The notes under the pieces: generated by a model
What the model was told of the DNA's origin: nothing
Databases searched by the model: none
Seen by the model: only the letters and a program-made list of their open reading frames with translations
Program-made: the position numbers and the translations under genes
Shown here: positions 1 to 46,006 of the stretch, in pieces
Position numbering within the stretch: position 1 is the stretch's first letter
How the letters are laid out: every line of letters starts with the position of its first letter
Source of the DNA: Chthoniobacterales bacterium
GTDB taxonomy: Bacteria; Verrucomicrobiota; Verrucomicrobiia; Chthoniobacterales; JAATET01
Assembly: GCA_036569045.1 (NCBI GenBank)
Contig: DATCRI010000010.1
Span: forward strand, 1 to 46,006
DNA length: 46,006 nucleotides
Direction of reading: 5' to 3'

Positions 1-613
1 GGATGCCGGCCGCGAGGGCAACGCCACCCGCCACGAGACCGGCGACCAGCAGATGGTTCAGCCGGTTGAGGACCTCGCTCGCAGCAATGTCGACACCGAG
101 CAGCCCGACGGGCTGACCCGCGGCGTTGACGATCGGCGCATTGGCGCTCAGCCACGTTCCGAACTCATCTTTGCTGAAGGCCTTCTCCACGTAGGGTCGA
201 TCGAGATGCAGCGCCTCGCCGTTCTCGAATTCCACCGGCGTGCCGAAGGGCGAATGATCCTCACCCGCTGGCTCGGCGTCCACGACGTAGATCCACGGCC
301 CGTGGTCCTGCGGCCTCATCGTATAGACGAACCGCACGTGGACATCGCCGCGGCGGTTGGCGTCGCGGATTGCCCGCAATTGCTTCTGGACGAGTCCGTA
401 GTCAGCCCCGGCTTCGTCGGCGGAGGTGCGAATGCGTTCGTGCGCCTCGACGTCGATGGCGCCAGCCGCGGTGGCCGCGATGGAGAGCGCCTGGCTCTGG
501 ATCTGTCGGAAAAGGATCTCTCGCGAGCCGAGAAAGGAAACCGCCACGATGACCGCAGCGGTAAACCCCGCCAGCACGGAGAGGGCAAGGGCAAGCTGGG
601 TCCGGACACGCAT
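1..613 (-). CDS. Membrane-anchored Cache-type sensor protein (C-terminus beyond window)
   Basis: Reads off the left edge, so only the N-terminal 204 residues are visible, starting at the ATG at 613. A hydrophobic segment at about residues 6-27 is followed by an extracytoplasmic domain of about 155 residues. That domain ends in a stretch (about 150-176) where an FGTWLSANAPI segment leads to VGLLGVDI, the pattern typical of the end of a Cache ligand-binding domain. A second hydrophobic segment starts near residue 187. This is the layout of a transmembrane receptor. The output domain (histidine kinase, diguanylate cyclase, adenylate cyclase or phosphatase) lies outside the window and cannot be named. 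The ligand is unknown. The upstream neighbour on the same strand ends 57 bases away. Confidence 0.75.
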   Translation of the reverse strand, partial: MRVRTQLALALSVLAGFTAAVIVAVSFLGSREILFRQIQSQALSIAATAAGAIDVEAHERIRTSADEAGADYGLVQKQLRAIRDANRRGDVHVRFVYTMRPQDHGPWIYVVDAEPAGEDHSPFGTPVEFENGEALHLDRPYVEKAFSKDEFGTWLSANAPIVNAAGQPVGLLGVDIAASEVLNRLNHLLVAGLVAGGVALAAGI

Positions 614-670
614 GGCGCCGGTTTACCAAGCCCGCCGGTGCGCCGCGAGAACGAAGGGTCCGAAAGATTT

Positions 671-1501
671 TCAGGGCTGGAACTGTGCCGCGACCGGGTT
701 GTGGTCGCTCGAAGCCGTGCCGTCCGCGACGGAGACCTTCAAAAGCTTCAACCCGCTATAAAGAATGTGGTCGAAGGTTCCATCCGGAAACTCGTGCGCC
801 GCGGGAATGGTGATGCGTTTCCCATGCGGGAGATTCTTGAAGGCCCACTCGAGGGCAGACGCGCGCAGCATCGGGATCGTGTGGTCCTTCGCGTAACGGC
901 TGTCGTCAGGATCGGAATTGAAGTCGCCACCTACGACCACGCCCGTTCCTCCGCGTGGCCCATAGAGCGCGGTCATCTCCCTGATGTGGGCGATGAGTTG
1001 CCTCGCCGCCTCCTCGCGCGGCGCGACGTTCGCATCGATGCCTCCGAGGTTGCTCTTGAAATGAACGGAGTAGGCCAGCAAGAGGCGACCACCCGGCAAC
1101 TGCAACGCGGCAAAGGCATAGCCCCGCGGCGGAAGATCCGGTCCGAGCGTCGGCTTCCACTCGGAATACCACGCGGAGTCCGCCGGCAGCTTCGAGGCAA
1201 CCACGAGATTCTGCGGCCGGGTCGTGAACGCACTGACGGTATGGACCTTCAACCCCGGCACCACGGAGCAAAGCTCCTCGGCGGCTTTCCAATCGGCGAC
1301 TTCCTGGAGAAGCAGGACGTCCGGGTTCAAGGCCTTCACGATGGCCTGCGCCTTTTTCATCTGGGCGGCCTTGGCCCGCTCCGTGGCATTCGGCCGACCG
1401 CCGGGCAGCCACTTCGTATTCCACGTCACGACCGTTAACGGAGCGGCGGGAAGATTTGCGGCGAGAAGGAGCCAGCAACCGAGAGCGAGAAGAAAGCGCA
1501 T
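671..1501 (-). CDS. Exported endonuclease/exonuclease/phosphatase (EEP) family protein
   Basis: A 276-residue protein with a probable signal peptide (residues 1-20, ending in LPAA), so it acts outside the cytoplasm. The EEP fold motifs are in order: TWNTKWL with Asn28, LLLQEV with the metal-binding Glu67, GGDFNSD (191-197) with Asp and Asn, and SDHNPV (265-270) with the catalytic His. The family is Mg-dependent phosphoesterases: DNases, sphingomyelinases and phosphoinositide phosphatases. The sequence does not tell which substrate is cleaved; an extracellular nuclease or phosphodiesterase is the best guess. The ATG at 1501 is chosen because it gives a clean signal peptide; an open frame continues upstream to 1750 but lacks a signal-like start. 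The mature domain is complete. Confidence 0.85.
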   Translation of the reverse strand: MRFLLALGCWLLLAANLPAAPLTVVTWNTKWLPGGRPNATERAKAAQMKKAQAIVKALNPDVLLLQEVADWKAAEELCSVVPGLKVHTVSAFTTRPQNLVVASKLPADSAWYSEWKPTLGPDLPPRGYAFAALQLPGGRLLLAYSVHFKSNLGGIDANVAPREEAARQLIAHIREMTALYGPRGGTGVVVGGDFNSDPDDSRYAKDHTIPMLRASALEWAFKNLPHGKRITIPAAHEFPDGTFDHILYSGLKLLKVSVADGTASSDHNPVAAQFQP

Positions 1502-1588
1502 GGGGAGATACATCCCGAGCACGTTCCGCGCCTTGCCGACCGGGAACAACGGGCGAATCGTCGCAACTGTTCGCTGGAGGAAACGACA

Positions 1589-1617
1589 ATCGCGCGCCGA
1601 GGGAATCGGCGCGCGAT
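1589..1617 (-). terminator. Hairpin terminator downstream of the 1639-2418 gene
   Basis: A perfect 12-base-pair inverted repeat (1589-1600 with 1606-1617) with a 5-base loop, made almost entirely of G and C. It lies about 20 bases past the stop codon of the leftward gene ending at 1639. On the minus strand it is followed by TGTCGTTTCC, only a short T-run, so it is a moderate rather than textbook intrinsic terminator. Confidence 0.6.
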
Positions 1618-1638
1618 GGGAGTGACTGCGGACTGCCG

Positions 1639-2418
1639 TTACTGGACAATCACCTTCACACGCTGGGGCGCGCTGATGTGCTGGGTATTGTCGTAGGCGC
1701 GAACCACGATGCGGTTGACGCCTTTGCGAAGTTTGCCGGTGGATTTCCAATTCGCGGTGCCCTTCGCTTTGCGAACGCGACCATTGGTCTTCACCGTCAC
1801 ACTCGTGACCTGCTGGTCATCGGCTGCGGTGCCGCTGATCTTCAAACGAGCATTCACGCTCTGGCGCTTCTTGATGCGGACCGTCGGGGCGTTATCGACT
1901 TTCTTCCCGGCGGAGGTCGTCACCGGAGTCACCGACACGTTCGAGACGGACAGCAGCGGCGTCTCCAGGGTTTGGAGAACCGGATCCACCACTTCGTCCA
2001 CGGTATTCAGAATGAAGGTGATCGGCTGCGTGAGGTCACCGCCGAGGACGCCTCCAACCACTCCGCCGGTCGCGTCATTGATCGCCTCGATGAGATCCGC
2101 TGCAGGAATGGAGCCGAGAACAGTGCCATTCGCATCGACGACCTGCAGGACATCCGATGTGAGTCCATCCAGCGTGGTCAACAGCGAGCTCACCGCCGAA
2201 GTCGAGAGATCGAGACTCACCTCGTAGCTGCTGTTCGGGAGCAGGGTGACGTTCAACGTCTGGTTTGTCAGGAGCAGTGCTTGCGCATGGCACGCCAGAA
2301 GCAATGAGGCGAAGACGGCCACGAGAGACGTCGTCCCTTTCCGTCGTCCCAGAAGGAAGCCGATGAGGGCCGGGCAGAAACGGGGGGACTCGATGTTGGG
2401 AGGAGTGGGAGTTTTCAT
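1639..2418 (-). CDS. Exported protein with C-terminal Ig-like/glucodextranase-B-like domain
   Basis: A 259-residue protein. I chose the ATG at 2418 because AAAGGA lies about 8 bases upstream and the N-terminus then has a basic region and a hydrophobic segment (about residues 28-44, ending in CHAQA), consistent with a long signal peptide. The middle (about 45-165) is rich in Val, Leu, Thr and Ser, with runs such as LLTTLDGLTSDVLQVVDANG, and resembles no family I can name. Residues from about 190 to the end resemble an Ig-like glucodextranase-B domain: a short SGTAADDQ segment, then VTVKTNG, a Lys-rich stretch and GVNRIVVRAYDN. That domain is common at the end of surface proteins. The lineage-specific N-terminal part gives no function. 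The gene is monocistronic, with a hairpin behind it. Confidence 0.7.
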   Translation of the reverse strand: MKTPTPPNIESPRFCPALIGFLLGRRKGTTSLVAVFASLLLACHAQALLLTNQTLNVTLLPNSSYEVSLDLSTSAVSSLLTTLDGLTSDVLQVVDANGTVLGSIPAADLIEAINDATGGVVGGVLGGDLTQPITFILNTVDEVVDPVLQTLETPLLSVSNVSVTPVTTSAGKKVDNAPTVRIKKRQSVNARLKISGTAADDQQVTSVTVKTNGRVRKAKGTANWKSTGKLRKGVNRIVVRAYDNTQHISAPQRVKVIVQ

Positions 2419-2515
2419 GGTGTTGTCCTTTTTCCTGACAATTCCGAAATCCTCGTTTTCTGTATAGATGGGGAATTTTCGGACGAACGGAGTAGCCATT
2501 CCCCCGGACACGGTT

Positions 2516-2553
2516 ACGGGATAACTCCCGTTCTACTGTCAGTAATTACCCGT
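2516..2553. promoter_or_regulatory. Inverted-repeat cluster in divergent promoter region
   Basis: The 242-base gap between two divergent genes (2419-2660) is more AT-rich than its surroundings. It contains ACGGGA-TAAC-TCCCGT (2516-2531, 6-base perfect arms) and another CCCGT at 2549-2553. These may be operator half-sites for a regulator acting on one or both genes. No convincing -35/-10 pair could be assigned. Confidence 0.3.
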
Positions 2554-2612
2554 ATTTTTCAGAGAAAAATGCTTTCCAATAACGAAGGACGAAATGTATT
2601 ACTATTTCCTAC

Positions 2613-2643
2613 CTTTCGCAGCGAAAGTCCTTTCGCAACGAAG
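2613..2643. repeat. Tandem pair of CTTTCG-N3-CGAAG palindromic words
   Basis: CTTTCGCAGCGAAAG (2613-2627) is a perfect hairpin-forming palindrome with a 3-base centre. It is followed at once by a second near-copy with arms CTTTCG and CGAAG (2630-2643). The pair sits 17 bases upstream of the ATG of the LuxR-type regulator at 2661, a place suited to autoregulation or to a structured leader. Function is inferred from position only. Confidence 0.4.
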
Positions 2644-2660
2644 ATTTGCCCCCGATTTGC

Positions 2661-3293
2661 ATGCCGCTCCGCGAAAAGACGATTGCCCTCGCCACGCGAT
2701 ATGAATCGATCGGCAGCCTGATTCGGCACTATCTCGCGAGCAACCACCGGATGAACGTCCTCTGGCAAACCAGTATCGGGGAAGATGCGATTCGCCAGTG
2801 CCGCAAGAAGCCGCCCCGCATCCTGATTACCTCCCCGATTTATCGCGATTACTCGGGTGTGAACCTTGCAAAAGCCATTCGCAAACAGAGCCCCGACGTC
2901 CGAATTCTTCTCTACGCGGGAATTCTCCATCGCGACATGGTCGACCAGATGATGGCGGCCCAGGTTCACGGCATCGTCGCCGCCTACAGTCCGCTGCCAA
3001 CCCTGATCACAGCCATCACCGTCCTTTGCGAGGGCGGGTGCTATTTCGACGGGATCACCGAGTCCATGCTTCACTCGCCGGACAAACAATCCTCGCCCCT
3101 CACCGCTCGGGAGCAATCCGTGCTCCGACTCGTCGCGGAAGGGTTCTCGACCAAGGAAATCGCGAGCGCCCTCGAGTTGAGCGTGAAAACGATCGAGAAA
3201 TTTCGTGAACGCATCATGGCCAAGCTCGGGCTGCACGACGCCGTCAAACTCACCCGTTACGCCATTCGAACCGGAATCTCCTCGCTGGACTGA
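2661..3293 (+). CDS. LuxR/NarL-type transcriptional regulator with degenerate receiver
   Basis: A 210-residue protein with the two-domain layout of NarL/FixJ response regulators: a receiver-like fold (about 5-122) and a LuxR helix-turn-helix (about 144-205). The DNA-binding part is canonical: LTAREQSVLRLVAEG, then STKEIASALELSVKTIEKF and RERIMAKLG. The receiver has lost its chemistry. The strand that should end in the phosphoacceptor Asp reads RILITSP, with Thr/Ser in its place. The N-terminal acidic pair is missing, and the conserved Lys near 107 is Ala. It is therefore unlikely to be controlled by ordinary phosphotransfer. ATG 2661 is preferred over the upstream TTG at 2646. No sensor kinase is adjacent. 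Target genes are unknown; the divergent exported-protein gene is one candidate. Confidence 0.82.
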   Translation: MPLREKTIALATRYESIGSLIRHYLASNHRMNVLWQTSIGEDAIRQCRKKPPRILITSPIYRDYSGVNLAKAIRKQSPDVRILLYAGILHRDMVDQMMAAQVHGIVAAYSPLPTLITAITVLCEGGCYFDGITESMLHSPDKQSSPLTAREQSVLRLVAEGFSTKEIASALELSVKTIEKFRERIMAKLGLHDAVKLTRYAIRTGISSLD

Positions 3294-3342
3294 AGCGCCG
3301 GCCCTCGGCCCAGCTTGGAAATCAACGGCCCCTGAAAAGCAA

Positions 3343-3369
3343 CGACGCGGCCCTTTCGGTGCCGCGTCG
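3343..3369 (+). terminator. Hairpin terminator after the LuxR-type regulator
   Basis: A perfect 9-base-pair stem, CGACGCGGC (3343-3351) with GCCGCGTCG (3361-3369), with a 9-base loop, 50 bases after the stop at 3293. The T-run is weak on the plus strand (CTTGAGTT) and somewhat better on the minus strand (GTTGCTTTT). It could therefore serve the convergent 63-codon gene as well. Confidence 0.55.
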
Positions 3370-3465
3370 CTTGAGTTCGGGGAGAACGATTTAGAAGATG
3401 GCGGATTCCGCGCCGGATGTAAATAAAAAAATCCTGCTTTTTCAAAAAATCGCACCGGGCTGATT

Positions 3466-3657
3466 TCAACCGGCGAGGGCGCGCCAGACAAAGAAGATCA
3501 CCGCGGCGATCACCACACTCGCAACAACTCCCGTCATGACGGAGGAATCCTCCTTCGGACTGCGACGATGGATGTGCGCATCGAGCCGATGCAGGCCGTT
3601 GAATTCCTCGGTTTCCGCGTCCGAAGACATCGAGTTTTTCCGTAACTTGCTTTTCAT
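3466..3657 (-). CDS. Small membrane protein, 63 residues
   Basis: A short frame with a plausible gene layout. Residues 1-40 are charged and hydrophilic. Residues about 41-60 form one hydrophobic helix, VMTGVVASVVIAAVIFFVW, ending just before the stop. This suggests a tail-anchored or single-pass inner-membrane protein. AAGGG lies about 10 bases before the ATG at 3657. A second in-frame ATG at residue 10 (MSSDAETE) is an alternative start. It matches no family I recognise. It follows the btpA-like gene on the same strand after a 125-base gap. Confidence 0.5.
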   Translation of the reverse strand: MKSKLRKNSMSSDAETEEFNGLHRLDAHIHRRSPKEDSSVMTGVVASVVIAAVIFFVWRALAG

Positions 3658-3782
3658 TCCTTGATTCCCTTTTTAAGCACGCGGGCGCTGGATTCGTCCC
3701 GCCGAAATCGGGTGTAGCCAGCTTTCCGGCGCTCGTCAAAACAAGCTCTCGGTGTCGCGAAACTTTCGGTTCCGATCTTCGA

Positions 3783-4592
3783 TCAATCCATCGCGCGACG
3801 CAGCGCGGCCACCCGTTTCTCGTCGACCGGCTTGCTCACGTCGCCGCCGCGCTTCACCGACGTCCCGACAATGAATCCGTCCGCGAACTCCAGATAATCG
3901 CCGACATTTCCCGCGGTGACGCCGCTACCCAGGAGGATCGGCGTTGTCGGGCAGGCCGCGCGCACCCGGCGCACGTCCGCGGCGTCGGTCGCGACGCCCG
4001 TGCCCGTGCCCGAGACGATCAAGGCATCGGCTAGGCCGCGTTCGACGGTATCTCGAGCCGCGATTTCAATCGGCAAGTCCCCCAGCGGACACGCGTGTTT
4101 CACGAGCACGTCGGCGTAGATCTCCGCCGCGGGAGCCAGCCGTTGCCTGAGCCGGATCGTCTCGAACGCGTTGCCCTCAATGAGTCCCTGATCGGTCACC
4201 ATGGCTCCGGTGTGGACATTCACGCGAATAAACGCGCCCCCGCAGGCCGCGCACAGCGCCAGCGCCGCGGCCGCGTCGTTGCGCAGGACGTTGAATCCGA
4301 CTGGCAGCCGGACCGTTGCCTTCACCGCCGCCCCCGCCACGGCCATTGCAGCGATCGTTTCCGGCGGAACCGCTCCCCGCGTGAACGGAATATCTCCGAA
4401 GTTTTCCACCACGAGGACGTCCGCCCCACCTCGCTCGTAAGCGAGGGCATCCGCGACCGCGGACTTCACGACCGGGGCGAAATCTCCACCCCACTGCGGC
4501 GACCCCGGAAGAGGCTTCAGATGAACCACGCCGATCATCGCCGCGCGGCCCGCCGGCAAAACCCCGGCGATGGATTGCTGATATCTTGCCAT
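3783..4592 (-). CDS. BtpA family protein (TIM-barrel, photosystem I biogenesis protein-like)
   Basis: A 269-residue protein with the BtpA/SgcQ family pattern. The family's opening signature [13 protein letters not shown] sits near residue 20. [22 protein letters not shown] and a late glycine segment, [12 protein letters not shown], follow, as expected of a phosphate-binding TIM barrel. In cyanobacteria BtpA affects photosystem I stability, but most family members are in non-photosynthetic bacteria, where the role is open and possibly related to sugar or nucleoside metabolism. The start at 4592 gives the usual length; an internal ATG at 4538 would begin right at the signature. The 4592 start codon shares bases with the ATG of the divergent ATP-grasp gene at 4591, so one of the two starts is probably further in. 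Confidence 0.85.
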
Positions 4593-6183
4593 GTCTGCCG
4601 GCGAAGTTCCGGCCTTTCTCCGAAATTGGCAATTCGATCTTGCATTGGGAAGGGCGGTTGGCACCTTTCCAGCTTACATGCAGGGGATGTTTACCGATTA
4701 CGAGGTCGGGGGGTTTTTCGACGAGATGTTCGACTCGGCCGGCAAGGTGCGCCCCCATTATGCAAAATTGCTCGAACGCTTCTCCGACATGGAGCCGGCG
4801 GAACTCGAACGAAAGAACGCCCTCGCGGCGAGTTCGTATCTGAGCCAGGGGATCACCTTCACCGTCTATAGCGGAGACGAAGGCACCGAGCGGATTTTCC
4901 CGTTCGACCTGATTCCGCGCATCGTTGCGGCCAAGGAATGGGAACACGTCGAACGCGGTCTCGTGCAGCGACTCACGGCGCTGAACATGTTCCTCCACGA
5001 TGTCTATCATGACCAGCGCATCGTGAAGGAGGGCATCGTTCCCGACTACATCGTCAATGGCGCGAAGCATTTCCGACCGGAGTTCATGGGATTCGACGTG
5101 CCGAAGGATATTTATATCCACGTTTGCGGCACGGATCTCATTCGCGACGACAAGGGCAATTACCTCGTGCTCGAAGACAACGGTCGCTGCCCGTCCGGCG
5201 TCTCGTATCTCCTCGAGAATCGCCAGGCCATGAAACGGGTTTTCCCGGGCCTCTTCGCCAAGCACGGCGTGCGCCCGGTGGATCGCTATCCTCAGGAGCT
5301 ACTCGCCGTGCTCCGGCACATCGCTCCCAACGACAACCCCGATCCGACCGTCGCGGTGCTGACTCCCGGCATCTACAATTCCGCGTATTTCGAGCATTCG
5401 TTCCTCGCCCGCGAGATGGGCATCGAGATCGTCACCGGCGCCGATCTGGTCGTGCAAAACCAGCGCGTCTATATGAAGACGACGAAGGGCCTCAAGCAGG
5501 TCGACGTCATCTATCGCCGCATCGACGACGACTTCCTCGATCCGCTCGTCTTTCGCAAGGACTCCGTCCTCGGTGTCCCCGGCCTCGTGGAAGCCTACCG
5601 GGCTGGCAATGTCGCCCTCGCGAACTCGATCGGCACCGGCGTTGCCGACGACAAGGCGACGTATTACTACGTGCCGGCGATGATCAAATTCTACCTCGGC
5701 GAGGAACCAATTCTCCCAAACGTGCAGACATTCCTTTCTGCCGTCGAATCCGACCGGAAATACATTCTCGAGAACATGGAGAATCTGGTCGTGAAATCCG
5801 CCAACGAAAGCGGCGGCTACGGCATGCTCATCGGGCCGCACGCCACCAAGGAACAGGTGGAGAAATTCCGACAGGCCGTCATCGCAGATCCGCGCGGTTA
5901 CGTGGCGCAGCCGGTCATTAGTCTCTCGCGGTCGCCGTCCTTCTGCGAGGGCAACATCGAAGGCCGGCACATCGATCTCCGTCCCTACGTCCTCTGCGGC
6001 GAAAAGATATCCATCGTCCCCGGCGGACTCACCCGGGTGGCCATGAAAAAGGGCTCTCTCGTCGTGAACTCCTCCCAGGGCGGCGGCAGCAAAGACACCT
6101 GGGTCCTCGACGAGGAAGATGAGCCATCCGTCGCTGAACCCAGTCAATCCCAGACCCAATCCTCCTCCTCAACCCTCGCTTGA
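4591..6183 (+). CDS. Circularly permuted ATP-grasp protein (DUF404/DUF407 type)
   Basis: A frame of 530 codons. Family signatures: [15 protein letters not shown] near residue 33, [20 protein letters not shown] (about 90-109), [19 protein letters not shown] (about 192-210) and [18 protein letters not shown] (about 400-417). These are the marks of the circularly permuted ATP-grasp proteins placed by comparative genomics among amide-bond-forming ligases. They are usually encoded with an alpha-E protein and often a transglutaminase-like protease. The partner alpha-E gene starts 3 bases downstream, so the two are surely co-translated. Residues 1-29 are atypical, and the ATG at 4678 or 4687 (just before FTDYEVGG) is a likely alternative start. 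That would free the promoter shared with the btpA-like gene. The acidic, Gln/Ser-rich tail (last about 25 residues) looks disordered. The substrate is unknown. Confidence 0.88.
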
Positions 6184-6186
6184 TAG

Positions 6187-7167
6187 ATGCTAAGTCGCGT
6201 TGCTGATTCCTGTTACTGGTTGAGCCGTTACATTGAACGGGCGGAGACCAATGCCCGCCTCCTCAATGTGAACATGAACCTCATGCTCGATCTCGAGGAT
6301 GCGGATAAGGACTCGGTGCGCCAGCATTGGCAGCCCGTCCTCGCCTCGCTCGAGGATCAGGAGCTTTTCAGCACGCTTTACGATCACATCGACGCGGAAT
6401 CGGTCATGGAATTCATGACCTTCGAGAAGAAGAATCCGAACTCGATCATCTCGAGCATCTCCGCCGCGCGTGAGAACGCCCGCACGGTGCGCGAGCAGAT
6501 CTCGAGCGAGATGTGGGAGCATCTCAACAAACTCTATCTCTACCTCCGCACCGAGCACGCCCGCTCCGACTACCGCCAGACGCCTCACGACTTCTACCGG
6601 AGCATCATCGACGGCTCGCACCTCTTTCAGGGGATCACCGACGCGACGATGACTCATGGCGAAGGCTGGGATTTCCTCCAGGCCGGCAAATATCTCGAAC
6701 GCGCGGATTCCACGTCCCGCGTCCTGGACGTCAAATATCACATCCTGCTGCCGCGCGGCGAGAGTGTCGGCGGCAATGTCGACCTGACGCAATGGATGGC
6801 CGTTCTGAAATCCTGCAGTGCTCTCGAGGCCTACCTCAAGATCCGCATCGGCCACGTCACGGCCTGGGACGTCGCCGAGTTCCTCATTCTTCACCCCACC
6901 TTTCCTCGCTCGATCCGATTCAGCGTTGATCATATGGACCGGGCGATTCGTCGCATCGCAGGAAGCAGCGCGTCTGGATTTCCCTGCGAGGCCGAGCGTC
7001 TTTCGGGACTTCTGCGCGCCAGCGTCGATTACGCCACCATCGAGAGCGTCTTCGAAGTCGGCCTTCATCAGTATCTCGACCGCACCCAGCTGCGTCTCAT
7101 CGAGATCGCCGCGACCCTCAGCAAGACCTATTGCGAGTGGCTCGATGAAACGGCCTCGGCAGCCTGA
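6187..7167 (+). CDS. Alpha-E domain protein (DUF403)
   Basis: A 326-residue, mostly helical protein that opens with the diagnostic alpha-E signature MLSRVADSCYWLSRYIERAE. Further family features are LYLYLRTEHARSDYRQTPHD near the middle and a C-terminal helix ending in TYCEWLDE. Alpha-E proteins have no known enzymatic residues. They occur almost always beside circularly permuted ATP-grasp proteins, as here (3-base gap), and are thought to form a complex or supply a substrate for peptide-like ligation. There is no transglutaminase-like gene next door, although one often completes this set in other bacteria. Length is normal for the family. Confidence 0.92.
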   Translation: MLSRVADSCYWLSRYIERAETNARLLNVNMNLMLDLEDADKDSVRQHWQPVLASLEDQELFSTLYDHIDAESVMEFMTFEKKNPNSIISSISAARENARTVREQISSEMWEHLNKLYLYLRTEHARSDYRQTPHDFYRSIIDGSHLFQGITDATMTHGEGWDFLQAGKYLERADSTSRVLDVKYHILLPRGESVGGNVDLTQWMAVLKSCSALEAYLKIRIGHVTAWDVAEFLILHPTFPRSIRFSVDHMDRAIRRIAGSSASGFPCEAERLSGLLRASVDYATIESVFEVGLHQYLDRTQLRLIEIAATLSKTYCEWLDETASAA

Positions 7168-7229
7168 ATCTTCCCCGATTCTCGTCAAAGGTCGGTTCGG
7201 ATTGGGGGATTGCGAGCGCGATTCCTGCC

Positions 7230-8159
7230 GTGGCATCATTGGTCGCCTCGCCCGCTGTGACCTCGCTGCATCCGACCACGCTTGCCTTCGAAGACTGGAA
7301 TCTCCGAAAGACTCGACATGAAAACCGGGTGGCGCCCTTTGTCGAAGCGCACCTCGCCCGCTCGTCCGCAGGCGAGTGCCATCCGATCTACGACTTCCTT
7401 TTCGAATACTACTCTCTCCGCCCCTCCCTTCTCCTCCGCTGGCATCCCGGCGTTGGCATCGTCCTCACGGGTCCGGAGGCCCTCGCCTGCCTCGCTTTCC
7501 CTCATTATCGAGAGCGAGAAAATCCCGCAGGCGTCAGCGTCTGTCCTCAGACCTTCAAAATCGAACGGCTTCCGTTTCTGCGCTGGTTGCGACAGTTCCT
7601 CCGGAACGTGCAAACCCGCCCGCCTTTCTTCGGTTGCTCGGGTCTTCACGAATGGGCCATGGTTTATCAGACACGGAATGTCAGACACCCAGCATGGCCC
7701 CTGCGGTTTTGTGCCGATACGATTGCCCGGATCGTGGAATCCCTTCCGATTTGTTGCAGTCACTACGACGCGTTTCGATTCTTCACGCCCGCAGCCGAGC
7801 CTCTGAATCGCCTCCGCCCCACCCGTCAATTGGCCGATCAGTTCGACCAACCGGGCTGCCTTCACGCGAACATGGACCTCTACAAATGGTCCTACAAACT
7901 CGCCCCCTTCACGTCGTCCGAACTGGTCGCCGACGCCTTTTTGCTCGCTCGGGACATTCGCGAGATCGATATGCGCGCCAGTCCCTACGACTTTTCAAAC
8001 CTCGGCTTTGCTCCCATTCCCATCGAGACGACTCCAGGCCGCACCGAATACGAGGGTTTTCAAAGAAGTTTTCATCAGCGCGCGATTCCGATCCGCGAAC
8101 GTCTGCTGGATGTTTGCGAGACGCTCCTCGAGCAGCTCGAATCTACGACGCCGGAGTAA
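7230..8159 (+). CDS. Conserved protein of the family often labelled 3-methyladenine DNA glycosylase
   Basis: A 309-residue soluble protein beginning at a GTG. Recognisable family stretches are HPIYDFLFEYYSLRPSLLLR (about 51-70), GLHEWAMVYQT (about 138-148), a CLHANMDLYKWSYKL segment (about 210-225) and MRASPYDFSNLG (about 251-262). Databases often call this family 3-methyladenine DNA glycosylase. I see none of the helix-hairpin-helix or AlkA/Tag/AAG features needed for that activity, so the name should be treated as doubtful. It follows the alpha-E gene by 62 bases on the same strand and may belong to its operon. The 3' end overlaps the convergent gene by 17 bases. Confidence 0.65.
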   Translation: MASLVASPAVTSLHPTTLAFEDWNLRKTRHENRVAPFVEAHLARSSAGECHPIYDFLFEYYSLRPSLLLRWHPGVGIVLTGPEALACLAFPHYRERENPAGVSVCPQTFKIERLPFLRWLRQFLRNVQTRPPFFGCSGLHEWAMVYQTRNVRHPAWPLRFCADTIARIVESLPICCSHYDAFRFFTPAAEPLNRLRPTRQLADQFDQPGCLHANMDLYKWSYKLAPFTSSELVADAFLLARDIREIDMRASPYDFSNLGFAPIPIETTPGRTEYEGFQRSFHQRAIPIRERLLDVCETLLEQLESTTPE

Positions 8160-9240
8160 ATTCCACCGCGCCAGGCTTGTCGCTGGAAGCGGGCGCGGGA
8201 GACGCCTCGGGGGCGGACTTCTCCATGGCTTTGACCTGCTCTTCGACCTTCCCCGCCCACGTTTCGAAATCGGGATGCTCAGGATACTTCTTGACCAGGT
8301 CCAGGCGCATGCTCAACGCCCGATTAGGAAATCCCAGCAACTCCACATCGTCAGCCTTTTTCCGAAGTAACCGGGGAACGTCCATCCGCCAGTATTTCTC
8401 CTTTTCCTCCTCATCTTTCTTCAATGCCACCACTTCCCCGCGGAAGGAGATCTCGTAGTCCCAGGTCGAAATCAGCCGCTGATCCTTTTTCTCGCGGAGG
8501 AACGTCCGAATATCCTGGTCAAGAATTCCTGACACGTTTCCCGCCGACCATTCCCAGTTCGGGATTCCTTCCAAATGGCCGTTCAATTTCAACGATTGCG
8601 CCGCCAGGCCGGAATTGACCCCTCCGTTCAACAGGTCCTGCACATAGCCTCGCACATTGGTGGCGCTCGCCAGCTGCATGTTCTGCATATCACCAATCAT
8701 CTCGCCGGTGATTTTCTGTTCCTTTGGGTCGAAGATGCTGAACTTGAGCTTTTGTCGATCCTTCACGACATCCGCCAGAAGTGATTTCTCCTGGCCGAGC
8801 GCACCCAGATAATCCCAGAGATCCTGCTGAACGGACTCCGCAGAATCGGACATGGCCCGCTTAAGAGTGATCGCCAGATAACGAAGGTGAAGTTTTGCGG
8901 CCTCTTCGAAATCGTGATCTGACAACAGATTTCGGTTCTTCTTTTTCCAGTCCGCAAAATCCGCATTTCCTCCGTTCTTCCCCTCGTATTGCACGTTCCT
9001 CATGCAATCGATGATGTAGTTGCCAGCCATTCCCGGATTTCGAATCACCGCACTGACTTCTCCCATGGCCTTCTGGAAATACGCAAACTTGCGCTGTTTC
9101 CGCGCCTGCGCCAGCGCCTCGATCTGACCGCGCAACGCCTCGGCGTCGGGAGGAGCTTCGTCCTGCAATTGAGCCGTGGCCGCGGACGTGAGAAGAAATG
9201 TCGCGCAGACACCTGCACTGACGAAACGGAAGGGGGACAT
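8143..9240 (-). CDS. Exported protein of unknown function
   Basis: A 365-residue protein with a clear signal peptide (residues 1-23, ending in SAATA, cleavage before QLQDE). The mature part is charged and largely helical, with Lys- and Glu-rich stretches such as KKDEEEKEKYW (about 299-309) and a disordered Pro/Ala/Ser tail (about 345-365). FETWAGKVEEQVKAMEK near the end could form a short coiled coil. I recognise no domain. The gene stands alone on its strand, with the divergent LysR regulator about 106 bases away, which makes it a candidate target of that regulator. Its 3' end overlaps the preceding gene tail to tail. Confidence 0.65.
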   Translation of the reverse strand: MSPFRFVSAGVCATFLLTSAATAQLQDEAPPDAEALRGQIEALAQARKQRKFAYFQKAMGEVSAVIRNPGMAGNYIIDCMRNVQYEGKNGGNADFADWKKKNRNLLSDHDFEEAAKLHLRYLAITLKRAMSDSAESVQQDLWDYLGALGQEKSLLADVVKDRQKLKFSIFDPKEQKITGEMIGDMQNMQLASATNVRGYVQDLLNGGVNSGLAAQSLKLNGHLEGIPNWEWSAGNVSGILDQDIRTFLREKKDQRLISTWDYEISFRGEVVALKKDEEEKEKYWRMDVPRLLRKKADDVELLGFPNRALSMRLDLVKKYPEHPDFETWAGKVEEQVKAMEKSAPEASPAPASSDKPGAVEFTPAS

Positions 9241-9346
9241 GCCGGAAAGATGCGTTTTTCTATCCAGTTGTCCAGTGCAGCGAAGCCTCCCACTCTCCGA
9301 TTGGTTTCGCTTGCTTCCTTATTGATATCTCTTGAATATCTTTTCT

Positions 9347-10192
9347 ATGGAATTGCGACATCTTCGATATTTCATTGCGGTGGCGGATCGTCTGAGCTTC
9401 CGGCAGGCTGCGAAATTTCTGCGCATCGCCCAGCCGCCCCTCAGTGTTCAGATCCAAAAGCTGGAGCAGGAACTCGGGACGCCACTTTTCACTCGCGCCA
9501 ATCGACAGGTGCTGCTCACCCCCGCTGGGCACACGCTGTTAACGGAAGCCCGGGATATCGTCGAAAGAGCGGATCGAGCTGTATTAAAAATTCAGGACGA
9601 AGCCGCCGGGCGCGAAGGCAGCCTCAAACTGGCCTTCAAGAGTGGCGCCCTTTCGGAATCGATCACAAAAGGGCTCCGCAAATTCTTTCGCTCACACCGC
9701 GGCCTCCGGATTTCCCTCGTTCCGCAAGAGTCGGAAGATCATGGCGATGCCGATGCCCTCATCTCGGATTACCTTCCTTCCGAACTTCCTCCTCACGCAA
9801 TCCCGCTGCAGACGGCAATTCCGCAGTTGGCGGTTCCGCCGAAACATCGACTGGCCGATCGAGACGATTTTCTTCCGGCAGATCTGATTGGAGAGACCGT
9901 CTTCCGTCCGGTTCCTGGGAACCTGTCCGCGCCGGAGCGCTTCCTGATGCCATCGATCGAAGCCCTGGCTTCCGTCACACTCGTGACCGTCGCTGACTCG
10001 CTTCAACAACGGTTCTGGCGGGTTTCCCTGGGACTCGGCACCTGCCTGTGCGGTAGCGCGGATCGGGGGGCTTTGGACGCCAAACGCATCCCCCTCGGAG
10101 GCGACGCCCCCTCTCTGGTGATTGCGATCGTTCCCAATCCGAACTCGCAAGCGGGGTGCCTGCCATTGCTAGTCGAATCGATCCGGCAGTGA
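9347..10192 (+). CDS. LysR-family transcriptional regulator
   Basis: A 281-residue protein with a textbook LysR N-terminus: [18 protein letters not shown], then [20 protein letters not shown] and [12 protein letters not shown]. These form the winged helix-turn-helix (residues about 1-62), followed by the linker helix. The rest is the two-lobed effector-binding region; [20 protein letters not shown] (about 147-166) is the typical hinge segment. The inducer cannot be told. The ATG at 9347 is preferred to the TTG at 9332 because family members start at MELRHLRYF. LysR proteins usually act on a divergent neighbour; here that is the exported protein starting at 9240. The gene ends inside the 3' end of mnmG on the opposite strand (24-base overlap). 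Confidence 0.9.
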
Positions 10193-12058
10193 CGAAGCCG
10201 GCGAATGCCGTTCCAGCCAAACCCCGAGCAGGGAGAGGTCGGCTGGCGTCACGCCACTGATGCGGGAGGCCTGCCCAAGAGTTGCTGGACGCACCCGAGT
10301 CAGCTTCTCCGCCGCCTCCCGTCGGAGGCCATGAATGGCGGTGTAGTCAACCGATCCGGGAATGTGACGACTCTCCTGCCGACTCGATTTGGCCAGCTGT
10401 TCCTCCTGTCGCTTGATGTATCCCTCGTATTTGAGGTCGGTTTCGACCACCTCCCAGAGAGAATCTGGAAAATCCCCGCGGATTTCCGGAGGAAGAAGCT
10501 GATAACGGTTTTCGGGGCGCTTGAACCAAAGCGAAAGCCCCACCCCATCCTGCTTCAAGCTTTGAACTCTGGCGTGAAGATCGCCGTATGCCTGTTTTTT
10601 TCGTTCAAACTGGGCCTTTCGTTCACCGCCGACCAGGCCGTTCTCGATCGCCCGCCCTGTTAGCCGGAAATCCGCATTATCCTGGCGCAGAAGAAGCCGA
10701 TACTCCGCGCGGCTCGTGAACATCCGATAGGGTTCTGGCGTTCCCAGCGTCACCAGATCGTCGATCAAAACTCCAATGTAGGCCTCCGCCCGGGAAAGGA
10801 CGAACTCCGGGAGACCCCGAACTTTCAAAGCCGCATTGGCCCCTGCCATGAGACCCTGCGCCGCCGCCTCCTCGTATCCAGAAGTTCCATTGATCTGCCC
10901 CGCGAAATAAAGCCCTTCCACTCGCTTCGTTTCCAGAGTGCGATTCAGTTGCGTGGGAGGACAGTAGTCGTATTCGACGGCATAACCCGGCCGCAGCATT
11001 TCCGCGCGCTCGAGACCTCGAACACTGCGAATGAAATGATACTGCACATCGAAGGGAAGGCTGGTCGAAATCCCGTTTACGTAGATCTCTCCGGTGTGGC
11101 GGCCTTCCGGCTCCAAAAAGAGCTGATGACTCTCCTTCTCCGAGAATTTGACGACCTTGTCTTCGATCGACGGACAGTATCGAGGGCCGACACCCTCGAT
11201 CCGCCCGGCATAGAGCGGAGATTGATGGAGATTGTCCCTGATGATGTCGTGCGTCGTTGCGTTGGTATGAGTCACCCAGCACGGAATCTGTTCCACGTGG
11301 AACATCCCGTCGTTTGTTTCTTGATTCAGCGTGAAAAGTTCCTGCTCCACTCCTTGGAGACTTCCCTTAAGGAAACTAAAACGCGGTGGCGGGAAATCCC
11401 CCTCCTGGCGCTCGCAAACGGAGAAATCGATCGATGCGGCCAACAAACGACAGGGTGTGCCCGTCTTGAAGCGGCCGACTTCAAATCCGAGATCTCGAAG
11501 GCAATCGCTGAAGGTCGACATGGTGTCACCCATTCGCCCTCCCGACTGATTGCGAAGGCCCACATGAAGAAGCCCCCGCATGAAGGTTCCCGTCGTGACA
11601 ACGATGGCGCGGCCCCCAAAAGTGACTCCGAAGCTGGTTTCCACCCCGGTGACGCGATCTCTCTCCGTCGTCAGCCGAACCACGTTCGCCTGCTTGAGAT
11701 CGAGCCGAGGCGTCGCCTCCAACTGGGCCTTCAAGCGGAACTGATAGGCTTTCTTGTCGCACTGGGCCCGCGGCGCACGAACGCTGGGCCCCTTGGCAGC
11801 ATTCAGCATGCGAAACTGGATGCCGGTGGCGTCTGCGTTGAGGCCCATGACCCCACCGAGCGCGTCGATCTCCCGCACCATGTGCCCCTTGGCCAGTCCG
11901 CCGATCGCCGGATTGCAGGACATTTGTCCAACGGTGTCCGCGTTCTGGGTCAAAAGCAGCGTCTCACACCCCAAACGGGCTGCAGCGAGCGCCGCCTCGA
12001 TACCGGCATGACCCGCGCCAATGACGATGACATCGTAAGATTTCGGATAGACAAACAT
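10169..12058 (-). CDS. mnmG: tRNA uridine-5-carboxymethylaminomethyl(34) synthesis enzyme MnmG (GidA)
   Basis: A 629-residue flavoprotein that, with MnmE, modifies U34 of several tRNAs. FAD-binding signature [21 protein letters not shown] near the N-terminus, [22 protein letters not shown], then [11 protein letters not shown], and the later [12 protein letters not shown] and [21 protein letters not shown] are all family hallmarks. Length is as expected (about 620-630). The ATG at 12058 precedes [13 protein letters not shown]. An unusual inserted word, FHVEQ, is encoded exactly by a parS-like palindrome at 11289-11304, suggesting the DNA site shaped the protein there. mnmG lies near the replication origin in many bacteria, often beside rsmG and parA/parB; none of those is in this window. 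Its upstream neighbour on the same strand is cdd. Confidence 0.97.
11289..11304. promoter_or_regulatory. parS-like centromere site inside mnmG
   Basis: TGTTCCACGTGGAACA is a perfect 16-base palindrome. It equals the ParB-binding parS sequence known from pseudomonads and differs by only two symmetrical bases from the Bacillus/Caulobacter form. It lies within the mnmG coding sequence, where one strand encodes FHVEQ. ParB would load here and spread to organise the origin region for segregation. parA and parB themselves must be elsewhere in the genome. Confidence 0.75.
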
Positions 12059-12122
12059 GGCGTATGCAGCTGGCAAAGCTACCACACAGCCCGCCTCGAG
12101 AAAGGAAATCCCTCAGCGTTGA

Positions 12123-12138
12123 AGTTCCACGTGGAACA
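12123..12138. promoter_or_regulatory. Second parS-like site between cdd and mnmG
   Basis: AGTTCCACGTGGAACA matches the 16-base parS palindrome at 15 positions, with only the first base changed. It lies in the 87-base gap between the end of cdd (12146) and the start of mnmG (12058), 834 bases from the first site. Two such sites close together fit the clustered parS pattern of origin-proximal DNA. ParB bound here could also affect mnmG transcription. Confidence 0.7.
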
Positions 12139-12145
12139 ATAGTGG

Positions 12146-12553
12146 TCAACGCCGGTCGAGGATCCCGGTGGCCGCCCGCGGGAGAAGGTCTCCAAGCGAA
12201 TAAACGACCCGATTGCCAGAGATCGTGCAAAGCACCATCTCGAGCTGAGGGTTGAACTCCGCCAGCACTTGCCGGCAAGCGCCACACGGGCTGATCGGCT
12301 CCACGGTGTCTGCAACGATCACAATGGTTCGAAAATCCCGGCATCCCGCGGCAACGGCCTGCCCGATCGCCACCCGTTCTGCACACATCGTGAGACCGAA
12401 ACTAAGGTTCTCGACGTTACATCCTTGAAAAACCCTCCCGTCTGTTGCCACCAGAGCCGCGCCAACGGCAAATTGGGAATAGGGCGCGTAGGCTTTCGAT
12501 CGAGCCGCTGTCGCTTCCGCTACCCACCTTTCCATATCCACAGCGTCCAACAT
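12146..12553 (-). CDS. cdd: Cytidine deaminase
   Basis: A 135-residue enzyme of pyrimidine salvage that deaminates cytidine and deoxycytidine to the uridine forms. Substrate-binding NVE (46-48), the zinc ligand Cys57 and catalytic Glu59 in MCAERVAI, and the zinc ligands Cys90 and Cys93 in PCGACRQVLAEF are all present. This is the short, tetrameric type of cytidine deaminase. The ATG at 12553 has GAGGGG about 8 bases upstream; the ATG at 12535 is a possible alternative. The gene lies directly upstream of mnmG on the same strand, and the gap between them carries a parS-like site. Confidence 0.94.
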   Translation of the reverse strand: MLDAVDMERWVAEATAARSKAYAPYSQFAVGAALVATDGRVFQGCNVENLSFGLTMCAERVAIGQAVAAGCRDFRTIVIVADTVEPISPCGACRQVLAEFNPQLEMVLCTISGNRVVYSLGDLLPRAATGILDRR

Positions 12554-12683
12554 TCGCCGAACCCCTCTTCGACAACAAGCGAGGAATCGCATTGGACATT
12601 TCATGTCTCATACATCTCTGACTTCGGACCGCCTCTGGCAATCCCAACGCGGCCCTTGCCAGTCTGAAAAGGCCTGACTACTT

Positions 12684-13004
12684 ATGGAGGTGATGGAATC
12701 CCCTTCTCCGGAAGCCTCTCCCGCAAAATCGGTGGTCGAGGAACTCGACGTCCTGCGCAGCGAATTTCGCTCTGCCCTGCTTGCCTACGCCGGCCGCATC
12801 GAGGAAGAGATTGGCCTGGTGCGGAAAACCGTCGCTGCAGAAGGAGCCGGCAAAAAGGTCTCGGCCGCGAAGCTTCGCGACCTCCGCGACATGCTTACGT
12901 TGCTGCGCAAATTCTCCATCAAGCCCGAAAAAGGCCGCCGCAAGGATTTCAAAAAAATCGATGCGCTCGTCGGAGACCTGGCGATGTTGATCGAAAATTG
13001 GTGA
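12684..13004 (+). CDS. Small helical protein of unknown function
   Basis: A 106-residue, highly charged protein that should be almost wholly alpha-helical. Residues 20-50 hold a coiled-coil-like stretch, VEELDVLRSEFRSALLAYAG. Residues 55-90 are Lys/Arg-rich, with KPEKGRRKDFKKID. There is no signal peptide or membrane segment. I do not recognise the family. Two ATGs (12684 and 12693) flank a GGAGG word, which overlaps the first and is too close to the second; 12684 is used here. It is divergent from cdd and 37 bases ahead of msrA on the same strand, so the two may share a promoter. Confidence 0.65.
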   Translation: MEVMESPSPEASPAKSVVEELDVLRSEFRSALLAYAGRIEEEIGLVRKTVAAEGAGKKVSAAKLRDLRDMLTLLRKFSIKPEKGRRKDFKKIDALVGDLAMLIENW

Positions 13005-13041
13005 GGCGGGAATAAGGCGCCTCGCGCCGCCTCTCTCCTTC

Positions 13042-13641
13042 ATGAATATCCGATCTCTGGTTGCGGTAGTTGCGGCGATCACTTCAACCACTTCATTGAC
13101 CCAGGCGAAAGACATGAATGCTTCATCCAAAACGGCCGTTGTCGGCGGAGGCTGCTTCTGGTGCGTCGAGGCCCTCTACGAAGGCGTCCCCGGCATCGTA
13201 TCCGTCGTCTCCGGATACGCCGGCGGCACAACCCCAAACCCGACCTACGAGGAAGTTTGCACCGGACGCACCGGCCATGCGGAGGTCGTGCAGATCACGT
13301 ATGATCCGTCGCAGATCTCTTACGAAAAGGTGATCGATCTATTCTGGAAGGCGCATGATCCCACGACCCTGAACCGCCAGGGCGCCGACGCCGGCACCCA
13401 GTATCGCTCGATCATCCTCACGCAGAACGACGAGGAGCGCGCGATCGCTGAGAAATCGAAGGCCGTCGCGCAGAAGGATTTCAAGGACCCCATCGTCACC
13501 GAGATCAAGCCGCTGGAGGTTTTCTATCCGGCCGAGAAATATCATCAGGATTTTTACGCCAATAATCCGCGCTATCCCTACAGCGCCGCGGTGATCGAGC
13601 CGAAGCTCGAAAAATTTCGCAAAGCGCAGGACAAGCCGTAA
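13042..13641 (+). CDS. msrA: Peptide-methionine (S)-S-oxide reductase MsrA, exported form
   Basis: A 199-residue MsrA that repairs methionine-S-sulfoxide in proteins. The catalytic motif GGGCFWCVEALYEGV has the active Cys38. The later GYAGGTTPNPTYEEVCTGRT, HAEVVQ and EKYHQDFY stretches are also diagnostic. The first 22 residues (MNIRSLVAVVAAITSTTSLT then QAK) look like a signal peptide, so this copy probably works in the periplasm, guarding exported proteins; most MsrA enzymes are cytoplasmic. No second Cys pair typical of thioredoxin-recycled long forms is seen near the C-terminus. No MsrB domain is fused or adjacent. Confidence 0.95.
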   Translation: MNIRSLVAVVAAITSTTSLTQAKDMNASSKTAVVGGGCFWCVEALYEGVPGIVSVVSGYAGGTTPNPTYEEVCTGRTGHAEVVQITYDPSQISYEKVIDLFWKAHDPTTLNRQGADAGTQYRSIILTQNDEERAIAEKSKAVAQKDFKDPIVTEIKPLEVFYPAEKYHQDFYANNPRYPYSAAVIEPKLEKFRKAQDKP

Positions 13642-13661
13642 GCGGGCGGTATCTTGGCGGC

Positions 13662-14726
13662 ATGTCTCCGCCGTCCCATCCCCCGCCGCCGCGTGGCCGG
13701 GGGAGCGGGGTCAACCAACCGCCGAATCGCTTCGAGCGGCTGAGCGTTGTCCTCGATGACGAGTTCGCGGCGGAAGCGTCCCGGCCGCGCACCCAGTTCC
13801 TGCGCGACGCAGCCCGCTCGATCATCAGCCGCAACGACAGTCCCGACATCTCCTTCGGCGCAAGCATCAATGTTTACCGCGGCTGCGAGCACGGCTGCGC
13901 CTATTGCTACGCGCGGCCCTATCACGAATACCTCGGCTTTTCGAGCGGCCTCGATTTCGAGTCGCGCATCCTTGTGAAGACCGACGCTCCCGCGCTGTTG
14001 CGCGCCGAGCTGAACAGTCCGAAATGGAAACCGGAGCCGCTGGTCATGTCGGGCGTCACGGATTGCTATCAGCCGGTCGAACGCAAACTCGGGATCACCC
14101 GCGGCTGCCTCGAAGTGCTCGCGGATTTTCGGAATCCCGTCGGCATCATCACGAAAAACCATCTCGTCACCCGTGATCGCGACCACCTGGCGACGCTCGC
14201 TGAACACCGCGCCGCGCGGGTGTTTCTTTCGATCACGACGCTCGATCCCGACCTTGGCTCACGGCTGGAACCGCGAGCCTCCCGACCAGCCCACCGCCTC
14301 GCGGCGATCCGTGAACTGGCCGAGGCCGGCATCCCCGTCGGGGTGCTCGTTGCGCCGATCATTCCCGGATTGAACGAGCACGAAATTCCCGCAGTGCTGG
14401 CCGCCGCGGCCGAGGCGGGAGCACAGACCGCAGGCTACACGGTGCTCCGACTGCCCTACGCGGTGAAGGACATCTTTCGGGATTGGCTGGAAACGCATTT
14501 TCCCGACCGGGTCGACCGGGTCCTGAATCGCGTGCGAACCTTGCGCGGTGGCAAACTCAACGTCTCGGACTTCGGCAAACGCATGCGCGGCGACGGCCAG
14601 TATGCTGACGAGATCTCGAATCTTTTCGCCGTCTCGGCGCGCCGTGTCGGGCTGAATCGCCAGCGTTTCGATCTGTCCACGGCAGCCTTTCGGCGTCCCG
14701 CCGGACCGCAGTTGGAACTTTTTTAA
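13662..14726 (+). CDS. PA0069-family radical SAM protein
   Basis: A 354-residue protein with the radical SAM cluster motif CEHGCAYC (Cys75, Cys79 and Cys82) in the context SINVYRGCEHGCAYCYARP. The following FSSGLDFESRILVKTDAP and LVMSGVTDCYQPVERKLGIT are characteristic of the PA0069 group, related to spore photoproduct lyase. Members of this group are common but their reaction is not established. A DNA-lesion or base-repair role has been guessed from the similarity. The first 20 residues are Pro/Gly-rich and probably unstructured. The start lies 20 bases after the msrA stop, so the two genes are likely cotranscribed. The pairing of an oxidative-damage repair enzyme with this gene is suggestive only. 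Confidence 0.88.
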   Translation: MSPPSHPPPPRGRGSGVNQPPNRFERLSVVLDDEFAAEASRPRTQFLRDAARSIISRNDSPDISFGASINVYRGCEHGCAYCYARPYHEYLGFSSGLDFESRILVKTDAPALLRAELNSPKWKPEPLVMSGVTDCYQPVERKLGITRGCLEVLADFRNPVGIITKNHLVTRDRDHLATLAEHRAARVFLSITTLDPDLGSRLEPRASRPAHRLAAIRELAEAGIPVGVLVAPIIPGLNEHEIPAVLAAAAEAGAQTAGYTVLRLPYAVKDIFRDWLETHFPDRVDRVLNRVRTLRGGKLNVSDFGKRMRGDGQYADEISNLFAVSARRVGLNRQRFDLSTAAFRRPAGPQLELF

Positions 14727-14735
14727 GGACTTCCG

Positions 14736-15299
14736 TCAGAACCGAGCACCCTTGGCAGGTTTCAGGTCAAGTCCACACCAGGCGCCGGTCCGCAGTTCAA
14801 AGGCCCGTTGAAAATTCTGTTGCCACGAAGGCACGTTGGCCTTCACGGCGACGACTTCCTGCTTGTCGTTCACGAGAACGATAACCCAGCCCTTATAGCG
14901 CTCTCCAAAGATCGCACCCGTGTCGTCCCACTGGAGCGTGACCATTTCCCCCTTTTGCCGCATCTCGCGACCGGAAGCATCACTCGTGAGATTGACGTCC
15001 ACGACGCCATTGTCGATCACCTTGAGGGTCTTTCGATCCACGAGGGATTCCGCAAGGACCCAGTAATGGAGCTTCAAGCCGTTCGCGGGATGGTTGAAGT
15101 CCAGATTTTTTGCGATCACCTCGATCTGCACCTTTTGAAGGCGATCATCCCAATCCCCGCCGGCCACCTTGGTGAACCGCGTCCGACTCGCCCCAATCTC
15201 CACCCGTGGCGGATTCTTCGCCATCGGCAGCTCCGCCCGGCTTTCGAGAAAAGCCGTCATCATCAAAAACAACCCCAAAACAGTTATTTTAGCCCACAC
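14736..15299 (-). CDS. Exported protein of unknown function
   Basis: A 187-residue protein with a signal peptide (about residues 1-22, MWAKITVLGLFLMMTAFLES then RA). The mature part looks like an all-beta domain, with stretches such as VQIEVIAKNLDFN, LKLHYWVLAES and GWVIVLVNDKQEVVAVKAN. It has a single Cys in the last 15 residues. No known family is recognised. It is convergent with the radical SAM gene (9 bases between stops) and divergent from the pdh operon, with 181 bases between starts. Confidence 0.7.
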   Translation of the reverse strand: MWAKITVLGLFLMMTAFLESRAELPMAKNPPRVEIGASRTRFTKVAGGDWDDRLQKVQIEVIAKNLDFNHPANGLKLHYWVLAESLVDRKTLKVIDNGVVDVNLTSDASGREMRQKGEMVTLQWDDTGAIFGERYKGWVIVLVNDKQEVVAVKANVPSWQQNFQRAFELRTGAWCGLDLKPAKGARF

Positions 15300-15380
15300 G
15301 AAGCGGGTTTATTTGCCTCATGAGTTTCGGGCAAGTTCCAATCCCAGTTCCTCCCTGGTTTTGCTCGCGATTTTTCCCTG

Positions 15381-15410
15381 TTGCCAAGGAACGTGCGGTC
15401 GGGAAATATT
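15381..15410 (+). promoter_or_regulatory. Possible sigma-70 promoter for the pdh operon
   Basis: TTGCCA (15381-15386) matches the -35 consensus at 5 of 6 bases. AATATT (15405-15410) matches the -10 only at 4 of 6, with an 18-base spacer. The near-palindrome TCGGGAAATATTCCGA (15399-15414) overlaps the -10 and could bind a regulator. The intergenic space 15300-15480 holds no other gene. Confidence 0.3.
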
Positions 15411-15480
15411 CCGACGCTGGTTTGGAACTCTACGTGCTAACCTGGTTCCCGTGTAGAAACTCAGCCCATTATCGAAATAT

Positions 15481-16572
15481 ATGACCGAAACCACCGCCGA
15501 AGCCGAAGTCAGTCCGGTCGATTACGCGACAGCGCCGATCAACGCGTCGCTCACGAAGGAAGATAAGATTCGGTTTCTCCGGCAGTTGTATTCGATTCGC
15601 AATTTCGAACGCGTCGCCCTCAAGCATTACAATGAAGGCAAGATGGCGGGTTTCCTCCATCTTTACATCGGGCAGGAATCCGTCGCGGTCGGCACCTGCT
15701 CTCTCCTTGGCGAAAACGACCACGTCATCACCGCTTATCGCGATCACGGCCACGCTCTCGCCGTCGGCATGGGCATGAAGGAATGCATGGCGGAGCTCTT
15801 CGGCAAGGCGACCGGTTGCTCCAAAGGCAAGGGTGGGTCGATGCACTTTTTTGCGCCCGACAAGAACTACTGGGGCGGCCACGGCATCGTTGCCGGCCAG
15901 ACCCCACTCGGCCTCGGCCTCGCCTACGCGGTCAAATACAAGGGCCTCAAGGGTTCTGCCCTTGCGTTCCTTGGCGATGGCGCCGTGAACCAGGGCGTCT
16001 ATTACGAGTGCCTGAATCTCGCGTCGCTCTGGGACCTACCCATGATTTACGTGATCGAGAACAACCGCTACTCGATGGGCACCAGCCTCGACCGCTCCTC
16101 GGCTTTGAAGAATTGCCTCGCGGAACGCGCTGACGGCTTCGGCATCGTTTGGGACATCGCAAACGGGGAAGACGTTTACGAAGTCCGCGCCAAGACGTGG
16201 ACGGCCATCGAGCGCGCCCACAACGAGTCCCGGCCCACCGTTCTCGAGATCGACACCTATCGTCACTACGGCCACTCCGTCGCCGATGCGAAGCACAAGG
16301 GCGGCTATCGCACCGCCGACGAAATCGAGCAGTTCAAGAATCGTCACGACCCCGTGCTCCTCTGGCGTCAGCGCATGATCGACGAAGGCATGGTCACCGC
16401 CGAGGAAGCCGACGCGATCAACAAGGAAACGCAGGCCGAGGCCAACGCCGCGGTGAAATTCGCCGAGGAAAGCCCGATTCCGACCGTCGAAGCCATCAAT
16501 CAGGACGTCTATTTCGAGGTAGACCGCCAGACCGAAGCCGGCCGCACTGGCCGCCACTTCTTCAACGACTAG
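15481..16572 (+). CDS. pdhA: Pyruvate dehydrogenase E1 component, alpha subunit
   Basis: A 363-residue thiamine-diphosphate enzyme subunit. The ThDP/Mg motif runs from GDG (165-167) to NN (194-195): AFLGDGAVNQGVYYECLNLA, then YVIENNRYSMGT. AYRDHGHALAVGM and the phosphorylation-loop-like YRHYGHSVADAKHKGGYRT are also typical of E1-alpha. It decarboxylates pyruvate and reductively acetylates the lipoyl domain of E2. Order and spacing with pdhB, pdhC and lpd (gaps of 42, 60 and 38 bases) show one operon encoding a whole two-subunit-E1 pyruvate dehydrogenase complex. Acetoin dehydrogenase is the nearest alternative, less likely since no acetoin genes are present. The first 20 residues are a family-variable extension. 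Confidence 0.95.
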   Translation: MTETTAEAEVSPVDYATAPINASLTKEDKIRFLRQLYSIRNFERVALKHYNEGKMAGFLHLYIGQESVAVGTCSLLGENDHVITAYRDHGHALAVGMGMKECMAELFGKATGCSKGKGGSMHFFAPDKNYWGGHGIVAGQTPLGLGLAYAVKYKGLKGSALAFLGDGAVNQGVYYECLNLASLWDLPMIYVIENNRYSMGTSLDRSSALKNCLAERADGFGIVWDIANGEDVYEVRAKTWTAIERAHNESRPTVLEIDTYRHYGHSVADAKHKGGYRTADEIEQFKNRHDPVLLWRQRMIDEGMVTAEEADAINKETQAEANAAVKFAEESPIPTVEAINQDVYFEVDRQTEAGRTGRHFFND

Positions 16573-16614
16573 GCCCCCGCTCGCACCGCATCTCCAATTC
16601 CGAATCCCAAAAGA

Positions 16615-17589
16615 ATGGCCCTTATCGAATACCGCGACGCCCTGAACCAGGCCTTTGCCGAAGAAATCGAGCGCGACCCCAACGTGTTCCTCATCGGCGA
16701 GGAAGTCGCTGAATACGACGGCGCGTATAAGGTCACCCGCGGTCTCTGGAAAAAATACGGCGACAAGCGCCTCGTCGACGCCCCGATCAGCGAGGCCGGA
16801 TTCATCGGCATGGCCGTGGGCGCTTCGATGCTCGGCCTGCGTCCCGTCATCGAGCTGATGTTCTGGAGCTTCTGCACGGTCGCCTACGACCAGATCATCA
16901 ATAACGCCGGCTGCGTGCGCTACATGAGCGGCGGCCTCATCAATTGCCCGATCGTCATTCGCGGTCCCGCCAATGGCGGCACCGGCGTCGGCGCCACCCA
17001 CTCGCACACTCCCGAAAACTGGCTTGCGAATATTCCCGGCCTCAAGGTCGTGAGCGCCGCCACCGCCTACGACGCGAAGGGTCTCATGAAGACGGCGATC
17101 CGTGACAACGATCCCGTGATGTTCATGGAGAACACGCTGCTCTACGGCGAAAAGGGCGAAGTGCCCGATGAGGAATACACGATCCCTCTTGGTCTCGCGG
17201 ACATCAAACGCGAGGGCAGCGACATCACTTTCATCGCGCACGGTCGCGCGGCGCTTACCTCGGTGAAAGCCGCCGAACAGCTCGCTCACGAAAAGGGCAT
17301 TCAGGCCGAGGTCCTTGATCTCCGCTCGATTCGTCCCATCGATGAAGACGCGATCCTCCGTTCCGTCAGCAAGACGCACCGCGTCGTTCTCGTCGACGAG
17401 AACAAGCCGTTCTGCGGCGTCTCCGCGCAGGTCGCGACGATGATCCAGGAAAAAATCTTCGACGAACTCGACGCGCCCATTCGCCGCGTCTGCACGATCG
17501 ACGCCCCCGCGATCTACAGCCCCGAGGTCGAGAAGCTCCAGCTTCCCACCGTCGAACGCATCCTCGAAAAAGCTCTCACCATTCTCTGA
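16615..17589 (+). CDS. pdhB: Pyruvate dehydrogenase E1 component, beta subunit
   Basis: A 324-residue transketolase-like subunit that forms the E1 heterotetramer with PdhA. Typical landmarks are ALIEYRDALNQAFAEEIERD at the start, FLIGEEVAEYDGAYKVTRGL, DAPISEAGFIGMAVGASMLG and, in the C-terminal domain, VLDLRSIRPIDEDAILRSV with HRVVLVDENK. Length is normal. It starts 42 bases after pdhA with no visible Shine-Dalgarno sequence, which is common in this window. Confidence 0.96.
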   Translation: MALIEYRDALNQAFAEEIERDPNVFLIGEEVAEYDGAYKVTRGLWKKYGDKRLVDAPISEAGFIGMAVGASMLGLRPVIELMFWSFCTVAYDQIINNAGCVRYMSGGLINCPIVIRGPANGGTGVGATHSHTPENWLANIPGLKVVSAATAYDAKGLMKTAIRDNDPVMFMENTLLYGEKGEVPDEEYTIPLGLADIKREGSDITFIAHGRAALTSVKAAEQLAHEKGIQAEVLDLRSIRPIDEDAILRSVSKTHRVVLVDENKPFCGVSAQVATMIQEKIFDELDAPIRRVCTIDAPAIYSPEVEKLQLPTVERILEKALTIL

Positions 17590-17649
17590 GCGGACCGTCC
17601 CCGACGGCCACTCGCCTTCTCAAACTCAAGACTTAGAACTTCCCGTCCC

Positions 17650-18900
17650 ATGCCTGTAATCAACATGCCCAAATTGAGCGACACCATGACCGAGGGCACC
17701 CTCGTTCGCTGGCTCAAGAAAGAAGGCGATCAGATCGAAATGGGAGACATCCTCGCCGAGGTCGAAACCGACAAGGCGACGATGGAAATGGAAGCCTTCG
17801 ACGAAGGCGTCCTCAAGGAGGTCTACGTCAAGGAAGGTGGCAAGATTGCCGTCGGCCAGAAGATCGCGCTCATCCTCGGTGACGGGGAATCCGCCGACGC
17901 GCCAGCCGCAGCTCCCGCCACGAAAGCCGACGCTCCCGCTCCCGCTCCCGCCGCCAAGCCGGAATCCGCCCCGCCGACCCCGCAGCCTGCCGCTCCCGCA
18001 CCAGCCCCCAGCAACAGCCGAGTAAAGGCCTCGCCGCTCGCGAAGAAGGTCGCCGCCGAACGCGGTGTCAGCCTCGAGGGCATTGTCGGCTCCGGCCCCG
18101 GAGGTCGCATCGTCGAAAAGGACGTCCCCGCCGCCGGCTCCGCGCCGAAGGCCGGAGGCGCTCCCGCTGCAGCCCCTGCTCCGATCAAACTCGAGAAGAC
18201 CGGCGGCGAAGAAAAGCGCGTCGAGCTTTCCGGCATGCGCCGCGTCATTGCCGAGCGCCTGCTCGCGAGCAAGACGCAGATCCCGCATTTTTATCTTTCC
18301 GTCGAAGTCGACGCCGCACCACTCATGCGCCTCCGGGCCGAGGTGAACGCCGCCAACGAGGCGGCCGGCCTGCCGAAGATCACCGTCAATGACTTTGTCC
18401 TGCTCGCCGTCGCTCGCGCCGCGCAGCAATGCCCGAAGGTCAACGCCGCCTGGGGCGGCGACCACGTCATGGAATACGGCAGCGTGAACATTTCCGTCGC
18501 CGTCGCCGTCGATGATGGCCTCGTCACTCCCGTCATCCGCAACGCCCAGAATCTCTCGCTCCGCGAGATCAGCCTCGCGGTCAAGGACGTCGCCACTCGC
18601 GCCCGCAACAAGAAGCTCAAGCCCGAGGAATACGTCGGTGGCACCATCACCGTCTCGAACCTCGGCAGCTACGGCATCGATCAGTTCTACGCGATCGTGA
18701 ATCCGCCGCAGTCCGCGATTCTCGCCGTCGGCGGCATCGTCAAGAAGCCGGTCGTCAATGCAAAGGACGAGATCGTGGTTGGCCAGCGCATGAATGTCTC
18801 CCTCAGCGGCGACCATCGCGTGGTCGACGGCGCCGTCGGTGCCGAATACCTCGGCGCGCTCCGCAAGCTCATCGAAAATCCCGCACTGATGCTGTTCTAG
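17650..18900 (+). CDS. pdhC: Dihydrolipoamide acetyltransferase (PDH E2)
   Basis: A 416-residue E2 core protein. There is a single N-terminal lipoyl domain (about 1-75) with the lipoylated Lys42 in ETDKATMEMEAF. A Pro/Ala-rich flexible linker (about 80-122) follows, then a peripheral-subunit-binding domain (about 123-160; SPLAKKVAAERGVSLEGIVG). A second short linker leads to the catalytic acyltransferase domain (about 185-416), which carries SGDHRVVDGAVGAEYL with the active-site His. It transfers acetyl groups from lipoamide to CoA and forms the scaffold of the complex. The single lipoyl domain is like Gram-positive and mitochondrial E2 rather than the three-domain E. coli form. Confidence 0.95.
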   Translation: MPVINMPKLSDTMTEGTLVRWLKKEGDQIEMGDILAEVETDKATMEMEAFDEGVLKEVYVKEGGKIAVGQKIALILGDGESADAPAAAPATKADAPAPAPAAKPESAPPTPQPAAPAPAPSNSRVKASPLAKKVAAERGVSLEGIVGSGPGGRIVEKDVPAAGSAPKAGGAPAAAPAPIKLEKTGGEEKRVELSGMRRVIAERLLASKTQIPHFYLSVEVDAAPLMRLRAEVNAANEAAGLPKITVNDFVLLAVARAAQQCPKVNAAWGGDHVMEYGSVNISVAVAVDDGLVTPVIRNAQNLSLREISLAVKDVATRARNKKLKPEEYVGGTITVSNLGSYGIDQFYAIVNPPQSAILAVGGIVKKPVVNAKDEIVVGQRMNVSLSGDHRVVDGAVGAEYLGALRKLIENPALMLF

Positions 18901-18938
18901 CCATCCGTGCGGATTCGCCCCTCCACTCACTTACTCTC

Positions 18939-20330
18939 ATGGCCAACTACGATCTCATTGTCATCGGCGCAGGACCCGCCGGCTACGTCGGCGCGATTCG
19001 CGCGGCTCAACTCGGTAAAAAAGTCGCCGTTGTCGATTTCGAACGCGGCGGCGGCACCTGCAACAACTACGGTTGCATCCCGACCAAGGCACTCCTGAAA
19101 AACGCCGAACTCTATCACGAAATCAAGCACCGCGCGGCCGAGTTCGGCTTCAAGGTCAGCGGGCTCGAATACGATTGGGCCGCCATCATCAAGCGCTCCC
19201 GCGACGTCTCGCAGAAGGGTTCCGCTGGTCTCGATTTTCTCTTCAAGAAGAACAAGATCGATTTCCTCAAGGGCACGGCCACGTTCGATAAGGCCGGTGA
19301 AGTCCGCGTCGCTGCGGCCGACGGCAAGGTGGAAACCCACACCGCCTCGAAGATCCTCATCGCCACCGGCTGTGTCTCCCGCCCGATGCCCGGCTTCCCC
19401 TTCAATGGCAAGACCGTCATCGGCTCGAAGGAAGCTCTCCAGCTTGCCGAGCAGCCGAAGTCCGTCGTCGTGATCGGCGCGGGTGCCATTGGCATCGAGT
19501 TCGCCTATTTCTGGAATGCCTTTGGCACGAAGGTCACGGTCGTCGAAATGATGCCGAACATCCTCCCCGTCGAGGACACCGAGGTCTCCGTTGCCCTCGA
19601 GAAGAGCCTCACCAAGCAGGGCCTCACGCTTCTCACCAATCACAAGACGACGAAAACCGAAGCCACCGACAAGGGCGTGAAGATCACCGTCGCCGATGCG
19701 AAGGGGGTCGAAAAAGTCCTCGAGGCTGACCTCGCGCTTGTCGCCATCGGCGTCGCCCCGGTTGTTCCCGGCGGTAATCTCAAGATCGGCCTCACCGATC
19801 GCGGCTACATCCAGGTGAACGACAAATACGAGACCTCCGTTCCCGGCATCTTCGCCGCCGGCGACATCATTGGGCCGCCCTGGCTCGCGCACGTTGCCAG
19901 CTTCGAAGCCGTGCAGGCTGTCGAAGGCATGTTCGTTGCCGGTCACAAGCCGAAGAAGGTCACGCTCTTCCCGGGTTGCACCTACTGCCACCCGCAGGTC
20001 GCCAGCATGGGCCTCACCGAACGCGCCGCGAAGGAAAAGGGCCTCAAATACAAGGTCGGCAAGTTCGCCTTCATGGCCAGCGGCAAGGCCCGCGCCATCG
20101 GCGAGACCGACGGCTTCGTGAAGCTTATCACCGGTGAGAAGCACGGCGAAATTCTTGGCGCTCACCTCATCGGAGCCGACGCCACCGAGATGCTTGCCGA
20201 GCTGGGCCTCGCGATGAACAGCGAACTCACCCTCGACGAGATCCACGCGACGATTCACGCGCATCCGACGCTCAGCGAGTCCGTCCACGAGGCGGCCCTC
20301 GCCGCCGAAGGACACGCGATCCACTCGTAG
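18939..20330 (+). CDS. lpdA: Dihydrolipoyl dehydrogenase (PDH E3)
   Basis: A 463-residue FAD-dependent disulfide oxidoreductase that reoxidises lipoamide and yields NADH. FAD motif DLIVIGAGPAGYVGAIRAAQLG, redox-active pair Cys41 and Cys46 in TCNNYGCIPTK, NAD motif SVVVIGAGAIGIEFAYFW, and the C-terminal HAHPTLSESVHEAAL with the catalytic His-Glu are all present. The active-site segment reads CNNYGC where CLNVGC is usual; the two cysteines and their spacing are intact. It is the last pdh gene. The next frame, an ABC permease, begins 42 bases on and may be cotranscribed. Confidence 0.96.
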   Translation: MANYDLIVIGAGPAGYVGAIRAAQLGKKVAVVDFERGGGTCNNYGCIPTKALLKNAELYHEIKHRAAEFGFKVSGLEYDWAAIIKRSRDVSQKGSAGLDFLFKKNKIDFLKGTATFDKAGEVRVAAADGKVETHTASKILIATGCVSRPMPGFPFNGKTVIGSKEALQLAEQPKSVVVIGAGAIGIEFAYFWNAFGTKVTVVEMMPNILPVEDTEVSVALEKSLTKQGLTLLTNHKTTKTEATDKGVKITVADAKGVEKVLEADLALVAIGVAPVVPGGNLKIGLTDRGYIQVNDKYETSVPGIFAAGDIIGPPWLAHVASFEAVQAVEGMFVAGHKPKKVTLFPGCTYCHPQVASMGLTERAAKEKGLKYKVGKFAFMASGKARAIGETDGFVKLITGEKHGEILGAHLIGADATEMLAELGLAMNSELTLDEIHATIHAHPTLSESVHEAALAAEGHAIHS

Positions 20331-20372
20331 GCAGCCGCGCATGGCCGGGGATTTCGCAGAAGGTTGGACCCT

Positions 20373-21170
20373 GTGAAACTCCCCGCCACCGCGACGCTCG
20401 CGACGCTTTTTCTCGATCGCCCGCACGCGCCTTCGCCCCTGTGGGCGCGAGTGACGATTTTCTCGATCGTTGCTCTGATCTTTGCAGCCATTTGCTCGGC
20501 GGCACTCGCCGCCTCCACCTCGAACTGGCGCGCGGTCTGGGATTATCGCGAAGTCTTCTGGCAGGGCTGGCTTCTCACGATTCGCATTTCCCTCGCCGCC
20601 CTCATTTTCAGCACGTCGGCCGGCCTCATCCTCGCCCTTTCCCGGCGCTCTCCCTTCATCCCCCTTCGGGCCGTTGCCCAGCTCGTCATCGAGATCGTCC
20701 GGGGAACCCCGCTCCTCGTCCAGATCCTCGCCCTCTGGTTCATCGCCGCCAGCCAGCTCCACTTCGAGAATCGTCTCTGGGCCGGCATCCTCATCCTCTC
20801 CCTTTTCAGCTCCGCCTACCTTGCCGAGATCATTCGCTCCGGCATCGAGAGCGTCGGCGCCTCCCAGCTCGAGTCCGCCAGGGCCATCGGTCTCTCGACT
20901 CTGCAGACCTACCGGTTCATCATCTTTCCGCAGGCCATTCGCCAGATTCTCCCCGCTCTTGCCGGCCAGTTCGCCTCGCTCATCAAGGATTCCTCGCTGC
21001 TTTCGATCATCGGCCTCCAGGAATTCACCTTCGCCTCCCAGCAGGTGAACTCCGCGACCTACAGCACCCTCGAGAGCTACTTTCCCCTCGCGATCGGGTA
21101 TCTCCTGCTCACCCTTCCGATCTCCGCCTTCTCCCGGCTCCTGGAACGCCGCTTCCACTATGAAAGTTGA
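20373..21170 (+). CDS. Amino-acid ABC transporter, permease subunit
   Basis: A 265-residue membrane protein of the polar-amino-acid permease type. An early hydrophobic segment (about 28-48) precedes the domain that starts at WQGWLLTIRISLAALIFSTS. The family loop EIVRGTPLLVQ and the EAA-like motif region SQLESARAIGLSTLQTYRFI (coupling to the ATPase) are clear. The GTG at 20373 is chosen because AGAAGG lies about 10 bases upstream; a TTG nine bases earlier would be too close. The last 11 bases overlap the ATPase gene. No periplasmic solute-binding gene is next to it, so substrate is uncertain and the binding protein must be encoded elsewhere. Confidence 0.9.
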   Translation: MKLPATATLATLFLDRPHAPSPLWARVTIFSIVALIFAAICSAALAASTSNWRAVWDYREVFWQGWLLTIRISLAALIFSTSAGLILALSRRSPFIPLRAVAQLVIEIVRGTPLLVQILALWFIAASQLHFENRLWAGILILSLFSSAYLAEIIRSGIESVGASQLESARAIGLSTLQTYRFIIFPQAIRQILPALAGQFASLIKDSSLLSIIGLQEFTFASQQVNSATYSTLESYFPLAIGYLLLTLPISAFSRLLERRFHYES

Positions 21171-21891
21171 GCTGCGCAACGTCTCGAAACGGTTCGGCGG
21201 TCAGGTTGTCCTTCGCGACATTTCGCGGACGCTCGAGTTCCCGCATTCGCTCGTCCTTATCGGTCCCTCGGGCGGAGGAAAATCCACGCTTCTCCGCCTG
21301 CTGGCTGGATTGATCGTTCCCGACGAAGGCGAGATTTTCGTCGACGGAAAGCAGATTCCCCGTCGCAACGCGGCCCTTCGCACTTATCGCGCGGAACTCG
21401 GCATCGTCTTTCAGGCCTACAATCTCTTTCCGCACCTTTCCGCCCTGGAAAACATCTGCCTCCCGCTCGTTCAGGTCCATCGACTTCCCGCCCAAGAGGC
21501 CCATGCGCGCGCCAGGGAGGTCCTTGCACGCTTCCAGCTCGCGGACCACATCCACAAGCGCCCGGCGGAGCTTTCCGGTGGTCAGCGCCAGCGCGTCGCC
21601 ATTGCCAGGGCAGTGGCCATTCGCCCGAAGCTCCTCCTTTTCGACGAGCCGACCTCGGCCTTGGATCCCGAAATGACCGCCGAGGTTCTCGACCTGCTCG
21701 CCGAGCTCCGATCCGAGGGTTCCCCTCTCGTCCTGGTGACCCACGCCATGGGGTTTGCCCGCCATACGGCAGACCTGGTCGCTTTCGTCTCGGGCGGGAC
21801 CCTTCTCGAGGTGGGTCCTCCCACGCATCTCTTCGATGCGCCGGAACGTCCGGAAGTCCGGCGCTTTCTGGAAAGAGTGCTTCGTTACTGA
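21160..21891 (+). CDS. Amino-acid ABC transporter, ATP-binding subunit
   Basis: A 243-residue ATPase of the GlnQ/HisP type. Walker A is GPSGGGKSTLLRLLAG, the Q-loop lies in VFQAYNLFPHL, the signature is [14 protein letters not shown], Walker B is LLFDEPTSALDPEMT and the switch His is in LVTHAMGFA. It powers the permease encoded just upstream, whose 3' end it overlaps by 11 bases. Position behind the pdh genes suggests import of amino acids that feed pyruvate or acetyl-CoA, but this is only a guess. Confidence 0.94.
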   Translation: MKVELRNVSKRFGGQVVLRDISRTLEFPHSLVLIGPSGGGKSTLLRLLAGLIVPDEGEIFVDGKQIPRRNAALRTYRAELGIVFQAYNLFPHLSALENICLPLVQVHRLPAQEAHARAREVLARFQLADHIHKRPAELSGGQRQRVAIARAVAIRPKLLLFDEPTSALDPEMTAEVLDLLAELRSEGSPLVLVTHAMGFARHTADLVAFVSGGTLLEVGPPTHLFDAPERPEVRRFLERVLRY

Positions 21892-22194
21892 AGAATCAGG
21901 AATTGCGTCGAAATGAGCACCCGGCATTCACTTGTTCACATCCTGAATAAGATGTGTCTTTGGGTGACCCATAACTTCTTATTCTTAATGCTGCGAATAA
22001 CTCCCCGGAATCGTGTTCCTCTGTGGATTTAAGCCTGTTCCACGCCGATTGGACCTTGTGAATGACTTTGCCGCCGTTGCGATCGGTTCCCGACAACTCG
22101 CGGAAAATCTGGAAAAGACCACAAGCGCCCGCAACCATTCACCACTTATTCACAAACTGCTCACGACTCCGACGCTTGCAAAAATCGCCCCGGT
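21892..22194. other. Gene-free AT-rich region with DnaA-box-like words: candidate replication origin
   Basis: This 303-base gap has no plausible gene. Positions 21941-22000 are only about 37% G+C, far below the surroundings. DnaA-box-like 9-mers (consensus TTATNCACA): TTATTCACA at 22146-22154 (exact); TTGTTCACA at 21932-21940 (one mismatch); on the minus strand TTATTCGCA at 21992-22000 and TCATTCACA at 22057-22065 (one mismatch each) and AAATCCACA at 22022-22030 (two). TTATTC recurs at 21979 and, reversed, at 21942-21950. A parS half-site, TGTTCCACG, is at 22036-22044. Box clustering, an unwinding-prone stretch and parS-like sites 10 kb away suggest oriC. dnaA, dnaN and rsmG are not in the window, so this remains a hypothesis. 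Confidence 0.4.
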
Positions 22195-22201
22195 TCAGGG
22201 G
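22181..22201 (-). terminator. Possible terminator overlapping the stop of the 22195-22728 gene
   Basis: On the minus strand CCCC-TGAACC-GGGG (22188-22201 read in reverse) is followed by CGATTTTTGC. This is a short GC hairpin with a T-run, the form of an intrinsic terminator. The stop codon of the leftward gene lies inside it. The stem is only 4 base pairs, so strength is doubtful. Confidence 0.35.
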
Positions 22202-22728
22202 GTGTAGCGGGCCGCGATGATCGTCGTGAAGTTCATGTGAGTGATCGTCGTGCGGCCCTTGATCGAGGTCTGCGTCTTGTTTTTCGTCTGCCGAATGCTG
22301 ATGAGCTGCGGCACCCCGCCGGCGACGGATCCGGATCCCTCGTAGCTGTTCTCGGTAAACTTGCGGAGACCGACCTTCACGCCCTCGAGGATCGAAATTT
22401 TGACGGAGAGATTCGATCCGTTCAGCGAGCCAGCGACATCTGCGCGCTGGTTCGTCAGGCGGGTCGAACTCGCGAAACTGCCGCCGGGAGTGATGCCCAA
22501 GCTTTGCGCAAAGACCACCCAGCCGCCGCGCAGTCCGGTCACATTCGTTTCGGTGCGGTCGGAGTCCGTGATCTTCACGAGATCGACCTTGCCGAGACCC
22601 GCAACGATGTCCGCCGGTTCACGCTTGTCCGCGAATTGCATGACGGCGATATCGAGACGCCCGGCGTGAGCGGCGAGTGGCGCAAGAAGGAGTGAGGCGG
22701 CAGCGGCGAAAAGAATGGTGGGACGCAT
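22195..22728 (-). CDS. Exported protein of unknown function
   Basis: A 177-residue protein with a good signal peptide (residues 1-22, ending in PLAAHA, cleavage before GRLDI). The mature part begins RLDIAVMQFADKREPADIVA and looks all-beta, with Lys/Thr-rich ends such as IRQTKNKTQTSIKGRTTIT. I do not recognise the family; the opening faintly recalls lipoprotein-like outer-membrane assembly factors. The ATG at 22728 has GGGAAG about 10 bases upstream. Its downstream side faces the candidate origin region, and its 5' end abuts the divergent hydrolase. Confidence 0.65.
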   Translation of the reverse strand: MRPTILFAAAASLLLAPLAAHAGRLDIAVMQFADKREPADIVAGLGKVDLVKITDSDRTETNVTGLRGGWVVFAQSLGITPGGSFASSTRLTNQRADVAGSLNGSNLSVKISILEGVKVGLRKFTENSYEGSGSVAGGVPQLISIRQTKNKTQTSIKGRTTITHMNFTTIIAARYTP

Positions 22729-22774
22729 GCACAAACGCTTCCCAGATGGGTCCGAACCATGCAACAGAAAAGCC

Positions 22775-23695
22775 GTGACGCCATCCCCCGAGACGGACTT
22801 CTGGAGCGCGCCCGATGGCACGCGTTTTCGCCGGGTGCGTTGGAGGGCGGAAAGTGCGCCGCGGGCGAGGGTCATTGCCCTCCACGGGCTGAGCTGCCGC
22901 TCCGAAGATTTTGCCCCGCTGGCGGAGCGCTTCAGCGAGCGCGGGATTCTCGTCGAGGCCTGGGATTTGCGCGGGCAGGGCCTGGATCCCGATCCGACGC
23001 GCCGCGGCGCCTGGCTGGAGATCGACGGCATGCTCGCCGATCTCGCGGCGTTTGCCGGTGAGCCCACGGAGCTGCCGCTCTTCCTTGCCGGGGACAGCAT
23101 GGGCGCCCTTCTCGCGATTCAGGCTGCGGCGCGGCCGGAATGGCGGTCGCGGCTGGCGGGGCTGATGCTGTTCGTGCCGGTGGTCGCGCTTGCCCGGGAG
23201 AATCCGCGGTGGGTGAAGCCGACGCTGCGATTTCTTTCCGCGATCCTCCCGGGTCTGCGGCTGAAGCCGAGCTGGTTCGTGCAGGGCAGCGGCGAGATGC
23301 CCATTCTCACGCGTATTCCGGAGCGTCAGCACGAGCTGGCAACCGCGCCGCATCGCCTCGGCCCGCTCACGTTTTCCTTCCTCGCGAACATGGGCGACCT
23401 TATCGAGACGGCGCCGCCCGCGGCTTCGAAGATCCGGACTCCGACGGCGCTGTTTTCTGCGGGCCATGACGTTTTCATTACCGAGGCCCAGCAATGCGCG
23501 TTTTTTGCGGACATTGCGGCGCCGGACAAGATGCACTTCCATTACCCCGAAGCGTTTCACCAGCTGCTTTTCGATCTCGACGCCGAGCAGGTGCTTGCCG
23601 ACGCGACGGCGTGGATTGAAGCGCGCCTGCCTACGACGCCATCCCTGCGATCAGCGGCGCGTATTTGTCGGTCACGACGTGCCGGCGAATCTTGA
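22775..23695 (+). CDS. Alpha/beta hydrolase, lysophospholipase/monoacylglycerol lipase-like
   Basis: An alpha/beta hydrolase of the serine hydrolase group, 306 residues from the GTG at 22775. The oxyanion-side segment VIALHGLSCRSEDFAPLAER, the later AWDLRGQGLDPDP and the nucleophile elbow LAGDSMGALLAIQAAA fit monoglyceride-lipase/lysophospholipase (Hydrolase_4) members. The catalytic Asp and His lie in ALFSAGHDVF and YPEAFHQLLFDLD. The upstream ATGs at 22715 and 22727 fall inside or at the start of the divergent gene, so the start is uncertain. The natural fold should end near WIEARL; 22 more codons of low-complexity Arg/Ser-rich sequence follow and overlap the convergent fadD-like gene by 65 bases. 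That is a long overlap, and the tail is probably a chance read-through. Confidence 0.82.
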   Translation: MTPSPETDFWSAPDGTRFRRVRWRAESAPRARVIALHGLSCRSEDFAPLAERFSERGILVEAWDLRGQGLDPDPTRRGAWLEIDGMLADLAAFAGEPTELPLFLAGDSMGALLAIQAAARPEWRSRLAGLMLFVPVVALARENPRWVKPTLRFLSAILPGLRLKPSWFVQGSGEMPILTRIPERQHELATAPHRLGPLTFSFLANMGDLIETAPPAASKIRTPTALFSAGHDVFITEAQQCAFFADIAAPDKMHFHYPEAFHQLLFDLDAEQVLADATAWIEARLPTTPSLRSAARICRSRRAGES

Positions 23696-25535
23696 GCGTG
23701 GCGGTGAGTTCGTCGCCAACCTCGAATCCTTTCGGAATAAAGCGCCAGGCGCCGATGCGCTCGAAGGGCTTGAATCCCGTCTCGGCGCAGACGAGCCGGC
23801 GAATCTCCGCGTCGACCAGTTCTCGCGCCGCAGGATTCTGCTCGAGCGCTGCAATGGAATCCGCGGCGATGCCGGCGGATTTGAAGGCGTCGAGATGCGG
23901 CACGAGAATCGCGCCGAGAAATTTCTGGTCCTGTCCGACGACCATGCATTGGTCGATGTAGGGCGACTGCGTGAGCTTGTTCTCGATCGGAAGTGGCTCT
24001 ACGTTTTCGCCGCTGAGAAGGACGATCGTATCCTTCGAGCGGCCGACGATTTTCAGGCAATCGTTGAATGTGACGAGGCCGATGTCGCCGGTGTTCAGCC
24101 AGCCGTCCCTGAGGATGCGGGCGGTGCCGGCGGGATCCTTGTAATAGCCAGCCATGATCTGCGGGCCCCTGGCGTGAATCTCGCCGCGCATGCCCCGGCC
24201 GTCGCCGCGATACTTGGGATTCGGATACAGCGTCTCGCCGGTATTGAGATCGACAATGCGCACCTCGGTCTCGAGATAGAGCGGGCCGACGGTGCCGATC
24301 ACGAGATTGTCCCACGAGCGGACCGCGAGCACGGGCGCCGTCTCGGTGAGGCCGTAGCCTTCGAGCACGGGGATCCCGATGAAGTTGAAGAACTCGTCGA
24401 CGTGGGGCTGGAGCGCGCCGCCACCGCTGATCGTGCCGCGAAACTCGCCCCCGACGACGGATCGCAATTTCTTCAGGACGATCCCGTCGAGCACGAGAAA
24501 GGGCAGCGTGTAAACGATGAGGTTGCCGACGTGGCCGGCGGCGAGGAGAAGGGATTCCGGGAGGCTCCGGCCGGTCAGGTCGAGCTGCTGCCCGCGGAAG
24601 AAGCGCTGCGCGCGCTTCACGCGCACGGCGCTGCGGTAGGCGACGTTGAAAAGCGCGCGCTGAGGGCCGGCCGCCTTTTCGACGTTGGCGAAAATCCTGT
24701 GGTAGAGGTTCTCCCACAGCCGCGGCGCGGAGCACATGACGGTGGGTTTCACCGTGCGGAGATCTTCTGCGATGTGCCGCACGGTCGTGTAGTAGGTGCA
24801 GACATTCCAGCTGAGGGCGAGCATGGCGAAGACGCGCTCGTAGCTGTGCCAGATGGGCAGGATCGAGAGTGCGCGGCCACCAGCGGGCAGCGCGAACGGA
24901 AGATTGCGCACCTGCGAGACCATGTTCGCGTGCGTGAGTTGCACGCCCTTGGGCGTTCCGGTCGTGCCCGAAGTGTAGATCAGCGTGAAGAGGTCGCCGG
25001 GCTGGATCTGCGCGGTGCGTTCCTCGGCGCGTCGATCGCCAGCGGCGCGCAATTCCCGGCCGCGGGCCTCCAGATCGGCGAGGCGCAATGCCTCGGCGTC
25101 GCCGGTAAACGCGGGATCCATCACGATCACGTGACGGATGCCGGCCACGGCCGCTTCGCGAAATTTGGCGAGCATCGCGGCATGCTCGACGAAGCAGACG
25201 CGCACGTCGGCGTGCTCGAGAATGTAACGAATTTCGGCGGGAGTGACGTCGGTGCCGCGCGGGACATCCGCGGCGCCGCAGAGCTGCACCGCGGCGTCGC
25301 AGAGGATCCACTCGAGGCGGTTGTCGGCAAGCAGCCCCACGTGTTCGCGGGCCTCGACGCCGAGATCGATGAGGCCGGTCGCGAGATTCAGGGCGCGTTC
25401 ATAGACCTCGCGATAGCTCGTGAACGTGAACGTGCCGCCCTTCTGTCGCGTGGCGTAACCGGGGGCATCGCCGAAGGCGGTCGCGGCGTCGCGGAAGAGC
25501 TCCGCGATATTTTTGGGGAGAATGCGAGTGGTCAT
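23631..25535 (-). CDS. Long-chain acyl-CoA synthetase (AMP-forming)
   Basis: A 634-residue member of the adenylate-forming ligase family, FadD/ACSL type. The AMP-binding P-loop is LIYTSGTTGTPKGVQLTH; later YGLTETAPVLAVRSWDN and GWLNTGDIGLVTFNDCLKIV-GRSKD complete the adenylation core, and ATLKIRRHV is near the end. It activates fatty acids to acyl-CoA through an acyl-AMP. Chain length cannot be told, but the size and insertions fit long-chain forms. It starts 10 bases after infA and shares an operon with a LuxC-type acyl-CoA reductase, so its acyl-CoA could be reduced to an aldehyde. The convergent hydrolase gene overlaps its 3' end. Confidence 0.9.
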   Translation of the reverse strand: MTTRILPKNIAELFRDAATAFGDAPGYATRQKGGTFTFTSYREVYERALNLATGLIDLGVEAREHVGLLADNRLEWILCDAAVQLCGAADVPRGTDVTPAEIRYILEHADVRVCFVEHAAMLAKFREAAVAGIRHVIVMDPAFTGDAEALRLADLEARGRELRAAGDRRAEERTAQIQPGDLFTLIYTSGTTGTPKGVQLTHANMVSQVRNLPFALPAGGRALSILPIWHSYERVFAMLALSWNVCTYYTTVRHIAEDLRTVKPTVMCSAPRLWENLYHRIFANVEKAAGPQRALFNVAYRSAVRVKRAQRFFRGQQLDLTGRSLPESLLLAAGHVGNLIVYTLPFLVLDGIVLKKLRSVVGGEFRGTISGGGALQPHVDEFFNFIGIPVLEGYGLTETAPVLAVRSWDNLVIGTVGPLYLETEVRIVDLNTGETLYPNPKYRGDGRGMRGEIHARGPQIMAGYYKDPAGTARILRDGWLNTGDIGLVTFNDCLKIVGRSKDTIVLLSGENVEPLPIENKLTQSPYIDQCMVVGQDQKFLGAILVPHLDAFKSAGIAADSIAALEQNPAARELVDAEIRRLVCAETGFKPFERIGAWRFIPKGFEVGDELTATLKIRRHVVTDKYAPLIAGMAS

Positions 25536-25545
25536 GAATTCGCGT

Positions 25546-25788
25546 TCAAGCGGACGGCCGGGGCGGCCCGCCGGATTCGCGGAACGTGATGCGGGCTTTC
25601 GTCAGATCATAGGGTGAAAGCTCCACCGTGACGGCATCGCCGGGCACGATGCGGATGAAATGTTTGCGCATCTTGCCGGAGATGTGGGCGAGCACGATGT
25701 GGCCATTGCCGAGCTTTACGCGAAACATCGTGCCAGGAAGAACCTCGGTGACGATGCCTTGGGCGGAAAGAGCCTCTTCCTTTGACAT
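25546..25788 (-). CDS. infA: Translation initiation factor IF-1
   Basis: An 80-residue OB-fold protein with the IF-1 sequence pattern: [40 protein letters not shown], then [16 protein letters not shown]. It binds the 30S A site during initiation. It is a few residues longer than usual, with a Gly/Pro-rich tail (SGGPPRPSA). It sits between the luxC-like gene (12-base gap) and the acyl-CoA ligase (10-base gap). That is not the usual ribosomal-protein or secY context. Whether this is the only infA in the genome cannot be judged here. Confidence 0.95.
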
Positions 25789-25800
25789 AGCTGCGGCGGG

Positions 25801-26913
25801 TTATAAGCCGTCCACCGCCTCGAAATCAACCCATCTCACCAGCGAGGCGAGGTTTGGCAACCCCTCCGCATGCCATGTCACGGGGGGAAATTGCATGCGG
25901 CCAAGCGGGCAGATGCGGGAGGCGCCGAGCGTCGCGATCCTGGCGGCGTTCACCTCGGTCGCGGGCCAGATGCCGATCGCGCCGAGCCAGCTGGCGACGG
26001 GTGCGAGCGCGCTGGCGAGGCCGGCGGCGGGGAGAGGCTTCACGAAGACGACGCGGTCCAGCGGGGATGTCGCAAACCAGGGATCTTCTTCGTAAATCAC
26101 GGTCCAATCCGTGCCGGTGGCGCTGGTCCACAACTGCACTCGCGGATCGCTCGCCGAGCGAAAGGCATAGCTGGCGCGGAGGTCGGCGATGGCCGCATTG
26201 CCGCCAACGCTGAGCGCACGCCGAGGCGTGGCTCGATTGAAGGCGTCCATGGCTTCCGCAAGCCTCGCGGCGTAGGTCCGCGCGGAGAGGCCGCGAGATT
26301 CGTCGACGTAGATGTCGTGCGGAGAGAGGCAGCCCTGCTGGTCGTAGAGCGAGACGTCGCGCGCGGCGCTCGCGGCGGATTCGCACGCGGGATCGTCGAA
26401 CACGATCGCGAGACTCACCCGATGCCCGTGGGCCTGGAAGGGCACCCCGGGCGAAACTTTCGCGCGAAAGTGGGCGATCGTCTCGTCGCTACCGAAGATC
26501 GCCATGGCCCCGGCCTCGCGCAGCCAGGCATCGGGAAGCGAGGAACTCAGCTCGACGCGCGCGGCGAGATCTGGCGGAAGATTCGCCCGAAAGGCGTCCA
26601 CTTCGGGAAGGCCGACGGCGGGGACCTTCACGCGATTGTGCGCACCGAGAAGCAGGCCGCGGAGCAGGCTTTGCAGCGCGGCGTGCGGGGTGTTCCCGCT
26701 CACGATGTGAAGGATGCTTTCTGGAGCGATCGCCCGCGCGAGGCGCCCACCGTAGGGGCGGAAACCGTCGAGAATCTCCGCATGCCCCAACTCGAGCGCG
26801 ACGAGCTGGACCAAGTCGGCCGTTCGGATTTCGCCCAAGATCGGAAATCGCGCGGCGACCTCGGCCAGGGCCTCGGCTCGGGCGGCAGTGGGTCGAAGAC
26901 GCTCGGGAGTCAT
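25801..26913 (-). CDS. LuxC-type acyl-CoA reductase family protein
   Basis: A 370-residue protein of the LuxC/acyl-CoA reductase family (PF05893), a branch of the aldehyde dehydrogenase fold. HIVSGNTPHAALQSLLRGLL plus LGAHNRVKVP (about residues 78-107) is the nucleotide-binding core, and DQQGCLSPHDIYVDE carries the likely catalytic Cys. FGSDETIAHFR and the C-terminal RICPLGRMQFPPVTWHAEG complete the match. Such enzymes reduce acyl-CoA or acyl-ACP to fatty aldehyde with NADPH; in luminous bacteria LuxC works with LuxD and LuxE. No luciferase or LuxE is here; an acyl-CoA ligase two genes down may supply the substrate. The ATG at 26913 is chosen because the reading upstream lacks family similarity. 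Confidence 0.85.
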   Translation of the reverse strand: MTPERLRPTAARAEALAEVAARFPILGEIRTADLVQLVALELGHAEILDGFRPYGGRLARAIAPESILHIVSGNTPHAALQSLLRGLLLGAHNRVKVPAVGLPEVDAFRANLPPDLAARVELSSSLPDAWLREAGAMAIFGSDETIAHFRAKVSPGVPFQAHGHRVSLAIVFDDPACESAASAARDVSLYDQQGCLSPHDIYVDESRGLSARTYAARLAEAMDAFNRATPRRALSVGGNAAIADLRASYAFRSASDPRVQLWTSATGTDWTVIYEEDPWFATSPLDRVVFVKPLPAAGLASALAPVASWLGAIGIWPATEVNAARIATLGASRICPLGRMQFPPVTWHAEGLPNLASLVRWVDFEAVDGL

Positions 26914-26975
26914 GAATGGCCGACAACATGGGCGGCTTAGAGAAAAATCGCGAGCAAACCCTAACTGTCGATTTT

Positions 26976-26981
26976 TATACT
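26976..26981 (+). promoter_or_regulatory. Possible -10 element in the luxC/kinase divergent region
   Basis: The 104-base space between the divergent starts (26914-27017) contains TATACT (26976-26981), 5 of 6 to the -10 consensus, 36 bases before the kinase GTG. No good -35 is seen at the right distance. The minus strand has TCGACA nearby, which could serve the leftward operon. Assignments are tentative. Confidence 0.22.
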
Positions 26982-27017
26982 TTCCAAGAACACTCAACTT
27001 CGGAATGATCCGGCCCC

Positions 27018-28466
27018 GTGCAACAAAAAAACCTGCCATTCGAAATCCAGGAATTCGAACGTCTGCTGGCCCGGCCTAACAGTGATCCCACCGGCCTCGC
27101 GGGGTTTTTCAACAGCGGGCAAATTTACGTGGGGCGCGTCCCGGCCCGGCTCGACGTGATGGGAGGCATCGCCGATTACTCCGGCGCGAATGTTTGCGAA
27201 GCCGTGCTCGGCCGCGGAATGTTGATGGCGCTCCAGCCCCGGACTGATCGGACGCTGCGCATTCGCACGATTCAGGAAGGCCGGCGCTCGCTTCCGGTGG
27301 AAACCCGCATTCCGCTCGACTATTTCGCCTCCGGCGACGGGCTGGCCAGCTACCCCGAGATTCACGAGCTCTGCTCGGCGAATCCCCTCTCGAGCTGGGT
27401 CTCTTACATCGGCGGAACGATCTTCACCCTGCTCAAGGAGGAGTCCATCCGGCTGCCCTACGGCTTCAGCCTCCTGCTGCTCAGCGCCGTGCCCATGAAT
27501 GTCGGCATCGGCAGCTCCGCCGCGGTCGAGATCGGCACGATCTCCGCGCTGAACGCCTACCTGGGCCTCGGACTGGATGCGAGCCGGATCGCGAGGCTTG
27601 CGCAGATGGCAGAGAACCATGTCGTCGGCGCGCCGTGCGGCATCATGGACCAGACCGCCATTACCAGCGGCCGCGAAGGCCGGCTCACCCACATTCTCTG
27701 CCGTCCCGGGAAGGTTCTCGGCGATCTGGCCATTCCGCGTGGCACCGGTTTCATGGGCATCAGTTCGATGGTGCGTCATTCCGTTGGCGCAAATCCCTAC
27801 AGCGACACACGCATCGGCGCGTTCATGGGCCGTCGCATCATCAACGACCAGCGCGCGAAGACCGGCGCCGGCCGGCTCGAATACATCACCGAGCTCTCGG
27901 TCGCGGAGTTCAACGAGCAATACGCCGGCATTCTTCCGGAAAAGATTCTCGGCTCGGAATTCGTCACCGCCTACCGCACGCACGACGATCCCGTCACCAC
28001 GATCCAGCCCGACGCGACCTATCGCGTTGCGGGGCCGTCCCGTCACCCGGTCGAGGAGAACGAGCGCGTGCTGGCTTTCATGGAGGCTCTCAAGTCGGCC
28101 GGGGAGGGCGATACGGCCGCATTGGTGACTGCCGGGGAGCTCATGTATTCCGCGCACGAGAGCTACCGCACGAACTGCCATCTCTCGGTGCCGGAAGTGG
28201 ATTTCCTCGTCGAGGCCGTGCGCAAGCGCGGACCGAAGAGCGGCCTGTATGGCGCGAAGATCACCGGTGGCGGCACGGGCGGCACGGTGGCGATTTACGG
28301 GCAGCTCGACGCGCTGAAGAAGCAGGTGCCCGAGATCGCCGAGGAGTATTCCCGTCTGATCGGCCAGCTTCCCGACATCTTCGAGGGCACGTCGCCTGGC
28401 GCGCTCGAGTTCGGCGCCCGCCGCTATCACTTCGACGCGAACGGCTGGGGCGGCGAGCCGGTCTGA
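27018..28466 (+). CDS. GHMP-family sugar kinase, L-arabinokinase/galactokinase-like
   Basis: A 482-residue kinase starting at GTG. The N-terminal substrate motif VGRVPARLDVMGGIADYSGA (about 38-57) closely resembles the kinase part of plant L-arabinokinase and is a variant of the galactokinase signature. The ATP-binding GHMP motif PMNVGIGSSAAVEIGTISAL is at about 158-177. HVVGAPCGIMDQTAI and the C-terminal GAKITGGGTGGTVAIYG are the remaining conserved blocks. It should phosphorylate a sugar at C1; L-arabinose, galactose or a uronic acid are candidates. A sugar-1-phosphate uridylyltransferase gene follows after 13 bases, so the pair probably makes a UDP-sugar by salvage. Confidence 0.8.
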   Translation: MQQKNLPFEIQEFERLLARPNSDPTGLAGFFNSGQIYVGRVPARLDVMGGIADYSGANVCEAVLGRGMLMALQPRTDRTLRIRTIQEGRRSLPVETRIPLDYFASGDGLASYPEIHELCSANPLSSWVSYIGGTIFTLLKEESIRLPYGFSLLLLSAVPMNVGIGSSAAVEIGTISALNAYLGLGLDASRIARLAQMAENHVVGAPCGIMDQTAITSGREGRLTHILCRPGKVLGDLAIPRGTGFMGISSMVRHSVGANPYSDTRIGAFMGRRIINDQRAKTGAGRLEYITELSVAEFNEQYAGILPEKILGSEFVTAYRTHDDPVTTIQPDATYRVAGPSRHPVEENERVLAFMEALKSAGEGDTAALVTAGELMYSAHESYRTNCHLSVPEVDFLVEAVRKRGPKSGLYGAKITGGGTGGTVAIYGQLDALKKQVPEIAEEYSRLIGQLPDIFEGTSPGALEFGARRYHFDANGWGGEPV

Positions 28467-28479
28467 TTTCCTGATCACA

Positions 28480-29364
28480 ATGAGCGCCACTGTTCGCAAA
28501 GCCGTCGTGCCCGCCGCGGGTCTTGGCACCCGCCTGTTTCCCGCCTCGCACGCGGTGAAGAAGGAGCTGTTCCCCGTGGTCGGCCCCGACGGCATCGCTC
28601 GCGCGATGATTCATTACCACCTGCTCGAGCTTGTGAATGCGGGCATCGAGGAGGTTTGCGTGATCGTCCAGCCCGGCGACGACGCGCCCATCCGCGCCTA
28701 CTTCGAAGGGGCCGACGATGCCTACCTGCGCCGGCTCGAGAAATACCCGCGCCTCCACGCCGAGGCCCTGCATATGCGCGAGCTGGCGGGCCGCCTGCGC
28801 TTCGCCACGCAGCACGAACAGGAAGGCTACGGCCACGCCGTCTTCCAATCCCGCGATTTCGCTGCCGGTGAGCCGGTCGTGCTCTGCCTCGGCGATCATC
28901 TTTTCCGTGGCGTGACGACTTCCCCCGCGCAGGAGCTCATGGCGCATTGGGACGGCGTTCGCAGCGTCTCCGCGGTCAACCGCATCTCGCCGGGAGAACT
29001 CAAGGGCTACGGCACCATTGCGGGAAAGCGGAGCGCCGAAGAACCGCGCCTCATCGACGTTTCGCTCATCATCGAAAAGCCGGCCGTCGAGGTCGCGCGC
29101 GAGTCGCTCCATGTCGACGGACTCCCGGAGGACACGTTTCTCGGCTGGTTCGGCATGCACCTGCTCGCGCCCAGCATCTACGACGTTCTCGAGGAAATGA
29201 TTCGCGGCGACATGCGCGACGGCGGCGAATTCCAGCTCACCCGCGCCCAGGAAATCCAGCGCCAGCGCCACGGCTATCTCGCGCTCGAGATGACCAGTGC
29301 GCAGCGCTACGATTTCGGCGTGCCGGACGATTTTCTCGCGAGCGTTGCCGCCTTTCGGCAGTAG
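28480..29364 (+). CDS. UTP-sugar-1-phosphate uridylyltransferase (GalU-like)
   Basis: A 294-residue nucleotidyltransferase. The signature RKAVVPAAGLGTRLFPASHA with VKKELFPVV is the UTP/Mg-binding loop of the GalU family. YGHAVFQSRDF and VVLCLGDHLFRG follow, the latter giving the second metal ligand Asp. EKPAVEVARE and a C-terminal EFQLTRAQEIQ complete the fold. It forms UDP-sugar and pyrophosphate from UTP and a sugar-1-phosphate. The segment between residues about 70 and 105 is richer in charged residues than in GalU and may set specificity. The tight spacing with the upstream kinase implies that the kinase product is the substrate. Confidence 0.85.
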   Translation: MSATVRKAVVPAAGLGTRLFPASHAVKKELFPVVGPDGIARAMIHYHLLELVNAGIEEVCVIVQPGDDAPIRAYFEGADDAYLRRLEKYPRLHAEALHMRELAGRLRFATQHEQEGYGHAVFQSRDFAAGEPVVLCLGDHLFRGVTTSPAQELMAHWDGVRSVSAVNRISPGELKGYGTIAGKRSAEEPRLIDVSLIIEKPAVEVARESLHVDGLPEDTFLGWFGMHLLAPSIYDVLEEMIRGDMRDGGEFQLTRAQEIQRQRHGYLALEMTSAQRYDFGVPDDFLASVAAFRQ

Positions 29365-29373
29365 TCATCGGGA

Positions 29374-30114
29374 GTGAATCCGCACGTCGAGGTTTCCGGC
29401 ACCGGTGACATTCCGGTCGTGTGTGTGCATGGCTGGGCCTGTCACGGCGGGCATTTCGCCGAGGTGGCGGAACGGCTTGGGTCGCGATTCCGGGTGTATC
29501 GGCCGGATCTGCCGGGGCATGGCCAGACGCCGCTCGGAAACTTCGAGCCAACCTTTCCCGGCTACACGGCCGTCCTCGCTGATTTCTTGAAATCGCTCGC
29601 CCCGGCGCGTCCGATGGTCGTCGGACACAGCATGGGCGGCGTGCTTTCGCTGATGGCGGCTGCCCAGGTCGACGTGCGTGCGGTGATCAATCTCGACGGC
29701 AGCCTGCCTGCGCGGGAGAGCACGCTGGCTGCGCAGGCGACGGTGGCCTCATGGCTCGATGAACCCGATTATCTCGAGCGGCTGCGGGTCGCGCTCGCGG
29801 AAGGATTTTTTCTCCCGACGGAGCGCGGACCGCGATGCAACGAAATCATCGACGGCATGTGCCGCGCGCCGCGCGAAGTTCTCCGATTTCTGCCGGAGCA
29901 GATTCACACGATCGATCCCTCCGCGTTTCTGCCGCGAGTGCAGGCGCCGATGCTCTACGTCGGGGCAGCGCGACCGCGCTACGACGAGGCAGGGGCGCTC
30001 GCGCTGAATGCGGCGATCCGGTTCACGCAGATTGCCGGCGCGGGTCACTTCCTGCCGATTTTTGCGGCGGAGAAAGTTGCGGATCTCGTCGAGCGAGTCG
30101 CTGCGGCGACCTAG
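29374..30114 (+). CDS. Alpha/beta hydrolase, BioH/esterase-like
   Basis: A 246-residue alpha/beta hydrolase beginning at GTG 29374. PVVCVHGWACHGGHFAEVAE is the oxyanion-hole region, GHSMGG near residue 87 is the nucleophile elbow with the catalytic Ser, an Asp should lie near LYVGAARPRYDEAG, and the catalytic His is in IAGAGHFLPIFAAE. The VCVHGWAC start and the size resemble BioH, the pimeloyl-ACP methyl ester esterase, but no biotin gene is adjacent and the assignment stays open. It is the third gene of the kinase/uridylyltransferase operon (9-base gap). Its stop overlaps the convergent DUF885 gene by 4 bases. Confidence 0.8.
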   Translation: MNPHVEVSGTGDIPVVCVHGWACHGGHFAEVAERLGSRFRVYRPDLPGHGQTPLGNFEPTFPGYTAVLADFLKSLAPARPMVVGHSMGGVLSLMAAAQVDVRAVINLDGSLPARESTLAAQATVASWLDEPDYLERLRVALAEGFFLPTERGPRCNEIIDGMCRAPREVLRFLPEQIHTIDPSAFLPRVQAPMLYVGAARPRYDEAGALALNAAIRFTQIAGAGHFLPIFAAEKVADLVERVAAAT

Positions 30115-31787
30115 CCGGAGGGCCGCATTCGGGCCTCGAGGATCCAGCGCCACGGGATGGCGCCGTGGCTGAGCATCCAGTCGTTGAACTGCTTGAGCGA
30201 CCAGCCTTCGCCCTCCACGAAATGCGCGTGCAGGCGCTCCACCTCGAGGCGGCCGAGCAGGTAGCTCATCGGGACGGTTGGCGAGCTTGTATACCAGTTC
30301 ACGTCGCCCTGCGCGCGGGCCTTCGTGAAGCCGACGCCGTCCATGAGGACCTTGCACGCGCCGTCGTAGCTGAGGCTGCCGTCATGCAGGCCGCAATCGA
30401 TGATGATGCGATAGGCGCGCCAGAGGGCGTCCTGAAGCTCCTGCAGGCGGGTGAGGGGATGGGCGGCGAGGTCGACGATGCCGCGATCGACGCACATCTT
30501 TTCGCACCAGAGCGTCCAGCCCTCGTAGTAGATCGAGTGCGCGAACAGGCGGCGCAGCTTGCTCGGATGCTGGTTCTGAATGGCGAACTGCAGGTGATGG
30601 CCGGGATAGGCCTCGTGCGCGGCGGTGAGTTCAATGCCGTGGTGCTGGCGAATCTCGGCGAGCTTCCTTGCGGGATCCGTCTGCGTGAGGCTGAGGTCGT
30701 TCACCCAGAAAATGCCGACCTGCCGGCGCGAGTAGGCGGGCGGCTGGTTGTAGGCGGCGGTGGGAAACTGGTGCCGCAGAAAGGCCGGCACGGGCAGCAC
30801 GTCGAGCGATTCGCCGGTGGGCAGCGTCACGAGATCGAGCTCGCCGAGGCGCGCGCGAATCTGCGCGGTGGTGTCGCGGTAGAGGTCGATGAGCGGGCGG
30901 TCGGGGGTCCATGCCGCGGAGGCCGCGGCCAGGGCGGCGGCGGGATCCTTCAACCCCAGGCGGGCGGCCTCGGCACGCAACTCGCCTTTGAATCGCTCGA
31001 TGAGTGCGAGGCCATTCGCGCGAATCTCCGGCAGCGATTGGTCGAAGCCGAGGCGTTCGCGCATGAGAAACTCGAAGCCCTCCCGGCCGACGGCGTAGCC
31101 ATCCTTCGGACCGGGCGGCTTTTTGCGGATCGCCGCGGCATAGTCGGCGAAGGCCTGCTTCGCGGCGGTGATGAGCCGGGCATTGCGGTCGGGATTTGCG
31201 GAAAGCGCGCCAAGCTCTGCCTCGAGGCCGGTGAGAAACTCGATGCCGCCCTCGGCGGAAGCCAGCGCGAGCTTCGTCCAAAGCGGAACGGGACGGCGGA
31301 GGTTGCGGGCGCCGGTCGCGAGATAGGCGGGAATTTTTTCGAGACGCGATTCGATGGCCGGAAGCGCCCGGCGCAGCGCCGCTGGCGAGTGGGCGTGGCG
31401 AATGACGAGGTCGAAGATGGCGTGGGTGGCGCCGTCGACGGGACGCTGGGGGTTGGTGCGCCAGCGCTCGAGGCGGTCCTCGTAGAATGCGCTGGTGCGG
31501 AGCATCGCGAGAAATCCGCGGCGGTCGAGGTAGTCGTCGCCCGTGAACTCGGCCTCGGGAAGCGCCTCGACGGCAGCGAGGGTGCGGGCGACGAGAGCGT
31601 TCTGCGCGCGGAAGTCCGCGGCGGAGTTTGTGCTCAGGCCGGCATCATATTTCGCGAGGCCGAGAGCGCTGGCGTCCTCGGGAAAGCGCACGTGGCTTTC
31701 GGCGAGAAAAGCGTCCGCGAGGCGGCGAAACGCGCGCGGGGCGGCGGAGGGTTTACTCGACGATGTCGAGGAGGTTGCCTTTGTCAT
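30111..31787 (-). CDS. DUF885 family protein, probable metallopeptidase
   Basis: A 558-residue DUF885 protein. The metal-binding motif HEAYPGHH (about 391-398) with a following YYEGWTLWCEKMC (Glu about 422) makes the set of zinc ligands expected of this gluzincin-like family. HPLTRLQELQDALWRAYR and GEGWSLKQFNDWMLS further identify it. There is no signal peptide, whereas many family members are lipoproteins or exported. Family members are predicted dipeptidyl or oligopeptide peptidases; the substrate is unknown. The first 34 residues are Ser/Ala-rich. Its start overlaps the 3' end of the upstream exported-protein gene by 35 bases, so the two are translationally linked. Confidence 0.9.
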   Translation of the reverse strand: MTKATSSTSSSKPSAAPRAFRRLADAFLAESHVRFPEDASALGLAKYDAGLSTNSAADFRAQNALVARTLAAVEALPEAEFTGDDYLDRRGFLAMLRTSAFYEDRLERWRTNPQRPVDGATHAIFDLVIRHAHSPAALRRALPAIESRLEKIPAYLATGARNLRRPVPLWTKLALASAEGGIEFLTGLEAELGALSANPDRNARLITAAKQAFADYAAAIRKKPPGPKDGYAVGREGFEFLMRERLGFDQSLPEIRANGLALIERFKGELRAEAARLGLKDPAAALAAASAAWTPDRPLIDLYRDTTAQIRARLGELDLVTLPTGESLDVLPVPAFLRHQFPTAAYNQPPAYSRRQVGIFWVNDLSLTQTDPARKLAEIRQHHGIELTAAHEAYPGHHLQFAIQNQHPSKLRRLFAHSIYYEGWTLWCEKMCVDRGIVDLAAHPLTRLQELQDALWRAYRIIIDCGLHDGSLSYDGACKVLMDGVGFTKARAQGDVNWYTSSPTVPMSYLLGRLEVERLHAHFVEGEGWSLKQFNDWMLSHGAIPWRWILEARMRPSG

Positions 31788-32625
31788 CAGTCTTGGAAAG
31801 CGCGGCGGTGATCATGTCGTTCGCGAGATTGCGCATTTCCTTCACCTCGGACTCCGAAGGCGGGCGTTCGCCGAAGTTGCTCTCGATCGCGTAGAGCGTC
31901 TTGAGCTTCGAGAGCAGCAGCGTGACGAGTGGCGTCTGCTTCAGGCGGGGGTTCAGCGTGTCGAGCCGGTCGACGAAATAGCCCATCACGTCGAGACGCT
32001 TGAGGCCCTCGGCGCGCTTGGCGGTGTAGTTGTCGGCGGTGGCGTTGGTCGCAAGCTGAAAGCCGCGCAGCCAGCCGCCGAAGCTGATGAGATGAGCCAG
32101 TTCCTCGTCGTGGAGGTTCATCATCGCGCCCTCGACATCGGCCTGCGTCTTGATGAGTTCCTCGCGAAGTTTCATCCAGTCGCCCTTCTGCCCAAGGTCG
32201 ATCAGGCTGGCGGCGCGTTTCGTGAGGCTGTCGCCCACGCCGAGCGCGCGGGCCTGCCGGAGCAGGGCGCGGCCGACGTTCTGAATGCTCTGCGGTCGCT
32301 CGTTGATGACGATGACGAAGCCGTCGGCGACGACGATGCCGAAGTGCAGGGCGGTCTGAAAGCGGTTCGGAAACGTGGCGTCGAGGTTGTTCGACTCGAC
32401 GAGTTTCATCGGGATCGGCTGGAAGCTGTCGAGGTCGAGCAGGAGCTTCTGAATCTGCGGCGTCGTGGTGTCGTTCACGCCGAGCTCCTCGCGCATGTGA
32501 CCCTCGGCGCCCTCGGCGAAATCTCCACCGTCGTCCTGAGCCCGGGCGGGATTCGCGCCGAGAATGGTGGCGAACGAAAGGACGGCCAGCAGACGGGAAA
32601 GCATAACGAGGGAAAAACGTGCCAT
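31753..32625 (-). CDS. Exported protein of unknown function
   Basis: A 290-residue protein with a signal peptide (residues 1-30, MARFSLVMLSRLLAVLSFAT then ILGANPARA, cleavage before QDDGG). The mature part is acidic at its start, then mostly helical with regular Leu spacing, as in LLLDLDSFQPIPMKLVESNN and TLLLSKLKTLYAIESNFG. FGIVVADGFVIVINER (about residues 94-109) is a hydrophobic strand pair. No family is recognised. The longer open frame reaching 33729 lies over the ald gene and is not real. It is upstream of and overlaps the DUF885 gene, so they may work together, for example with the exported protein handling peptides. Confidence 0.7.
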   Translation of the reverse strand: MARFSLVMLSRLLAVLSFATILGANPARAQDDGGDFAEGAEGHMREELGVNDTTTPQIQKLLLDLDSFQPIPMKLVESNNLDATFPNRFQTALHFGIVVADGFVIVINERPQSIQNVGRALLRQARALGVGDSLTKRAASLIDLGQKGDWMKLREELIKTQADVEGAMMNLHDEELAHLISFGGWLRGFQLATNATADNYTAKRAEGLKRLDVMGYFVDRLDTLNPRLKQTPLVTLLLSKLKTLYAIESNFGERPPSESEVKEMRNLANDMITAALSKTDDKGNLLDIVE

Positions 32626-32712
32626 AGGTCGCGACGGTTGTCCATGCGCCCTCTGCCGCGAAGATTCGAAGAATCGGCTTTCGCCGGCACGCGGTTGGCG
32701 GATACTGGGGAC

Positions 32713-33813
32713 ATGGTTATCGGCGTTCCGAAGGAGATCAAGGAACAGGAAGCCCGCGTCGCCCTGCCTCCGGCCGCGGCTTATCAACTCGCCAAACGTG
32801 GCCACGAAATCCTGGTCGAGGCCGGCGCCGGGCTCGGCTCCGGCTTTTCGGATGAGGAATACACGGCCGCTGGCGCGCGGCTCGTGCCGCAGCACGCGGA
32901 CGTCTTTGCGCAGGCCGATCTCATCGTGAAGGTGAAAGAGCCGCTCGCGGCGGAATATCCGCTGCTGAGGCCCGGCCAGCTGCTTTTCACCTACCTGCAC
33001 CTCGCGGCGAACAAGACGCTGACCGAGGCGCTTCTCGCGACCGGGGCGACCTGCGTCGCCTACGAGACGGTCGAGGTGGACCGCCGTCTGCCGCTGCTCG
33101 AGCCGATGAGCGAGATCGCCGGCCGCATGTCGACTCTCGTCGGTGGCTATTTCCTCGCGAAGCACCAGGGCGGCAAAGGCGTGCTGCTCGGCGGCGTGCC
33201 CGGCGTGCTGCCCGGCAAGGTCGTCGTGATCGGGGGTGGCACCGCCGGCGTGAATGCCGCGCGCATGGCTGCCGGACTCGGCGCCGACGTGACGATTCTC
33301 GAGGTCGATCTCGAGCGCATGCGCTTCCTCGACATCACGATGCCCGGCGCGAACACCCTTTTTTCCAGCGAGGCGAATCTCATGGATCTGCTTCCCGCCC
33401 TCGATCTGCTCATCGGCGCGGTGCTCGTCCCCGGGGCGAAGGCGCCGAAACTCATCACGCGTGAAATGCTCCGCCGGATGAAGCCGGGCAGCGTGCTCGT
33501 CGACATCGCGATCGACCAGGGCGGCTGCGCGGAAACCTCGCGGCCGACCACGCACCACGACCCCGTGTTCACCGAGGAAGGCGTGCAGCATTACTGCGTC
33601 GCCAACATGCCTGGCGCCTACGCCCGCACCGCCACGCAGGCGCTCACGAACGCCACCTACCGCTATGTGGAGTCCCTCGCCGACCTCGGTCTCGCGGAGG
33701 CCTGCAAACGGCAGCCCGGCCTGGTGCATGGCATCAATATTCAGGACGGCCGCCTCACGATCAAACCGGTGGCGGACGCGCTCGGCCTCACGTATTCTTC
33801 CGCTTCCGTCTGA
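32713..33813 (+). CDS. ald: Alanine dehydrogenase
   Basis: A 366-residue NAD-dependent enzyme that interconverts L-alanine and pyruvate plus ammonia. [20 protein letters not shown] with Arg15, the catalytic Lys75 in VKVKEPL and His96 in [10 protein letters not shown] are in the expected places. The NAD motif is [20 protein letters not shown], and [20 protein letters not shown] is a strong family marker. It begins a same-strand run that extends to 41616 with almost no gaps. The stop overlaps the proA start by one base (TGATG). Confidence 0.96.
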
Positions 33814-35084
33814 TGCAGTTGCCCGATTTGATCCGCGACATCGGGCGTCGCGCCCGCGAGGCGTCGCGCTCCCTGTCCACCCTCACCACCGAAACCAAGA
33901 ACGCCGTCCTCTGCGGAATGGCCGATGAATTGCTTGCCCGCGAGGCGCAGATTCTCGAAGCCAACGCCGCCGATGTCGCCGGCGCCGCATCGCACGGGCT
34001 CGCCCCGGCCGCGATCGATCGCCTTACGCTCACGCCCGAGCGCCTGCGGAAAATTGCGGCCGATGTCCGCCACGTTGCGGACCTGCCCGATCCCGTGAAC
34101 GAGCTGCTCGCGGAATGGACGCGGCCAAATGGCATTCGCATTTCCAAGGTGCGCAAACCCATCGGCGTGGTCGGCATCATTTACGAATCCCGCCCGAACG
34201 TCACCGCGGACGCCGCCGTGCTCTGCATCAAGACCGGCAATGCGGTCATCCTCCGCGGTGGCTCCGAGAGCCTTCGTTCGAATCTCGCCATCGCCGGGGC
34301 GCTCCAGGCCGGCGGCGCGCACGCCGGGCTGCCCGCCGATGCGGTGCAGCTCATTCCCGTCACCGACCGCGAGGCCGTGAAGCTCCTCGCGCAGATGGAT
34401 GAATTTCTCGACGTCATCGTCCCGCGCGGCGGCAAGTCCCTCATCGAGGCTGTCGTCACGAATGCCCGCATGCCGGTCATCAAGCACTACGACGGTGTCT
34501 GCCACCTCTACGTCGACCCCGCGGCCGACGTGGAAATGGCCACAAGCATTCTCATCAATGCGAAATGCCAGCGCCCCGGAGTCTGCAATTCCGTGGAATG
34601 CCTGCTCGTCCATCGCGACATCGCGCCCGCATTTTTCGCTCACGCCGCGCCGGCCTTGCGGGCCCACGGCGTCGAGCTGCGAGCCGACGCCGAGGCTTTT
34701 TCGGAACTCGAGGCGCTTGGTTACCCGCAGCTCGTGCCGGCGACCGACGAGGATTTCAAAACCGAGTATCTGGCGCTCATTCTCAGCGTGAAGATCGTGC
34801 CTGGCCTCGCCGCCGCCATCGATCACATCGAGCACTACGGCTCGCACCACAGTGACGCCATCGTCACGGCGGACGAAGCTGTCGCGGAGCGCTTCCTGAA
34901 CCAGGTCGACTCCGCGACCGTGTATTGGAACGCGTCGACGCGTTTCACCGACGGCGGCGAATTCGGTTTCGGCGCCGAGATCGGTATCAGCACCGACAAG
35001 CTCCACGCGCGCGGCCCCATGGCGCTGCCCGAGCTCACCACCTACCGCTACCTCATTCGTGGCGCAGGTCAGATCCGCCCATGA
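33813..35084 (+). CDS. proA: Gamma-glutamyl phosphate reductase
   Basis: A 423-residue NADPH-dependent enzyme, the second step of proline synthesis. KPIGVVGIIYESRPNVTADA (about 115-134), LKTGNAVILRGG-like text near 139-150 and NAKCQRPGVCNSVECLLVHR with the catalytic Cys258 identify it. ATKEXF-type C-terminal features include FGFGAEIGISTDKLHARGPM and YLIRGAGQI. Length is normal. No proB or proC is near, so the pathway is split. It is coupled to ald by a TGATG overlap and to acyP by an ATGA overlap. Confidence 0.96.
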   Translation: MQLPDLIRDIGRRAREASRSLSTLTTETKNAVLCGMADELLAREAQILEANAADVAGAASHGLAPAAIDRLTLTPERLRKIAADVRHVADLPDPVNELLAEWTRPNGIRISKVRKPIGVVGIIYESRPNVTADAAVLCIKTGNAVILRGGSESLRSNLAIAGALQAGGAHAGLPADAVQLIPVTDREAVKLLAQMDEFLDVIVPRGGKSLIEAVVTNARMPVIKHYDGVCHLYVDPAADVEMATSILINAKCQRPGVCNSVECLLVHRDIAPAFFAHAAPALRAHGVELRADAEAFSELEALGYPQLVPATDEDFKTEYLALILSVKIVPGLAAAIDHIEHYGSHHSDAIVTADEAVAERFLNQVDSATVYWNASTRFTDGGEFGFGAEIGISTDKLHARGPMALPELTTYRYLIRGAGQIRP

Positions 35085-35356
35085 GCACGGCCCGCCAGGT
35101 TTTTTACGAAGGCCGGGTGCAGGGCGTCGGCTTCCGCTTCACGGTGAAGACGATCGCCAGGGGCTTCGACGTTGTCGGCTGGGTGCGCAATCTTCCGGAC
35201 GACCGCGTCGAGCTGCAGGTCGGCGGCGACAAGGAGGAGGTCGAGGATTTCCTCACCGCGATTCGCGAAAGCGCCCTTGCAGGCCACATCCAGAAGGAGG
35301 ACGTTTCCTCCATCCCGCCGCTGCAGGGCGTGCGGGGATTCACGATCACCAGCTGA
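35081..35356 (+). CDS. acyP: Acylphosphatase
   Basis: A 91-residue protein with the acylphosphatase signature VFYEGRVQGVGFRFTVKTIA, in which Arg19 binds phosphate, and VVGWVRNLPDDRVELQVGG, with the catalytic Asn37. It hydrolyses acyl phosphates such as carbamoyl- or 1,3-bisphosphoglycerate. ProA's substrate is an acyl phosphate too, so adjacency to proA is curious, but acyP genes are scattered widely and no link is known. It starts in the last four bases of proA (ATGA). Confidence 0.94.
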   Translation: MSTARQVFYEGRVQGVGFRFTVKTIARGFDVVGWVRNLPDDRVELQVGGDKEEVEDFLTAIRESALAGHIQKEDVSSIPPLQGVRGFTITS

Positions 35357-35360
35357 TCCC

Positions 35361-36230
35361 ATGTCTGCCGCCCCCGTCGCCGTCCGCCTCCGCAATCTCA
35401 CCCGCGTCTATCCCGTGCCGCTGCGGCGCGAGCGGCTCGTCGCCGTGCGCGACCTCTCGCTGGACGTTCATGAGGGCGAAGTCTACGGCTTGCTCGGCCC
35501 GAATGGCTCCGGCAAGAGCACCACGCTCAAGATGCTCCTCGGCCTCGTCACGCCGACGTCCGGCACCGCGGAGGTTTTCGGAAACGACAGTCGCGCCTTC
35601 GCCGCCCGCAACGAAGTCGGCTTCCTGCCCGAGAATCCGTATTTCTACAAATTCCTCACCGGCGCCGAGACGCTGCGTTTCTACGGCAAGCTCTGCGGGC
35701 TGCGCGGCGCGAAACTGAAGAACCGCATCGAGGAATTGCTCGCGATGGTTGGCCTCGAGGATGCCCGGAATCGCCGCGTTGGCGGGTATTCCAAGGGCAT
35801 GCTCCAGCGCATCGGTCTCGCCCAGGCCATCATTCAGGACCCCCGCCTCGTCGTGCTCGACGAGCCCACCGCCGGCGTCGACCCGATCGGCTCGCGACAG
35901 ATTCGCGATCTCATTCTTAGCCTGAAATCGCGCGGCATGACCGTCCTGCTCACCTCGCATCTGCTCGAGCAGGTGCAGGAGGTCTGCGACCGCGTTGGCA
36001 TCATGGCCCGCGGCCGATTGTTGCGCGAAGGCAACCTCGACGAGCTCGTCTCGGTAGATTCGCAGACCCAATACGTCGTCGAAAACTCGACGCCCGAACT
36101 TGCCGCGCAAATCGAGGCGCTCGTCACGCAGGCCGGCGCCACGCTCGTGGAAACGCGCCGTCCGCAACGCACGCTGGAGAAGGTCTTTCTCGAGGTCACG
36201 AGCGCCGGCGATCAACCCGGCCGGCCGTGA
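35361..36230 (+). CDS. ABC transporter ATP-binding protein (ABC-2 exporter type), no permease adjacent
   Basis: A 289-residue ATPase. Walker A GPNGSGKSTTLKMLLGL, signature GYSKGMLQRIGLAQA, Walker B LVVLDEPTAGVDPIG, and the switch His in LLTSHLLEQVQEV. The YSKGM form of the signature is typical of the ABC-2 class (NatA, GldA and similar), whose permease gene normally follows. Here the next gene is bioD, overlapping by four bases (GTGA), and the permease is missing from the neighbourhood. The C-terminal domain (about 235-289) is the usual variable tail. Its partner must be encoded elsewhere or be one of the unknown membrane proteins. Confidence 0.88.
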   Translation: MSAAPVAVRLRNLTRVYPVPLRRERLVAVRDLSLDVHEGEVYGLLGPNGSGKSTTLKMLLGLVTPTSGTAEVFGNDSRAFAARNEVGFLPENPYFYKFLTGAETLRFYGKLCGLRGAKLKNRIEELLAMVGLEDARNRRVGGYSKGMLQRIGLAQAIIQDPRLVVLDEPTAGVDPIGSRQIRDLILSLKSRGMTVLLTSHLLEQVQEVCDRVGIMARGRLLREGNLDELVSVDSQTQYVVENSTPELAAQIEALVTQAGATLVETRRPQRTLEKVFLEVTSAGDQPGRP

Positions 36231-36871
36231 GCTTCTTCATCACCGGCACGGATACCGAAGTCGGCAAGACCTTCTTTTCGGTGCGTCTCGTCCGCGCCCT
36301 TCGCGCCGCCGGCATCGACGCCGTCGGGTTCAAGCCCGTGGCCTGCGGCGACTGGGAGGATGTCGATGCGCTGGTCGAGGCGGCCGATGGCATCGAGCCG
36401 CGGTCGGCCATTTGCCCGGTGCATCTCGACATGCCGGCGTCGCCGCTCACCGCCGCCTTCGCGCAGGAAACGACCATCGATCCCGCGACAATGGTGTCGG
36501 CATATCGCGCCCTCGCGGCCCGGCACGAGATGGTCATCGTCGAAGGCGCCGGCGGCTGGCTCGTGCCGATCACGCCCGATTATTTCATCGCCGACCTTGC
36601 CACCGAGCTCGCGCTGCCCGTCATCCTCGTCGTGCGCAACCGCCTCGGCGCTCTCAACCACACGTTGCTCACGATCGAGAGCATCCACCGCTGCGGCCTG
36701 CCGTGCGTGGGCATTGTGCTCAATCACATCGACGCTTCGGATGATCCCGCCGCCCGATCGAATCGCGCGACCTTCGAGTTGCTTCGCTCCGTCCGGGTGC
36801 TTTGCGAGCTGGAATCCACGCACGCCGAGCTGGATCTCGGTCTGCTCGCGCTGCCCGGCGTGCGGCATTGA
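36227..36871 (+). CDS. bioD: Dethiobiotin synthetase
   Basis: A 214-residue ATP-dependent carboxylase that closes the ureido ring in biotin synthesis. The P-loop sits at the very start: SFFITGTDTEVGKTFFSVRL. FKPVACGDWEDVDAL, IVEGAGGWLVPI and RNRLGALNHTLLTIESI are the other conserved blocks. It begins with GTG in the overlap with the ABC gene. No bioA, bioB, bioF or bioC is in the window. The BioH-like hydrolase at 29374 is 7 kb away in a different operon. Confidence 0.94.
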   Translation: MSFFITGTDTEVGKTFFSVRLVRALRAAGIDAVGFKPVACGDWEDVDALVEAADGIEPRSAICPVHLDMPASPLTAAFAQETTIDPATMVSAYRALAARHEMVIVEGAGGWLVPITPDYFIADLATELALPVILVVRNRLGALNHTLLTIESIHRCGLPCVGIVLNHIDASDDPAARSNRATFELLRSVRVLCELESTHAELDLGLLALPGVRH

Positions 36872-36874
36872 TCC

Positions 36875-37582
36875 ATGGCCGAGCCGCTTTTCGCCGCCCG
36901 GGGTCTGCGCAAGATCTACGTCACCGGCGACGTGGAAGTGCGCGCGCTCGATGGCGTCGATCTCGATCTCTTCGCGGGTGAGCTCGTTGTCCTGCTCGGC
37001 GCATCCGGGAGCGGAAAGTCCACATTGCTCAACAACCTCGGCGGCCTCGATGTGCCGTCTTCCGGCACCCTCACCTACCGCGGCCGCGATCTCGCCGGTG
37101 CGGACGAAGCGGAGCTCACGCGCTTTCGTCGCGATGCGGTGGGTTTTGTTTTTCAATTCTACAATCTCATCCCCAGCCTCACGGCGCGGGAGAACGTGGC
37201 GTTGATCACCGAGATCGCGCCGAATCCCATGGCGCCCGAGGACGCGCTGGCCCTCGTCGGCCTCGCCGATCGCATGGATCACTTTCCCTCGCAGCTTTCC
37301 GGCGGACAGCAGCAGCGCGTCGCCATCGCCCGCGCCATCGCGAAGCAGCCGGAGGTCCTCCTCTGCGACGAGCCCACCGGCGCCCTCGACGTCCGCACCG
37401 GCATCAATGTTCTCGAGGCGGTCGAGCGCGTGAATCGCGAGCTCGGCACGCTCACCGTCATCATCACGCACAATGCGGTGATCTCCGAAATGGCCGACCG
37501 CGTGATCCATCTCTCCGACGGAAAAATCTCGGGAATCGACCGCAATGCCGAGCGCCATGCGGTGAGCACGCTCGCCTGGTAG
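36875..37582 (+). CDS. ABC transporter ATP-binding protein (LolD/MacB type)
   Basis: A 235-residue ATPase. Walker [22 protein letters not shown]-loop [16 protein letters not shown], signature [16 protein letters not shown], Walker [17 protein letters not shown] and switch His in IITHNAVIS. This set, including [10 protein letters not shown], is that of the LolD/MacB/FtsE group that drives FtsX-like permeases by mechanotransmission rather than substrate passage. The FtsX-type permease starts immediately after the stop (no gap), followed by a periplasmic adaptor. Together these make a tripartite export or lipoprotein-sorting system. Confidence 0.93.
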
Positions 37583-39952
37583 ATGCGCGTCCACCCGCTC
37601 GATCTCAAGCTCCTGCGGGACATCGGCCGGATGAAGGGGCAGATGCTCGCCGTCGGTCTCATCATGGCCTGCGGCCTCGCGATGATGATCATGGCGCGCA
37701 GCCTCATCCTCTCGCTGGAGTCCACGCGCTCCGCCTATTACGAGCGCTTCCGCTTCGCCGATGTCTTCAGCGATCTCAAGCGAGCGCCGAACAGCCTGCG
37801 GACGCGTCTTGCGGAGATTCCCGGCGTCGGCGCCGTCGAGACGCGCGTAACCGGCCGCATTCGGCTGAATCTTCCCGGACTTACCGAGCCGGCCGACGGC
37901 ACGATTCTTTCGATTCCCGACGACCGCCCCAGCCAGCTCAACCAACTCTTTCTGCGCAGCGGGCGGCTGCCGGAACGCGGTCGTGCGAAGGAGGTCGTCG
38001 TGGGCGAAGCGTTCGCGAAAGCCCATGGATTCAGCGTCGGCGACACGATCGATGCGATCCTCTACGGCGCGGAGGAGCGATTGACGATCGTGGGAATCGC
38101 GCTGTCGCCCGAGTTTGTTTTCGAAGCGCGGCCCGGGGACACGCTGCCCGACAACAAGCGATTCGGTGTCTTCTGGATGAATGAACGTGAGCTCGCGGAT
38201 GCGTTCAACCTCGACGGCGCGTTCAACAACGTCCTCATCGACGTCGCACCAGGCGAGGACGCCGCGCCGGTCATCGCCGCGCTGGATCGCCTCCTCGCGC
38301 CCTACGGCGGCCTCGTCGCCTACGACCGCCGCGACCATCCCTCCGCCCGCCAGCTCGACGACGAGATCGCCGTGCTCACCGGCCTGTCGTTCGCCTTCCC
38401 CGTCGTGTTCCTCAGCATCGCGGCGTTCATGACGAGCGCCGTGCTCACGCGACTGATCCGGCTGCAACGCGAGCAGATCGCGCAGCTCAAGGCCTTCGGC
38501 TACTCGTCGTGGCAGGTCGGCGGCCACTACCTGAAATTCGCGCTCGTCATCGTGATTGTTGGCCTCGCGGTCGGCACCGTCGCCGGCTTCTGGCTCGGCG
38601 ATCACGTCGTCACGCTCTACCACAAGTTTTTCCAGTTCCCCTCGCTCACCTTTCATCCCGCCTATCCCGCGATCGGCGCGGCGTTCCTGGTGAGTGCGGG
38701 CGCCGCATTCGTTGGCGTGCTCGGCGCCGTGCGTCAGGCGGTGAAATTGCCGCCCGCGGAGGCGATGCGACCGGAACCGCCCGCCGAGTTTCGACCATCT
38801 GCCTTCGAGCGACTCGGCTTGCAGCGCTTCCTCAGTCCGTCGTTTCGGATGGCATTGCGCAATCTCGAGCGCAAGCCGTGGCAGGCGTTCTTCACCGCGC
38901 TCGGGCTCATGCTGGCGACGGGCATCCCCATCGTTCCTGGCGCGATGCGCGACGGCATTCACTACCTGCTCGATTTTCAATGGGACCTCGCCCAGCGCCA
39001 GGACGTAACCGTCAGCCTCATCGAACCCGGCCCGGCCTCCGCCTTCACGGCCCTTGATCATCTGCCCGGAGTCTTTGCGGCGGAGCCCTTTCGTGCGGTG
39101 CCGGCGCGGCTGCGCAATGGCCACCGATCCTACCGCACCGCGGTGACCGGCGTGCCGCCAAATACGCGACTCAACCGCGCGCTGGATCGCTTCGGACGCC
39201 CGATTCCGCTGCCTCCGGACGGCCTCATCATGTCGGCCAAGCTCGCCGAGATGATCGGCGCGAAGCCCGGCGACCAAATCTGGATCGAGGTGCAGGAGGG
39301 CCGGCGACCGCGCGCGCTCGTGACGGTGCAGAGCCTCATCACGGACTACTCCGGCCTCAGCGCCTACATGGATATCGACGCGCTCCGCGGGCTCATGCGC
39401 GAGGGCGGCACGGTGAGCGGCGCGCATCTGGCTCTCGACGCTTCGCAGCGGGACGCGTTCATGGCGGCGATCAAGGAGGCGCCTCGGGTCGCGAGCCTCG
39501 GCATCAAGACCTCCGTGCGCGAGAGTTTCCGCAAGACTACGGCGGAATCCATCTCGCTGATCCAGGGACTCTATTTTACGTTCTCGGTCATTGTGGCATT
39601 CGGCGTGGTCTACAACAGCGCACGCATCGCGCTCTCGGAACGCAGTCGCGATCTGGCGACGTTGCGCGTGATCGGCTTTTCGAATCGCGAAGTCGCCGCG
39701 GTGCTGATCGGCGAGCTCGCCATGCTCACTCTCGTGGCGCTCCCGATCGGCCTGGCCGTCGGCGCGGCTCTTGCGAGCTGGATCGTCTCCTCGGCGAGCA
39801 CGGAAAGCGTGCGCCTGCCGCTCGTGCTCACGCCGCGCACGTTTTCCACGGCGGTTCTCATCGTGCTCGCGTCCGCGCTGGTCTCCTTTGCCGTGGTGAG
39901 CCGGCGCATCCGCCATCTCGATCTCCTCGGCGTTCTCAAGGCTCGCGATTAG
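37583..39952 (+). CDS. FtsX-family ABC transporter permease, large two-domain form
   Basis: A 789-residue membrane protein. An N-terminal hydrophobic helix (about 15-37) precedes a periplasmic domain (about 40-260). A first group of membrane helices (about 265-395) includes [20 protein letters not shown] and a run with [20 protein letters not shown] second half repeats the pattern: one helix near 435, a periplasmic domain (about 455-660) and a final helix group (about 665-780). This double FtsX layout is typical of the DUF-like permeases paired with LolD-type ATPases, not of the single-copy MacB. It works with the ATPase upstream and the membrane-fusion protein downstream (7-base gap). The exported molecule is unknown. 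Confidence 0.9.
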
Positions 39953-39959
39953 CATCTTC

Positions 39960-41186
39960 ATGGAAACTTCGAACACGCGCCGCCGTTCCAGATCTCCGCT
40001 CCGTCGCTTCGTGCCGTGGATTGGCGGCGCTGCGCTGGTCGGCTTCATCGTCTGGGGCCTGCTGCCGCAGCCGATTCCGGTCGATGCGGGCGAGGTGACG
40101 CGCGGGCCGCTCAAGGTCACCGTGCTCGAGGAGGGCAAGACGCGGATCCGCCACCGGTATGTGATCTCGTCGCCCGTGCCGGCCTACCTCAATCGCGTGC
40201 CGTTGCGGGCCGGGGCCGAAATCGTCGAGGGCGAGACCGTGCTGGCCACGCTTGCGCCGGCGCCGGCGAGCTTTCTCGATCCACGCGCCCGCGCCCAGGC
40301 CGAGGCGGCGTTGCAATCCGCCGACGCGGCCATCGAGCAGCGCGCCGCCCAGGTCGAGAGCGTGCGGGCGGATCTCGATCTCGCGCGCAAGGAGCTCAAG
40401 CGCAACGAACAGCTCAGGCGCACCGGCGCGATTGCCCAGTCGCAATGGGACACCGCGGCGAATCGCGTGGACGTGCTGCGTCGCAATCTCGACTCCGCGG
40501 AATTCTCGTTGAAGGTCGCAAAGTTCGAGCGCGAGCAGGCCGAGGCTTCGCTCATGCAGATGAAATCGGCGACGCCGGCTGGAGTGGCGCCGGTCGAGAT
40601 CCGGGCGCCGGTGACGGGGCGCGTGTTGAACGTCTTCGAGGAAAGCGCCCGCATGGTGAACGCCGGACAGTCGATCATGGAGGTCGGCGATCCGCGCGAC
40701 CTCGAGGCGGAGATCGAGATGCTGTCGACGGATGCCGTGAACGTGCGCGCCGGTGCCGAGGTTTCCATCGAGCAATGGGGCGGCGGCCAGCCGCTGGCGG
40801 GCCACGTCACGCTCGTCGAGCCGGGCGGTTACACGAAGGTCTCTGCGCTCGGCGTCGATGAGCAGCGCACGCTCGTGCGGGTCGATTTCGACAATCTTCC
40901 CGAGGGCGTTTTCGGCGACCGATTTCGTGTCGAGGCCCGTGTGACGACCTGGGCCGGCAAGGATGTCCTGCAAGCACCGACCGGCGCGCTTTTTCGTCGC
41001 GGCAACGACTGGATGACGTTCCTCCTGGAGGGCGGCCGCGCGAGGCTGGCGAAGGTCGAGATTGCCCACAACAACGGCGTCTCCGCCGAGGTGACGGCGG
41101 GATTGAAGGCGGGCGACCGCGTGATCCTTCACCCGCCGGATACCATTTCCGACGGCAGCAGGGTGAGCGTGCGCGCCGCCGATTAG
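39960..41186 (+). CDS. HlyD/MacA-type periplasmic adaptor (membrane-fusion protein)
   Basis: A 408-residue membrane-fusion protein. A short cytoplasmic start rich in Arg leads to one membrane anchor (about 22-38). The lipoyl/barrel-like segment RHRYVISSPVPAYLNRVPLR precedes a long alpha-hairpin (about 100-205) made of Ala/Glu/Arg-rich heptads such as QAEAALQSADAAIEQRAAQ. APVTGRVLNVFEESARMVNA marks the second lipoyl half. The beta-barrel and membrane-proximal domains make up the rest. It should link the inner-membrane FtsX permease to an outer-membrane channel of the TolC type, which is not in the window. Confidence 0.9.
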   Translation: METSNTRRRSRSPLRRFVPWIGGAALVGFIVWGLLPQPIPVDAGEVTRGPLKVTVLEEGKTRIRHRYVISSPVPAYLNRVPLRAGAEIVEGETVLATLAPAPASFLDPRARAQAEAALQSADAAIEQRAAQVESVRADLDLARKELKRNEQLRRTGAIAQSQWDTAANRVDVLRRNLDSAEFSLKVAKFEREQAEASLMQMKSATPAGVAPVEIRAPVTGRVLNVFEESARMVNAGQSIMEVGDPRDLEAEIEMLSTDAVNVRAGAEVSIEQWGGGQPLAGHVTLVEPGGYTKVSALGVDEQRTLVRVDFDNLPEGVFGDRFRVEARVTTWAGKDVLQAPTGALFRRGNDWMTFLLEGGRARLAKVEIAHNNGVSAEVTAGLKAGDRVILHPPDTISDGSRVSVRAAD

Positions 41187-41202
41187 CTGCTATGCTGCCG
41201 GC

Positions 41203-41616
41203 ATGAAACGCCTTCTGCCTCTCGTTGCCCTCCTGCTCGCCGGCTGCGCCTGGCTGCCCGAGGAAGGCCCGCCGATGAAGACTCTCAGCGGCACGCTCAC
41301 CTTTCGGGATACGACCGCCCTGCCACCTTCGGCGATCGCGCACGTGACGGTGGTTCCCACATCCGCGACGACGGTGGCGGATTCGGTCGTGCAGGGTGAT
41401 TTCCCGGCGAAGACCGGAACGGAGGTTTCCTTCTCGCTGAAATTTCCCGCCGAAAAGGTCGCCGGCGCGGGTGATTACCTCGTGCTGGCGCAGATCATCG
41501 ACCACGGCAAGGTCTGGTATTCCAACCTCAGCTCGCCGATGCGCGTGAGCTTCATTGCCGATCCCGGGAATCTGGTGATTCCGCTGCGTCGCGAGTCTCT
41601 GCGGATCGGGCAGTAG
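41203..41616 (+). CDS. YbaY-family lipoprotein
   Basis: A 137-residue protein with a lipoprotein signal peptide: MKRLLPLVALLLAGCAW, lipobox LLAGC with the acylated Cys15. The mature part reads LSGTLTFRDTTALPPSAIAH and VSFSLKFPAEKV, as in YbaY (type III secretion lipoprotein chaperone-like family, PF09619), a small beta-sandwich whose job is poorly known. It lies 16 bases after the adaptor gene and before a strong terminator, so it is the last gene of the run and may help the exporter at the outer membrane. No Asp follows the Cys, so outer-membrane sorting is likely. Confidence 0.85.
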   Translation: MKRLLPLVALLLAGCAWLPEEGPPMKTLSGTLTFRDTTALPPSAIAHVTVVPTSATTVADSVVQGDFPAKTGTEVSFSLKFPAEKVAGAGDYLVLAQIIDHGKVWYSNLSSPMRVSFIADPGNLVIPLRRESLRIGQ

Positions 41617-41632
41617 CTTCGACTTGGAAACA

Positions 41633-41660
41633 AAAAGGCCCGCCGGGAGGCGGGCCTTTT
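41633..41660. terminator. Strong bidirectional intrinsic terminator
   Basis: AAAAGGCCCGCC (41633-41644), loop GGGA, GGCGGGCCTTTT (41649-41660): a perfect 12-base-pair stem with A- and T-runs on both sides. It stands between the convergent ybaY-like and ahcY genes, 16 bases past one stop and 26 bases past the other. It can end transcription in both directions. Confidence 0.92.
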
Positions 41661-41686
41661 GTTTGGGATGCTTTCGCGGCTGCCGC

Positions 41687-43120
41687 TTAGTAGCGGTAGT
41701 GGTCGGGCTTGTAGGGGCCTTCGACCTTCACGCCGATGTAGGCGGCCTGCTCGGGCGTGAGCTTGGTGAGCTTCGCGCCGATCTTCTCGAGGTGCAGGCG
41801 GGCGACTTCCTCGTCGAGCTGCTTGCTGAGGACCTTCACGCCGGCCTTGTTCGTCTCGCGGTTCTTCCAGAGGTCGAGCTGGGCGAGCGTCTGGTTCGTG
41901 AAGCTGTTCGACATGACGAAGCTCGGGTGGCCGGTGGCGCAGCCGAGGTTCACGAGGCGGCCTTCCGCCAGCATGTAGAGCTGATGGCCGTCTTCGAACG
42001 TGTATTGGTCGACCTGTGGCTTGATCTCGATTTTCTTCACGCCGGCGAGGTTGTTGAGCGCGTCGACCTGGATCTCGTTGTCGAAGTGGCCGATGTTACA
42101 AACGATCGCCTGGTCCTTCATCTTCGTGAGGTGCTCGAGGCGGATGATGTCCTTGTTGCCGGTCGTGGTGACGTAGATGTCGCCCCAGCCGAGGGTGTCC
42201 TCGATGGGGAGGACGCGGAAGCCTTCCATCGCGGCCTGCAGCGCGCAGATGGGATCGATCTCGGTGACGACGACCTGGGCGCCCTGGGCGCGAAGGGCCT
42301 GGGCGCAACCCTTGCCGACGTCGCCGTAGCCGCAGACCACGCCGACCTTGCCGGAGATCATCACGTCGGTGGCGCGCTTGATGCCATCGACGAGCGACTC
42401 GCGGCAGCCGTAGAGGTTGTCGAATTTCGACTTCGTGACGGAGTCATTCACGTTGATCGCCGGGACGCGGAGCTTGCCGGCCTGGTGCATTTCGTAAAGG
42501 CGATGGACGCCGGTCGTGGTCTCTTCGGAGACGCCCTTCCAGTCCTTGAGGTAGCCGGTCCATTTGAGGGGATCCTCGGCGTTGACTTTCTTGAGGAGGG
42601 CCTTGATGACGCCTTCTTCGTGGGAGCCGGCCGCGCCGTTCACCCAGGAGGTGTCGCCTTCCTCGAGCTCGGCGCCCTTGTGGATGAGGAGCGTCGCGTC
42701 GCCACCGTCATCGACGATGAGCTGCGGGCCCTTGCCGTCCGGCCAGGTGAGCGCCTTGAGGGTGCAGTCCCAGTATTCCTCGAGGGTCTCGCCCTTACAG
42801 GCAAAGACAGGGATGCCGGCGGCGGCGATCGCGGCGGCGGCGTGGTCCTGCGTGGAGAAGATGTTGCACGAGCACCAGCGGACGTTCGCGCCGAGGTCGA
42901 CGAGCGTCTCGATGAGCACGGCGGTCTGGATGGTCATGTGCAGGCTGCCCATGATGCGGACGCCGGCGAGCGGCTTCTCCGCGGCGTATTTGCGGCGGGT
43001 CGCCATGAGGCCGGGCATTTCGTGCTCGGCGATCTGGATTTCCTTGCGTCCGAACTCAGCGAGGCTGATGTCGCGGACGGCGTAGTCGTTTGTTTTGTTG
43101 GCTTCGAGGATCGTGCTCAT
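41687..43120 (-). CDS. ahcY: Adenosylhomocysteinase (S-adenosylhomocysteine hydrolase)
   Basis: A 477-residue NAD-containing enzyme that splits SAH into adenosine and homocysteine, relieving product inhibition of methyltransferases. [20 protein letters not shown] near the start, [19 protein letters not shown]-like text (here [20 protein letters not shown]), the NAD motif [20 protein letters not shown] and the C-terminal [10 protein letters not shown] are diagnostic. It is the longer bacterial form with an extra internal segment. The ATG at 43120 (MSTILEANK) is chosen because the upstream codons come from the repeat element. It lies downstream of metK in the same direction, separated by a 94-base gap with an inverted repeat. 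Confidence 0.97.
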
Positions 43121-43148
43121 ATCAAATTTTTGGGTGGCGGGTTTGGAA

Positions 43149-43206
43149 CCACGGAGGCACCAAGACACCAAGGATATCTGACCTTGGTGCCTTCGTGTCT
43201 TGGTGG
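43149..43206. repeat. Imperfect inverted-repeat element between metK and ahcY
   Basis: Two 25-base arms, 43149-43173 and 43182-43206, pair at 20 of 25 positions around an 8-base centre. Each arm is made of short repeating words such as CACCAAGACACCAAGG, and the other side reads CCTTGGTGCCTTCGTGTC. Elements built from such words are dispersed in many environmental genomes as REP-like repeats. In RNA it would fold into a long stem between metK and ahcY and could limit readthrough or protect mRNA ends. Its coding-like context upstream of ahcY is accidental. Confidence 0.75.
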
Positions 43207-43214
43207 TGGAAATT

Positions 43215-44384
<1,170 letters not shown>

Positions 44385-44421
44385 GGGAGTGTTGAAGAAA
44401 CGTATGAAGTTATGCTAATAT

Positions 44422-44435
44422 TTTGATGAGTCAAA
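44422..44435. promoter_or_regulatory. Candidate operator in the metK/regulator divergent promoter
   Basis: TTTGA-TGAG-TCAAA is a perfect 5-base inverted repeat with a 4-base centre. It overlaps the regulator's ATG (44426) and a TTGACT word that may be the metK -35. TTGAAG (44392-44397) and TAATAT (44416-44421), 18 bases apart, may form the regulator's own promoter, which would make its transcript almost leaderless. An ArsR-type dimer bound here could switch both genes. Confidence 0.4.
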
Positions 44436-45358
44436 TGGCGTCAATTCTAAAATCCTTTCGGCTTCTGTCGGACCCCACACGTCTGCGCCTGCTCCGACTG
44501 CTGCGGGAAGAGGAACTGACCGTCGCCGAGCTGCAGGAAATTCTCGCGATGGGCCAGAGCCGCATCTCGGCCAGCCTTGCGCTCCTGAAGCGCGAGGGAC
44601 TCGTCATCGATCGCCGGGTCGGAAAGAACATCTTCTACCGCGCCGACCTCGCCGCGGATTCGCCGCTTGCCGGGCTGCTGACGCTCGCTGGCGACGAGAT
44701 CGCGGAGTCGAAGCGCGACCTGACAGCCCTCGCCCTGACCCTGCGAAAACGCAAGGACCGCGCCGCGGAATACTTCAACCGCCTCGCCGGCAAATTTGGC
44801 CGCACCTACATTCCCGGCCGCTCGTGGCAGGCGCTCGCGCACGGCCTGCTCCAGCTCCTGCCGCCCATGGTCATCGCCGACCTCGGCGCCGGCGAAGGCA
44901 CGCTCTCGCAACTCCTCGCCCGGCACGCCGAACGCGTGATCGCGGTCGATAATTCCGAGAAAATGGTCGAGTTCGGCGCGGCGCTCGCCCGCGACAACGG
45001 CTTCGCCAATCTCGAATACCGCCTCGGCGACATCGAGGCGCCGCCGATTGCCGATGGCGAGGTGGACGTCGCGCTGTTCAGCCAGGCGCTGCATCACGCC
45101 GCCCGCCCCCCGCGCGCCGTGGCCGAGGCATTCCGCATTCTCAAGCCCGGCGGCCGCATCCTCATCCTCGATCTCGCAAGCCATAACTACGAGCAGGCCC
45201 GCGAGCTCTACGCGCACCAGTGGCTCGGCTTCTCCGAGGTGGAGCTCGACGAAATGCTCACGAGCGCCGGCTTCCAGCGCATCGAGATCTCGACCGTCTC
45301 GCGCGAAAAACAGGCGCCGCATTTTCAGACGATCCTTGCGACCGCGGGGAAGCCTTAG
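44426..45358 (+). CDS. ArsR-family regulator fused to a SAM-dependent methyltransferase domain (SahR-like)
   Basis: A 310-residue two-domain protein. The first 80 residues are an ArsR winged helix: ILKSFRLLSDPTRLRLLRLL, then ELTVAELQEILAMGQSRISA and SLALLKREGLVIDRRVGKNI. Metal-binding cysteines of the ArsR/SmtB type are absent. The rest is a class I methyltransferase fold with motif I VIADLGAGEGTLSQLLA (about 149-165), VIAVDNSEKMVEFG and AFRILKPGGRILILDL. Its place, divergent from metK and ahcY, fits the SahR group, which senses S-adenosylhomocysteine and controls the methionine cycle. I infer that the methyltransferase domain serves as SAM/SAH sensor. A real methylation activity is possible. 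Confidence 0.85.
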   Translation: MSQMASILKSFRLLSDPTRLRLLRLLREEELTVAELQEILAMGQSRISASLALLKREGLVIDRRVGKNIFYRADLAADSPLAGLLTLAGDEIAESKRDLTALALTLRKRKDRAAEYFNRLAGKFGRTYIPGRSWQALAHGLLQLLPPMVIADLGAGEGTLSQLLARHAERVIAVDNSEKMVEFGAALARDNGFANLEYRLGDIEAPPIADGEVDVALFSQALHHAARPPRAVAEAFRILKPGGRILILDLASHNYEQARELYAHQWLGFSEVELDEMLTSAGFQRIEISTVSREKQAPHFQTILATAGKP

Positions 45359-45402
45359 AAATTTTTCCGTCACCTTTTCGCGGCGGACGGCACTGGATCA
45401 CG

Positions 45403-46006
45403 ATGAATCCAATCGAAGAATCCCAGTTGGTTTGCGCGGCACGGGGCGGTGATCGCGACGCGTTTGCGAGCCTTGTCGCCGAGCATCAGCAAATGGCCTG
45501 TGCCCTGGCTTACGCCCGGACGGGGTCGTTCGCGGCCTCGGAGGAAATCGCGCAGGAGGCCTTCCTCGCGGCGTGGAAGCAAATGGCGCTCGAGCCGCCG
45601 CGAAATTTTCGGGCGTGGCTGTGCGGGACGATTCGCCATCTCGCGGCGCGCTTCCATCGCGGGGCGGCGCGGTTCGAGGGCTTGGCCGTGGATGTCGCCG
45701 ACGGCGCGCCGGGTCCGGATGAAGTCGCCGACGCCCGCGAGGAGGAGGCGCTGGTCTGGGCCTCGCTGGAGCAGCTGGCGGAGATTTATCGCGAGCCGCT
45801 CGTGCTTTACTACCGGCAGGATCGGTCGATTCGCGAGGTGGCGACGGCGCTGGACCTCAGCGAGGAGACCGTGCGCCAGCGTCTGTCCCGCGGGCGGGGG
45901 CTGCTGCGGGACACGGTGCAGGAAAAGGTGGAGTCGGCGCTGGCGCGGTCGGCCCCCGGGCCGGCCTTCACGCTGGCGGTGCTGGCGGCGGTTCCCGCGC
46001 TCAGCT
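45403..46006 (+). CDS. ECF-type RNA polymerase sigma factor (C-terminus beyond window)
   Basis: The first 201 residues of a sigma-70-family protein that runs off the right edge. Region 2 is at about 5-80 (LVCAARGGDRDAFASLVAEH, ASEEIAQEAFLAAWKQM, FRAWLCGTIRH) and region 4 at about 115-172 (EIYREPLVLYYRQDRSIREV, LDLSEETVRQRLSRGRGLLR). Most ECF sigmas end here. This one continues with PAFTLAVLAAVPAL, a hydrophobic beginning that suggests a membrane-spanning extension, as seen in some long ECF sigmas of Acidobacteria and PVC bacteria. The start at 45403 is 44 bases after the regulator gene. No anti-sigma gene is visible. Confidence 0.88.
   Translation, partial: MNPIEESQLVCAARGGDRDAFASLVAEHQQMACALAYARTGSFAASEEIAQEAFLAAWKQMALEPPRNFRAWLCGTIRHLAARFHRGAARFEGLAVDVADGAPGPDEVADAREEEALVWASLEQLAEIYREPLVLYYRQDRSIREVATALDLSEETVRQRLSRGRGLLRDTVQEKVESALARSAPGPAFTLAVLAAVPALS

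Follow-up and report, generated by a model that had tools for sequence, protein, structure and literature searches.

We present evidence that a 303-bp intergenic gap (positions 21892-22194) in a 46,006-nt stretch of a Chthoniobacterales genome, hereafter the window, is very probably the chromosomal replication origin (oriC) of this bacterium. A first-pass annotation had singled out the gap as a candidate origin, and the strand-composition skew, the conservation of the gap in relatives, parS, mnmG and the joint absence of the array and dnaA from certain genomes all agree with that proposal. The sequence anatomy of the gap, its conservation, the switch in strand composition and the proximity of parS and mnmG are observed features, from which we infer DnaA binding, melting, initiation and segregation at this site. 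The nearby parS sites, mnmG and the joint absence of the array and dnaA from two small genomes lend the oriC assignment independent support.

An ordered array of DnaA boxes in an AT-rich gap

The gap lies between convergent genes (Table 1), the right-hand one of which codes for a small protein that is probably secreted, as read from its N-terminus. The GC content of the gap is 49.5%, that of the window as a whole 63.0%, bearing out its earlier description as an AT-rich gap in GC-rich surroundings. It does not, however, hold the single most AT-rich 300 bp of the window, as the stretch 2351-2700 is slightly lower in GC; two frames tested near that stretch show no Pfam family. Words resembling the DnaA box TTATTCACA with at most one mismatch occur at five positions of the entire 46 kb, namely 3418, 21932, 21992, 22057 and 22146, and four of these five are in the gap. 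The annotation's count of one exact box (22146) and three one-mismatch boxes (21932, 21992 and 22057) is thereby reproduced, as is its parS half-site, found as TGTTCCACG at 22036-22044. A search across the window recovered no second box cluster, and scanning it for Rfam families and tRNAs returned no matches.

The AT-richness of the gap might by itself favor a fortuitous cluster of DnaA-like words. When the gap was simulated 5000 times with a first-order Markov model, no run gave as many as four boxes (mean 0.06); of 1000 permuted 9-mers, one reaches four occurrences there. Together with the conservation across the order described below, which already refutes it, this leaves chance with a practically negligible probability.

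An alignment of congeners reveals the boxes as parts of an ordered array: an inverted pair of boxes (boxes 1 and 2) encloses an AT-rich spacer, after which come GTTCC[A/T]C, then GTTCCACG, then boxes 3 and 4. Box 1 was seen in all aligned modules, but its word TTGTTCACA belonged to the search pattern (see below); the second GTTCC element, by comparison, is nearly invariant among the copies though it lay outside that pattern. The distance from box 1 to a conserved GNGAA is 51-54 bp in all 27 modules, where the pattern permitted 46-60 bp. By computed stability, an easily melted AT-rich segment lies beside the boxes, and when separate 60-bp stretches of the window are ranked by instability, the spacer comes fourth.

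Table 1. Coordinates of the proposed origin, its parts and neighboring features, in window positions unless another genome is named.
Feature	Position	Strand	Remarks
Proposed oriC, AT-rich intergenic, convergent genes on either side	21892..22194	.	Box density, skew minimum
Left flank, ABC transporter ATPase	21160..21891	+	Stop borders gap; beside array only within genus
Right flank, small protein, no Pfam family	22195..about 22713	-	Stop borders gap
DnaA box 1, TTGTTCACA, left arm of inverted pair	21932..21940	+	1 mismatch to TTATTCACA
AT-rich spacer, candidate duplex-unwinding region	21941..21991	.	37% GC; computed stability
CTT-rich tract, CTTCTTATTCTTAA	21975..21988	+	Adjoins box 2
DnaA box 2, TGCGAATAA	21992..22000	-	Inverted relative to box 1
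GTTCC element 1, GTTCCTC	22015..22021	+	GTTCC belonged to search pattern
GTTCC element 2, GTTCCACG	22037..22044	+	22 bp downstream of element 1; reads as parS half-site
DnaA box 3, TGTGAATGA	22057..22065	-	
DnaA box 4, exact TTATTCACA	22146..22154	+	
mnmG (gidA)	10172..12085	-	PF01134, E 6.6e-160
parS, TGTTCCACGTGGAACA	11289..11304	.	Exact; inside mnmG
parS	12123..12138	.	1 mismatch; just upstream of mnmG
Tandem array copies of a Chthoniobacteraceae MAG (L060)	locus about 11608-13028; contig 111608-113028		

Canonical DnaA-trios, by the definition of PMC8287927, are a different matter, as none of the four window boxes has a run of at least three of them within 16 bp on its 3' side. Among the 27 modules, strict DnaA-trios were found in 1/27 and 0/27 for the two boxes of the inverted pair. 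Under loose settings box 2 scored 8 against 7.9 expected from shuffles, and box 1 showed a modest excess (16 against 11.5). The longest YTW runs in the spacer exceed those of shuffles (2.5 against 1.6), but the clearest ones sit at the end of the spacer far from the box on that strand.

Strand composition, parS and mnmG

The cumulative GC-skew minimum of the window falls at 22.0 kb, that is, at the gap. The annotation had remarked that gene orientation does not switch cleanly here; this is so, yet strand composition does. Left of the gap, each of the 12 genes tested has a negative third-codon skew when read on the plus strand, whatever the strand of the gene, albeit a weak one in mnmG (minus strand) and a LysR-type gene; the three genes to the right of the gap, two on the minus and one on the plus strand, have a positive one. 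The switch in third-codon skew is independent of gene strand and so is not a consequence of gene orientation. Further to the right, third-codon skew reverts to negative in one gene at 27 kb, and the window skew returns to negative values at 33-40 kb.

The source genome is in 91 contigs, and its own skew was drawn for this contig only; relatives extend the picture. The skew minimum coincides with the array in three congeners (G001, G002 and G003). The nearest approach to a whole chromosome is a relative with a 3.76-Mb contig (G041), whose array, at 74.9 kb, lies about 3 kb from the cumulative minimum, placed at 72 kb within the first 160 kb. Skew on this contig is negative over the first 58 kb, positive in the majority of samples between 0.2 and 2.7 Mb and negative in the majority of those from 2.8 Mb onward, as judged beyond 160 kb from 20-kb samples every 100-200 kb rather than from a full curve. 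The GC-skew check that the annotation had called for thus comes out in favor of the gap in the window, the three congeners and this long contig. The minimum is offset from the array by about 11 kb in G009 and about 38 kb in G083, and in G005 and G077 the skew is too weak to place a minimum.

The parS-like pair that had been noted about 10 kb from the gap corresponds to the sites at 11289 and 12123. Both are 10-11 kb from the gap, and the genome has no other good parS sites, the next best having two mismatches. They lie in and beside mnmG, a gene often found near oriC, which is present in the window and was overlooked in the annotation. The array does not directly adjoin mnmG here, the two being about 10 kb apart; at another locus (L162) the distance is about 3 kb. 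The best ParB_N matches of the source genome are on contigs other than that of the window. Among relatives, the array and parS are 0.1-25 kb apart in 20/20 genomes with both found on one contig, a count compiled by eye from listings that some genomes fell outside of, and leaving aside ten further genomes whose fragmented assemblies have the array and parS on different contigs. The G041 genome has two degenerate parS sites about 0.1 and 1.5 kb from its array.

Conservation of the array and its separation from dnaA

A gapped search pattern (TTGTTCACA, 46 to 60 bp, GNGAA, 8 to 30 bp, GTTCC) matched 32 of the 197 genomes of the order; the reversed control gave few matches, and the sequences of the 32 indicate that some of them are fortuitous. 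With a sequence-only model, derived from 27 array copies and applied at a cut-off of E 0.01, the array was detected in 135 of these 197 genomes, spanning 36 of 45 genera, usually in one place each (the array being symmetric, a pair of model rows represents its two orientations). Among the weaker matches, many extend over the inverted box pair and its spacer only, most of all those in family f9. Elsewhere in the phylum the array is almost absent: 6 of 194 genomes match across the phylum at large, and two of those six belong to Chthoniobacterales. An exact-pattern scan of 84,980 species yielded 31 stretches, mostly from metagenome-assembled genomes (MAGs) named Spartobacteria, Chthoniobacter, Chthoniobacterales or Terrimicrobiaceae, names that point to this order.

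Two individual loci deserve mention. A clear match from beyond the order (L187, G369:C3:308338-308476, E 3.6e-11), in a genome whose family differs but whose class is the same, may point to a wider ancestral origin. Separately, the Chthoniobacteraceae MAG RYN_612 (L060, G091:C39) carries four tandem array matches within 1.4 kb in place of a single one.

The genes beside the array differ between genera. The window's genus has an ABC ATPase and the probably secreted protein, another genus has deoxyhypusine synthase accompanied by NAD synthase or by that secreted protein, and Chthoniobacteraceae-type genomes have RNase III accompanied by UvrC, a sugar kinase or a secretion ATPase. The conservation check set out in the annotation, namely boxes kept in relatives while flanking genes vary, likewise comes out in favor of the gap. 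We had considered the right-hand gene as a conserved part of the locus and rejected this, as its homologue in G041 does not adjoin the array. This turnover of neighbors bears on the notion that the gap is a regulatory region, such as a DnaA-controlled promoter or a terminator between genes. DnaA boxes do also occur upstream of dnaA, accompanied by GTTCC elements in the window's genus, as such a role would have it; however, the gap separates the 3' ends of convergent genes, so that no gene starts on either side, and the array stays while its flanking genes change between genera. We regard this explanation as highly improbable.

As the annotation had it, the candidate origin lies away from dnaA: the source genome has dnaA on another contig (C57), followed by a dnaN-like frame as judged by frame reading. 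The two are likewise separate in G041 and G040, where they share a contig, dnaA being at 3.58 Mb and the array at 75 kb in the former and the two 78 kb apart in the latter. The region upstream of dnaA (L001 850-920, on C57) displays the oriC words TGTGAATAAC, GTTCCTC and GTTCCAC, and this GTTCC pair is common to the window's genus, with TGTGAATAAC coming first and the two GTTCC words after it. One could envisage an origin beside dnaA on C57, as in many bacteria, given that a DnaA box precedes dnaA in the source genome and most relatives and that the local skew changes 2-3 kb past dnaA. Against this, there are just one or two boxes, as autoregulation would predict, no parS within two mismatches is found on C57, and the G041 samples nearest dnaA (3.58 Mb) are negative and lie inside the left arm. 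On parS, skew and box number we reject a dnaA-linked origin as very unlikely.

Genomes without the array offer another line of evidence. In two single-contig genomes of 0.9 Mb each (G010 and G019), no DnaA match exceeds the cut-off and the array is missing as well; both are present in G026, which is assigned to the same genus. From their size, these two small genomes would appear to be those of endosymbionts (Xiphinematobacter), and they may initiate replication without DnaA. A miss by the array model does not in itself imply loss of dnaA, as the six other genomes tested for it (G006, G011, G028, G029, G049 and G050) all have dnaA and an array match weaker than E 0.01; in G006 and G051 a weak match is on the parS contig.

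These observations also bear on the possibility that the array is a DnaA-titrating or -reactivating site near an origin located elsewhere within some tens of kb, comparable to datA and DARS of E. coli or the DnaA box clusters of B. subtilis. Skew locates an origin only to a few kb, and the displaced minima of G009 and G083 (11-38 kb) would leave room for such an arrangement. Nevertheless, no other box cluster exists in the 46 kb, the array follows parS and skew in many genomes and holds an AT-rich tract of nearly fixed length, and both genomes without dnaA also are without the array. We therefore consider a titration or reactivation site unlikely, and favor the gap itself as oriC.

Proposed working of the probable origin and comparison with known systems

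With the gap as oriC, we propose that DnaA, encoded on another contig, would bind the inverted boxes at 21932 and 21992, whose spacing of about five helical turns would align them on one face of the helix, as well as the other two boxes (22057 and 22146). Melting would then take place in the AT-rich, CTT-containing tract enclosed by the inverted pair, a helicase would be loaded there and forks would leave in both directions. The parS pair at mnmG, 10-11 kb from the gap, would serve to segregate the origin region. A second origin-binding protein probably recognizes the two GTTCC elements, unless these are non-canonical DnaA or ParB contacts. More tentatively, Chthoniobacterales origins could have an unwinding layout of their own, with a symmetric pair of inverted DnaA boxes five turns apart around a CTT tract and no DnaA-trios close to the boxes. 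A second sequence-specific factor would recognize the paired GTTCC elements both at oriC and, in certain genera, ahead of dnaA, thereby coupling initiation to dnaA expression. That factor might possibly be ParB, since GTTCCACG is a parS half-site.

Chthoniobacterales are an order of soil and freshwater bacteria known here mostly from draft genomes, and we located no published origin for Chthoniobacterales, Chthoniobacter or Verrucomicrobiota in a literature that did not include most subscription journals or the DoriC database. The array gives the order a testable origin candidate. Its 140-bp signature could serve to locate the origin in draft genomes, and thereby to estimate growth rates from coverage, as well as to construct plasmids for genetics; the array likewise invites tests of how DnaA opens an origin that has no canonical DnaA-trios.

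The basal unwinding system (BUS) of bacterial origins consists of DnaA boxes plus DnaA-trios (PMC6669920, PMC8287927). Unlike the BUS, the gap has no run of at least three trios within 16 bp 3' of any box; like it, the gap has boxes adjoining an AT-rich tract with triplet periodicity, in the form of CTT repeats. With bacterial oriC of the E. coli and B. subtilis type the gap shares an AT-rich intergenic location, clustered DnaA boxes, a skew minimum and nearby parS and mnmG. It differs from these in adjoining neither dnaA nor, directly, mnmG, and origins away from dnaA occur in other phyla too. It further differs from the E. coli and B. subtilis origins in its inverted box pair around an AT tract and in its conserved GTTCC pair, the latter of which suggests a further origin-binding protein.
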